From an archaeon (GTDB lineage Archaea > Thermoproteota > Nitrososphaeria > Nitrososphaerales > Gagatemarchaeaceae), in the NCBI GenBank assembly GCA_021800855.1, contig JAJYYP010000002.1, positions 1 to 64,000 of the forward strand: a DNA stretch of 64,000 nucleotides, in the 5' to 3' direction. This document shows, piece after piece, positions 1 to 64,000 of this stretch (positions are counted from its first letter, which is position 1; every line of letters starts with the position of its first letter). Under the pieces are notes generated by a model. The model was not told the DNA's origin. It saw only the letters and a program-made list of their open reading frames with translations, and did no database searches. The position numbers were made by a program, and so were the translations under genes.

Positions 1-325
1 ACTTCGGCATCCTCTGGACTCTTATCACCGGGGCGTAGAGGTACGACGCGTTGCTGGCCGAGTTCACGAACAGCACCTCTTCGCCATCCCCTGTTATTCT
101 GTAGGCGAGGAACTCGTCGACAGCCCCGTTGTCGAAGTAGTAGAAGATTGGGGTCCCCATGAACAGGTCCGCCTGGGCCGCGATCCTCGTAGCCTTCCCC
201 TGCCTGAACGCGAAGAGGGGGAACGGGGCCCTCTCGAGGGCGCAGGAAAGCCTCCCGAGGTCGAGCAGCGAGTCCAGGCCTATGTAGCACGCCCCCCCGA
301 TCCTCTGGTCTTCCTTCTTCGGCAA
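1..325 (-). CDS. Hypothetical protein, N-terminal part only (runs off the window)
   Basis: An open minus-strand frame runs from a TTG (protein begins LPKKEDQRIGG) to the window edge, giving about 108 residues without the C-terminus. It is absent from the ORF track because it has no stop in the window. Codon use (third-position G/C) matches the neighbours. The TTG lies about 26 bp from the TATA-like box at 351-360, as expected for a leaderless archaeal transcript. No domain was recognised. The frame stays open a little further upstream, so the exact start is uncertain. Confidence 0.55.
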   Translation of the reverse strand, partial: MPKKEDQRIGGACYIGLDSLLDLGRLSCALERAPFPLFAFRQGKATRIAAQADLFMGTPIFYYFDNGAVDEFLAYRITGDGEEVLFVNSASNASYLYAPVIRVQRMPK

Positions 326-350
326 CCGTAGCCCGCCGCCCTCGTCTTGG

Positions 351-360
351 TTATAAATAA
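351..360. promoter_or_regulatory. TATA-like box between divergent genes
   Basis: TTATAAATAA is nearly self-complementary and is the only A/T-rich spot between the two divergent reading frames. It lies about 26 bp from the minus-strand TTG and about 40-55 bp from the plus-strand GTG/ATG, so it could serve either or both. It is assigned by position only. Confidence 0.5.
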
Positions 361-398
361 TCGGAAGCGGAAACCGACCGGGTGCGCTCCGCTGGAGG

Positions 399-806
399 GT
401 GTCATCTTCTGGGATGAGCGGGTGGAGGGACGAGACGGCCGCAGACCTCGCGGACGCCGCCTCGAGGCTGGAGGCGGCCATGGCTTCCATATCGGGGGAA
501 CCTTCGCGCGAACATGTCCTATCGGTCTGGATGGCCTACCTGAAGGTGGAGAAGAGCGTCGCGTTCATCAAACTCGACCTTGACGAGGAGAACCCAGGCC
601 GCTTCGTCATGCTGAAGCAGTATGCTGTCCCCGACGAGAGGCAGGCACTCAAGTTCGCCCTGAGCAACCTCAAGAAGGGGTCCGACAGCTTCGCCCTGGG
701 CGACGTCCACCAGTCGCTGAAGTGGCTGCGGGAGTCGAGGAACTATCTGAGAGCCTTCCTGAGGGCCAAGCGGCTGAAGCGGGCGCGGGGGGTAGGCCCA
801 GTCTAG
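399..806 (+). CDS. Hypothetical helical protein
   Basis: Protein of about 130-135 residues with no recognised family. It is rich in Ala, Leu, Lys and Arg, looks almost entirely helical, and ends in a basic tail (RAKRLKRAR). The track start is GTG. An in-frame ATG at 414 follows a GGAGGG purine run by about 12 bases and is a good alternative. The gene is convergent with the eL22-like gene, with only two bases between the stops. The basic tail and the neighbouring ribosomal protein hint at RNA binding, but this is only inference. Confidence 0.6.
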   Translation: MSSSGMSGWRDETAADLADAASRLEAAMASISGEPSREHVLSVWMAYLKVEKSVAFIKLDLDEENPGRFVMLKQYAVPDERQALKFALSNLKKGSDSFALGDVHQSLKWLRESRNYLRAFLRAKRLKRARGVGPV

Positions 807-808
807 GG

Positions 809-1270
809 CTATTCCGCCTTCTTCTTCTTTGACCTGGGCTTCTTGGGGGCGGCCTTCTTCGGCTTCTCTTCGGGCTCCTCCCCCTCCTCAGGCTCGCCAG
901 CTTTCGGCCCCTCCTCCTCTGGCTCGGACGCCTCCGGGGACTTCGCTGTCTCTCCCTCGGCTTCCTCAGGTTCTTTCGCCGGGGCCTTCTTCTCCTCCTT
1001 CTCCTCTTCAGGCTCTTCTCCCAGCACTATCTCCTGGATGGTCAGCTCTTTCCCAGACACGAATATCCTGTACTTCTTCCTGACGCCGTTCATGAACAGG
1101 AAACGCTTGATGTATGTCTTGACCTGTCTGGGCTTAACCCCCTCCCTGACGCCCTCGTCCTCGATCACAATCGAGTCCCCGGAGACAGAGGGCTTGACGC
1201 CGACACGAGGCTCCAGGAACGCCGCCAGCTCATCCCCCTTGCCCTTGAGGGTACCGAGGGTCACCTTCAA
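809..1270 (-). CDS. Ribosomal protein eL22-like, with acidic/basic C-terminal tail
   Basis: The first 85 residues resemble eukaryotic-type ribosomal protein L22 (eL22): an N-terminal strand, a segment like F-L-x-x-R-(I/V)-x-V, and the core KTYIKRFLFMNGVRKKYRI, which corresponds to the K-Y-L-K-x-x-L-K-K-x-x-L-R-x-x-x-R-V stretch of eL22. The remaining 65 residues are low complexity: Glu/Pro/Ala repeats ending in a Lys/Arg cluster (KKPRSKKKK). eL22 normally ends in a short acidic tail, so this tail is unusually long. The start is TTG preceded by GGGAG, with a TATA-like box about 24 bp upstream. It lies downstream of uppS on the same strand. The call rests on pattern similarity. Confidence 0.6.
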   Translation of the reverse strand: MKVTLGTLKGKGDELAAFLEPRVGVKPSVSGDSIVIEDEGVREGVKPRQVKTYIKRFLFMNGVRKKYRIFVSGKELTIQEIVLGEEPEEEKEEKKAPAKEPEEAEGETAKSPEASEPEEEGPKAGEPEEGEEPEEKPKKAAPKKPRSKKKKAE

Positions 1271-1308
1271 CTTGAGCTCCCTCTCATCTGGTCATGCTAT
1301 ATGTTTTC

Positions 1309-2091
1309 TTATCTGCCATACCTTCGCTTCCTCTTCTGATAGGTCCTGATCGCCCTGAGCAGGTCGATGTATCTGAACGCCGGCCAGAATACGTCCACGA
1401 ACACCAGCTCTGAGTAGGCGCCCTGCCAGAGGAGGAACCCGCTCGTCCGCTCCTCCCCGGACGTCCTGATTATGAGGTCAGGTTCCTGGTTGGGGAGGTA
1501 GGAGGTGTAGAGCCTCTTCGAGACTGTCTCCTCCGTTATCGCATCAGGGCTCAGCTTGCCGCTCTTCACGTCCTGGGCGATGGACCGGACAACGTCGGTG
1601 ATCTCAGTCCGCCCCCCGTATGCGACGGCGATGTTGAGATAGTGGTCGCTGTACCCCTCCGTCTTCCGCTCGATGGCCTGGAGGAGATCGACTATCGACT
1701 TCGGGAGGAGGTCAAGGTGGCCGATCGCACGGACGTTGACCTTGTACTTGGTTATCCTCACGTCGCTGAGCAGCCTGTTGAGCCTCGCCTCGATGAGGGC
1801 GAACAGCGCGGCGAGCTCCTTCGGGGTCCTGTCGAGGTTCTCCGTGGAGAGCACGTACAGGGTCACTGTCTTGATCCCGAGGTCATGGCACCAGTCGAGG
1901 AGCTCTTCCGCCCTGTTCGCCCCTTCCTCGTGGCCGAGCCTGTTGGATATCCCCTGGACCTGGGCCCACCGCCTGTTCCCGTCTAGGATGATGCCTACGT
2001 GCCCCGGTATGTCGTCTCCTTCGACCTGCGCCTTCAGCCTCCCTTCGTAGACCCTGTAGGCGCCCAGGTACCTCAGCGCTGACTCTAACAT
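1309..2091 (-). CDS. uppS: Cis-prenyltransferase (undecaprenyl diphosphate synthase family)
   Basis: 260 residues, normal for the family. It condenses isopentenyl diphosphate with an allylic diphosphate to a long cis-polyprenyl diphosphate; in archaea this supplies the lipid carrier for N-glycosylation. Visible motifs are HVGIILDGNRRWA, with the catalytic Asp, near residue 31, the TLYVLSTEN block, and IIRTSGEERTSGFLLWQ near the C-terminus, with the Arg/Ser diphosphate-binding residues. The DUF373 gene ends three bases upstream on the same strand, so the two are likely co-transcribed. Confidence 0.93.
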   Translation of the reverse strand: MLESALRYLGAYRVYEGRLKAQVEGDDIPGHVGIILDGNRRWAQVQGISNRLGHEEGANRAEELLDWCHDLGIKTVTLYVLSTENLDRTPKELAALFALIEARLNRLLSDVRITKYKVNVRAIGHLDLLPKSIVDLLQAIERKTEGYSDHYLNIAVAYGGRTEITDVVRSIAQDVKSGKLSPDAITEETVSKRLYTSYLPNQEPDLIIRTSGEERTSGFLLWQGAYSELVFVDVFWPAFRYIDLLRAIRTYQKRKRRYGR

Positions 2092-2094
2092 GTG

Positions 2095-3216
2095 CTATTC
2101 GTTTTCTACCGGGCCCCTTATCCTGACCCGCGGATAAACTGCCGTGGTGAACGCGAAGATTGCGGCCAGCCCCACCAAGACGGCCGAGACAAGCAGGAAC
2201 GTCGACTGTGCGTTCCCGCTCACGAGGTAGGCAGAGAACGTCTGAAGCGGGAGATAGAGTATGGCCAGCATCACCAAGACGAAGACATCCCTGTTCCATC
2301 GGGTGCTCCCTCTGGCCAGGTGAGAAAGCAGGGCCCCGGCGGCGTTGATGGCGATCCCACCCCATACGAAGTCGATGCTCCCTCCGATGAAGTCACCCGC
2401 GAGGACGCCCCCATATACCAGGAAGTTCGCGGGGTTCGCAAGGACGGCGTTGACAGCCACCGTGTTGCCGATCATGGCGCCGTACCCCGTGAGGATCCCC
2501 ACCAGAGCCATTATGATACCTGCTACCAGGGAGAAGAACCTGAGGAACCCTGTGGGGCCCCTGTGAAGCAATCCCGTGACATTCCTGTCTATGCTGAACC
2601 CTCTCACGAGGAACGCCCCTCCTATGATGAGAAGGGCAGCTATCCCCGCTTCGAAGGTCCTGTTGGCGACTATCAGGATCCCGGCCAGGACGAAGATGAG
2701 CCCCGGGACCCCAAGCGCGTACTTCGAGTAGTGGGGGTCGAAGACGAGCATCCTCAGGTACCTGCCGAGGACCTCGTACGTCTCTTCCACAGTCTGGCTG
2801 TGCTTCACGGTCACCCTTTGCACCGAGACGATCGGCCTCTGGCTCTGGATCACCGGAATGACCTGCTCGTCTTCGCCTCCGTCCGACACGAGCACCACAC
2901 CGGTGTAGGACCCTCCCTGGACGACTGCCTTCACCTGCCTCCCTATCCTCCTGTCGGCTTGGAAGCCCCTGTCTGCGTCCCCGCAGACCACGGCGACCTC
3001 GCAGGGGGTGTTCGACCCTACCAGCTCGTCGTACTTCTTCACCGCCGCGAAGATCGCGTTGGCGTCAGCCTCCTCGGGGTCCGCGAGCGCCAGCTTTGTC
3101 GCCGCCTCGACCACCGCCTTCCTCCCCACCACCGGGGACTCGACTCGGGCCTTGGATCCGAGGTCGTCATCCCTGTCGACGCAGAGGATGAGATATTTCT
3201 CCTCGGTCTGAGCCAT
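2095..3216 (-). CDS. DUF373 family integral membrane protein
   Basis: The start is taken at the internal Met (MAQTEEKYLILCVDRDDDL) because the conserved N-terminus begins there; the ORF track adds 11 residues. The cytosolic half (about 1-170) has the DUF373 pattern CVDRDDDLG, an ALADPEEADANA segment and a VVLVSDGGEDEQVIP segment. The C-terminal half has about six hydrophobic helices. The family is widespread in archaea and its function is unknown. Its position directly upstream of uppS suggests a role in the membrane or in lipid-carrier metabolism, which is inference. Confidence 0.85.
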   Translation of the reverse strand: MAQTEEKYLILCVDRDDDLGSKARVESPVVGRKAVVEAATKLALADPEEADANAIFAAVKKYDELVGSNTPCEVAVVCGDADRGFQADRRIGRQVKAVVQGGSYTGVVLVSDGGEDEQVIPVIQSQRPIVSVQRVTVKHSQTVEETYEVLGRYLRMLVFDPHYSKYALGVPGLIFVLAGILIVANRTFEAGIAALLIIGGAFLVRGFSIDRNVTGLLHRGPTGFLRFFSLVAGIIMALVGILTGYGAMIGNTVAVNAVLANPANFLVYGGVLAGDFIGGSIDFVWGGIAINAAGALLSHLARGSTRWNRDVFVLVMLAILYLPLQTFSAYLVSGNAQSTFLLVSAVLVGLAAIFAFTTAVYPRVRIRGPVENE

Positions 3217-3320
3217 GTCCTGACTCCGTCCGTCACCGCGCCTGTCCATACTTAAGCCTAGACCGCCTCGCTGCGGCTTCGGGGATATCCTTAAGGGGCG
3301 TATCTCTGTGTTGGCGGTCC

Positions 3321-5003
3321 ATGCCGGAGCCCGTCGAGCGTCCGTGGCTCAAGGCGCAGGTCGGGGACAGGTATTCGGTCCCGCGACCTCGGGTCAGGCC
3401 CCTCTATGCCCTGCTGACAGACTCTGCGAAGCTCCATCCTAAGAACCGCTGCCTCCACTACCAGGGGAGGGACTTCACTTACTCCCAAGTGGACGACCTT
3501 TCCTCGAAGTTCGCTTCCGCGCTGGCTGGGCTCGGTGTGAAGAAGGGGGACAGGGTCGCAATCTTCCTCCCGAACATCCCCCAGCTGGTCATCGCCTACT
3601 TCGGAATCCTGAAGTGCGGAGGGGTCGTCGTGATGTGCAACCCGGTCTACAAGGAAAGAGAGCTGGAGCACCAGCTGCGGGATTCGGGGGCTGAGATCGT
3701 CGTTGCCAGCAGGACGGTCGCAAAAGGGATGGACCTCTTCAGCAGTCTCGAAGGGTGCCGGGGGAGGCTCTCTCTGAGGCATGTCATAGCCACCGGGCTC
3801 GGCGACTATCTGCCGGGGCTGAAGAGGCGCCTGGCGGGGCTCGCAGGATTCAAGGACGTCCCCAGGAACAATACTCTCGACTTCGTGCGTCTAGTCGAGT
3901 CCAGCGCCCCCATGGCCGCCTTCGCCTCCGTCGACCCCGTGAACGACGTCGCGGTCCTCCAGTACACCGGAGGGACCACCGGGGTATCGAAGGGGGCGAT
4001 GCTCACCCACTACAACCTCGTCTCCAACGCCGAGTACGGGGTCAGCCTCTTCCCCATCACCTCGCGGGACGTCTCCCTCTGCGTCCTCCCGCTCTACCAC
4101 ATCTACGGGCTGACCGTGACCATGAATGCCCCCATGGCGGCGGGGGCGTCGATGGTCCTCCTCCCGAGCTTCCACGTGGAAGAGGTGATGAAGGCCATCC
4201 AGGACCGGAAGGTGACGATCTTCTCCGGTGCCCCTGCCATGTATGTGGCGATCAACAGCAAGCCAGAGGCGGGGAGGTACAACCTGCGATCAGTCCGGGC
4301 GTGCTTGTCGGGCGGCTCTGCGCTGCCGCCGGCCGTCAGGAAGAAGTTCATCGAGCTGACCGGAGGGAACCTCGTCGAGGGGTACGGTCTCTCGGAGACC
4401 AGCCCCGTGACACACTGCAACCCGGTCAACGGCGGCGTCGTGAAGGATGGGTCCATCGGACCCCCGTTCAGCGAGACGGACGCGATGATAGTCGACCTCT
4501 CCGACAGGGACAAGATCCTCAAGGTGGGGGAGGTCGGAGAACTCGCGGTGAAGGGGCCGCAGGTGATGAAGGGGTACTGGAACCAGAAGGAGGAGACAGA
4601 CGCTGTACTGAAGGGCGGCTGGTTCCTTACCGGGGACATAGCGAAGATGGACGCCGACGGTTACTTCTACATCGTCGACAGAAAGAAGGACATGGTGAAC
4701 GTGGGGGGGCTAAAGGTCTACCCGAGAGAGGTGGAGGACGTCCTCTTCGAGCACCCCGACATAAAGGAGGCCGGGGTCATCGGCGTCCCCGACGACTTCA
4801 GCGGGGAGGCGGTGAAGGCCTTCGTCGTCCTGAAGGACCCCGCGAAGAAGGTCACAGCTCAGGAGATCATAGCGTTCTGTCAGGAGAGGCTCGCGAGGTT
4901 CAAGGTACCCAAGGAGGTGGAGTTCGTCCAGGAGCTCCCTAAGACGCTGATAGGGAAGGTCCTCCGCAGGAAGCTGAGGGAACTCAGACCTCCACAGCCA
5001 TAG
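3321..5003 (+). CDS. Long-chain acyl-CoA synthetase (AMP-forming)
   Basis: 560 residues, the length of FadD-type ligases, which activate carboxylic acids to acyl-CoA with ATP through an acyl-AMP. The P-loop-like motif YTGGTTGVSKGAMLTH (about 217), the EGYGLSETSP block, the TGDIAKMDADGYFYIVDR hinge region and the C-terminal PKTLIGKVLRR with the catalytic Lys are all present. No membrane segment or signal is seen. A TATA-like GATATCCTTA lies about 30 bp before the ATG. The 3' end overlaps the convergent thiolase gene by 20 bp. Substrate length is not determinable; the context is fatty/keto acid degradation. Confidence 0.92.
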   Translation: MPEPVERPWLKAQVGDRYSVPRPRVRPLYALLTDSAKLHPKNRCLHYQGRDFTYSQVDDLSSKFASALAGLGVKKGDRVAIFLPNIPQLVIAYFGILKCGGVVVMCNPVYKERELEHQLRDSGAEIVVASRTVAKGMDLFSSLEGCRGRLSLRHVIATGLGDYLPGLKRRLAGLAGFKDVPRNNTLDFVRLVESSAPMAAFASVDPVNDVAVLQYTGGTTGVSKGAMLTHYNLVSNAEYGVSLFPITSRDVSLCVLPLYHIYGLTVTMNAPMAAGASMVLLPSFHVEEVMKAIQDRKVTIFSGAPAMYVAINSKPEAGRYNLRSVRACLSGGSALPPAVRKKFIELTGGNLVEGYGLSETSPVTHCNPVNGGVVKDGSIGPPFSETDAMIVDLSDRDKILKVGEVGELAVKGPQVMKGYWNQKEETDAVLKGGWFLTGDIAKMDADGYFYIVDRKKDMVNVGGLKVYPREVEDVLFEHPDIKEAGVIGVPDDFSGEAVKAFVVLKDPAKKVTAQEIIAFCQERLARFKVPKEVEFVQELPKTLIGKVLRRKLRELRPPQP

Positions 5004-6162
5004 AGACCGCGTTCCCGCCCCCCAGGCAGAGGGTCGCGAGCCCGGTCTTCCCACCCTTCCTCTTCAGCCCGTAGATGAGCGTGGTGAGCACCCGCGCGCC
5101 GCTGCACCCGATTGGGTGCCCCAGCGCCACGGCCCCGCCCCAGACGTTGAACCTCGACTGGTCGACGCCGAGGGCCCTCTTCACCGCTATGGACGCCGTC
5201 GAATATGCCTCGTTGTGCTCGAAGACGTCTATGTCCCCAACATCCATCTTCAGCCTCTTGAGGAGGGCCTTCGTCGTCGGGATCGGCGCCTCCATGACCC
5301 TCGCGGGCTCGAGCCCGCCTGTCTCGTAGCCGACGATCTTCGCGAGAGGCTTGGCCCCCAGCCTGTCGGCCGCTTCCTGCGACGCGACGACGAGGGCAGA
5401 AGCGCCGTCGCTCAGCTGCGACGAGTTCCCTGCCGTCAGCACGCCGTCGGGCTTGAAGACCGGCCTGAGCTTTGCAAGCTTCTCCTTCGTGGTGTCAGGC
5501 CTCACGCACTCGTCGTTAGAGAACTCGACTATCTCGCCTCCATCGCGCTTGATCCTCACCTTGACCTTCTCCTGCTCGAATTTGCCCTGCTCCGACGCTT
5601 TGGCCGCTTTCATGTGGCTGGAGTAGGCGAACTCGTCCGCCTCCTCTCTCGAGATATGGAACCTCCTCGCCACGTTCTCCCCCGTCACCCCCATGTGGTA
5701 GTCGTGGTAGGCGTCCCAGAGGCCGTCGACTATCATCCCGTCGAGGAGGCGCGCGTCCCCGAACTTCGTCCCCCACCTGACGCCCTTGGCCAGGTAAGGG
5801 GCGTTGCTCATGCTCTCCATCCCCCCTGCGACGACGACTTCGTTGTCCCCCGCCTTGACCGACTGCGCGGCCAGCATAACCGCCTTCAGGCCGGACCCGC
5901 AGACCTTGTTGACCGTGAACGCCCCGACCCCGAAGGGGACCCCTGCGTGCACCGCCGCCTGCCTTGCGGGGTTCTGCCCTAGGCCCGCCGAGACTACATT
6001 GCCCATGATCACCTCGTCGACCTCCGCCGGGGCGATCTTGGCCCTCTTCATCGCCTCCTCTATGACGAGGGCCCCGAGCTTGGTCGCAGCCACCCCCACC
6101 AGGCTCCTCCCGAACTTCCCTATGGGGGTCCTGCAGGCAGACAGTATGACTGGTTCGGCCAT
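4984..6162 (-). CDS. Acetyl-CoA acetyltransferase (thiolase)
   Basis: 392 residues from the internal ATG (MAEPVILSACRTPIGKFG), the canonical thiolase N-terminus. The TATA-like GTTTAAAAC lies about 25 bp upstream, and the extra 55 residues of the ORF track look non-coding. All catalytic motifs are intact: nucleophile Cys in VNKVCGSGLKAV, His in NEAYST/ALGHPIGCSGAR, and the C-terminal Cys in LCLGGGNAVS. It catalyses thiolytic cleavage or Claisen condensation of acyl-CoA. The overlapping convergent acyl-CoA ligase and nearby acetoacetyl-CoA synthetase suggest beta-oxidation or acetoacetate metabolism. Confidence 0.95.
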   Translation of the reverse strand: MAEPVILSACRTPIGKFGRSLVGVAATKLGALVIEEAMKRAKIAPAEVDEVIMGNVVSAGLGQNPARQAAVHAGVPFGVGAFTVNKVCGSGLKAVMLAAQSVKAGDNEVVVAGGMESMSNAPYLAKGVRWGTKFGDARLLDGMIVDGLWDAYHDYHMGVTGENVARRFHISREEADEFAYSSHMKAAKASEQGKFEQEKVKVRIKRDGGEIVEFSNDECVRPDTTKEKLAKLRPVFKPDGVLTAGNSSQLSDGASALVVASQEAADRLGAKPLAKIVGYETGGLEPARVMEAPIPTTKALLKRLKMDVGDIDVFEHNEAYSTASIAVKRALGVDQSRFNVWGGAVALGHPIGCSGARVLTTLIYGLKRKGGKTGLATLCLGGGNAVSMAVEV

Positions 6163-6253
6163 GGCCGCGCCCAGTCGACACTTCGTTTTAAACGGAACCT
6201 GACCGCGGAAATCGCACTCCGTAAATATGGAGCCCCTGGCCCGCCCTTTTGCC

Positions 6254-7168
6254 ATGCAGCCGCAGAAGAAGATCTGGATGGACGGGAAACTTGTCTCCTG
6301 GGACGACGCGAAGATACACGTCCTCACCCACGGACTCCACTATGGGATGGCCGTCTTCGAAGGGATCAGGGCGTTCAAAACCCCCAAAGGGACGGCGATC
6401 TTCAGGCTCCCAGAGCACATTGAGCGTCTAATGAACAGCGCGAAGATCTACAGGATGAACCTCGGCTACTCGGCCAAGGAGATCGCCCAGGCTTGCGTGG
6501 AGGTCGTGAGGAACAATCCGGCGGAGGAGTGTTACATCCGCCCGATAGCCTTCACGGGCTACGGCGAGATGGGGCTCAACCCGCTCACAAGCAAGATATC
6601 GATGGCAATCGGCTCCTGGGAGTGGGGGTCCTACCTGGGGGACGCCTCCAAGAACGGTGTGAGGGCGACGATCACCAACTGGGTCAGGATAGATTCGAGG
6701 GCGATGCCGGTGCAGGCGAAGTGCGCTGCGAACTACGCCAACTCGGCCCTGGCGAAGATGCAGGCCGTCGCTGCGGGTTACGACGAGGCGATCCTCTTGA
6801 ACGCCAACGGCATGGTGGCAGAGGGGCCGGGGGAGAACATATTCAGGGTCAAGGACGGGATACTCAGCACACCCCCCGCCAGCTCAGGGATACTCCGGGG
6901 GATAACGCGCGACACAATCATCCAGTTCGCTCGAGACGAGAAGATCACCTTCTACAGGAACGATGCCACGAAGGAGGAGCTGTACACCTCCGACGAGGTC
7001 TTCTTCAGCGGCACCGCGGCGGGGATCGCAAGGGTGAGAGAAATCGACGGGAGGCCGATCGGCGACAACGGGACGCCTATCACCGACGTGCTGGCGAAGC
7101 TCTACGACCAGGCGGTCCATGGGAGGACCAAGCGCTACTCGAAGTGGCTGACCCCGGTCAAGCCCTAG
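6254..7168 (+). CDS. ilvE: Branched-chain amino acid aminotransferase
   Basis: 304 residues, class IV PLP aminotransferase. It interconverts Leu/Ile/Val and their 2-keto acids. It has the N-terminal KIWMDGKLVSWDDAKIHVL block, THGLHYGMAVFEGIRAF, the PLP Lys in VQAKCAANYANS, and the cofactor-phosphate motif with GMVAEGPGENIF. The ATG at 6254 is preferred over the track start because the TAAATAT box lies about 28 bp upstream and conserved sequence starts there. In this neighbourhood it may feed branched-chain keto acids into the acyl-CoA pathway, or serve biosynthesis; the sequence does not decide. Confidence 0.93.
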   Translation: MQPQKKIWMDGKLVSWDDAKIHVLTHGLHYGMAVFEGIRAFKTPKGTAIFRLPEHIERLMNSAKIYRMNLGYSAKEIAQACVEVVRNNPAEECYIRPIAFTGYGEMGLNPLTSKISMAIGSWEWGSYLGDASKNGVRATITNWVRIDSRAMPVQAKCAANYANSALAKMQAVAAGYDEAILLNANGMVAEGPGENIFRVKDGILSTPPASSGILRGITRDTIIQFARDEKITFYRNDATKEELYTSDEVFFSGTAAGIARVREIDGRPIGDNGTPITDVLAKLYDQAVHGRTKRYSKWLTPVKP

Positions 7169-7177
7169 GGTCGTGGC

Positions 7178-7711
7178 TCACTTCTTCCTCGGCTTCTCCG
7201 AGGGGACGAAGTGCACGTCGGAGACGAGGTAGCGCGGGGGCCGGCGGAAGACCGCCTTCACCTTCATCCCGATGAACATGTCTGCCTCCTTCGCGCCCTT
7301 CAGCCTCGCCAGGAGGAGCGTGTCCACGCCGTCGAACTCGACCAGCGCCAGGTTGAATGGGGTCTCTTTCAGGAACTCCTCGCCCCCATAGTAGCACGTC
7401 GTCCAGGAGTGAACCCGCCCTTCGTTGGGGAGGGTGAACCACTCGGTCTCGGCGCCGCAGTTCATGCAGTGGCTGCGAGGCGTGGCGTACCTGTAGTGGC
7501 AAGCCTTGCACTCGCTCCCCATTATCTTGCCCTCCGCCAGCCCTAGGAAGAACGGAGAGTCCTCCGCGTAGCTGTGGATGTAGTTGATGGCGTAGGGGGA
7601 GAGTATGACAAGGTCCTCTGTCCCCACTGGATTCTTGTAGAGGGCCGCGCCCTTGGCGTTGACCTCCTTCATCACGTCCCTGAACCTAGCGAACTTCTTC
7701 AGCTGGGCCAT
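7178..7711 (-). CDS. DUF35 / Zn-ribbon OB-fold protein, partner of the adjacent thiolase-fold enzyme
   Basis: 177 residues. A rubredoxin-like zinc ribbon (CKACHYRYATPRSHCMNCG, two C-x2-C knuckles, about residues 65-83) is followed by an OB-fold (GRVHSWTTCYYGGEEF to KVKAVFRRPP). DUF35 proteins form complexes with thiolase-superfamily enzymes. Examples are archaeal acetoacetyl-CoA thiolase/HMG-CoA synthase and the steroid side-chain aldolase Ltp2-ChsH2. One base separates it from the upstream thiolase-fold gene, indicating one operon. The extra N-terminal 60 residues are of unknown role. Confidence 0.88.
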   Translation of the reverse strand: MAQLKKFARFRDVMKEVNAKGAALYKNPVGTEDLVILSPYAINYIHSYAEDSPFFLGLAEGKIMGSECKACHYRYATPRSHCMNCGAETEWFTLPNEGRVHSWTTCYYGGEEFLKETPFNLALVEFDGVDTLLLARLKGAKEADMFIGMKVKAVFRRPPRYLVSDVHFVPSEKPRKK

Positions 7712-7712
7712 C

Positions 7713-9065
7713 CTATGCCCTCTCCATAATCGTGACTGTCACCGAGCTCCCTGTCCCCGCGTGGGAGTGGATCAGCCCGCGCTTTGCGCCCTTGATCTGG
7801 AGCTCGTCGTTCCCGAAGTGCTTCTGTATGCTCCCCTGGAGCTGCCAGAACGCGAAGACCCCCTGCATTATCCCTGTCGCGCCCACCGGATGCCCGCACG
7901 CTATCAGCCCCCCCGAAGGGTTGACTGGTATGGTCCCCCTGTGCGGGAGTTCCAGGCCGTATTCGATCCCCTCGAGGAAGGGGTGCCCCTGGTCCACGAA
8001 GTCATAGCCTTCGCCGTACCTGCACAGGCCGATGTCTTCGTAGGTCTGTATCTCTGAGCTCGCATAGGCGTCATGTAGCTCGACGAAATCCAGCTCCTTC
8101 TTGGGGTCGCTTATCCCGGCGTTCTTATACGCCTCGAGGGCCGCGGCCCTCCCCGCGCGGAAGGAATGCACGCCCGGGTATCTTAGGCCTGAGTAGTCCT
8201 CCGCCTTCTCCCATTGGAAGCGCGGCACGCTCCCGTGGGGCCTGTCTGCCAGCCTCATCGTGTCTGTCCCGCACCCGACTCCCTTGATGAGCACGGGGTG
8301 GTCCGTGTACTTGAACGCGACGTCCTCCGAGGCGAGTATAGCCACGGCTGCTCCGTCGCTCATCGTGCATATCATGGGTCTGTTCAGCGGGTAGGCGACC
8401 ATCTCCCTGCCAAGGGCCTCTTTCATCGACAGCTTCTCGGGGTACTGGGAGTACGGGTTGTGGTTGGCGTTGACGTGGTTCTTCACTGAAACCATGGCCA
8501 TGACCCTCTTCGCCTCCTGGGTCGCCTCCCTCTGGGCCTTCCTCTCGTCCTTGACGTGGGCGAACTTCGTCTTCCTCAGATACTCGTAGATATGCCGCTG
8601 GACCATGAGGGCGTAGTACCCTGTGTAGAACCCCCCCACAGGGTAGTCGAAGTTGGTGTCTGACGCCAGGGCGATGAACTCGTTCCCCTTCCAAGTCTCG
8701 ACGTGCGACATCGTCTCGAAGCCTGCCACCAGGCATACCTCGTTCCTCCCGCTGGCCACCGTCTCCCAACCAGCCTGGATCGCCTGCCCGCCTGTCGCTC
8801 CCCCCCATTCGATCCTCCTCGAATCCTTCGGGTTCAGGCCTAGGTAGTCTTGGACCATCGATGCCGCCTTCAGCTGCCGCGCGAAGTGGTCAGAGAAATA
8901 GGAAATCCTGCTGCTTTCGATGTCAGACGTCTTAAGGTCGGGGACGTCCTTCATGGCATAATCAAAAGCCCGTTTGACCATCAGCCGGAAGTCCATGTCG
9001 GGGTGGGCCTTCGCGAACTTGGTCACTCCGCCGGATATCATGTAGACCTTCCTCTGCCCCGGCAT
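7713..9065 (-). CDS. Thiolase-fold acyl-CoA enzyme lacking the nucleophilic Cys
   Basis: About 450 residues of the SCP-x/lipid-transfer-type thiolase group. The C-terminal half has VELHDAYASSEIQTYE and the Gly-rich IACGHPVGATGIMQG. Where thiolases carry the nucleophile (pattern like E-A-A-C-A-S-G-G) this protein reads IEWGGATGGQA, so Gly replaces Cys. It may be a non-thiolase member, such as a retro-aldolase of the Ltp2 kind, which also lacks that Cys and also needs a DUF35 partner. The ATG at 9065 has a TTAATAC box about 25 bp upstream; the track begins one codon earlier at GTG. A distinct role from the Cys-containing thiolase nearby is likely. Confidence 0.85.
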   Translation of the reverse strand: MPGQRKVYMISGGVTKFAKAHPDMDFRLMVKRAFDYAMKDVPDLKTSDIESSRISYFSDHFARQLKAASMVQDYLGLNPKDSRRIEWGGATGGQAIQAGWETVASGRNEVCLVAGFETMSHVETWKGNEFIALASDTNFDYPVGGFYTGYYALMVQRHIYEYLRKTKFAHVKDERKAQREATQEAKRVMAMVSVKNHVNANHNPYSQYPEKLSMKEALGREMVAYPLNRPMICTMSDGAAVAILASEDVAFKYTDHPVLIKGVGCGTDTMRLADRPHGSVPRFQWEKAEDYSGLRYPGVHSFRAGRAAALEAYKNAGISDPKKELDFVELHDAYASSEIQTYEDIGLCRYGEGYDFVDQGHPFLEGIEYGLELPHRGTIPVNPSGGLIACGHPVGATGIMQGVFAFWQLQGSIQKHFGNDELQIKGAKRGLIHSHAGTGSSVTVTIMERA

Positions 9066-9112
9066 CACGTTTCCCCGCCTTGTACGGGTATTAATTTCCT
9101 TCCGAACCGCGC

Positions 9113-11074
9113 CTATGGTCCTCCCAGCCCTTCCTTGGCCGCCTCGACGAAACGATCCACGGATGCGGGGTCAGCCAGAGACCCCCTGTTCAGGACCTGG
9201 CCGGGGTCAGCCCCGCCGAGGATCCTCTTCATAGGGACCTCGAGCTTCTTCCCGTTGAGGGTCCGGGGGATGGCGGGGACGGCCACCACCCTGTCTGGGA
9301 AGTACCTCGGCGAGAGGTCGGACCTTATCTGGGCCCTGATCCTGGCGACAAGCCCCTCGTCCAGGACGGAGCCCTCCTTCAAGGACACGAACAGGACCAT
9401 CTCCTCTCCCCCTCCTCTGCGGGCGACGTCGAGCACGAGGGAGTCTGAGACCTCGGGGAGCTTCTCGACTGCCCTGTATATCTCGCTCGTCCCTATCCTC
9501 ACCCCCTGGCGCTTTATCGTGGCGTCGGAGCGCCCGTAGATCACGCAGGTCCCGCGGCTGGTCACCTTTATCCAGTCCCCGTGCCTCCAGACCCCCGGGT
9601 ACACGTCGAAGTAGCTCTCCGTGTAGCGGCTCCCGTCCTCGTCTCCCCAGAAGAACACCGGCATGCTGGGCATCGGCTCTGTGATGACTAGCTCCCCGAC
9701 CTTCCCCACCACCGGGGCTCCGCCCTCGTCGAACGCATGGACGCTCGCGCCGAGCGCCCTGCACTGAAGCTCCCCGGAGTACACCGGGAGGGTCGGGGAC
9801 CCTGTCACGAAGGCGGTGCAGACGTCGGTCCCGCCGCTGAGGGACTCGAGCCAGACGTCCTCTTTCACCTTGGCATACACCCATTCGAACCCGTCCGTCG
9901 AGAGCGGCGACCCCGTCGACCCGATCCCCCTCAGAGAGCCCAACCTATGAGTGCTCCGCGGCTCAATCCCCGCCTTCATGCAGGCTGCGATGTAGGCCGC
10001 GCTCGTCCCCATGTACGTCGTCTTCGTCTGCTCCATCAGGGTCCAGAGGGAGTCGGGGCGCGGCCAGGCGGGGTGTCCGTTGTAAAGGACGAGGGTCGCG
10101 CCATGGAGCAGCCCCCCTAAGAGGTAGTTCCACATCATCCACCCCGTCGTGGTGTACCAGAAGAAGCGGTCCCCCTCCCTGACGTCGTTGTGCAGTGCCA
10201 CTGCCTTCAGGAGCTCCACCAGTATCCCTCCATGGGAGTGCACTATCGGCTTCGGGAGTCCGGTCGTCCCCGAGGAGTAGAGGACCCAAAGAGGATGGTC
10301 GAAGGGGACGAACTCGTAGTCGAACTCAGCCTTCCCCCCGGTAGCCTCCTCCCAGTCCTCAGCCCCCGGGATTCCTCTCCCTTTGCTCCCCCCTGAGACA
10401 GCTACCGTCTTCTCTATGCTGGGGATGGCCTTGACCACCGATGCGACCTCTTCCGCCCTGTCGGTCCACTTCCCCCCGTAGCCGTAGCCGTCGGCCGCGA
10501 TCAGCACCTTCGGACGTATCTGGCCGAACCTGTCTACCACCGACTGTGCGCCGAACTCGGGGGGGCAGCTCGACCAGATGGCCCCGACGCTCGCAGTCGC
10601 GAGAAGGCCCACGACGGCCTCGGCTCCGTTCGGCAGGAACGCCGCCACCCTGTCCCCCCGCCCGACGCCTGACTCCTTCAGCCTCGCAGCCAGGGCAGAC
10701 GATCTCTTCCTCAGCTCCTGCCATGAGACTCCCTTCTCGGAGCCGCGCTCCCCCCTGCATATCAGCGCCTGCCCTTCTCTCTCTTTGGCGAATACGCGCT
10801 CGGCGAAGTTGAGCTCGGACCCCTCGAACCACTTCGCCCCGGGCATCTTCCTCTCAGCCACCACAGGGTAGTCGGCCCCCGCCACGTCGAAGTACTTCCA
10901 TATTGACCCCCAGAACCCCTCGATGTCTTCCACCGACCAGCGCCAGAGGTCGCCGTATCCTTCGAAGGCGAACCCCCTCTTCTCCAGCCACTTCGTGTAT
11001 GCCGTCATGGCCGTCTTCCTGACGAAGCCTGGATCGGGCTCCCAGAGCAGCCTACCTTCAGGCATTGTCTTCAC
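9113..11074 (-). CDS. Acetoacetyl-CoA synthetase
   Basis: 653 residues, the usual size of acetoacetate-CoA ligases, which make acetoacetyl-CoA from acetoacetate, CoA and ATP. The AACS-type N-terminus (PEGRLLWEPDPGFVRKTAM, then W-x-SVEDIEGFW and NFAERVF) is followed by the AMP-binding P-loop LYSSGTTGLPKPIVHSHGG. The adenylate-binding C-domain has VWRHGDWIKVTSRGTCVIYGR and a C-terminal RTLNGKKLEVPMKR with the catalytic Lys. The track start is GTG; an ATG three codons later is equally placed relative to the TATA-like CTTATAAC. With the thiolase it would return acetoacetate to acetyl-CoA. Confidence 0.93.
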   Translation of the reverse strand: MKTMPEGRLLWEPDPGFVRKTAMTAYTKWLEKRGFAFEGYGDLWRWSVEDIEGFWGSIWKYFDVAGADYPVVAERKMPGAKWFEGSELNFAERVFAKEREGQALICRGERGSEKGVSWQELRKRSSALAARLKESGVGRGDRVAAFLPNGAEAVVGLLATASVGAIWSSCPPEFGAQSVVDRFGQIRPKVLIAADGYGYGGKWTDRAEEVASVVKAIPSIEKTVAVSGGSKGRGIPGAEDWEEATGGKAEFDYEFVPFDHPLWVLYSSGTTGLPKPIVHSHGGILVELLKAVALHNDVREGDRFFWYTTTGWMMWNYLLGGLLHGATLVLYNGHPAWPRPDSLWTLMEQTKTTYMGTSAAYIAACMKAGIEPRSTHRLGSLRGIGSTGSPLSTDGFEWVYAKVKEDVWLESLSGGTDVCTAFVTGSPTLPVYSGELQCRALGASVHAFDEGGAPVVGKVGELVITEPMPSMPVFFWGDEDGSRYTESYFDVYPGVWRHGDWIKVTSRGTCVIYGRSDATIKRQGVRIGTSEIYRAVEKLPEVSDSLVLDVARRGGGEEMVLFVSLKEGSVLDEGLVARIRAQIRSDLSPRYFPDRVVAVPAIPRTLNGKKLEVPMKRILGGADPGQVLNRGSLADPASVDRFVEAAKEGLGGP

Positions 11075-11136
11075 TCCCCCGCGTCTTTACGGGCGTTATA
11101 AGCGCCGAGGCGGGAGAGGGGCCGCGGCTGCGCGCC

Positions 11137-11754
11137 TCAACTTATGGGGGCGACCATGAATATGGCAACGTCCCATATGAAGTGGCTCAGCATGCTCGAG
11201 CTCAGGTCCCCCGTCCTGTAGTAGGTGAGGCCCCACACGGAGTCGGCTAGGAATGTGGAGACGACCCAGAGTACGTTGAGGCTGACGGCATGGACCAGAG
11301 CGTCCACTGCGGCCACGGCGAAGGGGGCCGCGGGACCGAGCCTAGGGGCGGCGTAAGTCTGTAGGGTCCCTCTGAAGTACGACTCGAATCCCACGGAGTC
11401 GCAGGCCAGCACCAGCACCTGGAGGGGGAGGGGGTTCCCAGAAGATGCTATCAGCGCATATATCGACGCCTCGGCCTGCGCCCCGACGCCGAGGGGGTGG
11501 AACGCCGTTATGGCGAGGTTCCCCGCGTAGAACAGGGCGTAGAGCCCCGCTGCCGCTACTGCCCCAAGAGCCAGGGTCCACCCCCGGGGGGCGAAGAGCC
11601 TGCGGTACCCCCCCGACCAGACGGCCACCGCCGCCATGCACCCTGTGGCTATGAACGTCGACAGCGAGAAGTCCCTCCCTGGGAGGACGAAGAGCGGCAT
11701 CATCCCGGCGGCTACGACGGCCAGCCCCAGCGCGGACCTTCGCGCCCTGTCCAA
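11137..11754 (-). CDS. CPBP (CAAX-protease-like) membrane protein
   Basis: 205 residues with about six hydrophobic helices. The C-terminal half matches the CPBP/Abi glutamic intramembrane protease layout: FESYFRGTLQ (motif 1, normally EExxxR), ALVHAVSLN (motif 2 His) and LSHFIWDVAIF (motif 3, H-x3-D). In motif 1 the first Glu is Phe; only the second Glu and the Arg are kept. Peptidase activity is therefore doubtful. The gene stands alone on its strand, with ubiA divergent upstream. The fold assignment is fairly secure, the function is not. Confidence 0.7.
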   Translation of the reverse strand: MDRARRSALGLAVVAAGMMPLFVLPGRDFSLSTFIATGCMAAVAVWSGGYRRLFAPRGWTLALGAVAAAGLYALFYAGNLAITAFHPLGVGAQAEASIYALIASSGNPLPLQVLVLACDSVGFESYFRGTLQTYAAPRLGPAAPFAVAAVDALVHAVSLNVLWVVSTFLADSVWGLTYYRTGDLSSSMLSHFIWDVAIFMVAPIS

Positions 11755-11848
11755 CTCGCGCTCCCCAAGGGGGTTGGCGTTAATTCCTTATCGCACGCCC
11801 GCCCCGGCCCAGCGCTGCGCAGCCTGAGCCGCCCCTGTCAATCTTAAT

Positions 11849-11870
11849 ACTACTACTCGCAGGTAGTAAT
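11849..11870. promoter_or_regulatory. Palindromic operator candidate at the ubiA start
   Basis: TACTACT-CGCA-GGTAGTA is an imperfect inverted repeat (6 of 7 pairs) between the TATA-like TTAATACT and the ATG six bases downstream. Its right arm reads ATTACTACC on the minus strand. A closely similar palindrome, with arm ATTACCAC, occupies the same place upstream of the LLM gene 2 kb away, next to a TrmB-family regulator. Overlap with the likely transcription start suggests repression. Confidence 0.5.
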
Positions 11871-11875
11871 CACGC

Positions 11876-12859
11876 ATGCGGCATAGAAGTCCTGGGGACG
11901 CGCTGAGGGTCCCACACTGCCGGCTCGCCGGCCCGGCCCCCGCCGCATCCCCCCCCGTGCGCCGTCTCGGCTTCAGGACAGCGCTCCTTTCGGCTAGGCC
12001 GTGGTCCTTCACGATGACTTTCTCCTCTGTGACAATGGGCGCCCTCCTCGCGGCCCTCGAGGGGGAGTTCGACCTCCCGCTCTATCTTCTGACCCTCGGA
12101 GGGATGGTGGTCTTCCATGCCGCGACCAACATCCTCAACGACTACTATGACGTCAGGCACGGTGTCGACAAGCCAGGCGCCCCGACGACGAAGTACAGGC
12201 TGCACCCGGGCGCGGCCGGTGATGTCCGCCCATCGACCATATTGGATTTCGCTCTGGGCCTCTACGCTGTCACGCTGCTGGCGGCCGCGTACCTCGCTTC
12301 AGTCGCCGGGCCTGCGATCCTGTTCATCACCGCAGCTGGTGTGGTGGGGAGCGTCCTGTACACCGCCGACCCCGTCGTCCTCAAGGCCAGGGGGGCGGGG
12401 GAGGCGACCGTGTTCGTGATGTGGGGGCTCCTCATCCCCATGGGCGCGTACATGGTGCAGACCAGGGCCTTCTCCTTTGTCCCTCTGGTTGGGGGGGCCC
12501 CTATCGGGGTCTTCGTCGCCCTGGTCCTCCTCGCCAACAACATCAGGGACATCGACTACGACGGGTCTGTCAGCACGAGGACGTTGGCCGTCCGCCTCGG
12601 AGCGAAGGCCGCCTCCAGGGCCTACGGATGGCTCCTGGGGATCGCCTATGCGTATGTCCTCGCGGAGGTCTTCTCTGGTTTCGTCAGCGCCTGGTCACTC
12701 CTCGTCTTAGTCACGCTCCCCGGGGCTGTCCCGCTGTGGCGGATGTTCAGTGGGCCGGTCCCGGACAACGCCGATCCGAAGACAGCCGCGCTTGCGCTGC
12801 AGTTCTCCGTCCTTTACATGGCGTCCCTGGTCCTCTCCGTCTTTCTCCCTGTCGTCTAG
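11876..12859 (+). CDS. UbiA-family polyprenyltransferase (MenA-like)
   Basis: 327 residues with eight or nine hydrophobic helices. It has the two Asp-rich prenyl-diphosphate motifs: NILNDYYDVRHGVD (about residue 88) and NNIRDIDYDGSVSTRT (about 222). The N-terminal RPWSFTMT pattern, which precedes helix 1 in MenA-like members, supports a start upstream of it; the ATG at 11876 has a TTAATACT box about 25 bp away. The family attaches polyprenyl chains to aromatic rings (quinones) or makes archaeal ether lipids. The MenA-like features suggest quinone synthesis, but the acceptor cannot be read from sequence. Confidence 0.85.
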   Translation: MRHRSPGDALRVPHCRLAGPAPAASPPVRRLGFRTALLSARPWSFTMTFSSVTMGALLAALEGEFDLPLYLLTLGGMVVFHAATNILNDYYDVRHGVDKPGAPTTKYRLHPGAAGDVRPSTILDFALGLYAVTLLAAAYLASVAGPAILFITAAGVVGSVLYTADPVVLKARGAGEATVFVMWGLLIPMGAYMVQTRAFSFVPLVGGAPIGVFVALVLLANNIRDIDYDGSVSTRTLAVRLGAKAASRAYGWLLGIAYAYVLAEVFSGFVSAWSLLVLVTLPGAVPLWRMFSGPVPDNADPKTAALALQFSVLYMASLVLSVFLPVV

Positions 12860-12872
12860 GGGGTCCCCCGCG

Positions 12873-13862
12873 TCACCCCTTGGGAGCGAGTTCGTTCACA
12901 GCGCAGCCCACGTCCCCGATAGGCATCAGTATGGGGAGTGTGACGCCTGCCTTCCTGTACTCGTCGATCCTCTCGATGGCATGGTCCGGGGTCCCCGTGA
13001 CGGTGAGGGCTTCGACCGCTTCTTCGGGGATATGGCGCCTCGCTCCTGCTTGGTCTCCCCTCCTCCACGCCTCTTTCAAGGGGCGGAGGTCCTCTTCAGT
13101 CACGCCGTAGGGGGAGAGTGTCTCGGGGTCCACCACTTCCGACAGCTGGTAGGCGAAGAAATAGTAGTCCTTGACTGCCTGTGCAGCCCTGGCGGGGTCC
13201 CTGTCGACAGAAACCAACAGATAGGACGCCCTCTCCACACCGCGCCCCTGCCTCGCTTCGCCTCGCTTGACGTTCTCCACCATAGCCTCTGTCCCGCGCG
13301 GGGTCGCCAGGGCCGGAGAGAGGATCACGCCGTCCGCGACAGTGGCGGCGAACGCCTGGATCTTCGGTGAAAGGGAAGCGACGAAGATAGGGATCTTGCG
13401 GGTCGGCTCGAAACCCATGGTGAGGCCGTGGACCTGGAAGAAGTCGCCGTCGAACTCGACCCTCTCGCCCCCCCAGGTCCTCTTGACGACTTCTACGTAC
13501 TCCCTTATCCTGCGGATCGGTTTCGTCTCGCCTACTGGGAATATCCGGTGCCCTATCAGGGGGATGGTGGGGAAGCTCCCTAGCCCGAGCCCGAGGGTCA
13601 CCCTCCCGCCTGACAGCTCGGAGAGGGTGGCGAACGTCGTCGCCGTGGTGACAGGGTGCCTGGTGAACGTGTTTATCACCCCTGAGCCGAGCATGATCTT
13701 CGCGGTGCTCGACGCCATCGCCGAGATGTACGTCACCACGTCTCTCTGATACAGGCTCTCGTGCATCCAGACGGAGTCGTAGCCCAGGGCGTCCGCCCGT
13801 GAAGCCTCTGCCATGGCGTCCCTCACGCTGACTATTGGGTTGAACCCGAGGCCGAGCTTCAT
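12873..13862 (-). CDS. LLM-class flavin/F420-dependent oxidoreductase (Mer-like)
   Basis: 329 residues of the luciferase-like TIM-barrel family. It has the N-terminal KLGLGFNPI strand, EASRADALGYDSVWMHES, the GGRVTLGLGLGS motif typical of F420-dependent members such as methylenetetrahydromethanopterin reductase, and the PIFVASLSPKIQAFAA strand. It probably uses coenzyme F420 or FMN; the substrate is unknown. The ATG directly follows a near-perfect 22-bp palindrome, and the TrmB-type regulator gene ends there on the same strand. Shared operator sequence ties it to ubiA. Confidence 0.85.
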   Translation of the reverse strand: MKLGLGFNPIVSVRDAMAEASRADALGYDSVWMHESLYQRDVVTYISAMASSTAKIMLGSGVINTFTRHPVTTATTFATLSELSGGRVTLGLGLGSFPTIPLIGHRIFPVGETKPIRRIREYVEVVKRTWGGERVEFDGDFFQVHGLTMGFEPTRKIPIFVASLSPKIQAFAATVADGVILSPALATPRGTEAMVENVKRGEARQGRGVERASYLLVSVDRDPARAAQAVKDYYFFAYQLSEVVDPETLSPYGVTEEDLRPLKEAWRRGDQAGARRHIPEEAVEALTVTGTPDHAIERIDEYRKAGVTLPILMPIGDVGCAVNELAPKG

Positions 13863-13865
13863 GTC

Positions 13866-13887
13866 ATTACCACTACGTGGTGGTAAT
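13866..13887. promoter_or_regulatory. 22-bp palindromic operator candidate at the LLM gene start
   Basis: ATTACCACTAC/GTGGTGGTAAT has 10 of 11 positions paired. It fills the gap between the trmB-like stop codon and the LLM start codon and overlaps a TATA-like CTAATTA on the minus strand. The arms match those of the palindrome before ubiA (consensus ATTACyACC). The known TrmB site in haloarchaea is also an interrupted TACT...AGTA-type inverted repeat, so the adjacent regulator is the natural candidate to bind it. Confidence 0.6.
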
Positions 13888-14657
13888 TAGGGATTCCGGA
13901 GCGGCCTGGCGGCCTTCCACTGTTGTTCGAGGGACTCGATCACCGACAGCGCGAACGAGGGGCTCCTCACCCATATCGCCACTGCCGCGAACGACTCGTC
14001 TTTCCCCCTCGCGGGGACTCCTATGATGACCCCGCCCCTGTCCCCCGCCATCATGTCGAGGAGGACGCCCTCGGACCTCCGCACCTCCAGTCCGCGCTTC
14101 TCCGCTTCCCGTAGCTCGGCTCTTGTCAGCCTCTGACTCGTCGGGACCATCAGCTTGACCCTCTCCGGCTTCCTGCTCGCCTGTCCAAGAACCCCCAGGA
14201 ACGCCGTCTTGGCTTCTATCCCCTTCCTTACGAGCAGGAACGCGTCCTCCGACTCGCGGAGGACCTCGAGGAAGGCTGCGGCGATGCTCTCCAACCCCTT
14301 CAGCATCACCGGCTCCTGCTCCCCGTCCCGCGGCCTCGCGAGCGGCTCCAGCTCCGCGACTATCGCCCTCATCGCCGACCGCCTCGCCGCGAGCCTGGCT
14401 TCGAAGTCGGCCGCGTACTTGGCTATCCTGGAACCAAGGGCCGCGGAAGGGGTGGCCGACTGGTAGACCCCGTCGGACTCGACGACGAAACCCTTCTGTT
14501 CAAGAGAGCGGAGGGTGTCGTACGTGCGCGACTGGGGGACCCCCGATGCTTGCGCCGCCTCGCCTGCCTTCATCCCGCGGCCAAGCAGGGCGATGTAGAG
14601 CCTCGACTCGTAGGAGTTCAGCCCGAACTCGTCCCTGAGGAGCTCCTCAGCCTCCAT
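13887..14657 (-). CDS. TrmB-family transcriptional regulator
   Basis: 256 residues. The N-terminal winged helix is typical of TrmB: FGLNSYESRLYIALLGRG, GEAAQASGVPQSRTYDTLRSL, then a wing with KGFVVESDGVYQ. A helical linker (about 75-105) leads to a C-terminal effector domain with a phospholipase-D-like layout, which in the family binds sugars or other small ligands. A TATA-like CCTATATCATC lies about 30 bp before the ATG. Two similar palindromes flank its neighbours. The ligand is unknown. Confidence 0.88.
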   Translation of the reverse strand: MEAEELLRDEFGLNSYESRLYIALLGRGMKAGEAAQASGVPQSRTYDTLRSLEQKGFVVESDGVYQSATPSAALGSRIAKYAADFEARLAARRSAMRAIVAELEPLARPRDGEQEPVMLKGLESIAAAFLEVLRESEDAFLLVRKGIEAKTAFLGVLGQASRKPERVKLMVPTSQRLTRAELREAEKRGLEVRRSEGVLLDMMAGDRGGVIIGVPARGKDESFAAVAIWVRSPSFALSVIESLEQQWKAARPLRNP

Positions 14658-14703
14658 GGCGGAGGGGGGAGGGGGGACGATGATATAGGTCAGACAGCAG
14701 CGG

Positions 14704-16092
14704 CTAGGCAGAGACCCTGGCCAGGGAGAAGACCTCTCCGAGGTCTTCGACTCTCTCGAGGCTCCAAAGCAGGCCGAGGAGCTCCTTGGCCCTCCCGGTC
14801 GGGAGCTTCCCCGCCGTCAGCGCCAGGAACTTCTGTTCCAGTTCCTCCCTCCCCATAGGGTCCATGGGGTGGCCTCGGGGGACGTCCACCTCCTTCGAGA
14901 GCGTGGCACCTGACTTCGTGACGACGGTCACCCTGTTGGCCATCCCTCTGGCTGGATAGAGCGCCGTCAGAGCCGGGTCCTCCTCCACTTTCACCTTCTG
15001 CAAGAATCGCAGCGTCCTCTCGGACCGTAGCTTCCGCTCAGAGTACGTCCCGTTGTCAATCTTCCCCTCCAGGAGCGCCATGCCGACCACGTAGGGGAGG
15101 CTGTGGTCCGCCGTCTCCTTGGTCGCCGGCCTCCACTTCTCCGGGTCCTTCCCCAGGATTGAGAATCCAGCTTCGTGGGTCTCGACAAGCACCGACTCCA
15201 CGTCTCCTGGGCCCTTCAGCCCCTCCCTCACCGCCAGCGCGGCCCAGATCGCCGACTGGGCGTGATACTCGGCGGGCCAGTACTTCACGTACGTCTCCCT
15301 CACCTTGTACCCCCCGCCGCGCCCTCCGAACCCTTCGACGTCCAGGTCGAAGTGGCCTGACACCTGCTTGAAGAAGCCCATCTCGCCTTCGAAGACCGGG
15401 GACGGTCCGGTCACGCCGTCCCTCGCGAGGAACGCCGCGAAGACCCCGTTCCTCGCAGCGTTGGCGAACGAGGCCCCCTTCCACATGGAGAGCTCTCCTG
15501 CCCTGACCTGGCGCATCGCGATGTGGCTGTTCACCGCTATGTTCACCGCCTGCTCAGCCCGCTCCGCGTCCAGCCTCATCAGCTTCGACGCGGCCAGCGA
15601 CGACGAGACGAGCCCGTAGTTGACGTGGTCCCACCCCCGGTGCCTCAGGTCGGCGGCGTCGCACAGCCTGCACTGGACTTCGTAGGCGGTCACGGCGGCT
15701 GAAATCAGCTCCTTCCCTGTCGACCCCTCCGCCTCCGCCACTGCTAGGCAGGGGGCGATGTTGTCGCTCGGATGGGCGGGCTCCTTCGACAGATACGTGT
15801 CGTTGTAGTCGAAGTAGCGCAGCATGAAACCGTTCACGAAAGTGGCAAGGTCGGGCGACGACCGCCTCCCGGCCCCTATGATGCTCGACCCTCCGCCGCT
15901 CCGCAGGCCAAGGACGGCCCTCCTCGCCATGGCGATGGGCTTCTCGTGGTAGGCCCCTATGGCGCACCCGAGGGCGTCAACCACCCTCGCCTTCATCTCC
16001 TTGACCGTCCGCGCGTCGATAGCCCGGTATCTCACAGAGACAGCGTACTCTGCGAGGCGGCGGGCCAGGTTCACGACCTGAGTCCACCCCAT
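14704..16092 (-). CDS. MmgE/PrpD family protein (2-methylcitrate dehydratase-like)
   Basis: 462 residues, normal length. The all-helical N-domain carries LARRLAEYAVSVRY, VVDALGCAIGAY and the conserved HPSDNIAPCLAVAEA; WPAEYHAQSAIWAAL follows mid-protein and the small C-domain has DHSLPYVVGMALLEG. Family members dehydrate 2-methylcitrate (propionate breakdown), decarboxylate cis-aconitate or act on related acids. No methylcitrate synthase is in the window, so the specific substrate is open. It is divergent from the acyl-CoA dehydrogenase operon with a 76-bp gap. Confidence 0.88.
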   Translation of the reverse strand: MGWTQVVNLARRLAEYAVSVRYRAIDARTVKEMKARVVDALGCAIGAYHEKPIAMARRAVLGLRSGGGSSIIGAGRRSSPDLATFVNGFMLRYFDYNDTYLSKEPAHPSDNIAPCLAVAEAEGSTGKELISAAVTAYEVQCRLCDAADLRHRGWDHVNYGLVSSSLAASKLMRLDAERAEQAVNIAVNSHIAMRQVRAGELSMWKGASFANAARNGVFAAFLARDGVTGPSPVFEGEMGFFKQVSGHFDLDVEGFGGRGGGYKVRETYVKYWPAEYHAQSAIWAALAVREGLKGPGDVESVLVETHEAGFSILGKDPEKWRPATKETADHSLPYVVGMALLEGKIDNGTYSERKLRSERTLRFLQKVKVEEDPALTALYPARGMANRVTVVTKSGATLSKEVDVPRGHPMDPMGREELEQKFLALTAGKLPTGRAKELLGLLWSLERVEDLGEVFSLARVSA

Positions 16093-16168
16093 TGCTCTAA
16101 TAGGAATTCCCGTTCGTTAGTGAGAACGATTAAATCTCTCCAGGGCCGGCGCGGTTCAGCTCTTCGAA

Positions 16169-17338
16169 TTGTCGATTTTCACACCCGAACATAGGAAGCT
16201 CATCCAGATGTTCCATCCTGCCAAGCACCAGGAGTACTCGGACGTCCTCTCCTCACTCAGCTCCTTCATGGATAAGGAGATCCTCCCTGTATCCCCTAAG
16301 CTTGACTCTGGAGAGGAGTCGATAGTGCTGCCGAGGAAGGCGCTCTTCACGCAGGGGATGGGCCTGGTCCCGTTCCCCTCCGAGTACGGGGGGCTCGGCC
16401 TCCCCTTCTCAGTCTACGCGATGGCCGTGGAGCTCCTCGGCACCGCCGACGCTTCCATGGCTCTCAGCGTCGAGATACACAACGCCGTGGCGGAGGGGGT
16501 TCTGAGGTTCGGGTCCGAGTCTCAGAGGGCGCGCCACCTGGGGCCTATGATATCAGGGCGGAAGCTGGCGTCATTCGCGCTCACCGAGCCCGCCTCCGGC
16601 TCCGACGCGGGGAACATGGCGACGACGGCAGAGAAGCGCGCGGGGGAATACGTCATCAACGGCTCGAAGATGTTCATAACCAATGCCGGCGAGGCGGACC
16701 TCTACCTCGTCTTCGCCAAGACCTCGAAGGGCCCTTCCTGCTTCCTGTTGGAGTCCCCCAACCCGGGGCTGAAGTTCGGGGCGGAGCTGAAGAAGCTCGG
16801 AATGAGGGGGTCGAAGACCCACGAGGTCATATTCTCTGACTGCAGGGTCCCCGAAGAGAACCTTGTCGGTGAGGAGGGGAAGGGGGCGGACTACGCCAAG
16901 GAGATCCTCCACGGAGCTAGGATAGTGGTCGCTGCCCTCAACGTAGGCATCGCCCAGCTCGCCTATGGGAAGGCGCTCGCCTACGCCCGGCAGAGGCGGG
17001 CCTTCGGCAGGGCGATCGCCGACTTCCAGCTCATAAGGGAGAAGGTGGCCGACACCAAGATAGGGATAAACGCCGGGCGGCTCCTCTATCTCTACGCGTC
17101 GAAGATAAAGGAGTCAGGGGGGGACTACTCGTCAGAGGCGTCCCAGGCGAAGGTGTATGCCACAGAGATGTCCCTGAAGGCGTGCGACGACGCCATCCAG
17201 ATACACGGAGGGTACGGCTACACCACGGACGACATCCACAGGCACTGGAGGGACGCCCGGCTGCTCACGATAGGCGAAGGGACTTCTGAGGTCCTGAGGA
17301 TGCTGATATCCAGGCGGGAGCTGGCGAGGGCCGCATGA
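16169..17338 (+). CDS. Acyl-CoA dehydrogenase
   Basis: 389 residues, FAD-dependent, oxidising acyl-CoA to trans-2-enoyl-CoA and passing electrons to ETF. Motifs are FALTEPASGSDAGNMATTA, GMRGSKTHEVIFSDCRVP, RRAFGRAIADFQLIREKVAD, IHGGYGYTTDDIHRHWRDA, and the base Glu in IGEGTSEVLRM. The start is TTG with a GATTAAATC box about 35 bp upstream; an ATG 13 codons later would clip the first helix. The stop overlaps etfB by 4 bp (ATGA), so dehydrogenase and its electron acceptor are translationally coupled. Confidence 0.95.
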   Translation: MSIFTPEHRKLIQMFHPAKHQEYSDVLSSLSSFMDKEILPVSPKLDSGEESIVLPRKALFTQGMGLVPFPSEYGGLGLPFSVYAMAVELLGTADASMALSVEIHNAVAEGVLRFGSESQRARHLGPMISGRKLASFALTEPASGSDAGNMATTAEKRAGEYVINGSKMFITNAGEADLYLVFAKTSKGPSCFLLESPNPGLKFGAELKKLGMRGSKTHEVIFSDCRVPEENLVGEEGKGADYAKEILHGARIVVAALNVGIAQLAYGKALAYARQRRAFGRAIADFQLIREKVADTKIGINAGRLLYLYASKIKESGGDYSSEASQAKVYATEMSLKACDDAIQIHGGYGYTTDDIHRHWRDARLLTIGEGTSEVLRMLISRRELARAA

Positions 17339-18099
17339 AGATAGCCGTCTGCGTCAAGCACGCCGTCGACGAGGCGGAGCTGAAGATCGACCCCGCGGGG
17401 AACCCCCTCCTGGCAGGGGCTGCCGGGAAGATGAGCACCTTCGACAAGAACGCGGTCGAAGAGGGGCTCAGGTTGAAGGCCGCCCACCAGGGGGCGGTGG
17501 TGGTCTTCACCGTGGGCGGGGCCGAGTCGAAGAAGACTCTGAAGGAGGCCCTTGCGATGGGCGCCGACAGGGGGGTGATGGTGGTGTCCGACCCGACGGC
17601 CCTCGACGCTCTCCGGACAGCCACCATGCTGGCCGCGGCCATGAAGAAGTCGGGACCCTTCGACGTCGTCATCTGCTCGGAGGGGGCGTCAGACACCTAC
17701 ACAGGGGAGGTCCCCCCCATGGTCGGGGAGCTGCTGGGGGTCCCCTACGTGGGCTACGCCCGGAAGATAGCGGTCGAAGGCAAGACCGCCAGGATCGAGC
17801 GGTCGCTCGAAGACAGCGTCGAATCCGTGGAGGCGCCTGTCCCCTTCGCCACGTCCGTGGTGAGCGAAATCAACGAGCCCCGCTACCCTACGCTCATCCA
17901 GATAATGCAGGCTTCAAAGAAGCCGATCGAGGAGCTCAGCGGCGAAGAGTTGGCCCCTGCCGGGAGCCGCACGTGGGTGGAGGTCCTTTCGATGTCGTCG
18001 CAGCCAACTGCGAGGAAGCACGTCATGATCGACGGGAGCCCCGACGAGGCAGCTGCGAAGCTCTTGGACGCGCTCTCGAAGGAGGGTGTCCTGAAGTGA
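17335..18099 (+). CDS. etfB: Electron transfer flavoprotein, beta subunit
   Basis: 254 residues. It has the EtfB start MKIAVCVKHAVDEAEL, the FDKNAVEEGLRLK segment, VVFTVGGAESKKTLKEALAMGADRG, and the signature VPYVGYARKIAVEGKTARIERSLEDSVE. Together with EtfA it binds FAD and AMP (or two FADs in bifurcating types) and carries electrons from acyl-CoA dehydrogenases. It overlaps the genes on both sides by 4 bp. The neighbouring HdrD-like membrane protein rather than an ETF-quinone oxidoreductase is the apparent downstream acceptor. Confidence 0.95.
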   Translation: MKIAVCVKHAVDEAELKIDPAGNPLLAGAAGKMSTFDKNAVEEGLRLKAAHQGAVVVFTVGGAESKKTLKEALAMGADRGVMVVSDPTALDALRTATMLAAAMKKSGPFDVVICSEGASDTYTGEVPPMVGELLGVPYVGYARKIAVEGKTARIERSLEDSVESVEAPVPFATSVVSEINEPRYPTLIQIMQASKKPIEELSGEELAPAGSRTWVEVLSMSSQPTARKHVMIDGSPDEAAAKLLDALSKEGVLK

Positions 18100-19028
18100 G
18101 CGGGGAGGTCTGGGTCTACTCCGAATCTGAGGCGGTGGCAAGCGAAGTCGCCACTGCGGCGGATGATGTGGCCAAGGGGGCGTCTGCCCATGTCAGGATG
18201 GTGGACATCTCGTCCCTCCGGCCGACGACGAGGGGCTCTGGAGCGAGGCTCCTGCTGAAGGGTCCTCCAAGCCCTGAGGTCTCCCCCGCCGTCGCAGCCG
18301 AGGCCCTGGCCAGAGCTGCCAGGGAGCTCGCACCTTTGGCGATCCTGCTAGGGGCGACGAGAGACGGGAGAGAGGCGGCGTCGAGGCTGGCGGCCAAGCT
18401 GGGTGTAGGGTGCATGGCGGAAGTGGCCGGGCTCGCATCTGACGGCCAGGGGATGACGGGGGAGAGGGACGTCTTCGCGGGGAAGGTGGTGGCGAAGGTC
18501 AGGTGCCGGTTCCCTGCGGTCGCGACTGTGAAGGTGGGGGCCTACCCGAGGGCCGTGGCCCAGCCTGCGGATGCCCAGGAGAAGGACGTCGGCCCAATCC
18601 CTGACCAGACCAAGACCCTCGGCAGGGAGAAGAAGCAGGCAGGCTCAGTCGACCTGCGGTCCGCCAAGGTGATTGTGTCCGCGGGGAGGGGGGTCAAGAA
18701 GAAGGAGGACCTTGCCATCCTGGCCGAACTGGCGACCGCCATGCGGGGCGCCCTTGGATGCTCGCGCCCTCTCTCGTCCGACCTTGGCTGGCTCCCTGAG
18801 GAGCACCATATCGGGTTGACAGGGGTGACAGTCAAGCCAGACCTCTACCTGGCGGTAGGCATCTCCGGCCAACTGCAGCATGTGGCAGGGATGAAGGACT
18901 CGAAGATAGTAGCCTCCATAAACACCGACAAGGACGCCCCCATCTTCCAGGCGTCCGACTACGGCATAGTGGGTGACCTCTACCAGGTGGTCCCGGCACT
19001 CAGGCGGGCCCTCGCTGCGCGGCGATGA
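18096..19028 (+). CDS. etfA: Electron transfer flavoprotein, alpha subunit
   Basis: 310 residues from a GTG that overlaps the etfB stop (GTGA); the track's longer start lies inside etfB and is rejected. Domain I is at about 1-185. The C-terminal FAD domain has VSAGRGVKKKEDLAILAELA, CSRPLSSDLGWLPEEHHIGLTG, and the signature YLAVGISGQLQHVAGMKDSKIVASIN ending in PIFQASDYGIVGDL. The usual Arg of the P-R-A motif region is replaced by S-x-D-L-G-W. It pairs with EtfB; the order acd-etfB-etfA-FeS protein forms one electron-transfer operon. Confidence 0.95.
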   Translation: MSGEVWVYSESEAVASEVATAADDVAKGASAHVRMVDISSLRPTTRGSGARLLLKGPPSPEVSPAVAAEALARAARELAPLAILLGATRDGREAASRLAAKLGVGCMAEVAGLASDGQGMTGERDVFAGKVVAKVRCRFPAVATVKVGAYPRAVAQPADAQEKDVGPIPDQTKTLGREKKQAGSVDLRSAKVIVSAGRGVKKKEDLAILAELATAMRGALGCSRPLSSDLGWLPEEHHIGLTGVTVKPDLYLAVGISGQLQHVAGMKDSKIVASINTDKDAPIFQASDYGIVGDLYQVVPALRRALAARR

Positions 19029-19086
19029 GCCCAGCGTCCAGCACAGGCTCGAACAGCCTATAAACCGACGGACCCCGGCGACAGAC

Positions 19087-20904
19087 ATGGCTGGGCTCGA
19101 CATCGGGTACCTGGCCGCATACGCAATCTCCCTCGCGAGCGTGGTCGTCGTCGCCTTTGTGACCCTCTCTCTCGCACGCAAGTGGTCCATCAGCCTCGGC
19201 CCCGGGCGCGTCGCAGGGCTAGGCCGCGACGAGGCGCGCCGCCTGAGGACCGGGGACGCCGTCTTCCTCATGCACCTGTCCATCGCGCTAGGCGTCGGGG
19301 TGACGATCGTCGACGCGGTCATCGCCCCCGCCATGGCGGGGGTCCCCCTCCTGCTCGACCTCTTCAGGGCCGCGTCTGTCCCACTCATCGTAGGCCTGGT
19401 GGTCGCCTTTGGGTGGCGCGTCCAGAGGTACTACCAAAGCAGGAGGGTCGGGCGCGGGCTCGGAGTCCCAGGGGGTTTCGCCTCCGCGTCGACGGCTCTC
19501 CAGCTGGTCCTGATGGCGGCCATCGCCCTGACCACCTCAGAGCTGGTCCTCCTCTGGGTCCCCACCCTCGGCTGGGCTGACCTCATCCTGGACGCGGTGA
19601 GGAACGCCCTGGTCGCTGCCTACTATGCCAGGCCGAGCGTCAACCTGATAGCGAAGTTCGACCGGCCCCTCAACTCCGTCAGCACCCCGTTCAACCTCGC
19701 CGACGTCATTGCGGGGAAGACCGACCCGGGGGCCATCCGGGCGGGGGTGGGGAAGGTCTCAGAGTTCTCCCCAGACCAGTCGCTCTCCTTCGACTCATGC
19801 GTAGAGATAGGGGCCTGCGAGGCGTCGTGCCCCGCGACAGCGGCGGGGCGCCCTCTCTCCCCCCGGGTCCTCGTCAGGAAGCTCAGCCTCCTTTCCAGAG
19901 CGGACGGCGGGGGGTCGGACGTGCTGACGTCGGTGGGTGAGGACGAGCTCTGGTCCTGCACCTCCTGCGGGGCATGCGTCGCCAGCTGCCCTGTGAGCGT
20001 CAAACACCTCGACCTGATCTACGACCTCCGAAGGGAGCTCGTCTCGAAGGGGAGGCTGGACAGAGAGAAGTCGGCGATGCTGGCGAACCTCGCCCAGAGC
20101 CAGAACCCTTACGGCTTCAAGAACGCCGCCAGGGCGTCCTGGGCCGAAGGGATGGACGTCGACACCCTGCAGTCAAACCCGAAGACAGAATACCTCTACT
20201 GGGTCGGATGCGTCTCCTCCTTCGACCAGCGGGCCCAGAGGGTCGCGAGGGCGCTCTCGAAGATACTGAAGCACGCCGGCGTCTCCTTCGCGATCCTGGG
20301 GGCCGAGGAGATGTGCGTCGGCGACCCTGCCCGGCGGCTGGGCGAGGAGGGGCGCTATCAGGAGCTCGTCCTACAGAACATAGAGAAGCTGAACTCCTAC
20401 GGCGTGAAGAAGATACTCGCCACGTGCCCCCACTGCTTCAACGCGCTGAAGAACGAGTATCCCCAGTTCGGTGGCAAGTTCGAAGTGGTCTATCACACCC
20501 AGCTGATCTCTGACCTCATCAGGGAGGGGAAGGTGTCCGTCCCTCCTGACAAGGTGCAGAGGATTTCAGTGACCTTGCATGACGCCTGCTACGCCTCCAG
20601 GTACAACAACATCTTCGAACCGCCGAGGGAGATGCTCGAAGCCTCGGTCGACGACGTGCGAGAGATGGGCAGGCGGAAGGAGAAGACCTTCTGCTGCGGC
20701 GCAGGGGGCTCCAACTACTGGTTCAAGGTCCCCCAGCAGAAGTCTATAGCCGGGATCAGGGCGGAGGAGGCCGCAGGGACCGGCGCGAAGACCATCGCCA
20801 CCGAGTGCCCCTTCTGCCTCTCGATGCTAGACGACGCCACCAAGGTGTCCGGCTCGGGGATGGACGTCCGCGATGTGGCCGAGATAGTCGCCGAGTGCAT
20901 CTAG
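19087..20904 (+). CDS. Membrane Fe-S oxidoreductase, HdrD/GlpC-like with two CCG domains
   Basis: 605 residues from the ATG at 19087 (CCTATAAAC box about 26 bp upstream). The N-terminal 210 residues hold about five membrane helices in a NarI/HdrE-like arrangement, but only one His (VFLMHLSIAL) lies in them, so bis-His heme is unlikely. Then come two ferredoxin clusters: CVEIGACEASCP (one Cys of the four is missing) and CTSCGACVASCP. Two CCG (cysteine-rich) domains follow: CVSSFDQ...ATCPHC and HDACYASR...CCGAGG...CPFC. It likely takes electrons from ETF to the quinone pool or a thiol/disulfide; this is inferred from operon context. Confidence 0.85.
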   Translation: MAGLDIGYLAAYAISLASVVVVAFVTLSLARKWSISLGPGRVAGLGRDEARRLRTGDAVFLMHLSIALGVGVTIVDAVIAPAMAGVPLLLDLFRAASVPLIVGLVVAFGWRVQRYYQSRRVGRGLGVPGGFASASTALQLVLMAAIALTTSELVLLWVPTLGWADLILDAVRNALVAAYYARPSVNLIAKFDRPLNSVSTPFNLADVIAGKTDPGAIRAGVGKVSEFSPDQSLSFDSCVEIGACEASCPATAAGRPLSPRVLVRKLSLLSRADGGGSDVLTSVGEDELWSCTSCGACVASCPVSVKHLDLIYDLRRELVSKGRLDREKSAMLANLAQSQNPYGFKNAARASWAEGMDVDTLQSNPKTEYLYWVGCVSSFDQRAQRVARALSKILKHAGVSFAILGAEEMCVGDPARRLGEEGRYQELVLQNIEKLNSYGVKKILATCPHCFNALKNEYPQFGGKFEVVYHTQLISDLIREGKVSVPPDKVQRISVTLHDACYASRYNNIFEPPREMLEASVDDVREMGRRKEKTFCCGAGGSNYWFKVPQQKSIAGIRAEEAAGTGAKTIATECPFCLSMLDDATKVSGSGMDVRDVAEIVAECI

Positions 20905-20912
20905 CGGCGAGG

Positions 20913-22697
20913 TCAGCCTCGTCTGACGACCTTCCCGCCCCCCGCGGGGAGCGCTCTCTGCACTTCGTCGAGGGTCGGTCCTCTCGAATCAGAGCCCAAG
21001 TCCCTCAGGACCCGCTTGGCCGTCTCAGAGCTCTTCTCGTTGTGGGGCCTGAGGACGACGTAGCGCGGACACCTCCTCCTGACCGAGTCCTCGGGCCCTG
21101 CCATCACCCGGCCCTCCTGGTCCAGGCCGACGGCCACCTCGACGATCAGCCTCGAGATGAAGTTCTTCCTCCCCCTGATCACGAAGCTCCCACGCGGAAG
21201 GTACTCGCCGCTCGGCGCTGCCGAGCTGACCTGGTCCGGGGCCACCCAGTATGCGTCGGCGGAACCCAGTCCTGTCTTCCATGCGCTGCTGAACGCGACT
21301 GTTGCCTGGGCGACCTCCCTGGCCTCCTCTTCACTCTGTCTATCCCCACCCTTTAGGATGAAGAAGGGGGAACCGAACAGGTCGGCATGGAACACCGTGT
21401 CGTTGGAGTCTAGGTGCCTGCTGAGGAGGGCGGAGTTGGTCTGGGCGTCCCTCCCTCCTACCGCCAGCTTCCCCTCGACGGTGAAGAACCACCTGAACTT
21501 CTCGTACCATTCGCCTCTCCTCCTGGCCAGCGTCCGGCCCCGGGGCGCGGTCGCGGGGGGTGCCTTGGCCGCCTTCTTCTCGAGCTTGGCTGCTGTCTCG
21601 AGCGACCGCAGAGACTTCGACTCGAGCTCTTTGGCGCGGTCATACAGCGCCGACGCCACGGCGGCAGCGGAGGCTGGGTCCTTCTGAAGGCTGACCCCCG
21701 CGCCCCTCATGGCCGCCAGAGCTGATTCGAGGGTCCCGACCACCGCCTCGGCCGCCGCGGCCCTGGCCCTCGCCGCCTCTGCGACCTGGGACTCTGCCTC
21801 CTCCCTGAGCTTCGCGGCAGTCGCCTCGAGCTCCCTCCGCTTCACCTCCTCGGGCCCTGGCTGCTCATGCTCCGACGTCGCGTCTCCGAGGAAGAGGCGG
21901 TCGCAGAGTTCGGAGAGCGTCCCTGCCTCCTCTTTCACGTCGAGCCCGCTCGGAGGGAACGCGAAGACCTCGTCCCCAGCTGGCGTCACGCACACGCAGG
22001 GGCGCGGTCTCTCCCTGGCTTCGGCGACCATGTCTTCGATCGCCTTCGCTATCTCGGCGCCCCTTCCTAGGAAGACCGAAGCCTGGTCCCCCTCAGCCGC
22101 GCCCACCCTATTCAGCACCTCAGCGACGTACTTCCTGGGGAGCGCGACGTGCCTGCCGATTGCCTTCCCGAGGGTCGTCTCAGCCTTCAACATCGCTTCG
22201 ACGTCCTCCGGTCTGACTTCGAGCGGGCTGCGCCTGCTCTGGCCGGGGGGTAGGTAGGGGAACCCCCTGACGACCCGCCTTGTCTCGGCGCGCACCTCGC
22301 TCAGCGCGAGGCGGACCTTCCCCTCTGGGTCGAGGACTATGATGTTCCCCGGGGGCATCAGCTCGATCACCATCCTCAGCCGCTCCCTCCCCTCCATGTC
22401 TATCTGGAAAACCCTGTCCAGGTCCAGCTGAGAAGCCCCGGCGAACTTCGCCCTCTCCAGCTCCCCTCTCAGCCTAGTCGTGAACTCCGTGGTGTCGTCC
22501 CTGTCCTGGATCTTGCTCGAGATCCAGGCACCCTTCTTCGGGGAGGCTACCAACCACACGTCTTCCCCCCCAGGCCTCCTGAAACGGAAGAGCTGGGCGC
22601 CTCCTCTTCTGTAAATGTTATTAACGTAGGTCCCACGCAACGCCGAATCGATTTCTTTGGCGAGCACCAAGACTTCGAAGCCGGATAGTTCGGCCAC
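20913..22697 (-). CDS. rqcH: RqcH (NFACT-family ribosome quality control protein)
   Basis: 594 residues. The NFACT-N domain is at about 1-190 (AELSGFEVLVLAKEIDSALRG, NIYRRGGAQLFRF), followed by an HhH region. A long coiled coil rich in Ala, Glu and Lys spans about 270-390. The NFACT-R domain begins at RRGEWYEKFRWFFTVEGKLAVGGRDAQTN. The family (Rqc2/Tae2 in eukaryotes, RqcH in bacteria and archaea) binds 50S subunits with stalled peptidyl-tRNA and recruits Ala-tRNA for C-terminal tailing. The start is GTG with a TATA-like GCTTATC about 28 bp away. Its 5' end overlaps that of the divergent small membrane protein by about 40 bp. Confidence 0.92.
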   Translation of the reverse strand: MAELSGFEVLVLAKEIDSALRGTYVNNIYRRGGAQLFRFRRPGGEDVWLVASPKKGAWISSKIQDRDDTTEFTTRLRGELERAKFAGASQLDLDRVFQIDMEGRERLRMVIELMPPGNIIVLDPEGKVRLALSEVRAETRRVVRGFPYLPPGQSRRSPLEVRPEDVEAMLKAETTLGKAIGRHVALPRKYVAEVLNRVGAAEGDQASVFLGRGAEIAKAIEDMVAEARERPRPCVCVTPAGDEVFAFPPSGLDVKEEAGTLSELCDRLFLGDATSEHEQPGPEEVKRRELEATAAKLREEAESQVAEAARARAAAAEAVVGTLESALAAMRGAGVSLQKDPASAAAVASALYDRAKELESKSLRSLETAAKLEKKAAKAPPATAPRGRTLARRRGEWYEKFRWFFTVEGKLAVGGRDAQTNSALLSRHLDSNDTVFHADLFGSPFFILKGGDRQSEEEAREVAQATVAFSSAWKTGLGSADAYWVAPDQVSSAAPSGEYLPRGSFVIRGRKNFISRLIVEVAVGLDQEGRVMAGPEDSVRRRCPRYVVLRPHNEKSSETAKRVLRDLGSDSRGPTLDEVQRALPAGGGKVVRRG

Positions 22698-23001
22698 GAA
22701 GCCTCAGCCGGCTGCGGCGTTTGATAAGCTATACTGGGCGAGGATAGGGATGGCTGCCCTCGCGGGGGTCGGGACGCAGGCCCTCAACCAGGCCTACGGG
22801 TTCGACTGGTCGTTCGGTGTGAGCATCGGGATAGGGGTCTATCTCATCTCGTACTATCTCGCGCTGTATGGGTGGTACAGGGGGACTCCGAGGGAACTGC
22901 AGGGAAAGATCTACACCACGGGGGTGGGCGGGTATGTGATGGTCTTCCTCTTCACTTGGATGCTCGGCTTCACTCTGCAGATTGCCGGGTACCCGCTGTA
23001 A
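22657..23001 (+). CDS. Small membrane protein, possibly EMC6/Rab5ip-like
   Basis: 114 residues. A polar 27-residue N-terminus precedes three hydrophobic helices (about 31-47, 51-72, 89-110), with a GWYRGTPRELQGKIYTTGVGG loop before helix 3. Length, spacing and the Gly-rich entry into the last helix resemble EMC6, the small subunit of the endoplasmic reticulum membrane insertase, which has archaeal relatives. The likeness is by eye only. The start is TTG; the next in-frame Met would remove part of helix 1. It is divergent from and overlapping rqcH, and its 3' end overlaps the following convergent gene by 32 bp. Confidence 0.6.
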   Translation: MASTKTSKPDSSATKPQPAAAFDKLYWARIGMAALAGVGTQALNQAYGFDWSFGVSIGIGVYLISYYLALYGWYRGTPRELQGKIYTTGVGGYVMVFLFTWMLGFTLQIAGYPL

Positions 23002-23287
23002 GCTTCGAGTAGCTCAAAAGGGTCTCCGCATAGCCCGCGTCGAAGTCGTCTGCCATCTGGCTAGAGACAATCGACTTCGCAGCCCTCTCCACCTTGGCGC
23101 TGTCCCACGACTGCAGCGTCCCGTCCTTCCCCTTGGAGATGCTCGCGAGTATCCCCGACGCCGCCATCAGGCTCCCTCTCTCCCTCTCGGACTCCGCCTC
23201 AGGCTGGAGCTCCTGTATCTTCCTCCTCGCTTCGTCAAGGTCAGACTTCGCGAGCGAGTCGAGGATGGACATGATTTCGGCCTGCAC
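22970..23287 (-). CDS. Small helical hypothetical protein
   Basis: About 100-105 residues, probably all helical, with a charged segment (DEARRKIQELQPEAESERERG). No domain was recognised. The track start is GTG; an ATG five codons later (MSILDSL) is an alternative. A minus-strand TTAAATA box lies 34-40 bp upstream of the GTG. Codon use is like that of the neighbours and supports a real gene despite the convergent overlap with the membrane protein gene. Confidence 0.55.
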   Translation of the reverse strand: MQAEIMSILDSLAKSDLDEARRKIQELQPEAESERERGSLMAASGILASISKGKDGTLQSWDSAKVERAAKSIVSSQMADDFDAGYAETLLSYSKLTAGTRQSAE

Positions 23288-23438
23288 AGCTTTGTCTGTT
23301 CTTACCAGCCGCCTCCTGGATATTTAACCCTCATCGGCGTCGGACGGCCCGCTCCGACAGCGGAAGGCATCAGGCATACAGTCCGCCAGCCGCCGGCGCC
23401 TCTGCGCTTTGAGCGGCTGGGAGGGGGCCCTCCCGACT

Positions 23439-24173
23439 TCAGGTCACGCCGGCTACCCCGAACCCCAGGGTCGCCTTCTCTCCCGTCGGCGATACGGTAG
23501 CCGTCACCCTCCCGCCGTTGCGCTCGAGGAGGATGGACTTGTGGACCAGCTGCTCCACCGTCCTCCCCCCTATCCCGACGTCCCCTGCGTTGCCGAATGT
23601 GACCCTGTTCGTCAGAATGTAGGCCCTGGCGTTGGTGTAGGCGTCCCTCGCCATCTCGCTCAAGTGGACATCCAGGGAGCCTTGCCTGCTCGGGGCGTTG
23701 GACCTCCCGGGGAGGGAGACGGAGAAGTTTCGCGTGAGCGTGTCCACCACCACCAGCTTGCATCCTGCCGTCTCCTCCCTCCTCTGCATCCCCCTGACCG
23801 TCTCCATCTGTTCCGGCGCTGAGTCGGACCTCATGTACACGACCCTCTCCAAGACTCCTCTGGTCTCCCACCCCCTGGCACCGGCGATCTGCTCGAGCCT
23901 CTCGGGCCTGAAAGCCCCCTCCGTGTCTATGTAGAGGACCCTCGCCCCATCCTTGGCCGCGCAGAGGACCGCCTGCATCGCGAGTTGCGACTTCCCGCTG
24001 TTGCTCTTGCCGTAGACCTCTGTCAGAGTCCCGGCCCTATATCCACCAGAAAGCAGGGCGTCGAGGCCTTCTGAGCCTGAGGTATAGCGGCGGAACGAAG
24101 CAACCCGCCTGATGGCCTCCGCGACTGTCTCTGTCCCGGCCGTCTTTTCCCCCTTTCCGGGCTGTTTGGTCAC
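23439..24173 (-). CDS. RadB-like RecA-family ATPase
   Basis: 244 residues from GTG (VTKQPGKGEK). The track's longer N-terminus reads into the divergent Lsm gene and is rich in Cys/Trp, so it is rejected. The core shows TSGSEGLDALLSGGYRAGTLTEVYG, Walker A GKSNSGKSQLA, YIDTEGAF, and Walker B CKLVVVDTL, then a RadA-like ILTNRVTF strand. It lacks the N-terminal HhH domain of RadA, which is the hallmark of RadB paralogues. These bind ATP and assist RadA in recombination. A KaiC-like or truncated RadA identity is the main alternative. Confidence 0.8.
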   Translation of the reverse strand: MTKQPGKGEKTAGTETVAEAIRRVASFRRYTSGSEGLDALLSGGYRAGTLTEVYGKSNSGKSQLAMQAVLCAAKDGARVLYIDTEGAFRPERLEQIAGARGWETRGVLERVVYMRSDSAPEQMETVRGMQRREETAGCKLVVVDTLTRNFSVSLPGRSNAPSRQGSLDVHLSEMARDAYTNARAYILTNRVTFGNAGDVGIGGRTVEQLVHKSILLERNGGRVTATVSPTGEKATLGFGVAGVT

Positions 24174-24216
24174 CGATGTCTTTTTAACTGTGAGCCGGCC
24201 CACGAGAAACCCAGCA

Positions 24217-24477
24217 GTGACCCCACAGCAGTTCCAACCCCCCCAGCAGTCGAGGCGCCCTCTCAGCATCCTACAGAAGTCCATGAACAAGCAGGTCTCC
24301 GTGCGCCTGAAGAACGAGATCGAATACAAGGGGAAGATGTCCAACGTCGACCCCTACATGAACGTCATACTGCTCGACGCAGAGGAGTCGGAGAACGGGA
24401 ACAAGGTCGCAAACTACGGCAAGGTAGTCATCAGGGGCAACAACGTCCTCTACGTGAAGATAGAAGACCGCCTGTAG
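24217..24477 (+). CDS. Sm-like (Lsm) RNA-binding protein
   Basis: 86 residues from a leaderless GTG; the TATA-like CTTTTTAAC lies about 30 bp upstream, and the track's earlier start is inside the promoter. The Sm1 motif spans VSVRLKNEIEYKGKMSNVDPYMN and Sm2 is GKVVIRGNNVLYVKI, giving a five-stranded Sm fold that forms hexa- or heptameric rings binding U-rich RNA. The N-terminal 20 residues are Gln/Pro-rich. The gene is divergent from radB-like and convergent with rio2. Confidence 0.93.
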   Translation: MTPQQFQPPQQSRRPLSILQKSMNKQVSVRLKNEIEYKGKMSNVDPYMNVILLDAEESENGNKVANYGKVVIRGNNVLYVKIEDRL

Positions 24478-24507
24478 GCAACCCACGCGCAACGACACGA
24501 CCTCTCG

Positions 24508-25392
24508 CTACATGGTCCGCGACCCCCCTGTGACGAAGTCGAAGCTCCTCTGCGCGTCTGCATCGACCCCGTATGCTCTCCTGAAGAAGCTGGTGACGTT
24601 CAGTATATCGTGCATCAGCAGGTCGGCGCCGTTGGGGTGAGAAGCGGCGACCGCCTGGGGCCAGTCTATCAGCCAGAATGACGCGCCGTCGGTGAGTATG
24701 TTGTACTCGCTCAGGTCTGCGTTCACGAGCCCCGCTTTCAAGTAGGCAGTCCGAATCAGGCCTAGGATGACCCCCAGGGCAGCCCTATGATCGGCGAGGG
24801 CGGGGCGTTGGGACAGCCTCACCCCTGAGACCTCCTCTAGCAGAACCGTGCTCCTGCTGTACGCCACCGCGCGGGGGAACGACGGCGAGAGGCCTTCGAG
24901 CATCTTCAGCGCGTGATACTCCCGCCTGGCTGCGTCGTAGTTGGCTGTCATCCAGCTCCTGAAGGCCGCGTCCTCGCTCCCCCTCCTCTTCCTGACGCTG
25001 GTGAACGAGGTCCTCCCTATCTTGTAGAGCTTGAGAGCGTAGATTGTCCCCTCCTCGGTGAGCGCCTCGTACACGTCCGACTCCTTCCCCTTCGCTATTA
25101 TCGCCCCCAGCGCGAAGATTAGGTCCTTCTTCACGTAGTCCTTGAGCGCCATAGCCTCGACTCCTTCCCTTGTCAGGGCGAACCCCCTCCCCTTCCGCAT
25201 CAACAGGCCCTTCCTCTCGAGGTCGGCTGTCGCGAACCCCACCCTCTCCGAGGGGAGGCGGCTCATCCGCGACACCCTGCCTGCGTCTGGGGTCCCGTAT
25301 CCGGTGGACGCGCGCTCGACGCCAGCCAAGGTCCTCCACTCCTCGTCCTTCAGCGACTTCAGGACCCTCGCCGCCTTCTCCGTCGTCGACAT
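24508..25392 (-). CDS. rio2: RIO2-type serine kinase
   Basis: 294 residues. A winged helix occupies about 1-85, the RIO2 hallmark. The kinase fold has GAIIAKGKESDVYEA as the nucleotide-binding loop, the Lys in IYALKLYKIGRTSF, the catalytic loop LVNADLSEYNIL and the metal Asp in FWLIDWPQAVAASHPNG. The RIO kinases act in late 40S/30S ribosomal subunit maturation. The catalytic loop has Asn-Ala-Asp where RIO2 normally shows His-Gly-Asp. The SEYN part is more like RIO1, but the winged helix and WPQ-HPN motif are RIO2. Neighbouring rqcH, eL22-like and lsm genes also touch ribosome/RNA biology. Confidence 0.92.
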   Translation of the reverse strand: MSTTEKAARVLKSLKDEEWRTLAGVERASTGYGTPDAGRVSRMSRLPSERVGFATADLERKGLLMRKGRGFALTREGVEAMALKDYVKKDLIFALGAIIAKGKESDVYEALTEEGTIYALKLYKIGRTSFTSVRKRRGSEDAAFRSWMTANYDAARREYHALKMLEGLSPSFPRAVAYSRSTVLLEEVSGVRLSQRPALADHRAALGVILGLIRTAYLKAGLVNADLSEYNILTDGASFWLIDWPQAVAASHPNGADLLMHDILNVTSFFRRAYGVDADAQRSFDFVTGGSRTM

Positions 25393-25482
25393 CAGTCCAC
25401 CTCTCGGAATCCCGCCCTATTGACGTTGCCCACCGAGCGCCGGCCGTCGTTCTTATCAGACGCCCGTCGGAACCTGCCCCCC

Positions 25483-26427
25483 TTGCAGCGCATCATCCTA
25501 GACACAGACACCGCGGGGGACGACACGATAGCCATTATGATGGCTATGAGAGCGAAGGGAGCCAGGCTCGAAGGGGTCACCATCAACTGCGGGAACATCG
25601 ACTTCGACCAGGAAGTCGAGAACGCCCTCTACACCATCGAGGTCGCGGGGGGTTCAGGGGAAGTCCCTGTCTATCCAGGGGCGAGGCACCCTCTCCTCAA
25701 GGAGTGGAGGACCGTGGAGGAAATCCATGGGGTCGACGGGATGGGGAACTCCATGTTCCCCCGGGCCAGGCAGAGGCCCGAGCGGAAGCACGCCGTGGAC
25801 GCCATAGTCGACGCGATCAACGAAAGCCCGGGGGAGATCTCCCTCGTCGAGATAGCCCCGATGACAAACGTCGCCCTAGCCCTCAGGAAGGACCCGGGGA
25901 TAGCCAAGAAGGTGAAGGAGTTCTATTTCATGGGAGGGGCCAACCAGTACCTCGGCAACGTCACGCCGGCGGCCGAGTTCAACATATGGGTCGACCCAGA
26001 CGCGGCGAGCATCGTCCTGAACTCGGGGATGCCGATTACAATGGTGGGATGGGAGATAGTGATGAGGCACGGGCTCATCGGGGCCACGGAGCTGGCTGAG
26101 ATAGAGGGGATGAAGACCGCAAAGTCGGAGTTCTTTCTCGCAGTGAACCGGCAGGTTCGCAAGTTCATGCGGGTCGAGAGAGGATTCGACGGGACCAGCT
26201 GCCCTGACAGCATCACCATGGCGATCGTCCTGAACCCTGAAGTGGCGACGGACACCCGGGAGCGCTTCGTCGAAGTCGACGCCGGGGACGGCGTCTCGAG
26301 AGGGGCCACCTGGGTCGACGAGCTGGGGTACCTGAAGAGGAAGCCCAACGTCAGAGTCGTCTATGAGGCCTCGCACCGGGCCTTCCGGAGCATGCTCTAC
26401 GAGATGCTCAGTGGCCGACGGGTCTAG
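25483..26427 (+). CDS. Nucleoside hydrolase (group III-like)
   Basis: About 314 residues from a leaderless TTG (LQRIILDTDTAGDD) with a TTCTTATC box about 28 bp upstream; the track start is 21 codons earlier. The Ca-binding motif DTDTAGDD sits at the very N-terminus as in IU-nucleoside hydrolases. Further motifs are EIAPMTNVALALRKDP, FYFMGGANQ, EFNIWVDPDAA and MRHGL. The usual active-site His region (H-D-x) reads CPDSITMAI, a Cys-for-His pattern described for group III enzymes. It splits the N-glycosidic bond of ribonucleosides. It is convergent with ribokinase-deoC, which could process the sugars. Confidence 0.9.
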   Translation: MQRIILDTDTAGDDTIAIMMAMRAKGARLEGVTINCGNIDFDQEVENALYTIEVAGGSGEVPVYPGARHPLLKEWRTVEEIHGVDGMGNSMFPRARQRPERKHAVDAIVDAINESPGEISLVEIAPMTNVALALRKDPGIAKKVKEFYFMGGANQYLGNVTPAAEFNIWVDPDAASIVLNSGMPITMVGWEIVMRHGLIGATELAEIEGMKTAKSEFFLAVNRQVRKFMRVERGFDGTSCPDSITMAIVLNPEVATDTRERFVEVDAGDGVSRGATWVDELGYLKRKPNVRVVYEASHRAFRSMLYEMLSGRRV

Positions 26428-26429
26428 GG

Positions 26430-27335
26430 CTATTCCAGCAGGTCGGAGCGCAAGAACCCGTCGACCTCCCCACGTCCGGGGATGGCCGCTACCGCCTCCT
26501 CTTTGGAGGCGCAGAGCGCCCCCGCGTAGTTCGCGAACCTCACGGCCTGCCTCAGCGGCTCGCCTTCGCCGAGGGCCACTGCCAGCGCGGCGTTGAAAAC
26601 GTCTCCGCACCCTGTGGTGTCTACCGCCTTCACCGAGGGGGCTGGGACGGCATAGGAGTCGCCCTGGGTCATCACCCTTGCGCCGCGGCTGCCAAGTGTG
26701 ACTACGACCGCCTTGGCCCCCTTTGAGAGGAGCGCCCTCGCCCCTTGCTCGAAGTCGTCGCCCCCCGTGAGAACCCGGAACTCCTCCTCGTTCGGTGTGA
26801 CTACGTCCACCCCCGAGAGGTCTATCGCCCCTCCCCCGGAAGGGGCAGGATTGAGTATGACTGTGAGACCGTGCTCCTTGGCGCTCCGCTTGGCCGCCGC
26901 CACAGTCTCTGGGGGGACCTCGAGCTGGATCAGCATGGTTCCAGAGAGGGCTATGGTCCCGGCCGCCCTGCCGATGTCGGGCGGTCCCAGGTCCCAGCTG
27001 GCCCCAGGGACGATGGCTATGGAGTTGGCGCCTCCGCAGTCGACTATCACGAAGCCAAGGCCCGTGTGCCTGGGGGTCCGCTTCACCTGGCTTGCGTCCA
27101 CCCCCTCGCGCTGCCACATGGCTAGGGCCTGGTCTCCGTCTTCGTCAAAGCCGACGCAGGCGACGATGCTCGCCTTCCCTCCGAGCCTCCTGACGGCCAC
27201 CGCCTGATTAGAACCCTTCCCTCCCGGGACCCTCCTGTACCTCGAACCGACCACAGTCTCCCCCGTCTTTGGGAGGCGGTCTACCCGCATCATCACCGCG
27301 GTGAGATAGCTCCCTACGACTACTATCGGCTTCAC
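26430..27335 (-). CDS. rbsK: Ribokinase (PfkB family)
   Basis: 301 residues from a GTG overlapping the deoC stop (GTGA); the longer track ORF is an out-of-frame shadow of deoC. Motifs are the N-terminal PIVVVGSYLTAVMMRVDRLP, the GGKGSNQAVAVRRLGG substrate block with the ribokinase-type Gly-Gly-Lys-Gly, DVVTPNEEEFRVLTG, and the C-terminal DTTGCGDVFNAALAVAL with the catalytic Asp. It makes ribose-5-phosphate. With the convergent nucleoside hydrolase and deoC it forms a nucleoside-sugar salvage set. Confidence 0.9.
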   Translation of the reverse strand: MKPIVVVGSYLTAVMMRVDRLPKTGETVVGSRYRRVPGGKGSNQAVAVRRLGGKASIVACVGFDEDGDQALAMWQREGVDASQVKRTPRHTGLGFVIVDCGGANSIAIVPGASWDLGPPDIGRAAGTIALSGTMLIQLEVPPETVAAAKRSAKEHGLTVILNPAPSGGGAIDLSGVDVVTPNEEEFRVLTGGDDFEQGARALLSKGAKAVVVTLGSRGARVMTQGDSYAVPAPSVKAVDTTGCGDVFNAALAVALGEGEPLRQAVRFANYAGALCASKEEAVAAIPGRGEVDGFLRSDLLE

Positions 27336-28018
27336 CGGCCGAGCCGCTCCCTCAGCTCGTCGATTATCGCCACCCCCGCCCGCGTCCCAACGTAGTCGGC
27401 CCCGGCGTCGACCAGGCTGAGCGCGTTGTCGAGGTCTCTTATCCCGCCTGATGCCTTCACGTGCACCTTCGGGCTGACCGATTCCCTGAGGAGCCTGATG
27501 TCCTCCACCGTCGCGGGTCCCCCTCTCCCCCACCCGCTCGAGTTCTTCACCCCTGCTACGCCCGCCTGTTCGCTCAGCTTCGCCGCCCTGACCCTTTGCT
27601 CTCTGTCGAGTACCGCGAACTCGAGCATCACCCTCACGGGCCGTCCCCCTGCCTCGCGCACCATCGCCGCGACCTCGTCCCTGAACTCCTCGTCCATCCC
27701 CGACCTGAGGAAGCCGATGTTGGGCATCACGTCGAACATGTCTGCGCCGAGGGCCGCCGTCTCTCTGATCTCCGCCAGCTTCGCGGTCGAGGTCGCTCCT
27801 CCCATAGGGAATCCCACCCCCGCGGAGACCTTCACGTCGTCTCCGACCAGCTCCTTTGCCTTCTTCACCCAGCACCCCTGGACCACAACCGCGCCGAACC
27901 TGTACTCCCTCGCCGTGGAGCAGAACGTCCTCAGGTCAGAGAGCGTGGCCTCGGGGGCCACCAGCGTATCGTGTATCTTCTTCGCGAAAGCTTCCGGGTC
28001 CGGGAGCCGCATCTCCAT
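27332..28018 (-). CDS. deoC: 2-Deoxyribose-5-phosphate aldolase
   Basis: 228 residues from the ATG of MEMRLPDPEAF, the normal DeoC length; the 61 residues added by the track are low-complexity Arg/Gly/Pro. DeoC signature parts are VSAGVGFPMGGATSTAKLAE, DMFDVMPNIGFLRSG, the Schiff-base Lys in VAGVKNSSGWG and the second conserved Lys in VHVKASGGIRD. It cleaves deoxyribose-5-phosphate to glyceraldehyde-3-phosphate and acetaldehyde. It is coupled to rbsK by a 4-bp overlap. Confidence 0.93.
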   Translation of the reverse strand: MEMRLPDPEAFAKKIHDTLVAPEATLSDLRTFCSTAREYRFGAVVVQGCWVKKAKELVGDDVKVSAGVGFPMGGATSTAKLAEIRETAALGADMFDVMPNIGFLRSGMDEEFRDEVAAMVREAGGRPVRVMLEFAVLDREQRVRAAKLSEQAGVAGVKNSSGWGRGGPATVEDIRLLRESVSPKVHVKASGGIRDLDNALSLVDAGADYVGTRAGVAIIDELRERLGR

Positions 28019-28061
28019 GGGCCGCTCCCTCCACCTGGCATCGTAATTGAGCTTTCGCGAC

Positions 28062-29105
28062 TCAGTTGGATTCCTCGGCCGCGGCCCTGTCGTACGCGGC
28101 CCAGTAGGCGTCCGGGGCCTCTCTGAAACGCCTTGCCCGCTCGCCCCCCCTGCTGACCCAGAGCCCTTCCCCGGATGAGACCCGGCCGATCGCCGTCGCA
28201 CTCACCTCCGACTCGGACAGGGACTCCTCGAGCCTCTTAACCCCTCGAGGCCTGCAGGTGATCAGTAGCGCCCCCTCACCCATGGTCCGCAGCGGGTCGA
28301 CGCCGAAGGCTGCGCAGACGTCGGCGACCTCTCGCAGGACGGGGATCCTGTCCGCATCCACCTCGAACGCTTTCCCTGACGCCGCTGCCATCTCGTCCAA
28401 CGCCCCCAGCACACCGCCCTCTGTTGCGTCGTGCATCGACGTGACGGCTGTCCTCAGGCCCGCCCCCCGGGCTGCCCTTGCGTCGGAGACAGTGGAGCAC
28501 GACCCGAGCAGAGAGCGGGCCACCCTGGCCGCCTTCCCCCCTGCGGACCTCTCCGTGAACTCCGGGAAAGACACCGCCAACGACGCGGCGGCCTCTATGG
28601 CGGCGTGCTTCGTCATCAGGACGACGTCCCCCGCCCTCGCCATCGAGGGGGTGACGTACCCGTCATCGGGGGCGACCCCGAACATCACCCCTCCCCCGAT
28701 CACTGTGTACCCGCCCCCCGGGTAACTCCCGCTGTGACCCCCTGCTATCGTGACTCCGAGCTCCGTGCATTCGTCGCCGAGGGCTCCGATGAACGTCTCC
28801 CTGTCGCCTGCCTCCATTTCTGGCGGGAAGTTGTAGGTGAAGACGGCGAACTCAGGGTCTGCCCCTGCGGTCGTGAAGTCAGAAGCTATGAGGTGCACGC
28901 TCATCCAGGCAGAGCGTCGCATCCCCACCGCGGGCATGGCCGAGACCGGGTCCGCGGTGACTATCATCACCCTCCCCTCCCCGATCCGTAGGACGCCGTT
29001 GTCGAGCCCGCGCCCCGGCCCTTGGACCACCCTCTTCGACGGGGCCCCGAGATGACTGTAGACCGCCTCCATCGAGCGGGGTGGAAGCTTCCCGGCTGCG
29101 CTCAA
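28062..29105 (-). CDS. AIR synthase-related (PurM/HypE/ThiL superfamily) protein
   Basis: 347 residues with the two-domain ATP-binding PurM fold: an N-terminal GRGLDNGVLRIGEG / VTADPVSAMP region, ITAGGHSGSYPGG-like glycine motif (TIAGGHSGSYPGGGY), a MTKHAAIEAAASLA helix, and the C-domain MHDATEGGVLGALDE. It lacks the C-terminal Cys motif of HypE, so it is not a standard hydrogenase maturation factor. The start is TTG overlapping the upstream S-component gene (TTGA); an ATG 11 codons later is possible. Coupling to a probable thiamin module makes a ThiL-like kinase thinkable, though the D-D-A-A ThiL motif is not seen. Confidence 0.8.
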   Translation of the reverse strand: MSAAGKLPPRSMEAVYSHLGAPSKRVVQGPGRGLDNGVLRIGEGRVMIVTADPVSAMPAVGMRRSAWMSVHLIASDFTTAGADPEFAVFTYNFPPEMEAGDRETFIGALGDECTELGVTIAGGHSGSYPGGGYTVIGGGVMFGVAPDDGYVTPSMARAGDVVLMTKHAAIEAAASLAVSFPEFTERSAGGKAARVARSLLGSCSTVSDARAARGAGLRTAVTSMHDATEGGVLGALDEMAAASGKAFEVDADRIPVLREVADVCAAFGVDPLRTMGEGALLITCRPRGVKRLEESLSESEVSATAIGRVSSGEGLWVSRGGERARRFREAPDAYWAAYDRAAAEESN

Positions 29106-29722
29106 TGTTCGGCGGCTCCGCGGTACTGCAGGAATCCAAGCCTGCGGAAGGCTGGGGCGGCCGCCCTGATTATCGCCAGGGCGGCAGGTATGTATACAAG
29201 ATCCACCATCGTCGCAAAGTCAAACGAGGCGAGCCCGAGGGGCGACTGCCCGGCAGGGACGCTGTATGAAAAGAGCCCGTAGGCGTAGAAGAACCAGTCT
29301 GAGAAGAAGAATGCCAGCGTCTCAAAGATCGTTGCGCCTACCATCGCCGCGACCAGCGCCTTCGTCCCGCGGTTCCTGGCCCATGCTATGATCAGGACCT
29401 CGGGGACGCGGGCCCAGACCATCCCGAAGGGATAGATCGGCGACCCGCCCCCCTTGAATGCGACGTTGTACGCCTCCCCTATGAACCCGCCTATCCCGGT
29501 GGCCGCTGCCGCGGTCGGCACGTCTATCAGCACAGCCAGGACCATTATAATCGCAGGGGACCAGGTTATCTCGTAGACGGGTGGTGGGAGCGGGATTGAG
29601 AACACGACGCTCGCGGTTATCAGGGCAGAGAACACTATCACCACAGACAGCTTGACGCTCGCCCTGGCTCCTGTCCCCACCGTGTGCAACTGGCCCGCCT
29701 CTCCTGCCCTGCTCCTCTCCAT
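29102..29722 (-). CDS. ECF transporter S-component-like membrane protein
   Basis: 206 residues with six hydrophobic helices after a 22-residue polar N-terminus. The helix 1 to helix 3 region (ALITASVVFSIPLPP, IDVPTAAAATGIGGFIGE) has the look of substrate-binding S-components of energy-coupling factor vitamin importers. No ATPase or T-component genes are nearby, so it would share a common energy module. The ATG has a minus-strand TTTATTAA box about 24 bp upstream. It is divergent from an HTH-ThiN regulator over 37 bp, which suggests that thiamin or a precursor is the substrate. Confidence 0.7.
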   Translation of the reverse strand: MERSRAGEAGQLHTVGTGARASVKLSVVIVFSALITASVVFSIPLPPPVYEITWSPAIIMVLAVLIDVPTAAAATGIGGFIGEAYNVAFKGGGSPIYPFGMVWARVPEVLIIAWARNRGTKALVAAMVGATIFETLAFFFSDWFFYAYGLFSYSVPAGQSPLGLASFDFATMVDLVYIPAALAIIRAAAPAFRRLGFLQYRGAAEH

Positions 29723-29728
29723 GTTGAG

Positions 29729-29749
29729 TTTATAAACTACTTAATAAAT
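29729..29749. promoter_or_regulatory. Compact bidirectional promoter
   Basis: The 37-bp gap between two divergent ATG codons holds two TATA-like boxes. TTTATAAAC is 24-31 bp before the plus-strand ATG. TTTATTAAG, read on the minus strand, is about 20-28 bp before the minus-strand ATG. Each box therefore fits a leaderless transcript, and the boxes are interleaved so that one bound regulator could control both genes. Confidence 0.65.
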
Positions 29750-29759
29750 CGGTTATAGC

Positions 29760-30695
29760 ATGCAGCCACCCGACGAGCTGATGTCTCAGACGTTCCTCCC
29801 AGCCATGCGCCAGTTGGTTGCGGCGCGACTGCGGGCCGAGGGGCTCTCCCAGAGCAAGATCGCTCGTCTCCTCGGCACTACCCAGGCCTCGGTCAGCATG
29901 TATCTCTCGTCAGGCCCTGACAGAGCCGTCGCCGCCCTCTCCAGGTTCGCAGTCTCCAGGGCAGAAGCGGACGTCTATGCCGCCCGGCTCGCCTCGGCTG
30001 TCTCCCGTGGCGCCGCAGAGGGGGTCGGGACCCTCGTCTCGATCTGGACGGGGATCCTCGGGAGCGGCGCCGCCTGCGGTCCGCACAGGGTCCAGTACCC
30101 TGGCCTCGCCGACTGCGACGTGTGCGTCAGGGCGTACGGGGGCCAGGCGGGAGCCAAAGCCAGGGCCGTGGCAGACGTCTCCGACGCCGTCCGGCTTCTC
30201 GAGTCGTCAGACAGCTTCGTCAGGGTGATGCCAGCGGTGTCTGTCAACCTTGCCCTCGCGCCCGGGGCGGCGACGAGCCCATCCGACGTAGTGGCGATAC
30301 CCGGCCGGATAGTGAAGGTCAAGGGGAGGGCGAAGGCGATGCTCCCCCCAGAGGCCGGGGCGTCCGCCCACATCGCCAGGGTCCTACTGCTAGCCAGGGC
30401 CGTCCGCCCAGAGTTCAGGGCCTGCATCAACCTCAGGTATGACGACAAGATCGCGTCGGTGCTGAAGCGGCTTGGCCTCCGCGCCCTCTCCGTCGGAGGC
30501 AACGCCAGAGCCGCGACAGAGGACGCGACCGTAGAGGCCCTCCGGAGGAGGCTGGAGAGATCGCCCGGGAGGTTCGACGCGGTGGTAGACGAGGGCGGTG
30601 ACGGGATAGAGCCAAACCTCTACCTCTTCGCCTCGGGGGCTCAGGAGGTCGCCGCACTCGCCCTCAAGCTCGCCGAGTCGTATCCTAGGGATTAG
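29760..30695 (+). CDS. HTH-ThiN fusion regulator (ThiR-like)
   Basis: 311 residues. An N-terminal XRE-like helix-turn-helix (LRAEGLSQSKIARLLGTTQ, then VSMYLSS, about 25-55) is followed by a Cys-containing linker (GPHRVQYPGLADCDVC) and a C-terminal ThiN domain (about 150-305: AINL-type RYDDKIASVLKRLGL, FDAVVDEGGDGIEPNLYLF). ThiN makes thiamin phosphate in ThiDN fusions; when fused to HTH it is known in archaea as a thiamin-phosphate-sensing repressor (ThiR). The leaderless ATG shares the promoter with the divergent S-component gene, fitting local regulation of vitamin uptake. Confidence 0.85.
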   Translation: MQPPDELMSQTFLPAMRQLVAARLRAEGLSQSKIARLLGTTQASVSMYLSSGPDRAVAALSRFAVSRAEADVYAARLASAVSRGAAEGVGTLVSIWTGILGSGAACGPHRVQYPGLADCDVCVRAYGGQAGAKARAVADVSDAVRLLESSDSFVRVMPAVSVNLALAPGAATSPSDVVAIPGRIVKVKGRAKAMLPPEAGASAHIARVLLLARAVRPEFRACINLRYDDKIASVLKRLGLRALSVGGNARAATEDATVEALRRRLERSPGRFDAVVDEGGDGIEPNLYLFASGAQEVAALALKLAESYPRD

Positions 30696-32324
30696 CTATC
30701 GGCGCCTCTCCGGAACCTTGGGCCGCCTGGCCCGCCTGGCGCACGCTTCCACGAATGCTACGTAGATGGGCTCGGGCCTCTCGGGCCTGCTGATGTACTC
30801 CGGGTGATACTGGGTCCCCATGTAGAAGGGGTGCCCTTCGAGCTCCATTATCTCTGCTCTCCTCCTGCCGTCGCTGAATGCGGTGAACTTCATCCCCTTC
30901 TCTTCGAACCTCTTGAGGTATGCCTGGTTGAGCTCGTACCTGTGCCTGTGCCTCTCCCTTATCTTCTCAGCGCCGTAGATCTCGAAGGCCCTGCTGGGCC
31001 TCTCGATGAACACGTCGTGGCCTCCGAGCCTCATCGTCCCTCCGAGGTTGGTCACCTCCCGCTGTTCCGGGAGCAGGTCGATCACCGGGTGCGGGGTCTT
31101 CGGGTCTACCTCTGTGGTGTTGGCCCCCTCCAGGCCGAGGACGTTCCGGGCGAAGGACACGCTCGCCAGCTGGAAGCCGTAGCAGAGCCCCAGGAAGGGG
31201 ACCCCGGCCACCCTGGCCGTGTTGGCCGCGGCGATCTTCCCCTCCACCCCTCTCCCTCCGAACCCCTGGGGGAGGACCACCCCGTCGTAATCCTCTATCT
31301 GGCGGAGCTTGGACTTGTCCTTCTCGATCCCCTCTGAGTCTATCCATGATATGCTGACGTCCGCGCCGTTGACCGCCCCCGCGTGGGCGAGCGCCTGATT
31401 CACGCTGACGTAGCTGTCGGCCAGGCTGGCGTACTTCCCTATCATCGCCACCCTCACCGCGTGCCTGTGGCCGACGAACCTGTCTGCCACAGCGTTCCAG
31501 GCGCGCATCGAGCCCCTGGCCTTCAGCCCGAGCTGCCTCCTGATGGGGACCAGGACACCCTCCGCCTCGAGGAGCCTGGGGACGAGGTAGATCGACTTGA
31601 CGTCCGGGTCTGAGATCACGCTCTCCATCGGGACGCTGGCGAAGAGCGCTATCTTCTCCTTGGCTTCGGCCGGGAGCGGGCGGATCCCCCGTATCACCAT
31701 CACGTCGGGCTGGACGCCTATCCTTCGCATCTCCTGCACGCTGTGCTGCGTGGGCTTCGTCTTCATCTCACCCACCACGGACAGCTCCGGGGCGAGGCTG
31801 ACGTGGAGGAAGAGGGTCTTCGAGGGGCCTTCTTCCATCCTCATCTGCCTGAACGCCTCCAGGAAGGGGAGGCTCTCGATGTCCCCTACCGTCCCCCCGC
31901 ACTCCACCACCAGGACATCGACCTTCTCTTTCTCAGCCAGGTCCCTTATCCTCCTCTTGATCTCGTCGGTGACGTGCGGGATTATCTGCACGGACTTACC
32001 CAGGAACAGCCCCCTCCGTTCATCGTCTATCACCTTCTTGTAGATCTGGCCGGTCGTGATGTTGTTGGCCTTCGACACGTCCCTGTTCAGGAAACGCTCG
32101 TAGTTGCCGATGTCCATGTCCGTCTCCCCTCCGTCGTCAGTGACGAAGACTTCGCCGTGGGTGTAAGGGTTCATTGTCCCCGCGTCGAAGTTGAGATAGG
32201 GGTCGATCTTCAGGCAGTTGACGCGGACCCCAGACAGCTGGAGAAGTTTTGCCACAGAGGACGTTATCACCCCCTTTCCGAGCCCAGACATGACCCCGCC
32301 CGTGACGAAAAGATACTTGGGCAA
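30696..32324 (-). CDS. pyrG: CTP synthase
   Basis: 542 residues, full length. The amidoligase domain begins KYLFVTGGVMSGLGKGVITSS, with LKIDPYLNFDAGTMNPYTHGE and the HVTDEIKRRI segment. The class I glutaminase domain has VPFLGLCYGFQLAS with the nucleophile Cys and a C-terminal QYHPEYISRP with the catalytic His/Glu. It converts UTP to CTP using glutamine and ATP. A TATA-like CCTTAACTAG lies about 28 bp before the ATG. The stop abuts the convergent regulator gene with no gap. Confidence 0.97.
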   Translation of the reverse strand: MPKYLFVTGGVMSGLGKGVITSSVAKLLQLSGVRVNCLKIDPYLNFDAGTMNPYTHGEVFVTDDGGETDMDIGNYERFLNRDVSKANNITTGQIYKKVIDDERRGLFLGKSVQIIPHVTDEIKRRIRDLAEKEKVDVLVVECGGTVGDIESLPFLEAFRQMRMEEGPSKTLFLHVSLAPELSVVGEMKTKPTQHSVQEMRRIGVQPDVMVIRGIRPLPAEAKEKIALFASVPMESVISDPDVKSIYLVPRLLEAEGVLVPIRRQLGLKARGSMRAWNAVADRFVGHRHAVRVAMIGKYASLADSYVSVNQALAHAGAVNGADVSISWIDSEGIEKDKSKLRQIEDYDGVVLPQGFGGRGVEGKIAAANTARVAGVPFLGLCYGFQLASVSFARNVLGLEGANTTEVDPKTPHPVIDLLPEQREVTNLGGTMRLGGHDVFIERPSRAFEIYGAEKIRERHRHRYELNQAYLKRFEEKGMKFTAFSDGRRRAEIMELEGHPFYMGTQYHPEYISRPERPEPIYVAFVEACARRARRPKVPERRR

Positions 32325-32372
32325 GTCGTCACTGGAACGTCCAAGCTAGTTAAGGGTTACGAGGTCCTCTGC

Positions 32373-33362
32373 CTACGCGACCTGCCGGGTGATCACGGCC
32401 AGGTCCGAGACGTCGACCAGCAGCTTGCTCACCCGCTCCAGCGAAGCCAGGATCTCGGCGGTGGCGGCGCTGTCTCCTGGGTCCCCTTTCGCTATGGCGG
32501 CGAGGCTGGAAGTGATGTCCTTGGCCATGGCGTCCATCCTGCTGTTGACTGTCCTAGGCTTCCCCACCCGCCTCGACAGGAACCCCTGGGTCGCCAGGTC
32601 GTTCATGGCCTTCAGTTTGGCGACGCACCTCGAGTACTCCCTGGCGAGGTCCTTCCGGACTGGGCTTTCACGGAACTTCACGGAGAGCTCGCTGACCGCG
32701 TCCCCCGCGCTCTCGAGGAACGTCGCCAGAACCCTGTAGTCGAGGAGGTCGACCGGGGAGAGGCCGTACCTCTCTGCGACCTCCGCCCTGACGATGGCCG
32801 CCCTCGTCGCTCTGACGAGGAGGAAGTACAGCCTGTCCACCTCGTCGTCCCTCTCGCTCACGAGGGCGAGGAGCTTCGAGTCCTCTGTGGCCAGGGCGTC
32901 AGCGGTGTCCTTGAGCATCCCGTCCAGGAGTCCAGACATCCTCCTGACGATGTTCTCGGGGGTGATGGCGGTCGGCTCGAGGAGGAACTGCAGAGTGATC
33001 CGCCTTGAGTCCTCGTCTAGGACCTCCAGGCCGACGAGCCTCTTCATCGTGTCCCTGATGTACTGCCTCTCCTCCCTGGTGATCATCTTCGCGCCGACGA
33101 CCTTGATCAGGTCGTAGCCCAAGAGGTACGCCCCTGTGATGTCGTTGACGACCTGGGCGAAGTCTCCGCCTGCATGGGTGATGACCAGCTGCCTCTGCTC
33201 CTCTTCGGCCCCGTCGTAGGGCCTCACCATCAACTTGCGCGGCGAGAGCTCCTCCACGGAGAGGTCCGCTCCTTTCCTGATGCCGTTCTTCCTGACCCAG
33301 TCCTTGGGGAGCGACACCAGGATCGTCCCCCTCCCCATCTCTATCGCCTTCCGAGCCGGCAC
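32373..33362 (-). CDS. AbrB-PhoU phosphate-uptake regulator-like protein
   Basis: 329 residues. An N-terminal swapped-hairpin AbrB/SpoVT-type DNA-binding segment (GRGTILVSLPKDWVRKNGIRKG) is followed by two PhoU-like three-helix domains (about 90-200 and 215-325). The architecture is common in archaea and presumed to control phosphate uptake, but no phosphate transporter lies nearby. The start is GTG, with a GTATAGAG box about 27 bp upstream. A metal-cluster ExxxD-type pattern of PhoU is only partly evident (SERDDEVDRL). Confidence 0.85.
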   Translation of the reverse strand: MPARKAIEMGRGTILVSLPKDWVRKNGIRKGADLSVEELSPRKLMVRPYDGAEEEQRQLVITHAGGDFAQVVNDITGAYLLGYDLIKVVGAKMITREERQYIRDTMKRLVGLEVLDEDSRRITLQFLLEPTAITPENIVRRMSGLLDGMLKDTADALATEDSKLLALVSERDDEVDRLYFLLVRATRAAIVRAEVAERYGLSPVDLLDYRVLATFLESAGDAVSELSVKFRESPVRKDLAREYSRCVAKLKAMNDLATQGFLSRRVGKPRTVNSRMDAMAKDITSSLAAIAKGDPGDSAATAEILASLERVSKLLVDVSDLAVITRQVA

Positions 33363-33417
33363 GTCTCTATGCCTGGCGCCCGCTCTCTATACGTCGTTCG
33401 GAGGACGCGTGACGCGA

Positions 33418-33750
33418 CTACGCCGGGGGTGGGGCGGGCTTGTTGACCTGTTTGTTGACCGCCTCTGCCAGGTAGTGACCGCGCAGCGTGACCTTGGCAG
33501 CGGTGACCCCCGGGACGGACATCAGCCCCGCTTTGATGTCGCTGGCGATCTTTAAGGCGAACATCGGGGGGCAGAAGGGCGCCGTAAGGTGGAACTCGAG
33601 GTCCACGGAGCCGCCGCTGACGGCCAGCTTGTCTATGAGCTTGAGGTCGGTGATGGGTCTCCCGAGCTCTGGGTCGATTATCTTCGCCATGGCCGCGTCG
33701 ATGGCCGACTGTTCCACCTGCGACAAGCTTTCCAGGAGAATTAGCCCCAA
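33418..33750 (-). CDS. MIP18/PaaD-type Fe-S assembly protein (DUF59)
   Basis: About 100-110 residues. It shows the DUF59 pattern: AMAKIIDPELGRPITDL at the start, a central VDLEFHLTAPFCPPMFAL with the conserved Cys, and GVTAAKVTLRG. Relatives (SufT, MIP18, ApbC partners) help mature iron-sulfur proteins. The track start is TTG, but the TATA-like GATAAATAATC sits only a few bases upstream of it; a TTG eight codons later (LSQVEQSA) fits a leaderless start better. It shares the short promoter region with divergent marC. Confidence 0.88.
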   Translation of the reverse strand: MGLILLESLSQVEQSAIDAAMAKIIDPELGRPITDLKLIDKLAVSGGSVDLEFHLTAPFCPPMFALKIASDIKAGLMSVPGVTAAKVTLRGHYLAEAVNKQVNKPAPPPA

Positions 33751-33789
33751 CTGATTATTTATCCGTTTGGCGGCGCAGGCTGTGAAGCG

Positions 33790-34407
33790 ATGTCAGGTTT
33801 AGCTACCTTCTTCGCCTTCGACGCCGGGCTCTTCGTGGAGGCCTTCGTCCTCCTGTTCGCGGTGATAGACGCGGTGGGGACGGTCCCCATATTCATCGGG
33901 CTGACGGAGGGGGCCAGGGAGTCCAGGCGGAAGATAGTGAGACAGGCCGTCGTCATCTCGACGGTCATACTCGTCCTCTTCGCGCTCTTCGGTTGGCTTA
34001 TCTTCGAAATCTTCGGCATCAACATCAACGACTTCCGGGTCGCGGGCGGGGTCATACTTTTCATCGTCGCAGTCGACCACCTCAGGGGGGACCAGGACAG
34101 GCAGAGGGGGCTCGCCCCATCTGACATCGCCGCCTTCCCACTAGCCACCCCCCTCCTAGCCGGTCCGGGCGCTATCTCCACCGTGATCATCATATCTGCC
34201 CCGCCCTACAGCCCGTTCCTGGCCTTGCTCGTGGTGGTGTCCAATGCAGCCCTGGCCTACCTCGTCCTCTCAAGCTCCGACTGGGTGGGCAAGTTCATGG
34301 GGCAGAACGGGACCGCCGCCCTCTCTAGGATAACCGCACTGCTCATCGCGGCCCTGGCGGTCGCGTTCGTCGCCGAAGGTCTGAAAGGGCTGTTCCCAGT
34401 GCTCTAG
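33790..34407 (+). CDS. MarC-family integral membrane protein
   Basis: 205 residues with six membrane helices, matching MarC (UPF0056). Features are FVLLFAVIDAVGTVPIFIGLTEG in helix 1, INDFRVAGGVILFIVAVDHL in helix 3, and PLATPLLAGPGAIST in helix 4. The family has no settled function; the name comes from proximity to mar in enterobacteria and does not imply drug resistance. A TTATTTATC box is about 30 bp upstream. The acylphosphatase gene follows by 8 bp, likely the same transcript. Confidence 0.9.
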   Translation: MSGLATFFAFDAGLFVEAFVLLFAVIDAVGTVPIFIGLTEGARESRRKIVRQAVVISTVILVLFALFGWLIFEIFGININDFRVAGGVILFIVAVDHLRGDQDRQRGLAPSDIAAFPLATPLLAGPGAISTVIIISAPPYSPFLALLVVVSNAALAYLVLSSSDWVGKFMGQNGTAALSRITALLIAALAVAFVAEGLKGLFPVL

Positions 34408-34415
34408 GAGCGGCC

Positions 34416-34685
34416 ATGACAACCGCAGTCCGCATCAGGATAACAGGGCTCGTCCACGGCGTCTCCTTCAGGGCTAGCATGGCGCGCCTGGCGGCCGACG
34501 CGGGGGTCCGCGGCTGGGTCCGCAACCTCCCGGACGGTTCTGTGGAAGCATTCCTGGAGGGGGACGAGCGGAAGGTTCAGAGGGTCATAGACTGGGCCAG
34601 GTCTGGCCCCCCGAGGGCAAGGGTAGACCGGGTGGACGTCGAGGCCGCTTCTCCTAGGCACCACCGCGACTTCCGCATCCACTGA
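34416..34685 (+). CDS. acyP: Acylphosphatase
   Basis: 89 residues, typical for the family. The phosphate-binding loop with catalytic Arg is GLVHGVSFRASMARLA, and the catalytic Asn is in GWVRNLPDGSVEAFLEG. It hydrolyses acyl phosphates such as acetyl or carbamoyl phosphate. The fold needs about 90 residues and appears complete. It sits 8 bp after marC and converges on the isocitrate dehydrogenase gene. Confidence 0.95.
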   Translation: MTTAVRIRITGLVHGVSFRASMARLAADAGVRGWVRNLPDGSVEAFLEGDERKVQRVIDWARSGPPRARVDRVDVEAASPRHHRDFRIH

Positions 34686-34695
34686 CGACCAAGCG

Positions 34696-35901
34696 TCATC
34701 CTCTCTGGTAGGACTCCCACTTCTCGCGCAGATGCGGGTCTGACAGCGCCGCAGCCACGTAGTCCCCGAACTGGGAGGCGGTAGCCCCGTCCGGCCTCCC
34801 TGTGACCTTCACCTTCCCTTCGTACAGCGAACAGACGTCAAGGGCCATCGCGAGCCTCCTGCTCTTCTCCAGCATTCCTATGTGCTCCAGGAGCATCGCT
34901 GCCGCCCTCATGAGGCTGAGGGGGTCTGCATAGGCCCCTCGCCCCTCGGCGACCATCCTCGGCGCTGACCCGTGGATCGCCTCGAACATGCCGAACCTAG
35001 CCCCGATGTTGGCGCTCCCCGCCGTCCCGACACCTCCCTGCAGCTCGGCGGCCTCGTCTGTCACTATGTCCCCGTAGAGGTTCGGGAGAACGACCACCTC
35101 GAAGTCGCGCCTCCTCTTCTCGTCTATGAGCTTGGCTGTGAACACGTCGATGTACCAGCTGTCCCACTTCACCTCCGGGAAGTCCGCTGCCACCTTCTTC
35201 GCCGCGTCCAGGAAAAGGCCGTCGGTGGTTTTGATAACGTTGGCCTTCGTCACGACCGTCACACGCTTCCTCCCTGTTTTCCTGGCGTGCTCGAAGGCCA
35301 GCCGGATGATCCTCTCGGACCCCGGCCGGGTGATCACCTTGAAGTCAACGGCCAGATTCGGCGTGACCATGAACCCCTTGCTTCCGAGGACGTACTCGCC
35401 TTCCGTGTTCTCCCTGAAGAACACCCAGTCTATCCCTTGGGACGGCACCTTCACCGGCCTCACGTTCGCGAACAGGTCGAAGGCCTTCCTGATTGCTATG
35501 TTCGCGCTCTCTATGTTTGGCATCCCGCTCCCTTCTTCCGGGGTGGTCGTCGGCCCCTTCAGCAGGACGTGGCACTTCCGGATCTCTGCTAGGACCTCCT
35601 CTGGGAGGGGCTTGAGCTGCTTGACCCTGTTCTCGATGGTAAGTCCACCTATCTCCCTTATCTCCACCCGGCCGGACCTGAGCTCGTCCTCAAGGAGTCT
35701 CTCCATCACCCTCTTGGTCTCCTTTGCTATGATGGGGCCGATGCCGTCCCCTCCGATGACCCCTATCACGACCCTGTCGAGCTTCGCGTAGTCAAGCCAC
35801 TCGACCGGTCTCCCGATCCTCTTGGCCCTCTCGACCTGTTCCTGCAGCAGCACCTGGAACCGCTCAGCCGCATCCGAGAGGGACCCGTCTTCACCCACCA
35901 T
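34696..35901 (-). CDS. icd: Isocitrate dehydrogenase
   Basis: 401 residues of the beta-decarboxylating dehydrogenase family. The substrate motif IESANIAIRKAFDLFANVRPVK carries the Ser-x-Asn-x3-Arg pattern of isocitrate enzymes rather than the Leu-rich pattern of isopropylmalate dehydrogenase. Others are GDGIGPIIAKE, DWVFFRENTEGEY, NLYGDIVTDEAAELQGGVG, and the cofactor loop EAIHGSAPRMVAEGRGAYADP. It converts isocitrate to 2-oxoglutarate in the citric acid cycle. Whether it prefers NAD or NADP is not settled by eye. A 35-residue N-terminal extension precedes the fold. Confidence 0.9.
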   Translation of the reverse strand: MVGEDGSLSDAAERFQVLLQEQVERAKRIGRPVEWLDYAKLDRVVIGVIGGDGIGPIIAKETKRVMERLLEDELRSGRVEIREIGGLTIENRVKQLKPLPEEVLAEIRKCHVLLKGPTTTPEEGSGMPNIESANIAIRKAFDLFANVRPVKVPSQGIDWVFFRENTEGEYVLGSKGFMVTPNLAVDFKVITRPGSERIIRLAFEHARKTGRKRVTVVTKANVIKTTDGLFLDAAKKVAADFPEVKWDSWYIDVFTAKLIDEKRRRDFEVVVLPNLYGDIVTDEAAELQGGVGTAGSANIGARFGMFEAIHGSAPRMVAEGRGAYADPLSLMRAAAMLLEHIGMLEKSRRLAMALDVCSLYEGKVKVTGRPDGATASQFGDYVAAALSDPHLREKWESYQRG

Positions 35902-36189
35902 GAGTTTCAGCCCTCCTCCAAGTCCATTAAAGGGTGCTCCCGAAAAGTCTGCCGAGCCTCACCACATCTGGCTAAGGGCGCGCCTCCGCCAGACCGCACC
36001 TATGACCGGGAGGGACATGGCCTGCCGCCCCGCCGCGAAGACCTACGCTGGAGCGACGGTCGAGGTGCTCCGTTCCAGCCCCAGCAATAGGGCCGCCCAC
36101 CCTCACGAGGCTTCACTTTCAGCGCTCCGCCCGCCGGGCCTGCAGCCGCCGACTAACATTTTTAGCGCGACCCCTCTGGACGGGGTCCG

Positions 36190-36714
36190 ATGTCCTCCGG
36201 CGCCGACGTGAAGAAAGCAGCGGAGCTGAAGCTCTGGCTGGAGGGGAGGATAGCCCAGCTGCAGGAAGAGATAGAGAGGCTCAGGGAGACCCTGGGCTAC
36301 GTCGACGCCACGCTCAGGGTGTCCACTTTCAAACCTGCCATAGAGATGCTCACAGAATCAAAGGCCTCCGCCGAGACGCGCGAGCTCAAGAGGGACAAGG
36401 GCGGTCAGGTCATAGCGGTCGCCACAATAACCCCGGACGCCGTGTCCGTGGAACCTGCAGGGACGGTCTTGAAGCCTACCACACCCCCGTTCCGGTCCTT
36501 CCTCATCGGCAAGATACTGGAGGGGATGAAGGCGAAGGACGAAGAACTCGTGAAGGGGGGGAAGCTTGCCAAGGGAGCCGGTCTGCGGTTCGACGTGGAG
36601 GAGGTCAACGGAGCCATAGGCAAGCTGATAATCGAGAACTACAGGGAGAAAGCCAGGCTCAACGAAATCCTCAGCACCGTCTCCTGGACCTTCTCGCGGA
36701 TGATGGAGAAGTAG
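36190..36714 (+). CDS. Conserved-looking hypothetical protein with N-terminal coiled coil
   Basis: 174 residues. A strongly heptad-like helix (KLWLEGRIAQLQEEIERLRETLGY) leads to a globular part with beta strands (QVIAVATITPDAVSVEPAG) and a helical C-terminus (GAIGKLIIENYREKARLNEIL). No family was recognised. The ATG has a CATTTTTAGC box about 28 bp upstream. The 288-bp region before it, back to icd, holds no convincing gene. A DNA- or ribosome-associated role would be a guess. Confidence 0.7.
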   Translation: MSSGADVKKAAELKLWLEGRIAQLQEEIERLRETLGYVDATLRVSTFKPAIEMLTESKASAETRELKRDKGGQVIAVATITPDAVSVEPAGTVLKPTTPPFRSFLIGKILEGMKAKDEELVKGGKLAKGAGLRFDVEEVNGAIGKLIIENYREKARLNEILSTVSWTFSRMMEK

Positions 36715-36717
36715 GGG

Positions 36718-37674
36718 TCAGCTCCTACCCAGCGCAGACAGGGTAGGCGGGACGGGTTCCCTCCCGCCGAGGTAGAGCGCGGCGGCCATGTTTGCGAACC
36801 TCAGGCGAGCTCGCTCGTCCATCCCCTTCAACCTGCCATAGATGGAAGCGGCGTCCCAGACGTCTCCCGCCCCTGTGAGTCGGCGGGTTCTGACACGCCT
36901 GGCGGGGCTGGCGGTCACGCTGGTCCCCTCACTGGTGTACGCGCCGTCGACGCAGTGGAGGTCGAACACGACTCCGAGTGCCCTCGCAAGATATAGGCAC
37001 CTGGTCGCCCTGTCCGCGGACTCGATTCCGAGGGTGGTGGCAGCCGAGAGGCTCTCGAACTCGTTCATGCTCACCCAATCGACCAACCTCCTCTCAGAGA
37101 TGAGCTTGGCGAGCCCCTTGAACCTGTCCAGCCTGTCACGAAAGTCAGCAGGGTCGATGTAGATTGTCTTCTCCGGACCGAGGCGCCTCCTCAGCCCCTG
37201 CAGCAGCTGCGTCCCCCTCCTGTTCGCGGCCCAGTTGACCGAGCATACGACCCTCGATCCTTCGAGCCCGGCCCAGTCGTCTTCGCTGAGGACAGAGGGG
37301 CCGAAGTCAGACGCCCCCCTGCCGTCGGACAGCATCACGTTGGTGCTCTCCTCGAAGGCGACCGTCAGCCCCGCCGGTAGCGGTTTCACCCTAAGGTCGG
37401 CCCTCAGACCTCTGAATGCGCTCTTCAGGAGGTGCTCGTGGGCGGGTTCGCAGTGTGTTATCAGCAGCGTCCTCAGGCCCAACCTGGCGAGCGCGTGGGC
37501 GAGGTTCACGGCGTTCCCTCCCCTGATCTCTTCTTGGGAGGTCCCATGGATCCCGCCCCCGCCTGACGCGGCCTTCTCTGCGACCTCGCCCATGGTCTTC
37601 TCGAGCCCCCTCACGTGGACCAGCCTGTCCACGAAGTAGTCGTGCATCACCGCGACGTCGTACTCTCGGGGCAT
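36718..37674 (-). CDS. PfkB-family sugar kinase
   Basis: 318 residues. Family features are the N-terminal strand-turn DVAVMHDYFVDRLVHV, the substrate-site GGGGIHGTSQEEIRGGNAVNLAHALARLG, and the C-terminal RRLTGAGDVWDAASIYG with the anion hole and catalytic Asp. The substrate is not predictable; sequence differs clearly from the rbsK in this window. One base separates it from the upstream ACT-domain gene on the same strand. It converges on the coiled-coil hypothetical gene. Confidence 0.88.
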   Translation of the reverse strand: MPREYDVAVMHDYFVDRLVHVRGLEKTMGEVAEKAASGGGGIHGTSQEEIRGGNAVNLAHALARLGLRTLLITHCEPAHEHLLKSAFRGLRADLRVKPLPAGLTVAFEESTNVMLSDGRGASDFGPSVLSEDDWAGLEGSRVVCSVNWAANRRGTQLLQGLRRRLGPEKTIYIDPADFRDRLDRFKGLAKLISERRLVDWVSMNEFESLSAATTLGIESADRATRCLYLARALGVVFDLHCVDGAYTSEGTSVTASPARRVRTRRLTGAGDVWDAASIYGRLKGMDERARLRFANMAAALYLGGREPVPPTLSALGRS

Positions 37675-37675
37675 C

Positions 37676-38182
37676 CTACTTCAGGATCTCTATCCTCCGG
37701 ACGTCCTTCAGGCCATGGAGCTCCTCTATGACCTGCCCGGTGAGCTGGCCCTCCACCACCAGGGTCATCTTTGCGTCGGGGACCATCTCAGGGTCCTCCG
37801 CGACCGCCTGCCTCACCACCATGCCATGGCGCGAGAGTATCTCGGCGACCTCCGCCATGATGCCAGGGGACTTCGGGTCGGCCTGAATGACCACGGCCGT
37901 GTACCCGAGGAGGTTCACTACGTCGACTAAACTGGTCCCGAGGGGGGCCGTCTTTGAGAACAGGGAGTAAAGGTATCGGTTCTGCCTTATCTGCTGCACC
38001 GTCTGCTTCACCACCCTCCTGTCCACGTCCACAGCCCTGGCGACGGCGGTGAATCCCACCTCCACGTCCCCGACGTAGATCTTCTCGTCCTCTGACACCC
38101 GCATCCCGCACTCGATCATCTTCCTCACTATGTCCGGCCTGACCACCTGACGTTCGAACTGCTTCCGGATGCTCGGCCACAC
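37676..38182 (-). CDS. ACT-domain regulator of amino-acid metabolism (COG2150-like)
   Basis: 168 residues from a GTG (VWPSIRKQFERQVVRPDIVRK); the 84 extra residues of the track overlap the divergent TrpB2 gene and promoter. The N-terminal half is helical with an HTH-like segment (FTAVARAVDVDRRVVKQTVQQI). The C-terminal half is an ACT domain (VVIQADPKSPGIMAEVAEILSRHGM, MTLVVEGQLTGQVIEELHGL) of the kind that binds amino acids. The layout matches archaeal COG2150. The divergent tryptophan synthase gene makes an amino-acid response plausible. Confidence 0.8.
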   Translation of the reverse strand: MWPSIRKQFERQVVRPDIVRKMIECGMRVSEDEKIYVGDVEVGFTAVARAVDVDRRVVKQTVQQIRQNRYLYSLFSKTAPLGTSLVDVVNLLGYTAVVIQADPKSPGIMAEVAEILSRHGMVVRQAVAEDPEMVPDAKMTLVVEGQLTGQVIEELHGLKDVRRIEILK

Positions 38183-38295
38183 GACAGATGTCCGGAATTG
38201 TGCGCTATTGAGGGTTTCCGCACCCCCTGAACCAGCAACCTGATGCACAGTTTCGCGCACGATTCGATTTAACCACCTGTCACGGGGCCCGGACC

Positions 38296-39663
38296 ATGAG
38301 TCCCACACAGCTGAAGTCGGTCCTTTCCTCCGACAAACTCCCGCATGACTACTACAACATCCAGCACGACCTCCCGGAGCCTCTGCCTCCGCCCCTCGAC
38401 CCGCGGACCATGCAGCCGATGGCCCCCGAACCACTCCTCCGGCTCTTCGCTAAGGAGTGTGTGATGCAGGAGGTCTCCACCCAGGAGCTCATCCCCATCC
38501 CCGAAGAGGTCAGGGAAGCCTACCTCAGGCTAGGGAGGCCGACCCCGCTGTATCGGGCGACCCGGCTAGAGGCCAAACTGAAGACCCCCGCCAAGATATT
38601 CTTCAAACGCGAAGACCTCAACCCGGCAGGGAGCCACAAGCCGAACACCGCCATAGCCCAGGCGTACTACCACATGAAGGAGGGGACGGAGCGCCTGACC
38701 ACCGAGACGGGGGCGGGGCAGTGGGGGAGCGCGCTGGCCCTGGCGGCGGCCATGTTCGACATTGACCTGACCGTGTACATGACGAGGAGCAGCTATGACC
38801 AGAAGCCCTACCGCCGTACGCTGATGGAGGTCTACGGGGCCGAGGTGCACCCGTCCCCCAGCTCGAGGACAAATGCGGGGAAGAAGTTCCTCGCGAAGGA
38901 CCCGAACCACCCCGGGGGCCTGGGGATAGCAATCAGCGAAGCGGTGGAAGACTGCGTCACCCACGACAACACGAAGTACGCCCTCGGCAGCGTCCTGAAC
39001 CACGTCCTCACCCACCAATCGGTCATAGGCCAGGAGGCGAAGCTGCAGATGGAGGAGTTCGGCGAGGACCCCGACTACATAGTCGGGTGCATCGGAGGGG
39101 GGAGCAACTACGCCGGCCTGGCCTACCCTTTCATGAGGGACAAGCTCAGGGGTAAGAGCGCGGCGGAGTTCGTCGCGTCTGAGCCGAAGGCTGTCCCTTC
39201 GACCACCCGCGGGGCCTACAGGTACGACTTCGCTGACTCGGGCGAGATGACCCCGCTGATCAAGATGTACACCGTGGGCCACACCTACCAGTGCCCGCCG
39301 ATTCACGCGGGGGGGCTGAGATACCATGGCAAGGCGCCTTCGATGTGCATGCTCATAGACAAAGGCTTCATGCGTAGCGTCTCCTACTCACAGAACGAGG
39401 TGATGGAGGCTGGGATTCTCATGGCCCAGACGGAGGGGATCGTCCCGGCCCCCGAGTCGAACCACGCGGTCAAGGCCGCCGTAGACCTGGCCCTGGAGTG
39501 CAAGCGGAAGAACGAGGCGAAGACAATACTCTTCAACCTCAGCGGCCACGGCCTCCTCGACCTGAAGGCGTACGAAGACAAGCTAGCCAACAGGCTGGTG
39601 GACTTCGAGCCCGATGAGGGGTCGCTGGCCCAGGCCCTGGCCGCCCTCCCGGTCGTCCGTTGA
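38296..39663 (+). CDS. trpB2: Tryptophan synthase beta subunit-like (TrpB2)
   Basis: 455 residues, longer than TrpB1 as usual for the TrpB2 class. The PLP Lys is in NPAGSHKPNTAIAQA, the catalytic TETGAGQWGSALALA block is intact, and the PLP-phosphate loop is CIGGGSNYAGL. The C-terminal ILFNLSGHGLLDL completes the fold. It condenses indole and serine to tryptophan, in TrpB2 possibly without a tight TrpA partner; no trpA is nearby. The ATG is leaderless, with an ATTTAAC box about 28 bp upstream, and divergent from the ACT regulator. Confidence 0.95.
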   Translation: MSPTQLKSVLSSDKLPHDYYNIQHDLPEPLPPPLDPRTMQPMAPEPLLRLFAKECVMQEVSTQELIPIPEEVREAYLRLGRPTPLYRATRLEAKLKTPAKIFFKREDLNPAGSHKPNTAIAQAYYHMKEGTERLTTETGAGQWGSALALAAAMFDIDLTVYMTRSSYDQKPYRRTLMEVYGAEVHPSPSSRTNAGKKFLAKDPNHPGGLGIAISEAVEDCVTHDNTKYALGSVLNHVLTHQSVIGQEAKLQMEEFGEDPDYIVGCIGGGSNYAGLAYPFMRDKLRGKSAAEFVASEPKAVPSTTRGAYRYDFADSGEMTPLIKMYTVGHTYQCPPIHAGGLRYHGKAPSMCMLIDKGFMRSVSYSQNEVMEAGILMAQTEGIVPAPESNHAVKAAVDLALECKRKNEAKTILFNLSGHGLLDLKAYEDKLANRLVDFEPDEGSLAQALAALPVVR

Positions 39664-39674
39664 GCGGGAGGCGC

Positions 39675-41003
39675 CTAGCCGTAGGCCCTGGTGATGCTGA
39701 CGCCGTCGACCAGTATCCAGGGGCATAGCGTAGGGGTGTCGACCTCCCACCACTGGACCCATTCGCGCTCCTTCGACAGGAGCCTCACGGAGGAGAGCAG
39801 CCTCTGCTGGTCGTCCCCTGCGCGCATCCCCTTCAGCGGCCCCACGACCTTCCCGCCCTCCACAAGGTATGCGCCGTCCCGGGGGACGGTGGAGAACTCT
39901 CCGGTCCTGTAGTTGTTGAACCTGGTATACCAGTTGCTTGTGAGCACGATCCCCCTCTTCATCTCCTTCACCATCTCCTCGTAGCTGGAGTCCCCGGACC
40001 CCACCTCCAGGTTCCAGGGGTGTGGGGCGATGAGCCCGGCGTTCCCTGTGGTCTCTGACCTCCACTTCTTCGCCGTCGTGAGGTTGTGCAGGTACCCCCG
40101 AAGGACCCCGCCGTCTATTATCTTCGTGGCCCTGGTGCGGGACCCTTCGTCGTCGAACGCCCTACCTCCGAAGCCTCCCTCTATCACCCCGTGGTCGGTG
40201 AGATTGAACGACGGCGCGGCGACTTCCTCCCCGAGCTTCCCAGCGAGGCACGACGTCCCGGCGTCGACCGAGAACGCAGACGCAGCCCCCGCGACCGTCT
40301 CGATCAGGTTGGACGCGACCGTCGGGCCGAGCAGGACCTCGTACTTCCCTGCCTCAGGCTCGGCTGCTTGCCTCATACCCCTCGCGCCCTCCCCTGCCCT
40401 CCTCCCTGCCTCCTCCGGGTCGAACCCGCGCAAGGTCGACGAGCAGGACAGGCCGTGGCCGCTGGCGTCCCCCTCGCCGAAGGAACGGATGTTCAGCGTT
40501 ATGGCCGTCCTCGAGTCGGCCCCCTTGGCCCCAGAGGTGGTCAGGATCGCGACCGTAGCCTTCCATGCGCTGATGGCTCCAGCAGACCTCTCCCCGCCTG
40601 CCGCCAGAGACGAATCTATCGCGGCCTTGGCCAGCTCAGGGAGGATTTCTTCCGCGCCTTCAAGTTTCTTGTCGACGCCTCCGCTCTGGCTGAACCTGGT
40701 CCCTGCGTCGGGGAGAGGCGCGTACTCGGCCTCGGGGAGCCCTCGCATGGACGCATAGAGTTCCTTGACGAAACTCTTCACCGCGGCCGGCGAGAGGTTC
40801 GAAGTCGACGCAATCGCCCTCCGCCCGGCCTTGGCCAGATACACGGTCAGCTCGGCTTCGTCGACCCTGTTGGCCACCGTCGCCGAGTTGTCTGCAAACC
40901 TGACCATGCTCTCCGCTATTCGGGTGCTGAGCGCGACCGCGTCGTCTACCTTCAGGGCCTCGGCCGTGCGGACCGCCAGGCTGTTCAGCCCGTCCAGGTC
41001 CAC
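39675..41003 (-). CDS. tldE: TldE/PmbA-type subunit of the TldD/TldE protease
   Basis: 442 residues from a GTG two bases after the tldD stop; the track start lies inside tldD. PmbA-like features are a Ala-rich N-terminal domain, DSRTAITLNIRSFGEGDASG, and the C-terminal ELLLGPTVASNLIE-like barrel (YEVLLGPTVASNLIETVAGAAS) with NYRTGEFSTVPRDGAYLVEGGK. It lacks the HExxxH zinc motif, as TldE does, and serves as the partner of TldD. The complex degrades small unfolded peptides, for example in modified-peptide maturation. Confidence 0.9.
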   Translation of the reverse strand: MDLDGLNSLAVRTAEALKVDDAVALSTRIAESMVRFADNSATVANRVDEAELTVYLAKAGRRAIASTSNLSPAAVKSFVKELYASMRGLPEAEYAPLPDAGTRFSQSGGVDKKLEGAEEILPELAKAAIDSSLAAGGERSAGAISAWKATVAILTTSGAKGADSRTAITLNIRSFGEGDASGHGLSCSSTLRGFDPEEAGRRAGEGARGMRQAAEPEAGKYEVLLGPTVASNLIETVAGAASAFSVDAGTSCLAGKLGEEVAAPSFNLTDHGVIEGGFGGRAFDDEGSRTRATKIIDGGVLRGYLHNLTTAKKWRSETTGNAGLIAPHPWNLEVGSGDSSYEEMVKEMKRGIVLTSNWYTRFNNYRTGEFSTVPRDGAYLVEGGKVVGPLKGMRAGDDQQRLLSSVRLLSKEREWVQWWEVDTPTLCPWILVDGVSITRAYG

Positions 41004-41005
41004 GC

Positions 41006-42445
41006 CTATCGCGCCCCCAGCCTTATCCCTGCCAGCAGCGTCTCCGGCCCCCCGGTCCACACAGGTGCTCCCTGCATCGGGTCCCCCTTCCCGCAGGTGG
41101 CCGCCTCGAACTCCATGTGCCTGCTCCTTGCCTTCACGCTCCCCCAGAGCTTCGGCGTGGTTATCTCAAGAACAGGGGACCTGACCAGTCCCTTCAGTTC
41201 TCCATGGTCTATCAGGTATGCCTCCAGACCCACGTACCTCTGGTTCAGCCTCTTGTCGTCTATGTTCCACTCCGTGAAGGACTTGAAGTATACGCCGTGC
41301 TTAACCTCCTTGAATATCTCTTCGGTGGAGTAGTCCCCTGGCTCCACGAACGTGTTAGCCATACGTATGATGGGCTCCCTGTCGAATGCGACTGCCCTCG
41401 CTGCACCGTTGCTCTCCACTCCGAACTGACGGGCCGTCGCCCTGTTCTGCAGGAACTCGTTTATGATCCCTCCCTTGATCAGCGAGCGCTTCTTCGCAGC
41501 CACCCCTTCGTCATCCACCGGGACGTACCCGTTGGAGTGCAGGAGCGTAGGGTCGTCGCTCACGTTCGCCTCGTCGCTCCCTATCTTCATCCCTAGGCTG
41601 TCTGGCCTGAGATATGACTCCCCAGCCTGGGCCCCCTCCCTCCCCAGGACCCTGTCCGCCTCTTGCGGGTGCCCCACCGACTCGTGGGCCGCAATCCCAG
41701 AGAGCTCCGGGCCGAGGACGACGTCTACCTCCTCCCTCGGAGGCTTCGCCGACGCTTTCAGGACCCTCCCCATCGCCTCCGTTTGCTCGACCACCTTCTC
41801 GACGAGCCCTAACCTCTTCACTACCTCGAGCCCCCCTGTCTCCCCCTGCTGGATGAACCTCTGGGCGGCAGACCCCGCTTCCACGGCTGTGAGGGAGCCG
41901 CCGAAGCTCACACGTGGGACGCGACCTGCCACCCTGGCGCCGTCGCTGTTGACGAAGTATCGCTCCTGGAGCTCCGCGGACAGGTAGAATATCCTCCCGG
42001 TCAGCTTCACCCCTGCTCTCCCGTCCGCGACTCTGCCGTCGATGTCCGTCAGCACCTCCTTCAGCCAGGCGGAGTCAGCGCTCTCGATCTTCTCTGTCTC
42101 GGGTGCCGCCCAGCTTGTCCTGGCAGACTTGGCCGAATCGAAGACCACGGGGCGCCGTAGCATCCCTCCGGATGCCTTCGCCAGCCTCACCGCCTTCGCC
42201 GCAACCTCGCGCACCGACTTCCTGCGCATCGCGTTGGTGGCGGCGAACCCGAGGGCTCCCCCGGCGATGACCCTGATTCCTATCCCGTACCCCTCGACGA
42301 ACACGGACGGTTGTGGCTCCCCGTTCTTCAGTCCGAACTCCCTCTCCCATGTAGCCTGCACCCTGGCTTCGGCATACGACGCCCCCGCCTTCAGCGCCGC
42401 CGAGACCCCCGCTTCAGCGAGGTCTCTCGACTCCTGAACTCGCAT
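41006..42445 (-). CDS. tldD: TldD-type metalloprotease subunit
   Basis: 479 residues. The catalytic HExxxH motif is AAHESVGHPQEADRVLGREG (about residue 248). The preceding DVVLGPELSG and the C-terminal RNYGLEAYLIDHGELKGLVR-like segment (RYVGLEAYLIDHGELKGL) fit TldD. The enzyme forms a heterodimer with TldE enclosing the zinc site. A GGTTAAGAAC box lies about 26 bp before the ATG. The two genes are separated by 2 bp, supporting obligate pairing. Confidence 0.93.
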   Translation of the reverse strand: MRVQESRDLAEAGVSAALKAGASYAEARVQATWEREFGLKNGEPQPSVFVEGYGIGIRVIAGGALGFAATNAMRRKSVREVAAKAVRLAKASGGMLRRPVVFDSAKSARTSWAAPETEKIESADSAWLKEVLTDIDGRVADGRAGVKLTGRIFYLSAELQERYFVNSDGARVAGRVPRVSFGGSLTAVEAGSAAQRFIQQGETGGLEVVKRLGLVEKVVEQTEAMGRVLKASAKPPREEVDVVLGPELSGIAAHESVGHPQEADRVLGREGAQAGESYLRPDSLGMKIGSDEANVSDDPTLLHSNGYVPVDDEGVAAKKRSLIKGGIINEFLQNRATARQFGVESNGAARAVAFDREPIIRMANTFVEPGDYSTEEIFKEVKHGVYFKSFTEWNIDDKRLNQRYVGLEAYLIDHGELKGLVRSPVLEITTPKLWGSVKARSRHMEFEAATCGKGDPMQGAPVWTGGPETLLAGIRLGAR

Positions 42446-42525
42446 GTCACACCTTCTCCAACGGGTGGTTCTTAACCTGCTCCGTGCTCTGACGTCGGCC
42501 CAGACTCGCCAGCTCTCCCTGGCGT

Positions 42526-43125
42526 CTAGTGGGCGTCTCGCAGGGACCTTATGAAGCGAGCAGTCTCGGACGGCTCCTCAACTAGATACGTCCTGATGCC
42601 TAGCGCTCCGGCCGCCTTGATGTTCTCTGGGACGTCGTCAACGAAGGTGCAGTCGCCGGGCAGGGACCGCGCCTTTCCTAGGGCTAGCCGGTAAATCGCT
42701 GGGTCGGGCTTGATGATGCCGTACTCGAACGACAGCACCGCGCACCCGAAGAGGGCACTGATCCCGAACTTCCTCTGGAGGGAATCCCACACCTCCCTGG
42801 ACATGTTGCTCAGGGCTATCACCTCCCAGTCGCCGCGGCTCCCTAGCGCTCGAACTGCGTCCCACACCGGCTGGACCTTCCTCAACGCGGCGTCCAGCGT
42901 CTCCTCGAAGCGCGCGAAGGGGAGGTCTCCTCCGAGAGCCCCCACCAGCGCGCGATGGACCCCTGCTAGGGTTAGTTCCCCTATGTCGAGCCTCTTGCTC
43001 AGCGCCGAGAGCGTCCCGAACACTTCCCCCGGGTCCCTGCCGAGCTGCTCGCCGACCTCCAACGCCATCCTCTCCCACGGGTTTTCGATCAAGACGCCGC
43101 CGACGTCGCAGAAGAGGGTACGCAA
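42526..43125 (-). CDS. HAD-superfamily hydrolase
   Basis: 199 residues. Motif I is LFCDVGGVLIENPWERM, with the nucleophile Asp but Gly in place of the second Asp (YihX-like DVGGVL type). Motif II is VIALSNMS, the Lys is in YGIIKPDPAIYRLAL, and motif IV is CTFVDDVPENIKAA. The cap domain is a short helical bundle. A small phosphorylated metabolite is the likely substrate. The start is TTG; the RNase J-like gene ends 14 bp upstream on the same strand, so both may be one transcript. Confidence 0.88.
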   Translation of the reverse strand: MRTLFCDVGGVLIENPWERMALEVGEQLGRDPGEVFGTLSALSKRLDIGELTLAGVHRALVGALGGDLPFARFEETLDAALRKVQPVWDAVRALGSRGDWEVIALSNMSREVWDSLQRKFGISALFGCAVLSFEYGIIKPDPAIYRLALGKARSLPGDCTFVDDVPENIKAAGALGIRTYLVEEPSETARFIRSLRDAH

Positions 43126-43139
43126 CGGGCGAAGCCGGA

Positions 43140-44507
43140 CTAGCCCACTATATCTACTGGCTTCCCCTTGACAGGGACCTCGACCTTCATCCCTCTGCGC
43201 CTGACCCGCGGCGCGAATGACTCGGGGTGTTCCGTGTGGACGGGGACGACTTTGGCGGCGCCCACTCTCTCCACGAGGGAGAAGACCCCCTCCTCAGGCG
43301 CGTGGCCGGACGCGTGTAGCTGGGTGTATCTGAACCCGAAGTGTCGGATCCAGTTCTTGACCACCACCTCCTCCTTCTCGCCTTCTTCGTTGAACGCCTC
43401 GGTCGCCGAGTGGATGTACGTCCCTCCCCTGTCAGGCTTGATGTCTATCAGTTCCGGGAAGTCCCACGACTCGAGGTGGAGGAAGTAGTCAGTCTGATGC
43501 TTCCCTATTTCCGCCGCCGTCACTCCATGGTCCAGGAACTTCCGCTCCCACCTGTAGTAGTCAGAGTCGTCTATCCCGCCCGTCTTCTTCCTCTTCACGT
43601 AGACGTCGAGGTCCTTCCCGACGCTCGGGACCCTGAGCTTCCTGTCCTCCTTCAGCTTCTCCAGCAGGTTCGCCATCCTCATAGACACGACCACCCTCCG
43701 CCCCGAGCCTTGGCAGGCGTCGAAGAATGTGTTGATTCTGTCTACGTCGTTCCCTCGGAATGACGAAAAGACGAGTCCCTTCGACCCGGCGACCAGCCTC
43801 CGAGTTTCCTCGAGGACGGCTTTCTCGGAGATTCCAGACTTCCCGTCGCCCTGCCCGACCCTGGTCCCCTCCGTCAGGAGGGTCCCTGGCCTCTCCCTGC
43901 GTGCCGTCTCGGTGAAATCGAGGGTCATGGCGCCCGCACGCCCGTGGAACCGGAAGTCTCCTGTGTACGCGAAGGCGCCTTCGCTCATGTGCACGACGAA
44001 GCCGTATGCTCCGGGTATGGAGTGGTCGACGTGGACCGGGACGAACTCCATGGGTCCGACCTTGAACCGTCCCCCGGTCCTGAACCTCCTGATCTCGTGG
44101 TCATCGAGGGGGGAACTCCTCGAGTCGCTGTAGGCCTCGTGGATCAGCGACGTGGTCTCGCCGCAGTAGACGGGTATCTTAGGGTCGGTGAACCCTATCC
44201 TCCCAGTGTGGTCTGAGTGGTAGTGGCTGAGGACGATGGCGTCGACCTCGGCGCTCCCGTATCTCAAGCGCGTGTTCTGGAGCGCCCTCTCGGAGTATAG
44301 CCCCGGCACCTCCGGGAGGAGGCCGAACTCGAAAAGGTCCCCCGCCCCGTTCACCGCCCTCGGGGAGATGCTGCCTTCGAAGAACTCCCCCCCGTCCGAG
44401 AACCCGGTCCCGAAGTCCAGCACCACCCTGACGCCCTTGTCCTCGAGGAGGAACTTGTTCCCGCCTATCTCTCCTACGCCCCCGAATGGTGTGAGCCGGG
44501 AGGGCAC
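43140..44507 (-). CDS. Archaeal RNase J-like metallo-beta-lactamase/beta-CASP nuclease
   Basis: 455 residues. The MBL fold has FGGVGEIGGNKFLLED, the zinc motif LSHYHSDHTGRIG (H-x-H-x-D-H), FAYTGDFRFHG, and the beta-CASP part with GLVFSSFRGNDVDRINTFF followed by LHASGHAPEEG and VPVHTEHPE. The order and the ASGHA box match the RNase J/aRNase J group, 5'-3' exoribonucleases in RNA turnover. The start is GTG with a GATTAACTAG box about 27 bp upstream. A beta-CASP nuclease with other substrates is the alternative. Confidence 0.88.
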   Translation of the reverse strand: MPSRLTPFGGVGEIGGNKFLLEDKGVRVVLDFGTGFSDGGEFFEGSISPRAVNGAGDLFEFGLLPEVPGLYSERALQNTRLRYGSAEVDAIVLSHYHSDHTGRIGFTDPKIPVYCGETTSLIHEAYSDSRSSPLDDHEIRRFRTGGRFKVGPMEFVPVHVDHSIPGAYGFVVHMSEGAFAYTGDFRFHGRAGAMTLDFTETARRERPGTLLTEGTRVGQGDGKSGISEKAVLEETRRLVAGSKGLVFSSFRGNDVDRINTFFDACQGSGRRVVVSMRMANLLEKLKEDRKLRVPSVGKDLDVYVKRKKTGGIDDSDYYRWERKFLDHGVTAAEIGKHQTDYFLHLESWDFPELIDIKPDRGGTYIHSATEAFNEEGEKEEVVVKNWIRHFGFRYTQLHASGHAPEEGVFSLVERVGAAKVVPVHTEHPESFAPRVRRRGMKVEVPVKGKPVDIVG

Positions 44508-44640
44508 GCCTCCGAACCCCCTCGAGCCCTAGTTAATCGTTGCAGCGGAGCCATCAGCGGCGGCCGGCCTAGTCGCCCCGCTTGGGGATCAGGGGAGGGC
44601 CAGTGGTTCACCTAGAACGGATAAATATGAAGCCTCAGAG

Positions 44641-44781
44641 ATGGAGAGCAGGTTGTCCCAGGTCCTGCCGGCCCTGCAGGCAGCGGGCTCGGACACGCTC
44701 ACCGCCATCGCAGTCCTGGTGGTCGCCATAGGAGTCGCAGGCATCGCGATTCTCATCCTGTTCGCAAAGAAGAAGATCTAA
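44641..44781 (+). CDS. 46-residue single-span membrane protein (not in ORF track)
   Basis: The ATG opens a 46-codon frame: a polar N-terminus (MESRLSQVLPALQAAGSDTL) then one hydrophobic helix (IAVLVVAIGVAGIAILILF) and a basic end (AKKKI). An ATAAATATG box lies about 26-30 bp upstream, the spacing used by longer genes here. It ends 6 bp before the HAD gene, so the two probably share a transcript. The positive-inside pattern puts the C-terminus in the cytosol. No family was recognised. Confidence 0.6.
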   Translation: MESRLSQVLPALQAAGSDTLTAIAVLVVAIGVAGIAILILFAKKKI

Positions 44782-44787
44782 TGCCAC

Positions 44788-45492
44788 ATGCCTATAGGAG
44801 CCATCTTCGACCTCGACGGCACCTTGGTGGCCTTCAAACTGGACCTCAGGGGGGCCCGGAAGGAGGTCATCGAGGAGCTGGCGCGACGAGGATATGACAC
44901 TTCAGCCCTCGACGCCTCTTCATACACCCAGATGATACTGGACGCCGCGAATGCGCAGACGCCGAAGGGGGAGGAGCGCCGCTTTGAAGAGGCGCGAAGG
45001 GCCGCCTTCGACATACTCGACAGGTTCGAAACAGCGGGGGTTGTCGGGGCCCAGCCCCTTCCAGGCATCAGAGGTGCACTAGACCACCTCCGCCTCAGCG
45101 GCGTCAGGATGGCAGTCTTGACCAACAGCGGCAGGAAGGCCGCCTCGGCGGAGCTGGAGAACGCGGGGATCGGGGCCTACTTCGAGTTCGTCCTCACGCG
45201 AGACGAGACGGTGGTGATGAAGCCCGCTCCCACGGGTGTGGCGATGGCTGCGGCCAGGCTCGGCCTGGGCAAGGACTCGACATACTACGTCGGGGACAGC
45301 CCGTACGACGTCCGTGCGGCGAAGGCGGCTGGAGTGAAGGCCATAGCAGTCGCCACAGGCAACTACCCTGTGGATAGGCTGCGAGGCGAAGGAGCAGACT
45401 ACGCTGCCGTGTCTGTCGCACAGCTGAAGTCCTTCTTCGACGGGTTGGTGAAACAGAAGCGCGACTCCCCCTTCCGCCGTCCGACCGGCTAG
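44788..45492 (+). CDS. HAD-superfamily phosphatase (Gph-like)
   Basis: 234 residues. Motif I AIFDLDGTLVAF with both Asp, motif II AVLTNSG, the motif III Lys in VVMKPAPTGVAMAAARLGL, and motif IV YYVGDSPYDVRAAKAAG are all intact. The cap is helical (about 15-95). It is close to phosphoglycolate phosphatase-type enzymes; the actual phosphoester is unknown. It follows a tiny membrane protein gene by 6 bp, and the MITE-like element begins 21 bp after its stop. Confidence 0.9.
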   Translation: MPIGAIFDLDGTLVAFKLDLRGARKEVIEELARRGYDTSALDASSYTQMILDAANAQTPKGEERRFEEARRAAFDILDRFETAGVVGAQPLPGIRGALDHLRLSGVRMAVLTNSGRKAASAELENAGIGAYFEFVLTRDETVVMKPAPTGVAMAAARLGLGKDSTYYVGDSPYDVRAAKAAGVKAIAVATGNYPVDRLRGEGADYAAVSVAQLKSFFDGLVKQKRDSPFRRPTG

Positions 45493-45505
45493 GTTCGTCG
45501 GCGGC

Positions 45506-45513
45506 CAGGGCGC
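45506..45513. repeat. Target-site duplication, left copy
   Basis: CAGGGCGC lies directly outside the left inverted repeat of the 112-bp element and recurs exactly outside its right end, as expected for an 8-bp duplication made on insertion. Confidence 0.7.
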
Positions 45514-45625
45514 AGGCTTGTTGAATAACTACCGTGTCCATGATAATTCTACCTGGTTGTTTGACGAGCCACTCCTATGTGACTTAACATAGACCTGTTC
45601 TAATTCGGAGTTATTCAACAACGCT
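45514..45625. mobile_element. 112-bp MITE-like non-autonomous element
   Basis: The ends are 17-bp inverted repeats: AGGCTTGTTGAATAACT on the left and AGCGTTGTTGAATAACT as the complement of the right end, differing only by a GC/CG swap and perfect over the inner 13 bp. An identical 8-bp direct repeat abuts both ends. The interior is A/T-rich against a G/C-rich background, has no reading frame, and contains a hairpin CTATGT-GACTTA-ACATAG. These are the marks of a miniature inverted-repeat element moved by a transposase elsewhere in the genome. No transposase is in the window. Confidence 0.75.
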
Positions 45626-45633
45626 CAGGGCGC
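45626..45633. repeat. Target-site duplication, right copy
   Basis: CAGGGCGC, exact match to the copy outside the left terminal repeat. The repeat does not extend further in either direction, so it is 8 bp. Confidence 0.7.
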
Positions 45634-45660
45634 GGAATCCATAAAGCGAACCCCGGAGAA

Positions 45661-46038
45661 GTGTATCCGGGTTTTGAGATGCCAGGCGAAAGAACAAGCA
45701 CGCCGTACTACATCGTCGGCCTCCCCGAGGAGCAACTGGAGGCCTCAGAGGCCAAGGCGAAGTTCGAGAGGCTGTCCGCTGAGCTTTGCAAGGTGTTCCC
45801 GCACGTCGAAGAGATAAGGGCGGTGGTGAAATCGAAGAAGCCAGCGGTGGACCATGCCAGATACGAGGTCTCCGTCGAGATATTCACCCCCGGCGGCAAC
45901 CACTCCTTCACCGGGACAGGCTACAACCTGGCCAGCGTGTTCGAGACCATGGGCCCCAAAATGAAGAGGCTGCTCTCTTCGAGGCAGTCAAGGGTTACCT
46001 TCACCGGTGGCGCGACCCTCAGGAAGGGCTCCGTCTAG
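45661..46038 (+). CDS. Small protein, possibly HPF/RaiA-like fold
   Basis: 119-125 residues; the GTG track start or the ATG six codons later (MPGERTST) are both possible, with a CCATAAAG box upstream. The pattern helix (EAKAKFERLSAELCKVFPHVEEI), strands (AVVKSKKPAVDHARYEVSVEIFTPGG), then helix (YNLASVFETMGPKMKRLLSS) is beta-alpha-beta-like and recalls ribosome hibernation factors, but no diagnostic residues are visible, so the call is weak. It starts 28 bp after the MITE-like insertion. It overlaps the convergent aminopeptidase by 4 bp. Confidence 0.65.
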   Translation: MYPGFEMPGERTSTPYYIVGLPEEQLEASEAKAKFERLSAELCKVFPHVEEIRAVVKSKKPAVDHARYEVSVEIFTPGGNHSFTGTGYNLASVFETMGPKMKRLLSSRQSRVTFTGGATLRKGSV

Positions 46039-48530
46039 GCCGCCGTCTTCATGGCAGACAGTCTCAGCTCCTGCCGGAGCCCCTCCACCTCCTCTCTGAG
46101 CCTTTCCAGCTCCTCAGAGGCCCCGGCCGACGCCGCAATCTCATGGTACAGCTCGAGCGCCTTCCTCCTCAGCCCTGCTCGCAGGTCAGTCCTCGAGACC
46201 TCCCTCAGTGCGTCGAGGAGCCTCTTGTCCTGCATCTGCTTGACGACCGCAGTGAGGAGTATCTGCCTGACCCTGTACTCCTTGTCGTGGAGGAGGATCT
46301 CCTTGATGATGGGGAACTCGTCGTCGAGGACCGTACCTCTCTCCTTGATCGCCTTCAAGGCGCCGATCCGCACCCTAGTAGGCCGTCCGTACGCCAGGGA
46401 TTCCTTCACGATCCTCTTCGCCTCCTCGTCCTTCAGCTTCCCCATGGCGGCAACGCACGCCTCGGCCAGCGTGTCGTTGACAGTTCTGACTTTCATTGCC
46501 TCCTTCAGGTACTGCAGAGCCCCCTCCGGCCATGACTTCGCCAGGCTTAGGGCAGCTTCGCACTTCACGAAGGGGCTCTCGTCCTCTTTAATTGCCTTGA
46601 TGAGGATCTCCCTCGCCCTCTCGTCCTTGAAGTTCCCAAGGGCCGCGACGAGCCCCCTCCTGGCGTGTCTCTCCTTCGGGACCCCTACGCCGAGGAGCGC
46701 CGCCAGCGCCCCGTCAGTGCCTATCTCACCCAGCGCCCTGAGGGCGGATGCTCTTACGTGCCAGAACTGCTCTCTTGCCGCAGCCTTGGCCAACCCTCCG
46801 ACCGAGGAGGGGTCTTTCATCTCGCCGAGCTGCTTGGCCGCCTGGGCCCTGCTCAGGGCGTCCTCGCTCTGCTCGAGCTGGTTCAGCAACATCCCGACCG
46901 TCTTGTCGAACTTCACCCTCTTCAGGAGCCACCCTCGGGGGTCGAACTCCACGACGGACGGTTTCGACGGTAAACGGAAGGTGAACGCCTGGTCGGCTGA
47001 GTCCAGAAGCACGCGGTGGCTCTCTCTCTTCCCCCCGAGATAGAAGACCACCTCGCAAGGGAGCTTGAACACCGGTGTCCCGTCATCGGTCTTCTGTGTC
47101 TGCCTCACCCTGAGGGTGGCCGCAGAAGTGACGTCGTCCCAGCTGTAGGCGACGTCGAACTCAGGATGCCCAGGCTTGTAGAAAGCCTGTTCGAAGAACT
47201 CCTCCAGCTGCATCCCGCTTGCCTTCTCCATGGCGCGCCTGAGGTCGACGGTCTCCGCGATGGAGACAGCGTGCGATTTCAGGTAGAGCGAGATACCACG
47301 GAAGAACGCCCCGTCCCCTACTACGAACCTGAGCTCGTGGAGCCTAAACGCCCCCTTGGGATAAAGGTGGCTGTCGAAGAGGTCGTCTGGCCAGACGTAG
47401 TCTCTTTCCACTATGGGCCTCCTGTACTCCTTCTCGTCCTCTTCGAAGTAGTCCTGCGCCCTGTGGTCGAGGTGCCAGATCATCTCGTCTGTCCCCCGCG
47501 ACTTCTCCAGGTAGAGCTCCTGGAAATACGAAGCGAAGCCTTCGTTCAGCCAGGCGTGGGGCCAGTCGGCGCAGGTGACGTAGTCCCCGAACCACTGGTG
47601 TGCAAGCTCGTGCGAGACGAGGTCTACGGGCCTCTGGGTGACGTTGGCGTAGCTCACCGAGAAGTCGTCTTCGGAAGCGGCGTCGGGGAAGTAGTTGTCT
47701 GCCAGGGTCGTGGCGTTGAGGTTCTCCTCCCCCCCCGCGACGAAGTCCTGCACAGCAGACTGGTCGTATTTGAGATAGGGGTACTTGACCCCGGTCAGGT
47801 CTTCGAAGACCTCGATCATCCTCGGCGTCTCCCCGAAGTATCTGAGCGCGTCTTCCCTCTTGGACTCGGGGAAGTTGTAGTTCAGGGGCACTCCGCGCGC
47901 CTCCTGGGTAATCACCCCGAATCTCCCTGCGACGAAGGAAGTCAGATAGCAGGAGTGGGGGATTACCTCGAGCCAGTGGAACGTAGCCCTGTCCCCTTCG
48001 ACCTTAGACGACAGCAGCTTCCCGTTCGATATCACCCTGAAATCCTTAGGGACAGTCAGCACCAGCTCGCTGCTCGACTTGTCCCCGGGGTGGTCGTGGC
48101 AGGGGAACCAGTAGCGCGACTCTTCGGTCTCTGTGTGGGTCCAGGCCTGGACCTCCTTCTCGGGGTGCTCCTTGTCAGGGCCGGTGAAGTACACCCCTAT
48201 CTTGGGTGACGCCGCATACTCGACCTTTATCTCCACCTTCTCCTTGTCGGCAGGGAGGGGCACCACCAGCGTGGTCCCGTCGTACTCGTACGCGACCTCT
48301 TTCCCGTCCACCGTGACCTCAGCCACCTCCAGGCCGCAGGCGTCCAGCCTGGCAGACCTCAGCCCCTCCTTAATCGGCTCTATCTGAAGGGTGCAAGACC
48401 CTGAGATCCTCTTCCTTTCGAAGTCGACAGCGAGCTCTATCTTGGTGTGTGCGGTATGGAACTCAAGGGGAGGGGGGTAGTGCGGCCTCGACTCCGGCAG
48501 TTTGAAAGACCTGTGCGCCTCTGGTGACAT
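46035..48530 (-). CDS. M1-family aminopeptidase with C-terminal HEAT-like repeats
   Basis: 831 residues. The N-terminal beta domain (about 20-210) is followed by the exopeptidase-type GGEENLNATTL, gluzincin motif LVSHELAHQWFGDYV and the downstream Glu in HAWLNEGFASYFQELY. From about residue 550 to 800 come helical repeats of HEAT/PBS-lyase type (for example DALSRAQAAKQLGEMKDPS, VRASALRALGEIG, CEAALSLAKSW). The last 30 residues form a coiled coil. It removes N-terminal residues from peptides. M1 plus HEAT is also the architecture of TAF2, but here the zinc site is intact. It fits the peptide-use theme of the window. Confidence 0.92.
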   Translation of the reverse strand: MSPEAHRSFKLPESRPHYPPPLEFHTAHTKIELAVDFERKRISGSCTLQIEPIKEGLRSARLDACGLEVAEVTVDGKEVAYEYDGTTLVVPLPADKEKVEIKVEYAASPKIGVYFTGPDKEHPEKEVQAWTHTETEESRYWFPCHDHPGDKSSSELVLTVPKDFRVISNGKLLSSKVEGDRATFHWLEVIPHSCYLTSFVAGRFGVITQEARGVPLNYNFPESKREDALRYFGETPRMIEVFEDLTGVKYPYLKYDQSAVQDFVAGGEENLNATTLADNYFPDAASEDDFSVSYANVTQRPVDLVSHELAHQWFGDYVTCADWPHAWLNEGFASYFQELYLEKSRGTDEMIWHLDHRAQDYFEEDEKEYRRPIVERDYVWPDDLFDSHLYPKGAFRLHELRFVVGDGAFFRGISLYLKSHAVSIAETVDLRRAMEKASGMQLEEFFEQAFYKPGHPEFDVAYSWDDVTSAATLRVRQTQKTDDGTPVFKLPCEVVFYLGGKRESHRVLLDSADQAFTFRLPSKPSVVEFDPRGWLLKRVKFDKTVGMLLNQLEQSEDALSRAQAAKQLGEMKDPSSVGGLAKAAAREQFWHVRASALRALGEIGTDGALAALLGVGVPKERHARRGLVAALGNFKDERAREILIKAIKEDESPFVKCEAALSLAKSWPEGALQYLKEAMKVRTVNDTLAEACVAAMGKLKDEEAKRIVKESLAYGRPTRVRIGALKAIKERGTVLDDEFPIIKEILLHDKEYRVRQILLTAVVKQMQDKRLLDALREVSRTDLRAGLRRKALELYHEIAASAGASEELERLREEVEGLRQELRLSAMKTAA

Positions 48531-48641
48531 GGGCTCTCCTCTTCAGCCACGTTTCAAAAGACTTTCGAGGAGCCGCGGCCATTCGTTTGCGTCTAATTTG
48601 CACTGGATATTCTGAAATAGCCAGCCGCTCGGAGGCGGACC

Positions 48642-49010
48642 ATGAGCGCTCCGTCGAGGGCAATCCAGGGCGCAATCATCTTCGCGACCCTCTTCGGCGT
48701 CCTGTTCCTCTATGAGGTACACCCGGTGCTCCCGGCGGATATCTTCTACTCAGTGGCCCTGGGGGAGGCTCTCTTCGTTGTCGACAGCGCCCTCACATTC
48801 GTCCGTCCGAAGGGTTCCTACTACCTTGGGCTAGTCCTCGCGGCGGTCGCCCTCGCCGCCACAGTCTCGCAGCCCGCCCACTATCAGCTCGTGGCGAGCG
48901 GAGACCTGGCCGCGACTGCCACCTTGCTCGTCGGGCTCGCCACCGAGGTGCTGATCATCGCCCTCGTCGGCTGGTACGCCGTCTCGAACAAGAGAGCGCG
49001 CGCGGGCTGA
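48642..49010 (+). CDS. Small four-helix membrane protein
   Basis: 122 residues with four hydrophobic helices (about 8-24, 32-53, 60-77, 88-112) and a short basic tail (SNKRARAG). No family was recognised. Unlike most genes here it has a clear purine-rich ribosome site (CGGAGGCGG) 7 bp before the ATG, suggesting a leadered mRNA. It is divergent from the aminopeptidase and converges on the ATP-grasp gene. It could be a sensor or a transporter subunit; nothing supports a choice. Confidence 0.65.
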   Translation: MSAPSRAIQGAIIFATLFGVLFLYEVHPVLPADIFYSVALGEALFVVDSALTFVRPKGSYYLGLVLAAVALAATVSQPAHYQLVASGDLAATATLLVGLATEVLIIALVGWYAVSNKRARAG

Positions 49011-49023
49011 CGGAGCTGGCCCC

Positions 49024-50295
49024 CTATATGTATCCCCAGCTGATCAGCAGGTCGCTCTCGCGGGCCCATCGCTGCCCTATGTCGTTCCGATAGAACATGT
49101 TGGGGATCATCACATTCTTCACATTTTGATACGCCCTGTCGATGGCGTCGGCCATCGTGGCCCCTGAGCCTGTGACGACCAGGGCGTAGCCCGAGTTCCC
49201 TGCGATGCGCCAGTCCCCGCCCTCCTGTTTCACCTCGCCTATGTGCACCCCGTCGAGGGCCTGGCGCCTGAAGAGTATGGTAGCTCCCTCTGAGTACTTC
49301 CTGAATGCCTTCTCGTCCTCGAAGGGCCAGGGGGGGATAGCGACGACGACGCCGACCTGATACCCCTTCTTCGCCTTCAGCACCGCCTCGTTGCCGTGAG
49401 CCAGGTCGTAGAGGAACTGGCCCCATTCGCTGGTAATCCCCTCCATCTGTATGCTGATCATCGGGTAGCCGAACCTTGGCGTCCACTCGAGGGGCCAGAT
49501 TCCCTTCCCGTTCACTATGCAGTTGATGTCTATGTACCCTACGAACTTGCTGGCGGCCAACTTCTCCCTCGTCTTGGCGAGGGTGCGCTCGAAGATGGGG
49601 CTGTCCTTGGTCCAGTAGCAGAAGTTGCCCATCTCCCCCGTGCTGGGGCCGAGCTCCCCCGGGAACAGCCTCTTGTGTTCGAAGTTCACGCAGACCGGCA
49701 TCACGAAGTCCTTACCGTTGAAGAACGCCCCCACCGCGACCTCGACCCCCTCGGCGTACTTCTGGAGCTGGAACTCCTTGATCTTCTTGGACCAAGTCGC
49801 CTTATAGTGCTCTAGGACCTGGAGTATGTCCTTCCCGTCTGTCTCCTGGCCGATGAAGAGGAGCTCCTTCTCGCTCTGCGCCTTCCCGCTGGGTTTCAGG
49901 ACGTACCTGTCAGGGTTCCTTCTAACGAACTCTGTAGCCTCGTCGAAGGATGTGAAGTTCCAGCTGGGGAGAACGTCCACCCCCACCGAGTTCAGCTCCG
50001 ACTGTCCGAACTCCCTGTCGAGCTCGAGTTTGTCTGTGTACGGGTTCCCTCCGACGACGAACTTCCCTTCGCCGCGGAGCTGCTCTGCCTTGGCCCCTGT
50101 CCCCACGTCGTCGAAGACGATGACATCAGCCCAGTCCTTGAGCGAGTCCCACTCGTCAACCTTGTCGAAGAAACCCAGTCCGACGTCCTTCTCCCCCTGG
50201 CCGTGGCAGTACATCTTGACTTCGTGCCCCTCCTTTTTCAGCTGCCATGCGAGGTCGGCCGACAGGCTTTCTTCGGTCACGAAGAGAAATTTCAT
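49024..50295 (-). CDS. PurD-like ATP-grasp ligase
   Basis: 423 residues. An N-terminal Rossmann-like domain (MKFLFVTEESLSADLAWQLKKEG) precedes the ATP-grasp fold: YVLKPSGKAQSEKELLF, VAVGAFFNGKDFV, the GARS-like GPSTGEMGN loop and PLEWTPRFGYPMIS, where the metal-binding Glu and Asn/Arg lie. It resembles glycinamide ribonucleotide synthetase but differs in the loop (GPNTGGMG in PurD) and no other purine gene is nearby. It may be a divergent PurD or a different carboxylate-amine ligase. Confidence 0.75.
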   Translation of the reverse strand: MKFLFVTEESLSADLAWQLKKEGHEVKMYCHGQGEKDVGLGFFDKVDEWDSLKDWADVIVFDDVGTGAKAEQLRGEGKFVVGGNPYTDKLELDREFGQSELNSVGVDVLPSWNFTSFDEATEFVRRNPDRYVLKPSGKAQSEKELLFIGQETDGKDILQVLEHYKATWSKKIKEFQLQKYAEGVEVAVGAFFNGKDFVMPVCVNFEHKRLFPGELGPSTGEMGNFCYWTKDSPIFERTLAKTREKLAASKFVGYIDINCIVNGKGIWPLEWTPRFGYPMISIQMEGITSEWGQFLYDLAHGNEAVLKAKKGYQVGVVVAIPPWPFEDEKAFRKYSEGATILFRRQALDGVHIGEVKQEGGDWRIAGNSGYALVVTGSGATMADAIDRAYQNVKNVMIPNMFYRNDIGQRWARESDLLISWGYI

Positions 50296-50446
50296 CAGTT
50301 GTGGTCTAGAGATTCTTGCTCGTTAATATCTGTTGACTGGTCCCGGACTGGTTTCGGCCTGACTCGGGGGAGGGCTTCCGGAAAGCCGACGCGGGAACGA
50401 CCGGCCCGCGAACGGAGATATAGGGTGACACGGGCCACAGCCGTCC

Positions 50447-51577
50447 GTGGCCGAAACAGAAGAGCGGGCGGATGACACAAAAGGGCCGATCAACATGTGG
50501 GTCGCCGACCCAAACTTCAAGACCGACCCAAGGATAATCGAGGCCTTCGACTACGCCGTGACCAACGGCTGCACCCACTACTTCCCAGCGCCGGGGTTCG
50601 ACGGGAACATATTACAGAAGGCAATCGCCAGATACTACTTGGATGACTTGGCCATCCATGTCGACCCTCTGGAAGAAGTGTGCCCCACGCACGGCGCCCA
50701 GGAGGCGCTGTCGCTCGCGATCCAGGCTGGAACCAGGCCAGGTGACGAGATAATCGTCCCTGAACCCACTTACAGCGCCTTCATAGCGAAGCTGGAGACG
50801 TTCGGCGTTAGGCCGGCGTTCGTCCCCCTCGCAGAAGAGGAGCACTGGAGAATGGACGTCGACGCCGTGAAGTCCGCTATGTCAGAGAAGACCAAGATGA
50901 TCTACATCTGCAACCCCAACAACCCGACAGGGACAGTGTGCAGCCGGGGAGAACTCGACGCCGTCTCGGAGCTACTGAAGGAACATGAACATGTCTCGCT
51001 GCTGCTCGACGAGTGCTATGCGAGGATTCTCTACGACGGTTCCGCCCACCACACCCTCCTCGGCGACAGGAGCCTCCTCGACCAGCTGTACATCGTCGAC
51101 AGCTTCTCAAAGACTTACGCCATGACCGGGTGGCGCCTGGGCTACCTGGTCACCGGGAAGAAGAACGCTGACAGGGTCAAACTGCTCTCTGAGGAATACA
51201 ACGGCGGGGTCAGCTACGCTGTGCAGTACGCCGGGGCAGCGGCTTTGGCCCGGTGCTCCGAGTCTGTGCGGTCCATGGTGGCCGAGCTCGACAGGAGGAG
51301 GCTGGCGATGGTGGATGCCCTGGCCGAGGTGAAGGACGTCGTCTTCGAGACCCCTGCTGCGGGTTTCGAGGTCTTCGTCGATATCTCTGCCTACGCCAAG
51401 GACTCGGTTCGGCTCGCGTCTGAGCTAGAGAAGGCCGCGGCGGTCAAGACCATGCCGGGGGTCAAGTACGGGCCAAGCGGCGAGGGGCACCTCCGACTTG
51501 TGTTCTGCGCCGAGGGGGTGCCGAGGGTCAGGGAAGGGATCTCGCGGATAAGCGGGTACCTTCGAGGGTACCGCTGA
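50447..51577 (+). CDS. PLP-dependent class I/II aminotransferase
   Basis: 376 residues. The motifs are THGAQEALSLAIQA, EPTYSAF, YICNPNNPTGTVCSRGEL, LLLDECYARILYDG and the PLP Lys in VDSFSKTYAMTGWRLGYLV; the C-terminal Arg is in GHLRLVFC. The family transaminates aspartate, aromatic or other amino acids. The GTG is leaderless, with a GAGATATAGG box about 26 bp upstream. It stands just before the peptide importer operon, suggesting amino-acid catabolism, which is inferred. Confidence 0.92.
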   Translation: MAETEERADDTKGPINMWVADPNFKTDPRIIEAFDYAVTNGCTHYFPAPGFDGNILQKAIARYYLDDLAIHVDPLEEVCPTHGAQEALSLAIQAGTRPGDEIIVPEPTYSAFIAKLETFGVRPAFVPLAEEEHWRMDVDAVKSAMSEKTKMIYICNPNNPTGTVCSRGELDAVSELLKEHEHVSLLLDECYARILYDGSAHHTLLGDRSLLDQLYIVDSFSKTYAMTGWRLGYLVTGKKNADRVKLLSEEYNGGVSYAVQYAGAAALARCSESVRSMVAELDRRRLAMVDALAEVKDVVFETPAAGFEVFVDISAYAKDSVRLASELEKAAAVKTMPGVKYGPSGEGHLRLVFCAEGVPRVREGISRISGYLRGYR

Positions 51578-51770
51578 TGACTGGCTGTCGGCAGGGCCGT
51601 GTGTGAAACCTGCCGTTCGAGACATGCACAGGGTAGACGGTTCAGTGACATGGCGGCAGCTCGAAGGGCTGTGGCCCGAGGGATCGATGGTCGTCTTGGC
51701 GCTCGGCCCCTTGCCAACGGTTTGGCGTCATCCGTGGGAGCCTTGGTCCAGGGCTCGCAGAAGTCGGGCT

Positions 51771-51788
51771 ATGTACAAAAACGTACAT
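51771..51788. promoter_or_regulatory. Palindrome upstream of the ABC importer promoter
   Basis: ATGTAC-AAAAAC-GTACAT is a perfect 6-bp inverted repeat with a 6-bp spacer. It ends 10 bp before the TATA-like CTTATATCC (about 51799-51807), a place where archaeal activators or repressors bind. The rest of the 246-bp gap shows no gene. Confidence 0.5.
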
Positions 51789-51823
51789 GCTAAGTTTGCT
51801 TATATCCAGACGTCCCCATATGG

Positions 51824-53755
51824 ATGGACTGGTTGCGTGACCGTCGTAACGGCGTAGGCAGGGTTGCAATCGCTGTCGCCGTCATTGTCATACTCGTTGT
51901 GGCTGGCGCTGCATACTACTTTGTGGCTTTCCCCTCTAGTCACTCGACCAGTTCGTCTTCCGCCGTCCAAGCCCCGAGCTCAATCACCGTCGACGAGATT
52001 CCTGCCCCCGTGAGCGTCGACCCTGCGTCCAGCTACGACGTCCCAGGAGGGGAAATAATGCAGAACGTGTACCAGGGGCTCGTATTCTACAACGGGGAGA
52101 GCGGATCTAGCTTCGTGGGAGTGCTTGCGGCGAACTGGACTTCATCTTCGAGCGGGTTGAACTATACGTTCAACCTCTGGCCCTTCGAGACTTTCAGCAA
52201 CGGGACCCCCCTCAACGCGAGCACTATCTGGTACTCTTTCTATAGAACCATGATCCTGAACTTGGGCATCTCCTCGTACGTGAGCCAGGTTCTGGCTATC
52301 AACGGAGGGGCTGGTTTCACAGGGAACGTGACTTCGACGACGAAGGGGAACATTCGGCTCCCCTTCGGTGCGGAGCAGGCACTCGCGGCTGCCGGCTACA
52401 CCTTCTCTTCGAACCAGCTCACGGCGGACCAGCAGGCGGCGGTAGACCTAGCATCGATTCTTTCGAACTTCAACGCAGCTAACTCGACGATTCAGACCGT
52501 GATGTCCTACCCCCAGCAGGCGGTGTCTGTTTCAGGGCCGGACCAGGTGAAGATTAACCTGGACTTCCCGTACGCTGACTTCCTGCAGGTGATTTCAGGC
52601 GGGCTCGGCGACGCAGTCGACCCAGCCTTCGTTGACGCGCACGGAGGAGTCCAGATAGACAAGGCGAACTCGTACACGACCAGCAACGCGCTAGGGTCCG
52701 GCCCGTATATGCTCACTACCGCTCTAGGCGGCTCGAACGTCGTCCTTCAAGCGAACCCCAACTATTGGGCAAGCAAAGTCCCAGGATCTGAGCGCAGCGT
52801 ATGGCTCACGCCTCCATCCATAAAGACAGTAGTCATCGACTATCAGTCAAGCGAGGCGACCAGGGTGAGCGACATACAATCGGGGATTGCCCAGATTTCA
52901 CAGGTAGAGATACCTGACCTGCACGAAGTAAGCAACTACCCGGGGATCACCATACACAATTGGGGACCGACGCCGACAATCGACTTCTTGGCCATAGACG
53001 CCTATCAGTACCCGTACAACATCACAGACGTTAGACTGGCGATAGAGTACGGGGTCAACGCGACTCAGATCCAGCGCCAGGTCTACGCAGGGTACAGCCA
53101 GTCCTACGTAGGACCGCTCGACCCTGCGATGGCTTACTACAACTCCACTTTCCCAGGGTACACGTACAACCCCAACATGGCGATTAGCCTGCTGTCCCAG
53201 GCAGGGTTCAAGCTCACGCTGCAGAACGGGACTGTGGTCAACAGCGGAGGGAAGACTCTCCCATCCCTCAACCTGATATTCACGGCAGGTAGCGCGGCCG
53301 ATCAGGAGGAGGCTACCGTAATCCAGTCGCAGCTAGCAAAGATTGGTGTTACCGTCACGCTCGCCCCCGAGGCTTTCACTACTATCGTAGAAGACGAGCT
53401 CAACTCGCCGAGCTCGCCGAACTACCCCGCCTTCCAGATTGCGGCGAACTCCGTCGTGTTCGTAGGGCCGTCTGACCCCTCCGCGTACCTCGGGAACTGC
53501 CCTGCGAGGTGCCACCACGGCGACCCTGCCTATTTCAACAACACACAGGTGGTGCAACTGATCAACGAGGCGATACACACCTCAAACCCCGTCCTGTTGC
53601 AGCAGTACTACAACAACATGACCAACATCTACAAACAGCAGGCACAGTACGTCTGGTTGGACGACTTCACCGCGTACACCGTCGCTTCGTCGAGCCTCCA
53701 GGGGTTCGCTTGGAACGCGGCGCTGCTCGGTAACTTCTACGCCACTCTCACCTAG
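51824..53755 (+). CDS. ABC importer substrate-binding protein (family 5, peptide type)
   Basis: 643 residues. A basic N-terminus and one hydrophobic helix (VAIAVAVIVILVVAGAAYY) act as signal or membrane anchor, followed by a Ser/Thr linker (STSSSSAVQ) typical of archaeal surface proteins. The body shows the family 5 layout: ITVDEIPAPVSVDPASSYD, GLVFYNG, VKINLDFPYADFLQVI and DVRLAIEYGVNATQIQ. It binds peptides or other solutes outside the cell. The ATG is about 20-25 bp after the CTTATATCC box. It is the first gene of a five-gene operon and has a lower G/C, Asn/Ser-rich composition than neighbours. Confidence 0.92.
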   Translation: MDWLRDRRNGVGRVAIAVAVIVILVVAGAAYYFVAFPSSHSTSSSSAVQAPSSITVDEIPAPVSVDPASSYDVPGGEIMQNVYQGLVFYNGESGSSFVGVLAANWTSSSSGLNYTFNLWPFETFSNGTPLNASTIWYSFYRTMILNLGISSYVSQVLAINGGAGFTGNVTSTTKGNIRLPFGAEQALAAAGYTFSSNQLTADQQAAVDLASILSNFNAANSTIQTVMSYPQQAVSVSGPDQVKINLDFPYADFLQVISGGLGDAVDPAFVDAHGGVQIDKANSYTTSNALGSGPYMLTTALGGSNVVLQANPNYWASKVPGSERSVWLTPPSIKTVVIDYQSSEATRVSDIQSGIAQISQVEIPDLHEVSNYPGITIHNWGPTPTIDFLAIDAYQYPYNITDVRLAIEYGVNATQIQRQVYAGYSQSYVGPLDPAMAYYNSTFPGYTYNPNMAISLLSQAGFKLTLQNGTVVNSGGKTLPSLNLIFTAGSAADQEEATVIQSQLAKIGVTVTLAPEAFTTIVEDELNSPSSPNYPAFQIAANSVVFVGPSDPSAYLGNCPARCHHGDPAYFNNTQVVQLINEAIHTSNPVLLQQYYNNMTNIYKQQAQYVWLDDFTAYTVASSSLQGFAWNAALLGNFYATLT

Positions 53756-53764
53756 GAATAGGCG

Positions 53765-54832
53765 TTGGGGCTAGCCACCTACATAGCCCGGAGGGTTCTC
53801 TTTTCGTTCTTCGTCGTCATCGGCGAGCTCTTGATCATCTTCTATCTCACCAACATAGCCGCCCCCGACCCAGCCGTGATCTGGGCCGGCCCAGAGTCGA
53901 CCAAGGCGCAGGTGGCTCTCGTCGCCTTGACCTACCACCTGAACAGCCCGTGGTACGTCCAGTTCTACTACTACATCATGAACGTCTTCACGGGGAACTG
54001 GGGGACCTCGCCACTCTACCAACAACCGGTCATCTCGCTCATCGAAGAGTACCTCCCAGTCACCCTGGAGCTCACGATAATCGCGTTCGTCGTCAAGGTA
54101 GGGCTCGAGGTCGCCCTTGGGGTGGTCTCAGCCATGCGCCCTAACGGGGTGGTTGACAACGTCATCAAAGTGACATACACGACGGTAAGGAGCGCACCTC
54201 CGTTCCTAGTGGCGTTGGGGTTCCTCCTCATATTCGCGTATGGCACGCACACCTTCCCCTCCTCGCAGCCCATCAACCCCGTGCTAGGCGCGACCGTCCC
54301 AAAGTTCCAGTTCTACAACCCAATCGCAGGGAAGGTCACGGGATTCTGGTTGATAGACAACATGCCGATGCTGAACTCCCTCCTCGTCGGAGACTGGGCG
54401 GCCTTCTCTTCCGCGGTGTCACACGCCGTCCTCCCCATCGCCACCCTGATCCTCTTCGGGTTCGGGGGGATAGTGAGGCTGGTGAAGGTGTCCATGCTCG
54501 AGGTCCTCGACCAGGACTACGTCCGCACCGCCAGGGCCAAGGGGCTCAGGGAGAACGCCGTGATACTCAGGCACGCGCTCAGGAACTCCCTCCTGCCAGC
54601 GTTCACCCTGATGGGCCTAGTGTTCGCCGGTCTGGTGACCGGGAGCCTCGTCGTCGAGACGGTGTACAGCTACTACGGGCTAGGGTACTACGTCGCCCAG
54701 AGCCTCCTCACCTTCGACACTCCGTCTCTCATCGGGACCCTGATACTCATCACCGTCGTTATCATAATCAGCAACCTGGTGGTCGACGTCGGGTATGGTT
54801 TCCTTGATCCAAGGACGAGGGTGGGGTATTGA
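53765..54832 (+). CDS. ABC importer permease, DppB type
   Basis: 355 residues with six membrane helices. The start is a TTG 9 bp after the binding-protein stop. The N-terminal TYIARRVLFSFFVVIGELLIIF and the permease EAA-loop VSMLEVLDQDYVRTARAKGL are characteristic of DppB/OppB. The C-terminus ends in VVDVGYGFLDPRTRVGY, the typical LVDLLYAYLDPRIR-type tail. It forms the membrane pore with the next gene, which it overlaps by 4 bp (TTGA). Confidence 0.93.
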   Translation: MGLATYIARRVLFSFFVVIGELLIIFYLTNIAAPDPAVIWAGPESTKAQVALVALTYHLNSPWYVQFYYYIMNVFTGNWGTSPLYQQPVISLIEEYLPVTLELTIIAFVVKVGLEVALGVVSAMRPNGVVDNVIKVTYTTVRSAPPFLVALGFLLIFAYGTHTFPSSQPINPVLGATVPKFQFYNPIAGKVTGFWLIDNMPMLNSLLVGDWAAFSSAVSHAVLPIATLILFGFGGIVRLVKVSMLEVLDQDYVRTARAKGLRENAVILRHALRNSLLPAFTLMGLVFAGLVTGSLVVETVYSYYGLGYYVAQSLLTFDTPSLIGTLILITVVIIISNLVVDVGYGFLDPRTRVGY

Positions 54833-55713
54833 GCAGGAGCAGCGCCTCCGTAACTCTGGGGATAATCTTCGGGAACTGGGCCACCGTCGCAGGGGTGGGG
54901 ATACTCGTCGCCTTCTTCGTCCTTTCAGCCCTGGCTGCCTGGCCTCCCACCTACCATCTCGTCGCCCGCTACCCCCCGGACTCCCTCAACTTCGGGGCCG
55001 CCAACGCACCCCCGTCACTGTCCCATCTGTTCGGGACCGATAGGGAGGGACGGGACGTCTTCGCCAGGGTTGTCGCCGCCCTGCCGATCGACATAGCCAT
55101 CCCCTTCGAAGTCGTTGGGGCGAGCGTGGCCATAGGGCTCTCCCTGGGGACCTTCGCCGGATATCTTGGCGGCTGGATTGAGGAGCTTGTCCTGAGGGTC
55201 GCCGACCTCTTCTTCGCCTTCCCCAACATAGTCCTGGCCCTCACTATAGCCGCAATTCTGGGGTCGACGCAGGAATCCCTCAGGGTGGTCTACAGCGAAC
55301 TCGCGTTGATAGTGGTCGGGTGGCCCTTCTACACGAGGCTGGCCCGGGCCCAAGTGATAATGATCAAGCAGATGCCATTCGTGAGGGCAGCCGAGGCGTC
55401 AGGGCTAGGGAAGTTCAGGATAGTGAGGACGCACGTGATACCTCACCTGGCGTCAGTCATAGCCGTCTACGCCACCCTAGACATGGGGACCACCCTCCTC
55501 CTTTACTCCATCTTTGCATTCTTCGGGCTGGGGGTGGCGCCTCCGACCCCGGAGCTCGGGAGGATGGTCTACGACGGGCTGAGCGCCCTCCCAGGGAACT
55601 GGTGGTGGTCTTTCTTTCCAGGGCTGGTGCTCATGATACTTGCGCTCGGGTTCTCGCTCGCCGGGGAGGGGCTCAGGGACGTCTTCGACCCCAGGCTGAG
55701 GGGACAGAGATGA
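54829..55713 (+). CDS. ABC importer permease, DppC type
   Basis: 294 residues. One N-terminal helix (VAGVGILVAFFVLSALAAW) is followed by HLFGTDREGRDVFARVVAALPI, the LGTDxxGRDVxSR motif of DppC/OppC. The coupling loop is MPFVRAAEASGLGKFRIVRTHVIPH. The last segment is LRDVFDPRLRG. It pairs with the DppB-type permease. The start TTG overlaps the previous stop, and its own stop overlaps the ATPase gene by 4 bp (ATGA). Confidence 0.93.
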   Translation: MSRSSASVTLGIIFGNWATVAGVGILVAFFVLSALAAWPPTYHLVARYPPDSLNFGAANAPPSLSHLFGTDREGRDVFARVVAALPIDIAIPFEVVGASVAIGLSLGTFAGYLGGWIEELVLRVADLFFAFPNIVLALTIAAILGSTQESLRVVYSELALIVVGWPFYTRLARAQVIMIKQMPFVRAAEASGLGKFRIVRTHVIPHLASVIAVYATLDMGTTLLLYSIFAFFGLGVAPPTPELGRMVYDGLSALPGNWWWSFFPGLVLMILALGFSLAGEGLRDVFDPRLRGQR

Positions 55714-56744
55714 CCGACGCGCTGAAGGTCTCGGGGCTGTGGGTCGACTATAGAACGAAGTCGGCGTGGGCCAGCGCCGTCCGCGGGGTCGACCTCACAG
55801 TCAGGGAAGGGGAGGTCGTGGGCGTGGTGGGGGAGAGCGGCTCTGGGAAGAGCAGCGTGGCCCTCGCCATTATGAAGCTCCTGCCGGCCAACGCGAAGGC
55901 GAGGGGGAGGGTCGAGGTCCTCGGCAAGGACATGGTCGGGCTCCCGGGAAAGGACGCCCACCGCTACAGGGGGTCAGGGATGACGATGATATTCCAGGAG
56001 CCGATGACAAGCCTCAACCCTGTCATGCGAGTTTCCGAACAGCTCTCTGAAGCGGTCGTCTCCCGGGCGGAGCATTACAAGCTGGAGATGTTCCGCTATG
56101 ACTCCGTCGCGGTCCCAGGGGGCCCCGACCCGAGGCTCTCCATCCCCCAGGGGCGACCGGCCCCGCCCCCGAAGGAGGCGATAGAGGCGCTCCACCAGGT
56201 CAGGATAGGAGACCCCGAAAGGGCGGCTGCGAAGTACCCGCACGAACTCTCAGGTGGGGAGAGGCAGCGCGTGATGATCGCCATGTCGTTCCTCCTCCGG
56301 CCCAGGGTGCTCGTCGCCGACGAGCCGACTACGGCCCTCGATGTCACCACACAGGCCCAGGTCCTCTCGCTGCTGCTCGGGCTCAGCAGGGACGAGGGGA
56401 CTGCTATCATCTTCGTGTCCCACGACATATTGGTCGTGGGGCAGGTGGCTCAGAGGGTCGCAGTGATGTACGCCGGGGAGATAGTCGAGCTCGGGCCTAC
56501 CGAGGCGGTGCTCAAGAACCCCCTCCACCCGTACACGAGGGGGCTCATCGCCTCCATACCAAGCGGCTTCAAGGGGGGGAAGCGGATAGAGCAGATACCA
56601 GGAGCTCCGCCCGACATCATGAGGCTCCCATCGGGATGCAAGTTCAACCCGCGCTGCAAGTTCGCGATGGACAGGTGCAGGGCCGAAGAGACGGCGCTCA
56701 AGGAGCTGGAGGACGACCACTTTGTCGCGTGCCACCTCTACTGA
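55710..56744 (+). CDS. ABC importer ATPase, DppD type
   Basis: 344 residues from the ATG at 55710; the longer track ORF extends into the permease. It has Walker A GESGSGKSSVA, Q-loop IFQEPMTSLNPV, signature LSGGERQRVMIAMS, Walker B VLVADEPTTALDV and the switch His in IFVSHDILV. The C-terminal oligopeptide-type Cys motif (CKFNPRCKFAMDRC) may carry an Fe-S cluster, as in DppD. An insert of about 60 residues separates Q-loop and signature. It powers peptide uptake with the next gene. Confidence 0.94.
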   Translation: MTDALKVSGLWVDYRTKSAWASAVRGVDLTVREGEVVGVVGESGSGKSSVALAIMKLLPANAKARGRVEVLGKDMVGLPGKDAHRYRGSGMTMIFQEPMTSLNPVMRVSEQLSEAVVSRAEHYKLEMFRYDSVAVPGGPDPRLSIPQGRPAPPPKEAIEALHQVRIGDPERAAAKYPHELSGGERQRVMIAMSFLLRPRVLVADEPTTALDVTTQAQVLSLLLGLSRDEGTAIIFVSHDILVVGQVAQRVAVMYAGEIVELGPTEAVLKNPLHPYTRGLIASIPSGFKGGKRIEQIPGAPPDIMRLPSGCKFNPRCKFAMDRCRAEETALKELEDDHFVACHLY

Positions 56745-56748
56745 GGAC

Positions 56749-57735
56749 GTGTTGAGCGCGGAGGCGCTCAGCGTCACCTACAAGGTCAGGTCTGGGTTCC
56801 TCGGGAGCGTCCACAGGGAGATCAAGCCAGTCGATGGGGTCGACCTCTCTGTCAGGGCGGGGGAGGTCCTGACAGTGATAGGGGAGTCTGGGAGCGGCAA
56901 GTCGACCCTGGGGTTCGCGCTCCTCCGTCTCGTGAAGCCGAGCGCAGGGAGGGTGTTCTTCTCAGGGAGAGATATCGGCAGGCTGAAGTCGTCCGAGTTG
57001 CGGGCGCTCCGGAGGCACATGCAGATAGTCTTCCAGGACCCCTACTCCAGCCTAGACCCGCGCCTCCACGTGAAGGACATCGTGTCTGAGCCACTGATAG
57101 GGTCGGGGATGAAGGATCAGGGCGAGATAGAGGCCAGGACAGCTCGCGCCATATCATTGGTTGGGCTCGGTCCGTCGGCGATGTCGAAGTACGTCCACGA
57201 GTTCTCCGGGGGGCAGAGGCAGCGCATAGGGATAGCGAGGGCCATAGTGGGGGACCCGAAGTTCGTGGTCCTAGACGAGCCGACCTCCAACCTGGACGTC
57301 TCGATACAGGCTCAGATCCTGAACCTCCTCTTGGACCTCCAGTCGGGGTCGGGTGCCTCGTATCTCTTCATCAGCCACAACATGGCGGTCGCGCAGTACC
57401 TCTCCGACCGCATCGCAGTGATGTACGCCGGGGAGATTGTCGAACGCGGGACAGCGAAGGAAGTGATTGATGAGCCCATGCACCCCTACACGAAGGACCT
57501 CCTGAGCTGCGTCCCCACTATGGACATATCGAAGAAGGTCACAGACGTCAAGATCTCGGGGGACCCCCCGAGCTTCACCGACCTCCCCAGCGGGTGCAGA
57601 TACAGCAGCAGGTGCAAATACGCCTTCGACCTCTGCAGGGAGAAGAGGCCGGCCTTGGCTTCGGCCGGAGGGAGGGAGGTCGCCTGCTTCCTGTACCATA
57701 AGGAAGAGAAGGACCCCGGCGCGTCTCCCAGCTAG
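56749..57735 (+). CDS. ABC importer ATPase, DppF type
   Basis: About 328 residues from a GTG 4 bp after the dppD stop; the track uses a TTG nine codons earlier inside dppD. It has Walker A GESGSGKSTLG, Q-loop VFQDPYSSLDPR, signature FSGGQRQRIGIARA, Walker B FVVLDEPTSNLDV, His in LFISHNMAV, and the C-terminal Cys motif CRYSSRCKYAFDLC. It is the second ATPase of the heterodimer. Its end overlaps the convergent small membrane protein by 4 bp. Confidence 0.94.
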   Translation: MLSAEALSVTYKVRSGFLGSVHREIKPVDGVDLSVRAGEVLTVIGESGSGKSTLGFALLRLVKPSAGRVFFSGRDIGRLKSSELRALRRHMQIVFQDPYSSLDPRLHVKDIVSEPLIGSGMKDQGEIEARTARAISLVGLGPSAMSKYVHEFSGGQRQRIGIARAIVGDPKFVVLDEPTSNLDVSIQAQILNLLLDLQSGSGASYLFISHNMAVAQYLSDRIAVMYAGEIVERGTAKEVIDEPMHPYTKDLLSCVPTMDISKKVTDVKISGDPPSFTDLPSGCRYSSRCKYAFDLCREKRPALASAGGREVACFLYHKEEKDPGASPS

Positions 57736-58016
57736 GAGAGCGACAAGTTGGACGCCAACAGGACTATCAGCACGAGGTATCCGACTGCGAGCCAGGCGGC
57801 GCTCGGGACTCTCTCATAGCGCCTCGACCTGTAGATGTACGACATCATGGCGAACGCAAGCAGGTCGACGCTGAGGTAGAGCGCAAAGGTGTCCGTGGCG
57901 GCCTGTGTGAGCGGGTTGAGCAGCCAGAGCACTACAAGGGATGTCGCCTGCAGGGCGATGAGGAAGACGACCTGGACCGTCGTCAGGGTGGCTCCTATTT
58001 TCAACTGTCCCTCCAC
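57732..58016 (-). CDS. Small three-helix membrane protein of the cytochrome b operon
   Basis: 94 residues with three hydrophobic helices (about 10-33, 40-60, 71-91). No family was recognised. It starts 16 bp inside the end of the cytochrome b gene, so the two are translationally coupled and it is probably an accessory subunit of that complex. Lack of His or Cys residues argues against a cofactor. The role is inferred from position alone. Confidence 0.65.
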   Translation of the reverse strand: MEGQLKIGATLTTVQVVFLIALQATSLVVLWLLNPLTQAATDTFALYLSVDLLAFAMMSYIYRSRRYERVPSAAWLAVGYLVLIVLLASNLSLS

Positions 58017-59476
58017 CCTGTCTCGAGGACCTTGACCCTCCGCCTGATGCTCCCGGTCCTGAGGTCGAGCCTGTAGATCAGGAACGCGCTCCCCAGCAGG
58101 TCGAGGGCCAGGAAGACGGCGGCCGCTGCTATGACCATCAGGCCGCCGAGAGAAGGCCCGCCAAGGATCACCCCGGCAGCGCCGTTGACCAGCGTCCCCA
58201 GAGAGAGCGCCCCCAACGCGACCAGGCCTGTGAACGCGAGCCCGGTCTTCAGCTCAGAGGAAGGTACTTCCTTCGACGGCGCAAGCGCGAGCCTCCCCTT
58301 GGCCCGAGAGTACATCGCCCTGTAGATCAGGGCTGACCCCACCGCTATCAGGAGGGCCGTCCCACCTATCACGAGCGCTGCCTGTTCCACGGGTATTATC
58401 TTCCCCGGGGTCACCATCCCCCAGTAGGAGAGGACGACGACCTCCGACACGAATATGACTCCGAGCGTCGTGTAGACAGGCCTCTTGGACGCTTCCCTCG
58501 CCTTCCCACGGTCCAGGAACGGGAGGATGATTAGGAGGACGAATATCGCCGACACGACCGTAAGCGCCATGGCCAGCCCTGTGGAGCCTTCGAAGACCCT
58601 GATCTTGAGTACCTGATAGACCCACAGGAAATACCAGTCGGGCTGGGGTATGTACTGGGCCGCGGCCGCGGGGGAGTACTGAGGCGGGAGGTTGAGCGGG
58701 AATAGAGCTGAGACGAGAAGCATCCCCGCCCCGAAGAGGAGGGAAAGCTCGAAGAGGTACATGGTGACATCCGGGAAGATAGGCGTCAGCTTCGGCTTCG
58801 CCTCGACGGGTGCGCCCCCCGTGGGCTCGGCGACTCCGTGGGCCTCTAACATGTACATCTTCGCCACCAACAGTATCAGGAGGGCCGCAGGGAGGAGCAT
58901 GACGTGGAGGTCGAAGAACCTCAGGAGCTCCGCCGAGTCCCCTCCGTTGCCGACTATCAGGAAGGTCAGGAGAGACGAGACTGGCTGGGGGAGGGCACTC
59001 ACCATCCCCACGCCGACGTCAGTGGCTGACTTCGAGACGACGGTCCAGGGGAGGAGGTACCCTGTGAACCCGAACCCCAGCGTCACGAACCCCATCAGCA
59101 TCCCTATGACCCACATGGCCTCCCTCGGCTTCTTGTGGACTGACACGAAGTAGCCCCTCATCATGTGCATGAACGCGAGGGCTATCATGGCGTAGGCCGT
59201 GTAGAGGTGGATGGTCTCGAGGAACCTGCCGTTGTAGACGCTCTGGAAGATGTACTGGGTCGACGAGTACGCTTGGGTCGGGCTCGGGATGTAGTAGAGC
59301 ATCATGATCGCCCCTGTCACCCCCTGGATGACGAAAGCCACCACCGTCAGGGCTCCAAGCCAGTAGAATGGGTTCATGGCGTAGCGGGGGACCGGACGGA
59401 GGAGAGGATAGCTCAGGCCGAACCGCGAGTCAAACCAGCCCGCCAGGCGCTGGAACAGACCGGATTTCTCTGTCAC
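58001..59476 (-). CDS. Cytochrome b of a Rieske/cytochrome b complex
   Basis: 491 residues with b-type N-terminal (four helices) and C-terminal (fused subunit IV-like) parts. The first heme-ligand pair is IHLYTAYAMIALAFMH (His 14 apart). The second helix reads LHVMLLPAALLILLVAK, where the position for the partner His (15 after) is Lys. The Qo-site loop is QPDWYFLW (PDWY in place of PEWY), and GYLLPW is also present. Extra helices follow at the C-terminus. It takes quinol electrons with the Rieske protein encoded 13 bp upstream. Confidence 0.92.
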   Translation of the reverse strand: MTEKSGLFQRLAGWFDSRFGLSYPLLRPVPRYAMNPFYWLGALTVVAFVIQGVTGAIMMLYYIPSPTQAYSSTQYIFQSVYNGRFLETIHLYTAYAMIALAFMHMMRGYFVSVHKKPREAMWVIGMLMGFVTLGFGFTGYLLPWTVVSKSATDVGVGMVSALPQPVSSLLTFLIVGNGGDSAELLRFFDLHVMLLPAALLILLVAKMYMLEAHGVAEPTGGAPVEAKPKLTPIFPDVTMYLFELSLLFGAGMLLVSALFPLNLPPQYSPAAAAQYIPQPDWYFLWVYQVLKIRVFEGSTGLAMALTVVSAIFVLLIILPFLDRGKAREASKRPVYTTLGVIFVSEVVVLSYWGMVTPGKIIPVEQAALVIGGTALLIAVGSALIYRAMYSRAKGRLALAPSKEVPSSELKTGLAFTGLVALGALSLGTLVNGAAGVILGGPSLGGLMVIAAAAVFLALDLLGSAFLIYRLDLRTGSIRRRVKVLETGWRDS

Positions 59477-59489
59477 TTCATCATTCCCT

Positions 59490-60137
59490 CTAGGTCGAGC
59501 TCACCAGGGTTCCGCCCTGGAGGTCGTCCGCCACGTCGGTGGACCCAGTGTCATGGCCGAAGATGGTTGGCGGCCCCATCCCGACCGCGTAAATGTCTCC
59601 TGACGAGTCGGCCTCAAGCTGCACCTGCGGGGCCGGCCTCGGCGCGGGTCCGCCGATCACCTTCCCCGCCTCGAGCAGATCGTAGACGCTCCCGTGGCAC
59701 GGGCAGTAACCCACAGGAGCAGGAGCGACGAAGGAAGGGTTCACGGTGGGCGACTTCCCTTCAGGGACGAATCCCCATATGCAACCGAGATGCTGGCAGA
59801 TCTGGCTGAAGGCGACGATGTCGCCGTCCGGCCCCACACCCCCCTCCGCCTTCTGGCCGAGCTTCACCAGTATGTTCGGCTCGTTGTTGAGCGGGTAGTT
59901 GAAAATCACTGCGACCCCTGTGGATAGTTCAGATACGCTCGAGACCTTCACCCGGGGGAAACTTGTAGGCGTCCCGGACGTCGCGGGGACGGCGGGTATC
60001 ACAACGGACTTCATCACCGAGGCTATCCCAGCAACGGCGAGGACGCCTGAGATGGCGGCCGCCATCTTGAGGAACTCACGCTTCGACTTGTCCGTCTCTC
60101 CGCCTCCGACGGGGTCGTCAGGCTTCTCAGCGGTCAC
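59490..60137 (-). CDS. Rieske iron-sulfur protein
   Basis: 215 residues. An N-terminal KREFLKMAAAISGVLAVAG segment (Tat-like with Lys-Arg) and one helix anchor it. The cluster-binding motifs are CQHLGCIWG (Cys and His) and CPCHGSVYD (Cys and His), matching C-x-H-x-G-C and C-x-x-C-H-G-S with the disulfide Cys. It transfers electrons from quinol oxidation to a downstream acceptor. It precedes cytochrome b and follows the cupredoxin, all on one strand. Confidence 0.93.
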   Translation of the reverse strand: MTAEKPDDPVGGGETDKSKREFLKMAAAISGVLAVAGIASVMKSVVIPAVPATSGTPTSFPRVKVSSVSELSTGVAVIFNYPLNNEPNILVKLGQKAEGGVGPDGDIVAFSQICQHLGCIWGFVPEGKSPTVNPSFVAPAPVGYCPCHGSVYDLLEAGKVIGGPAPRPAPQVQLEADSSGDIYAVGMGPPTIFGHDTGSTDVADDLQGGTLVSST

Positions 60138-60179
60138 TTGCTCCAGACCACCGGTCCCAGAGTCGCCGTCGCCAGTATT

Positions 60180-60902
60180 TCAGCTCGCCACCAGCGAACC
60201 TGTCATCCAACCGGAGGTTGACATCGCCCCCAGCGTTCCGTCTGGGCCGAAGCCGCAGCGGGTCTCGCAGAACCAGAAGTAGGATCCCGCCTGGCCCACT
60301 TTGAAGTAGGCGACTACCGTCGAGCTCAACGGCACAGGGATGTTGAGGTTGAGCGCCGGGACTGTGAACGTGTGAGCTACTTCGGAGAGCGGGACTGAGG
60401 TGAGGTTCTGACCCCCATTCAGCACTATTCCAGACGGGCCCTGGCTGGCGTTGACGTTGTCGTTGGAGGTCACATAGATGCTGTTCCCTGTTGTCCCAGA
60501 CACCACGTTGTCGTTGGGCAGGACTAGCGATGCGTTGCCGTCGTCATAGCATATTATCACCAGCTTGATCAGGCGATTCGCCGGGAGGGAGATGTTCGCC
60601 GAGGACTCCAGTCCATTGGGGCCTAGCATGAAGTAGGCGGGTTGGGCCTGGACGGTGGAGTTGTACACGTTGTTCGTAGTGATGACGAGCGTCACGACAT
60701 AGGGGGTGGACGACGTGGAGTTCGTCCCTGTTGTCACCGTCGTAGTCGCCGCGGCCTTCTGCCCTGCCCCTCCGACCGCAAGGGCGGCACCAAAGCCTGA
60801 GATGACGAGGGCCACAGCGAGCACGGCAACGGTGAGCCCTCCGATTAGGGTAGTCCGGGCGCTCAAGTGCCTAAACCAGGCACGATTGGCGATATAAGCC
60901 AT
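60180..60902 (-). CDS. Membrane-anchored cupredoxin, CuA-like
   Basis: 240 residues. One N-terminal helix (IGGLTVAVLAVALVISG) is followed by a Thr/Ser linker and a cupredoxin domain (about 70-240). Copper-ligand candidates are His in VAHTFTVP and the FWFCETRCGFGP segment with Cys-x3-Cys as in CuA (C-x-E-x-C-G). The His that normally follows in CuA is absent, while a Met occurs further on. It could act as electron acceptor of the Rieske complex or as an oxidase subunit II remnant. A TATA-like box TTTTCAATAC lies about 20-26 bp upstream. Confidence 0.8.
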   Translation of the reverse strand: MAYIANRAWFRHLSARTTLIGGLTVAVLAVALVISGFGAALAVGGAGQKAAATTTVTTGTNSTSSTPYVVTLVITTNNVYNSTVQAQPAYFMLGPNGLESSANISLPANRLIKLVIICYDDGNASLVLPNDNVVSGTTGNSIYVTSNDNVNASQGPSGIVLNGGQNLTSVPLSEVAHTFTVPALNLNIPVPLSSTVVAYFKVGQAGSYFWFCETRCGFGPDGTLGAMSTSGWMTGSLVAS

Positions 60903-61280
60903 CGGGTCGATTCTCAGTATTGAAAACCGCCGTTCGTGCGGCCGCCGATTCAGACAGCCTCTCTAGCGGTCTGGACCTTGATTTTGCCGTGTCCTTCTTC
61001 CGTACTTACGTTACGTGAGTTGTCACAATGTTAGACGAGCTGCCTCCATCGGGTACAACCCTCTAGTGCCAACCATCCACAACGCAGGTCGATTTGTCAC
61101 AGCAGGGCGAAGAACGTCCGGGCGGGTGACTGGGTAATGATCTGAAGCCCTATTGACGAGCCTTCGATTACCTCGAAACGACGCGTAGATGCGCCGATGG
61201 AGCTCATTCTGAGCTATCCCAACACGGGTCCGGTGGGGCCTGGACGCATTACGGGTTTGAATCCTTCTGCAACCCATAAA
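60903..61280. other. Gene-poor intergenic region
   Basis: No convincing gene; the 84-codon minus-strand frame inside has none of the codon pattern of neighbours. It holds the cupredoxin promoter, an imperfect 17-bp palindrome (ACTTACGT-T-ACGTGAGT, 61004-61020), the 38-bp copy of the tRNA-Arg 3' end, and the TATA-like box before relB. Confidence 0.5.
61199..61236. repeat. Degenerate copy of the tRNA-Arg 3' end and flank (att-like)
   Basis: About 30 of 38 positions match 63728-63765, which covers the last 12 bases of the tRNA gene plus its 3' flank, in the same orientation and 2.53 kb away. Such a pair is what integration at a tRNA gene leaves, although both copies have drifted. Confidence 0.45.
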
Positions 61281-61306
61281 TACATGTCATCGATGTATGA
61301 CATGTA
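61281..61306. promoter_or_regulatory. Perfect palindromic operator before relB
   Basis: TACATGTCAT-CGATGT-ATGACATGTA has 10-bp perfect arms and ends at the base before the relB start codon. The TATA-like CATAAATAC overlaps its left end. RHH antitoxins bind such sites to repress their own operon. Confidence 0.75.
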
Positions 61307-61522
61307 ATGAGCGAGGCTGTTTCGGTCAGGCTCCCGGAGGATATCGCTAAGCGCCTTGGGGAGCTCGCCAAGTCTCTGGACCGCCCCAAGACATACATAG
61401 TCACGAAGGCTTTGAAGGAGTACCTAGAGGAGTATGAAGACTACCTGGTCGCCCTGCACCGGTTGAACGACAAGGATGACCGACTGGTGTCTGAGAAAGA
61501 ACTGGCCAAGCTTGACCGGTAG
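61307..61522 (+). CDS. relB: RelB-type antitoxin (ribbon-helix-helix)
   Basis: 71 residues. The N-terminal strand and helices (AVSVRLPEDIAKRLGELAKSL, then RPKTYIVTKALKEYLEE) form an RHH/CopG-like DNA-binding domain. The acidic C-terminus (LNDKDDRLVSEKELAKLD) would wrap the toxin. It overlaps the toxin gene by 11 bp and lies directly after a perfect palindrome, suggesting self-repression. Confidence 0.85.
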   Translation: MSEAVSVRLPEDIAKRLGELAKSLDRPKTYIVTKALKEYLEEYEDYLVALHRLNDKDDRLVSEKELAKLDR

Positions 61523-61763
61523 GATACTCTACAAGTCATCCGTCAGTCGCGACCTCAAGAGGATCGCCCCGAATGATGTGACGCGGGTCCTGAGCCGAAT
61601 CCGGACGGTTCTGGGCGACGACCCTCAATCAGGAGAGAGACTTCATGGAGACTTCGAGGGCCTCCTCAAACTCAGGATAGGCGAGTACAGGATCGTGTAT
61701 GCTCGCTCGGGAGACGACGTCGTGGTACTAAGGATTAGGCACCGGTCCAAGGCGTACGATTGA
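61512..61763 (+). CDS. relE: RelE/ParE-type toxin
   Basis: About 83 residues from a TTG (LTGRILYKSSVSRDLKR) that overlaps relB; the track start is further inside relB. The RelE fold is shown by the N-terminal helix, the GERLHGDFEGLLKLRIGEYRIVYA hairpin and the C-terminal VVVLRIRHRSKAYD. RelE cuts mRNA on the ribosome, ParE poisons gyrase; the GEYRIVY pattern and RIRHR end are closer to RelE. It forms a toxin-antitoxin pair with relB. Confidence 0.85.
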   Translation: MTGRILYKSSVSRDLKRIAPNDVTRVLSRIRTVLGDDPQSGERLHGDFEGLLKLRIGEYRIVYARSGDDVVVLRIRHRSKAYD

Positions 61764-61859
61764 GTCGGGAGGTCTTTTTCTGGGTCGGACACACGGTCTG
61801 CAAGGCGATACCGGAGCCGCACCTATCATGGGTTCGAGTCCGACTGTGAAGATAAAGAC

Positions 61860-62111
61860 CTAGTGCTTGGTTTCGTGTTCGCGCATTTTCTCTTCGATGA
61901 CCGCGACGCGTTGGGTCACACCCATTCGCTTGTCCAGCGAGTCTATTTTCTCGTCTATCGGCCTTATCTCAGAATGAGCGGCTCTGAGCTCGCCTTCTAC
62001 TTTGCTCTCGAATCCGTCAACCTTCGCGTCGAGCGCTTTGGCTCCCCCTTTCGACTCGTTCATCTGAGGGAAGAGCACCAGTTCGAGCCAGCCGGGGACT
62101 CTCCTGGCCAT
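61860..62111 (-). CDS. Small coiled-coil hypothetical protein
   Basis: 83 residues from the ATG MARRVPGWLELVLF, with a GCTAAATAGC box about 26 bp upstream; the track starts four codons earlier. The N-terminus is hydrophobic (VPGWLELVLFPQM), then long charged helices with heptad spacing (LDAKVDGFESKVEGELRAAH, EKIDSLDKRMG, VIEEKMREHE). It resembles small coiled-coil proteins on archaeal mobile elements, but no family was recognised. It lies between the RelBE genes and a sequence of low gene content. Confidence 0.5.
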   Translation of the reverse strand: MARRVPGWLELVLFPQMNESKGGAKALDAKVDGFESKVEGELRAAHSEIRPIDEKIDSLDKRMGVTQRVAVIEEKMREHETKH

Positions 62112-62638
62112 CCTAAACAACATGCTGCGGTCTGCTATTTAGCGGCCACGAATCTGCGCCTTGGTCACAGGTGATGTCCAGAGAAACTGAGCAGGCCCGG
62201 CGGTTTCCGGACCAACATCAGTACGAAACTCCCTCCCACATCGGAGGGGCTCGATTAATCAGGTCCATCTGCCTGCCCATGATCAGATACTTCGAGGTCT
62301 GAAGGCGCAAGGGCCTCCGCATGCTTGAGAAGGGGGTCGATTCTCAGGTCATCCAGTCCGTCCCCCGAGTCCAGGACGAACTCATTCTTCAGCCTAGCGA
62401 GGTCCTTTCGGAGCTGACGAATGCCCGTCTTGTAGACCCTGTCTACCAACTTCTCTTCGCCTTGCGCGATGCTCTCAGCGGTCCTTATGGGTTCCGCAAG
62501 TCCGTCCACGTCACGGGCTCGCAAATCTGATTCAGGCTGCAATGAACGAGGCAATTGGTCCCCTGGGCGAGCTCCACACAAGCAGCCGTGGTCTTCTCGC
62601 CAAACGCTCATAAAGTCGCATTGTACCTGTGTTGTCTA
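62112..62638. other. Region without a confident gene
   Basis: The only sizeable frame (62255-62611, minus, 118 residues) contains a plausible stretch (RQLRKDLARLKNEFVLDSGD) but its first half is unlike neighbours in codon use, so it may be a gene remnant. The last 30 bp hold a TCATAAAG box placed for the next gene. Confidence 0.4.
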
Positions 62639-63619
62639 TTGCCATCAAGGAACGCGCATGACTGGCTGCTCGAGGACGACCAACCTTCAGTTCGTTACTA
62701 CGCGCTCACTGAGCTTCTGGGACGGGGCGAGGACGACCCTGAAGTCAAGAAAGCTCGGTCAGAGATAGGACGAGTAGGCTGGGCTGCAGACCAACTGCGC
62801 TCGCTGGGGCCGAAAGGGTACTGGGAACCACGCGAGCCCACCAACATCCAGCAGTGGTGGCGCTTCACCTACTTCCCGAAGTTTCGTTCGACCAATTGGA
62901 GGGCCCTAGTCCTCGCTGACATGGGGCTCGATTCGCGAGATGCGCGGATCAGGAAGATTGCAGGGACCATATTTGATTACAGGCTTCGGCTCGGTTCACC
63001 TTTCAACTACTTCCATGAAGAAGTGTCTATCTCTGGAAACACGGCACGCATGCTGACCCGATTCGGGTACGGCGACGACCCCCGCGTCAGGAGGCTCTAT
63101 GACTGGCTCGTCGAGGATCAGCGCGAGGACGGTGGTTGGAACGGCGAACAAGGTGCTCCCGGAACCCTGGAGGGGTGGGAGGCCCTCGCGGCATTCGCAT
63201 GTGTCCCCGAGTCGAAGCGCTCGGCCAAGATGAAGGAGGCGATCCAGCGGGGAGCGGAGTTCTACCTCCAGCACAAGCTATTCGAGGAAGGCGGGAAGCA
63301 CCCTTCGTGGTTCAGGCTCCATTATCCCACCCACTATTTCTACGATATCCTCGTCGGGCTTGACGTGCTTACCCAGCTAGGATACTCTGGCGACCGGCGG
63401 CTGAAACCCGCACTCGAGCTCCTCAACAAGAAACGCCGACAGGACGGGACATGGGTTCTTGAAAGCGTGCACCCTGATACGATCAAAGGATCCGAGTACG
63501 CAACGGAGAAGGGTTTGCTGCCGCTGGTAGTCGAACCCGCCGGCCGGCCAAGCAAGTGGATTACGCTCACAGCGCTTCGCGTTCTGAAACGCGTCAAAGA
63601 TTCAGAACCAGGGGCTTGA
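62639..63619 (+). CDS. Alpha/alpha-toroid (prenyltransferase/squalene-cyclase-like) protein
   Basis: About 326 residues from a leaderless TTG (LPSRNAHDWLLEDDQPSVRYYAL) with a TCATAAAG box about 28 bp upstream; the track starts 28 codons earlier. Repeating helices with W/G-rich turns (DDPRVRRLYDWLVEDQREDGGWNG, YLQHKLFEEGGKHPSWFRLHYPT, RLKPALELLNKKRRQDGTW) have the QDGxW spacing of terpenoid-cyclase toroids. No catalytic DxDD is seen, so a binding or scaffold role is possible. The function is unknown. It is within the stretch bounded by the tRNA-related repeats. Confidence 0.7.
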   Translation: MPSRNAHDWLLEDDQPSVRYYALTELLGRGEDDPEVKKARSEIGRVGWAADQLRSLGPKGYWEPREPTNIQQWWRFTYFPKFRSTNWRALVLADMGLDSRDARIRKIAGTIFDYRLRLGSPFNYFHEEVSISGNTARMLTRFGYGDDPRVRRLYDWLVEDQREDGGWNGEQGAPGTLEGWEALAAFACVPESKRSAKMKEAIQRGAEFYLQHKLFEEGGKHPSWFRLHYPTHYFYDILVGLDVLTQLGYSGDRRLKPALELLNKKRRQDGTWVLESVHPDTIKGSEYATEKGLLPLVVEPAGRPSKWITLTALRVLKRVKDSEPGA

Positions 63620-63727
63620 ATCCAGAATCACAAGTTCCCCACTGCATTCATTCTGTCCAATAACTGAGTGAGAGGGAACAGCCTACCGGTCCGCCAACTG
63701 GTCAGAATGCGGCTCTTCTGATTAGTC

Positions 63728-63765
63728 GGAATTCATTTTGGGCTATCCTATAACGGGCCCGGTGG
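63728..63765. repeat. 3' end and flank of tRNA-Arg (att-like partner)
   Basis: This is the partner of the repeat at 61199-61236. Twelve of its bases are the acceptor and T-stem 3' strand of the tRNA gene, the usual target of archaeal tyrosine recombinases. No integrase gene is visible between the two copies. Confidence 0.45.
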
Positions 63766-63843
63766 GATTCGAACCCACGGTCTCTGAGCTTTCGCACTTC
63801 AGCTTCGGAGGCTGACGCCCTGTCCGTGCTGGGCTACGGGCCC
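63754..63843 (-). tRNA. tRNA-Arg (CCG), with about 15 extra nt after the anticodon arm
   Basis: On the minus strand the acceptor stem pairs GGGCCCG with CGGGCCC plus a G discriminator. The D-stem is GCCC/GGGC, the anticodon arm is TCAGC-CTCCGAA-GCTGA (anticodon CCG), and the T arm is GTGGG-TTCGAAT-CCCAC. Between anticodon and T arms there are about 20 nt (AGTGCGAAAGCTCAGAGACC) instead of about 5. A type II variable arm is not expected for Arg, so a small intron at a non-standard site or an inserted segment is likely. No CCA is encoded. Confidence 0.85.
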
Positions 63844-63888
63844 GGGGAACCCACCGATGGACCACGAGTTAAGCGCACCCCCTCCGGC

Positions 63889-64000
63889 TCATTTCCCTGA
63901 CTCGGCTGTCGTCACGGGCGGGGGCCTGTACCTCCTGAAGAACCACCAGTAGAGGCCGAGGTTCAGCCCAAGCACGATGGCGTACAGCGCGAACGGATAG
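63889..64000 (-). CDS. C-terminal end of a membrane protein (partial)
   Basis: The last 36 codons run from the window edge to TGA. They encode a hydrophobic helix (FALYAIVLGLNLGLYWWFF) followed by a basic, Pro-rich cytosolic tail (RRYRPPPVTT). Too short to identify. It ends 45 bp before the tRNA-Arg gene on the same strand. It is not in the ORF track because it lacks a start. Confidence 0.6.
   Translation of the reverse strand, partial: YPFALYAIVLGLNLGLYWWFFRRYRPPPVTTAESGK

Follow-up and report, generated by a model that had tools for sequence, protein, structure and literature searches.

The window, by which we mean the whole 64,000-nucleotide stretch of DNA from a Nitrososphaerota archaeon that was analysed, contains a short insertion between two genes of the same orientation, with the following features in order:

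44788..45492, + strand: upstream gene for a HAD-family hydrolase; 13 bp separate its end from the left duplication
45506..45513: left-hand target-site duplication (8 bp), CAGGGCGC; the empty site of genome G022 has CGGGGCGC once
45514..45625, + strand: 112-bp MITE, a putative non-autonomous IS5-type element, with copies elsewhere that carry duplications
45514..45530, + strand: left terminal inverted repeat AGGCTTGTTGAATAACT, the promoter-distal end
45609..45625, - strand: right terminal inverted repeat AGCGTTGTTGAATAACT, promoter-proximal at 7/7 independent 112-bp MITE loci
45626..45633: right copy of the target-site duplication, CAGGGCGC
45634..45640, + strand: BRE-like stretch GGAATCC, with an A at offset 11, conserved in empty-site orthologues
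45641..45646, + strand: TATA-like box ATAAAG, at offset 15-20 from the element
45679..46038, + strand: downstream gene (119 aa, without a Pfam match); its promoter appears to be targeted; likely start ATG 45679

The two 17-bp ends are identical at 15/17 positions, the inner 13 being perfect, and this 13-mer occurs in the window only at these two places while 0.17 occurrences would be expected by chance with 2 mismatches allowed. The element has 41% GC compared with 63% for the window, and its longest stop-free stretch measures ~31 codons. It is well under the limit of ~600 bp for a MITE, is bounded by terminal inverted repeats and carries no transposase gene. The first-pass annotation, which had described a 112-bp element with such ends, an exact 8-bp duplication and an A/T-rich interior lacking a reading frame, is thus confirmed on these points at 45514-45625. 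The internal hairpin that it also reported is present (CTATGT/ACATAG), but its conservation among the copies is only partial, with 4/6 pairs kept in four other copies and 6/6 in one; folded as a whole, the element forms a hairpin (z -2.7). The alternative of a conserved element, RNA or regulatory, was rejected, as relatives are without it and Rfam has no match here. Elsewhere in the window, positions 63753-63844 hold a tRNA-Arg(CCG) of 92 nt, as against a 71-position model, which may contain an intron.

Everything that had been expected of a genuine MITE, namely multiple copies of the ends, an empty site in a relative and an IS with the same ends and 8-bp duplications, could be found. The assembly itself (1.45 Mb, 109 contigs, 90.9% complete) holds the element a second time, identical in sequence, at C70:6925-7036, where the duplication is AGCGTCAG. 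Close to this second copy (L007:7060-7440) a ~130-bp stretch is repeated on both sides of an N run, probably a scaffold-gap artefact. A search of 46 genomes of the family gave 11 copies, all within a single genus and spread over 6 genomes, with nine in five congeners, and every copy is exactly 112 bp long, 87-100% identical and flanked by a perfect 8-bp duplication. Some of these copies are orthologous between genomes, and the independent loci number 7, with differing target duplications. An extension of the family to more distant genera was rejected, as outside the genus the ends are single and near chance level, and so was a phage or plasmid origin, as neither phages and plasmids nor viral contigs gave a match.

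In G022 the joined flanks align at 91% identity without a large gap, and the target is present once in the empty sequence, GACCGGGGCGC-GGAATCCATAAAGC. More distant orthologues, likewise without the element, have an identical GGAATCCATAAAGC block, and the GGAATCCATAAAG promoter block is unchanged across those empty-site orthologues whose sequences were compared. The insertion is hence the derived state, and the promoter-like block existed before it. The sequence is therefore neither confined to a single copy nor conserved with the element at this locus in relatives, either of which would contradict a mobile element. Judged by sequence comparison, the 112-bp insert is a genuine and recently mobile MITE, where the first reading had gone only as far as MITE-like.

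Searching with the ends uncovered IS with the same inner 13 bp in G031/G039, G040 and G021. The first is a decayed IS of 1035 bp with ends AGCG.../AGTC... and the duplication GCGGCAGG, and in G031 one of its ends is AGCGTTGTTGAATAACT, identical to that of the MITE; the two decayed copies (L054 and L055, at G031:C50 and G039:C9) are of the parent type, identical over 1035 bp and at the same locus. The IS of G040 (L057/L063) is intact and 1057 bp long, with ends TGGGTTGTTGAATAACT and the target-site duplication CTGAGCTG, and encodes a 298-aa transposase of the IS5 family (DDE_Tnp_1; NF033579, E 2.6e-69), for which no solved structural relative was found at E 0.01. The IS of G021 is also intact, without a duplication. 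There is hence an autonomous IS with matching ends, a matching duplication length and an IS5 transposase, and we infer that the MITE is moved in trans by a transposase of this family (NF033579). The MITE and the known IS copies have their ends in common and nothing else. No functional transposase of the MITE's clade was found in its own assembly (90.9% complete). Since this assembly shows only a distant relative at 28% identity, the autonomous partner has been lost, is unassembled or is absent there. A sister MITE of 105 bp in G036 (C3:3531-3635; L056:1532-1636) has TGGG-type ends as in the intact IS of G040 and G021, and its duplication is matched at 7/8 bp.

At the window locus the order is CAGGGCGC-GGAATCC-ATAAAG, with an ATG 38 bp past the start of the TATA-like box. 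A GTG at 45661 is too near this box for a likely start. Because the box at 45641-45646 is conserved and ATG 45679 is kept in the empty-site orthologues, the sequence suggests that the true start is ATG 45679, 53 bp from the element. The first-pass annotation had correctly placed the insertion upstream of a gene, but the distance of 28 bp that it gave rests on GTG 45661. Its proposal that the gene's promoter may be changed has to be refined in a similar way: the BRE-TATA core is intact with the element just upstream, and the most that the insertion could do is to move upstream control sites away from the core promoter. The genes downstream of MITE sites include Nop56, TatA, a rhodanese, DUF655 and an HNH protein.

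The MITE itself is ordinary, and the finding of interest is the apparent promoter-targeted insertion that it shares with other archaeal IS5-type elements. The idea of a fixed distance to the promoter was formed by reading the flanks of 12 independent family sites (7 MITE-112 loci, MITE-105 and 4 IS) and was then tested on other sites. With offsets counted from 0 at the first base of the target, a hexamer with at least 5/6 A/T positions lies at offset 15/16 at 12/12 family sites; the null, for which the remaining offsets in these flanks were used, is 2.5 +- 1.3, and 12/12 was never reached in 20,000 resamplings. An all-A/T hexamer is found there at 9/12 sites for 0.64 expected, and the BRE-like A at offset 11, a position not used for site choice, at 11/12. 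The site in G031 is less clean, with a weak A/T box starting at 16. The TATA sequences vary (ATAAAG, TTAAAT, TCATAA) while their position is constant. An A/T preference symmetric in sequence at both flanks was rejected, as the signal is mostly one-sided, with the box on one side at 26 sites and on both at 4. Gene starts lie on the same side: an ORF of 80 aa or more starting 38-80 bp from the element is found on the TATA side in 9/11 cases and on the other side in 2/11, and in a further set the figures are 8/15 and 1/15. The AGCG end of MITE-112 is directed towards the promoter at all seven independent loci, with a p of only 0.016, whereas the sister 105-bp MITE is reversed and has the opposite end towards it.

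In three genomes (G028, G036 and G038) another IS5-type IS, with 36% transposase identity, occupies the MITE's own CTGATAAG target, giving the layout CTGATAAG-MITE-CTGATAAG-IS-TCTGATAAG with a TCATAA box after it. Such an arrangement would fit two elements aiming at the same offset from one promoter. The loci concerned (L008 at G038:C3, L009 at G036:C16 and L010 at G028:C200; 8-9-bp target) have identical flanks in the three genomes, which are labelled as different species.

The same spacing is met in other archaeal IS5 elements, read against the high background that AT-rich genomes give to A/T box counts. At 40 other IS5_2 insertions in Nitrososphaerales, identified by their ends and duplication, an all-A/T hexamer is located at 15/16 in 21, where 9.7 were expected (p 5e-5). 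The GGC-ended group of IS5_2 elements in this order reaches 10/12 (3.6 expected), while for a six-copy 997-bp IS of Nitrososphaerales the box is not above background. A 1058-bp IS with 9-bp duplications in two distant genomes of the phylum, which from its length and copy number is probably ISC1058 of Saccharolobus/Sulfolobus relatives, has the box at 14/15 sites as against 4.4 expected, and in 12/15 a TTTAWA with at most one mismatch is exactly at offset 15. MITEs whose ends match this IS, in 1.6 Mb of one of the two genomes, have it in 5/5.

In Nitrososphaerales IS4-type families are absent (0/201) and IS256-type ones too rare (3/201) to act as controls, and their place was taken by further repeat families of a 3.0-Mb genome that carries the 1058-bp IS. 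A TTTAWA-like box at 15/16 is present at 1/30 sites of three such families in the same 1.6 Mb (1/16 for a 1439-bp IS, 0/7 for a 1227-bp IS and 0/7 for a 183-bp repeat) and at 5% of random positions, compared with 18/20 when the 1058-bp IS is taken together with its MITEs (Fisher 2e-10). Bacterial IS5_2 elements with 9-bp duplications from environmental plasmids have an all-A/T box in 0/8 cases, and in 2/8 at a looser threshold. In a tree of 49 transposases the box is associated with the MITE's kin (7/8), the 1058-bp IS (7/7) and the GGC group (9/11), but with neither one Nitrososphaerales clade (0/8) nor the bacteria (0/8); the trait changes 8 times on the tree as opposed to 16.6 with shuffled labels (0 of 500). 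That a sister clade in similar genomes lacks the signal speaks against a bias of composition or of survival. This signal-free clade consists of L130, L160-L164 and related loci, all Nitrososphaerales IS5, and comparing its transposases with those of the targeting clades could point to targeting residues.

Most likely, then, the element targets archaeal core promoters. Our reading, which we hold with considerable though not complete confidence and which is drawn from sequence, is that the MITE, moved in trans by an IS5-type transposase, inserts at archaeal promoters in a near-fixed position, namely 15-16 bp upstream of TATA. An IS5-family (NF033579, IS903/ISH1-like) DDE transposase would recognise the ~17-bp TTGTTGAATAACT ends of the MITE, and the transposase-end complex would make an 8-bp staggered cut and insert 15-16 bp upstream of TATA, adjoining the BRE. 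The core promoter would stay intact and the AGCG end of the MITE would come to lie towards it. In archaeal promoters the TATA box is located near -30 to -25, which would put the strand cuts near -45 and -37, where a TBP/TFB complex ends on its upstream side. Targeting could be achieved by recognising the promoter via bound TBP/TFB or by reading the BRE/TATA DNA. Docking on a host factor would account for both the one-sidedness and the variable TATA sequence. In its general form, the chances are about even that widespread archaeal IS5-type transposases dock on the TBP/TFB initiation complex, having evolved this separately from Ty3/TnGBS targeting, and that MITEs therefore scatter modules like the 112-bp one upstream of intact core promoters.

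The transposase might instead read the BRE-TATA DNA, or its bendability, at a fixed distance without any host protein, which is a variant of the same promoter targeting by other means and one that we consider possible but somewhat the less probable. The motif is short and A/T-rich, the spacing is tight, and the bacterial relative IS903 has a sequence-based target preference. However, a transposase dimer on the duplication should be two-fold symmetric while the signal is mostly not, the box differs in sequence at a constant position, and real gene starts follow it. Alternatively, insertion could be random, with only the copies just upstream of core promoters surviving selection, since intergenic insertions are generally better tolerated than those in genes; yet selection would not yield a peak 1-2 bp wide, nor one that is absent from the other repeat families of the same genome and from the sister IS5 clade (8/8 without), and we regard this as very improbable. 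The picture given by the first-pass annotation, an ordinary MITE inserted at random between genes and possibly altering its neighbour, agrees with every structural feature of a MITE but is hardly credible when 7/7 independent loci share both the distance to a TATA-like box and the end that faces it.

If promoter targeting holds, such insertions would mark working promoters and help to map archaeal core promoters in uncultured genomes. The archaeal IS5-type elements would join the very few prokaryotic transposons that aim at promoters, offer a simple system for asking whether TBP/TFB guide transposition and possibly provide a tool for promoter-upstream insertion in archaea. Should docking on TBP/TFB also be true, MITEs could serve as ready-made upstream regulatory or insulating cassettes. 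In the open full-text literature, to which this search was confined, we found no report of promoter-targeted insertion by archaeal IS5 elements, and a review of MITEs does not mention TATA (PMC10969869).

The transposase and its elements resemble the IS903/ISH1 type (IS5, NF033579 transpos_IS5_2) in the DDE transposase of ~300 aa, the element length of ~1.05 kb, the 17-18-bp TTGTTG-type ends and the 8-9-bp duplication, but the bacterial members examined have no TATA-like box at a fixed offset. A parallel for an archaeal IS with a dependent MITE is ISC1058, on which the MITE SM3A depends in Sulfolobus/Saccharolobus; the available part of that paper does not mention promoter targeting (PMC3718332). 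In genome G670 the 1058-bp IS, whose duplications measure 9 bp, and MITEs of 129-210 bp fit this description and have the same TATA offset. They differ from the family of the window in their distant host, which shares only the phylum, in their ends (TGCTTTGTGG as opposed to AGNNTTGTTGAATAACT) and in duplications of 9 rather than 8 bp.

With regard to targeting, a counterpart is found in the TnGBS/ISLre2/ISKra4 elements (p-MULT, Mutator superfamily), which insert 15-17 bp upstream of sigma-A promoters with an orientation set by the asymmetry of their inverted repeats, and for which contact with the initiation complex has been proposed (PMC3942029). The 112-bp MITE is likewise found upstream of promoters at a fixed distance (12/12 family sites) and in one orientation (7/7). 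It differs in that its transposase is IS5_2/DDE_Tnp_1 and not of the Mutator superfamily, and in that an archaeal BRE-TATA promoter takes the place of the bacterial sigma-A promoter. Ty3 also integrates beside promoters, through contact with TFIIIB/TFIIIC as cited in PMC3942029, but it is a eukaryotic LTR retrotransposon, and the contact with host factors that is demonstrated for Ty3 is only proposed here for the archaeal IS5 elements.
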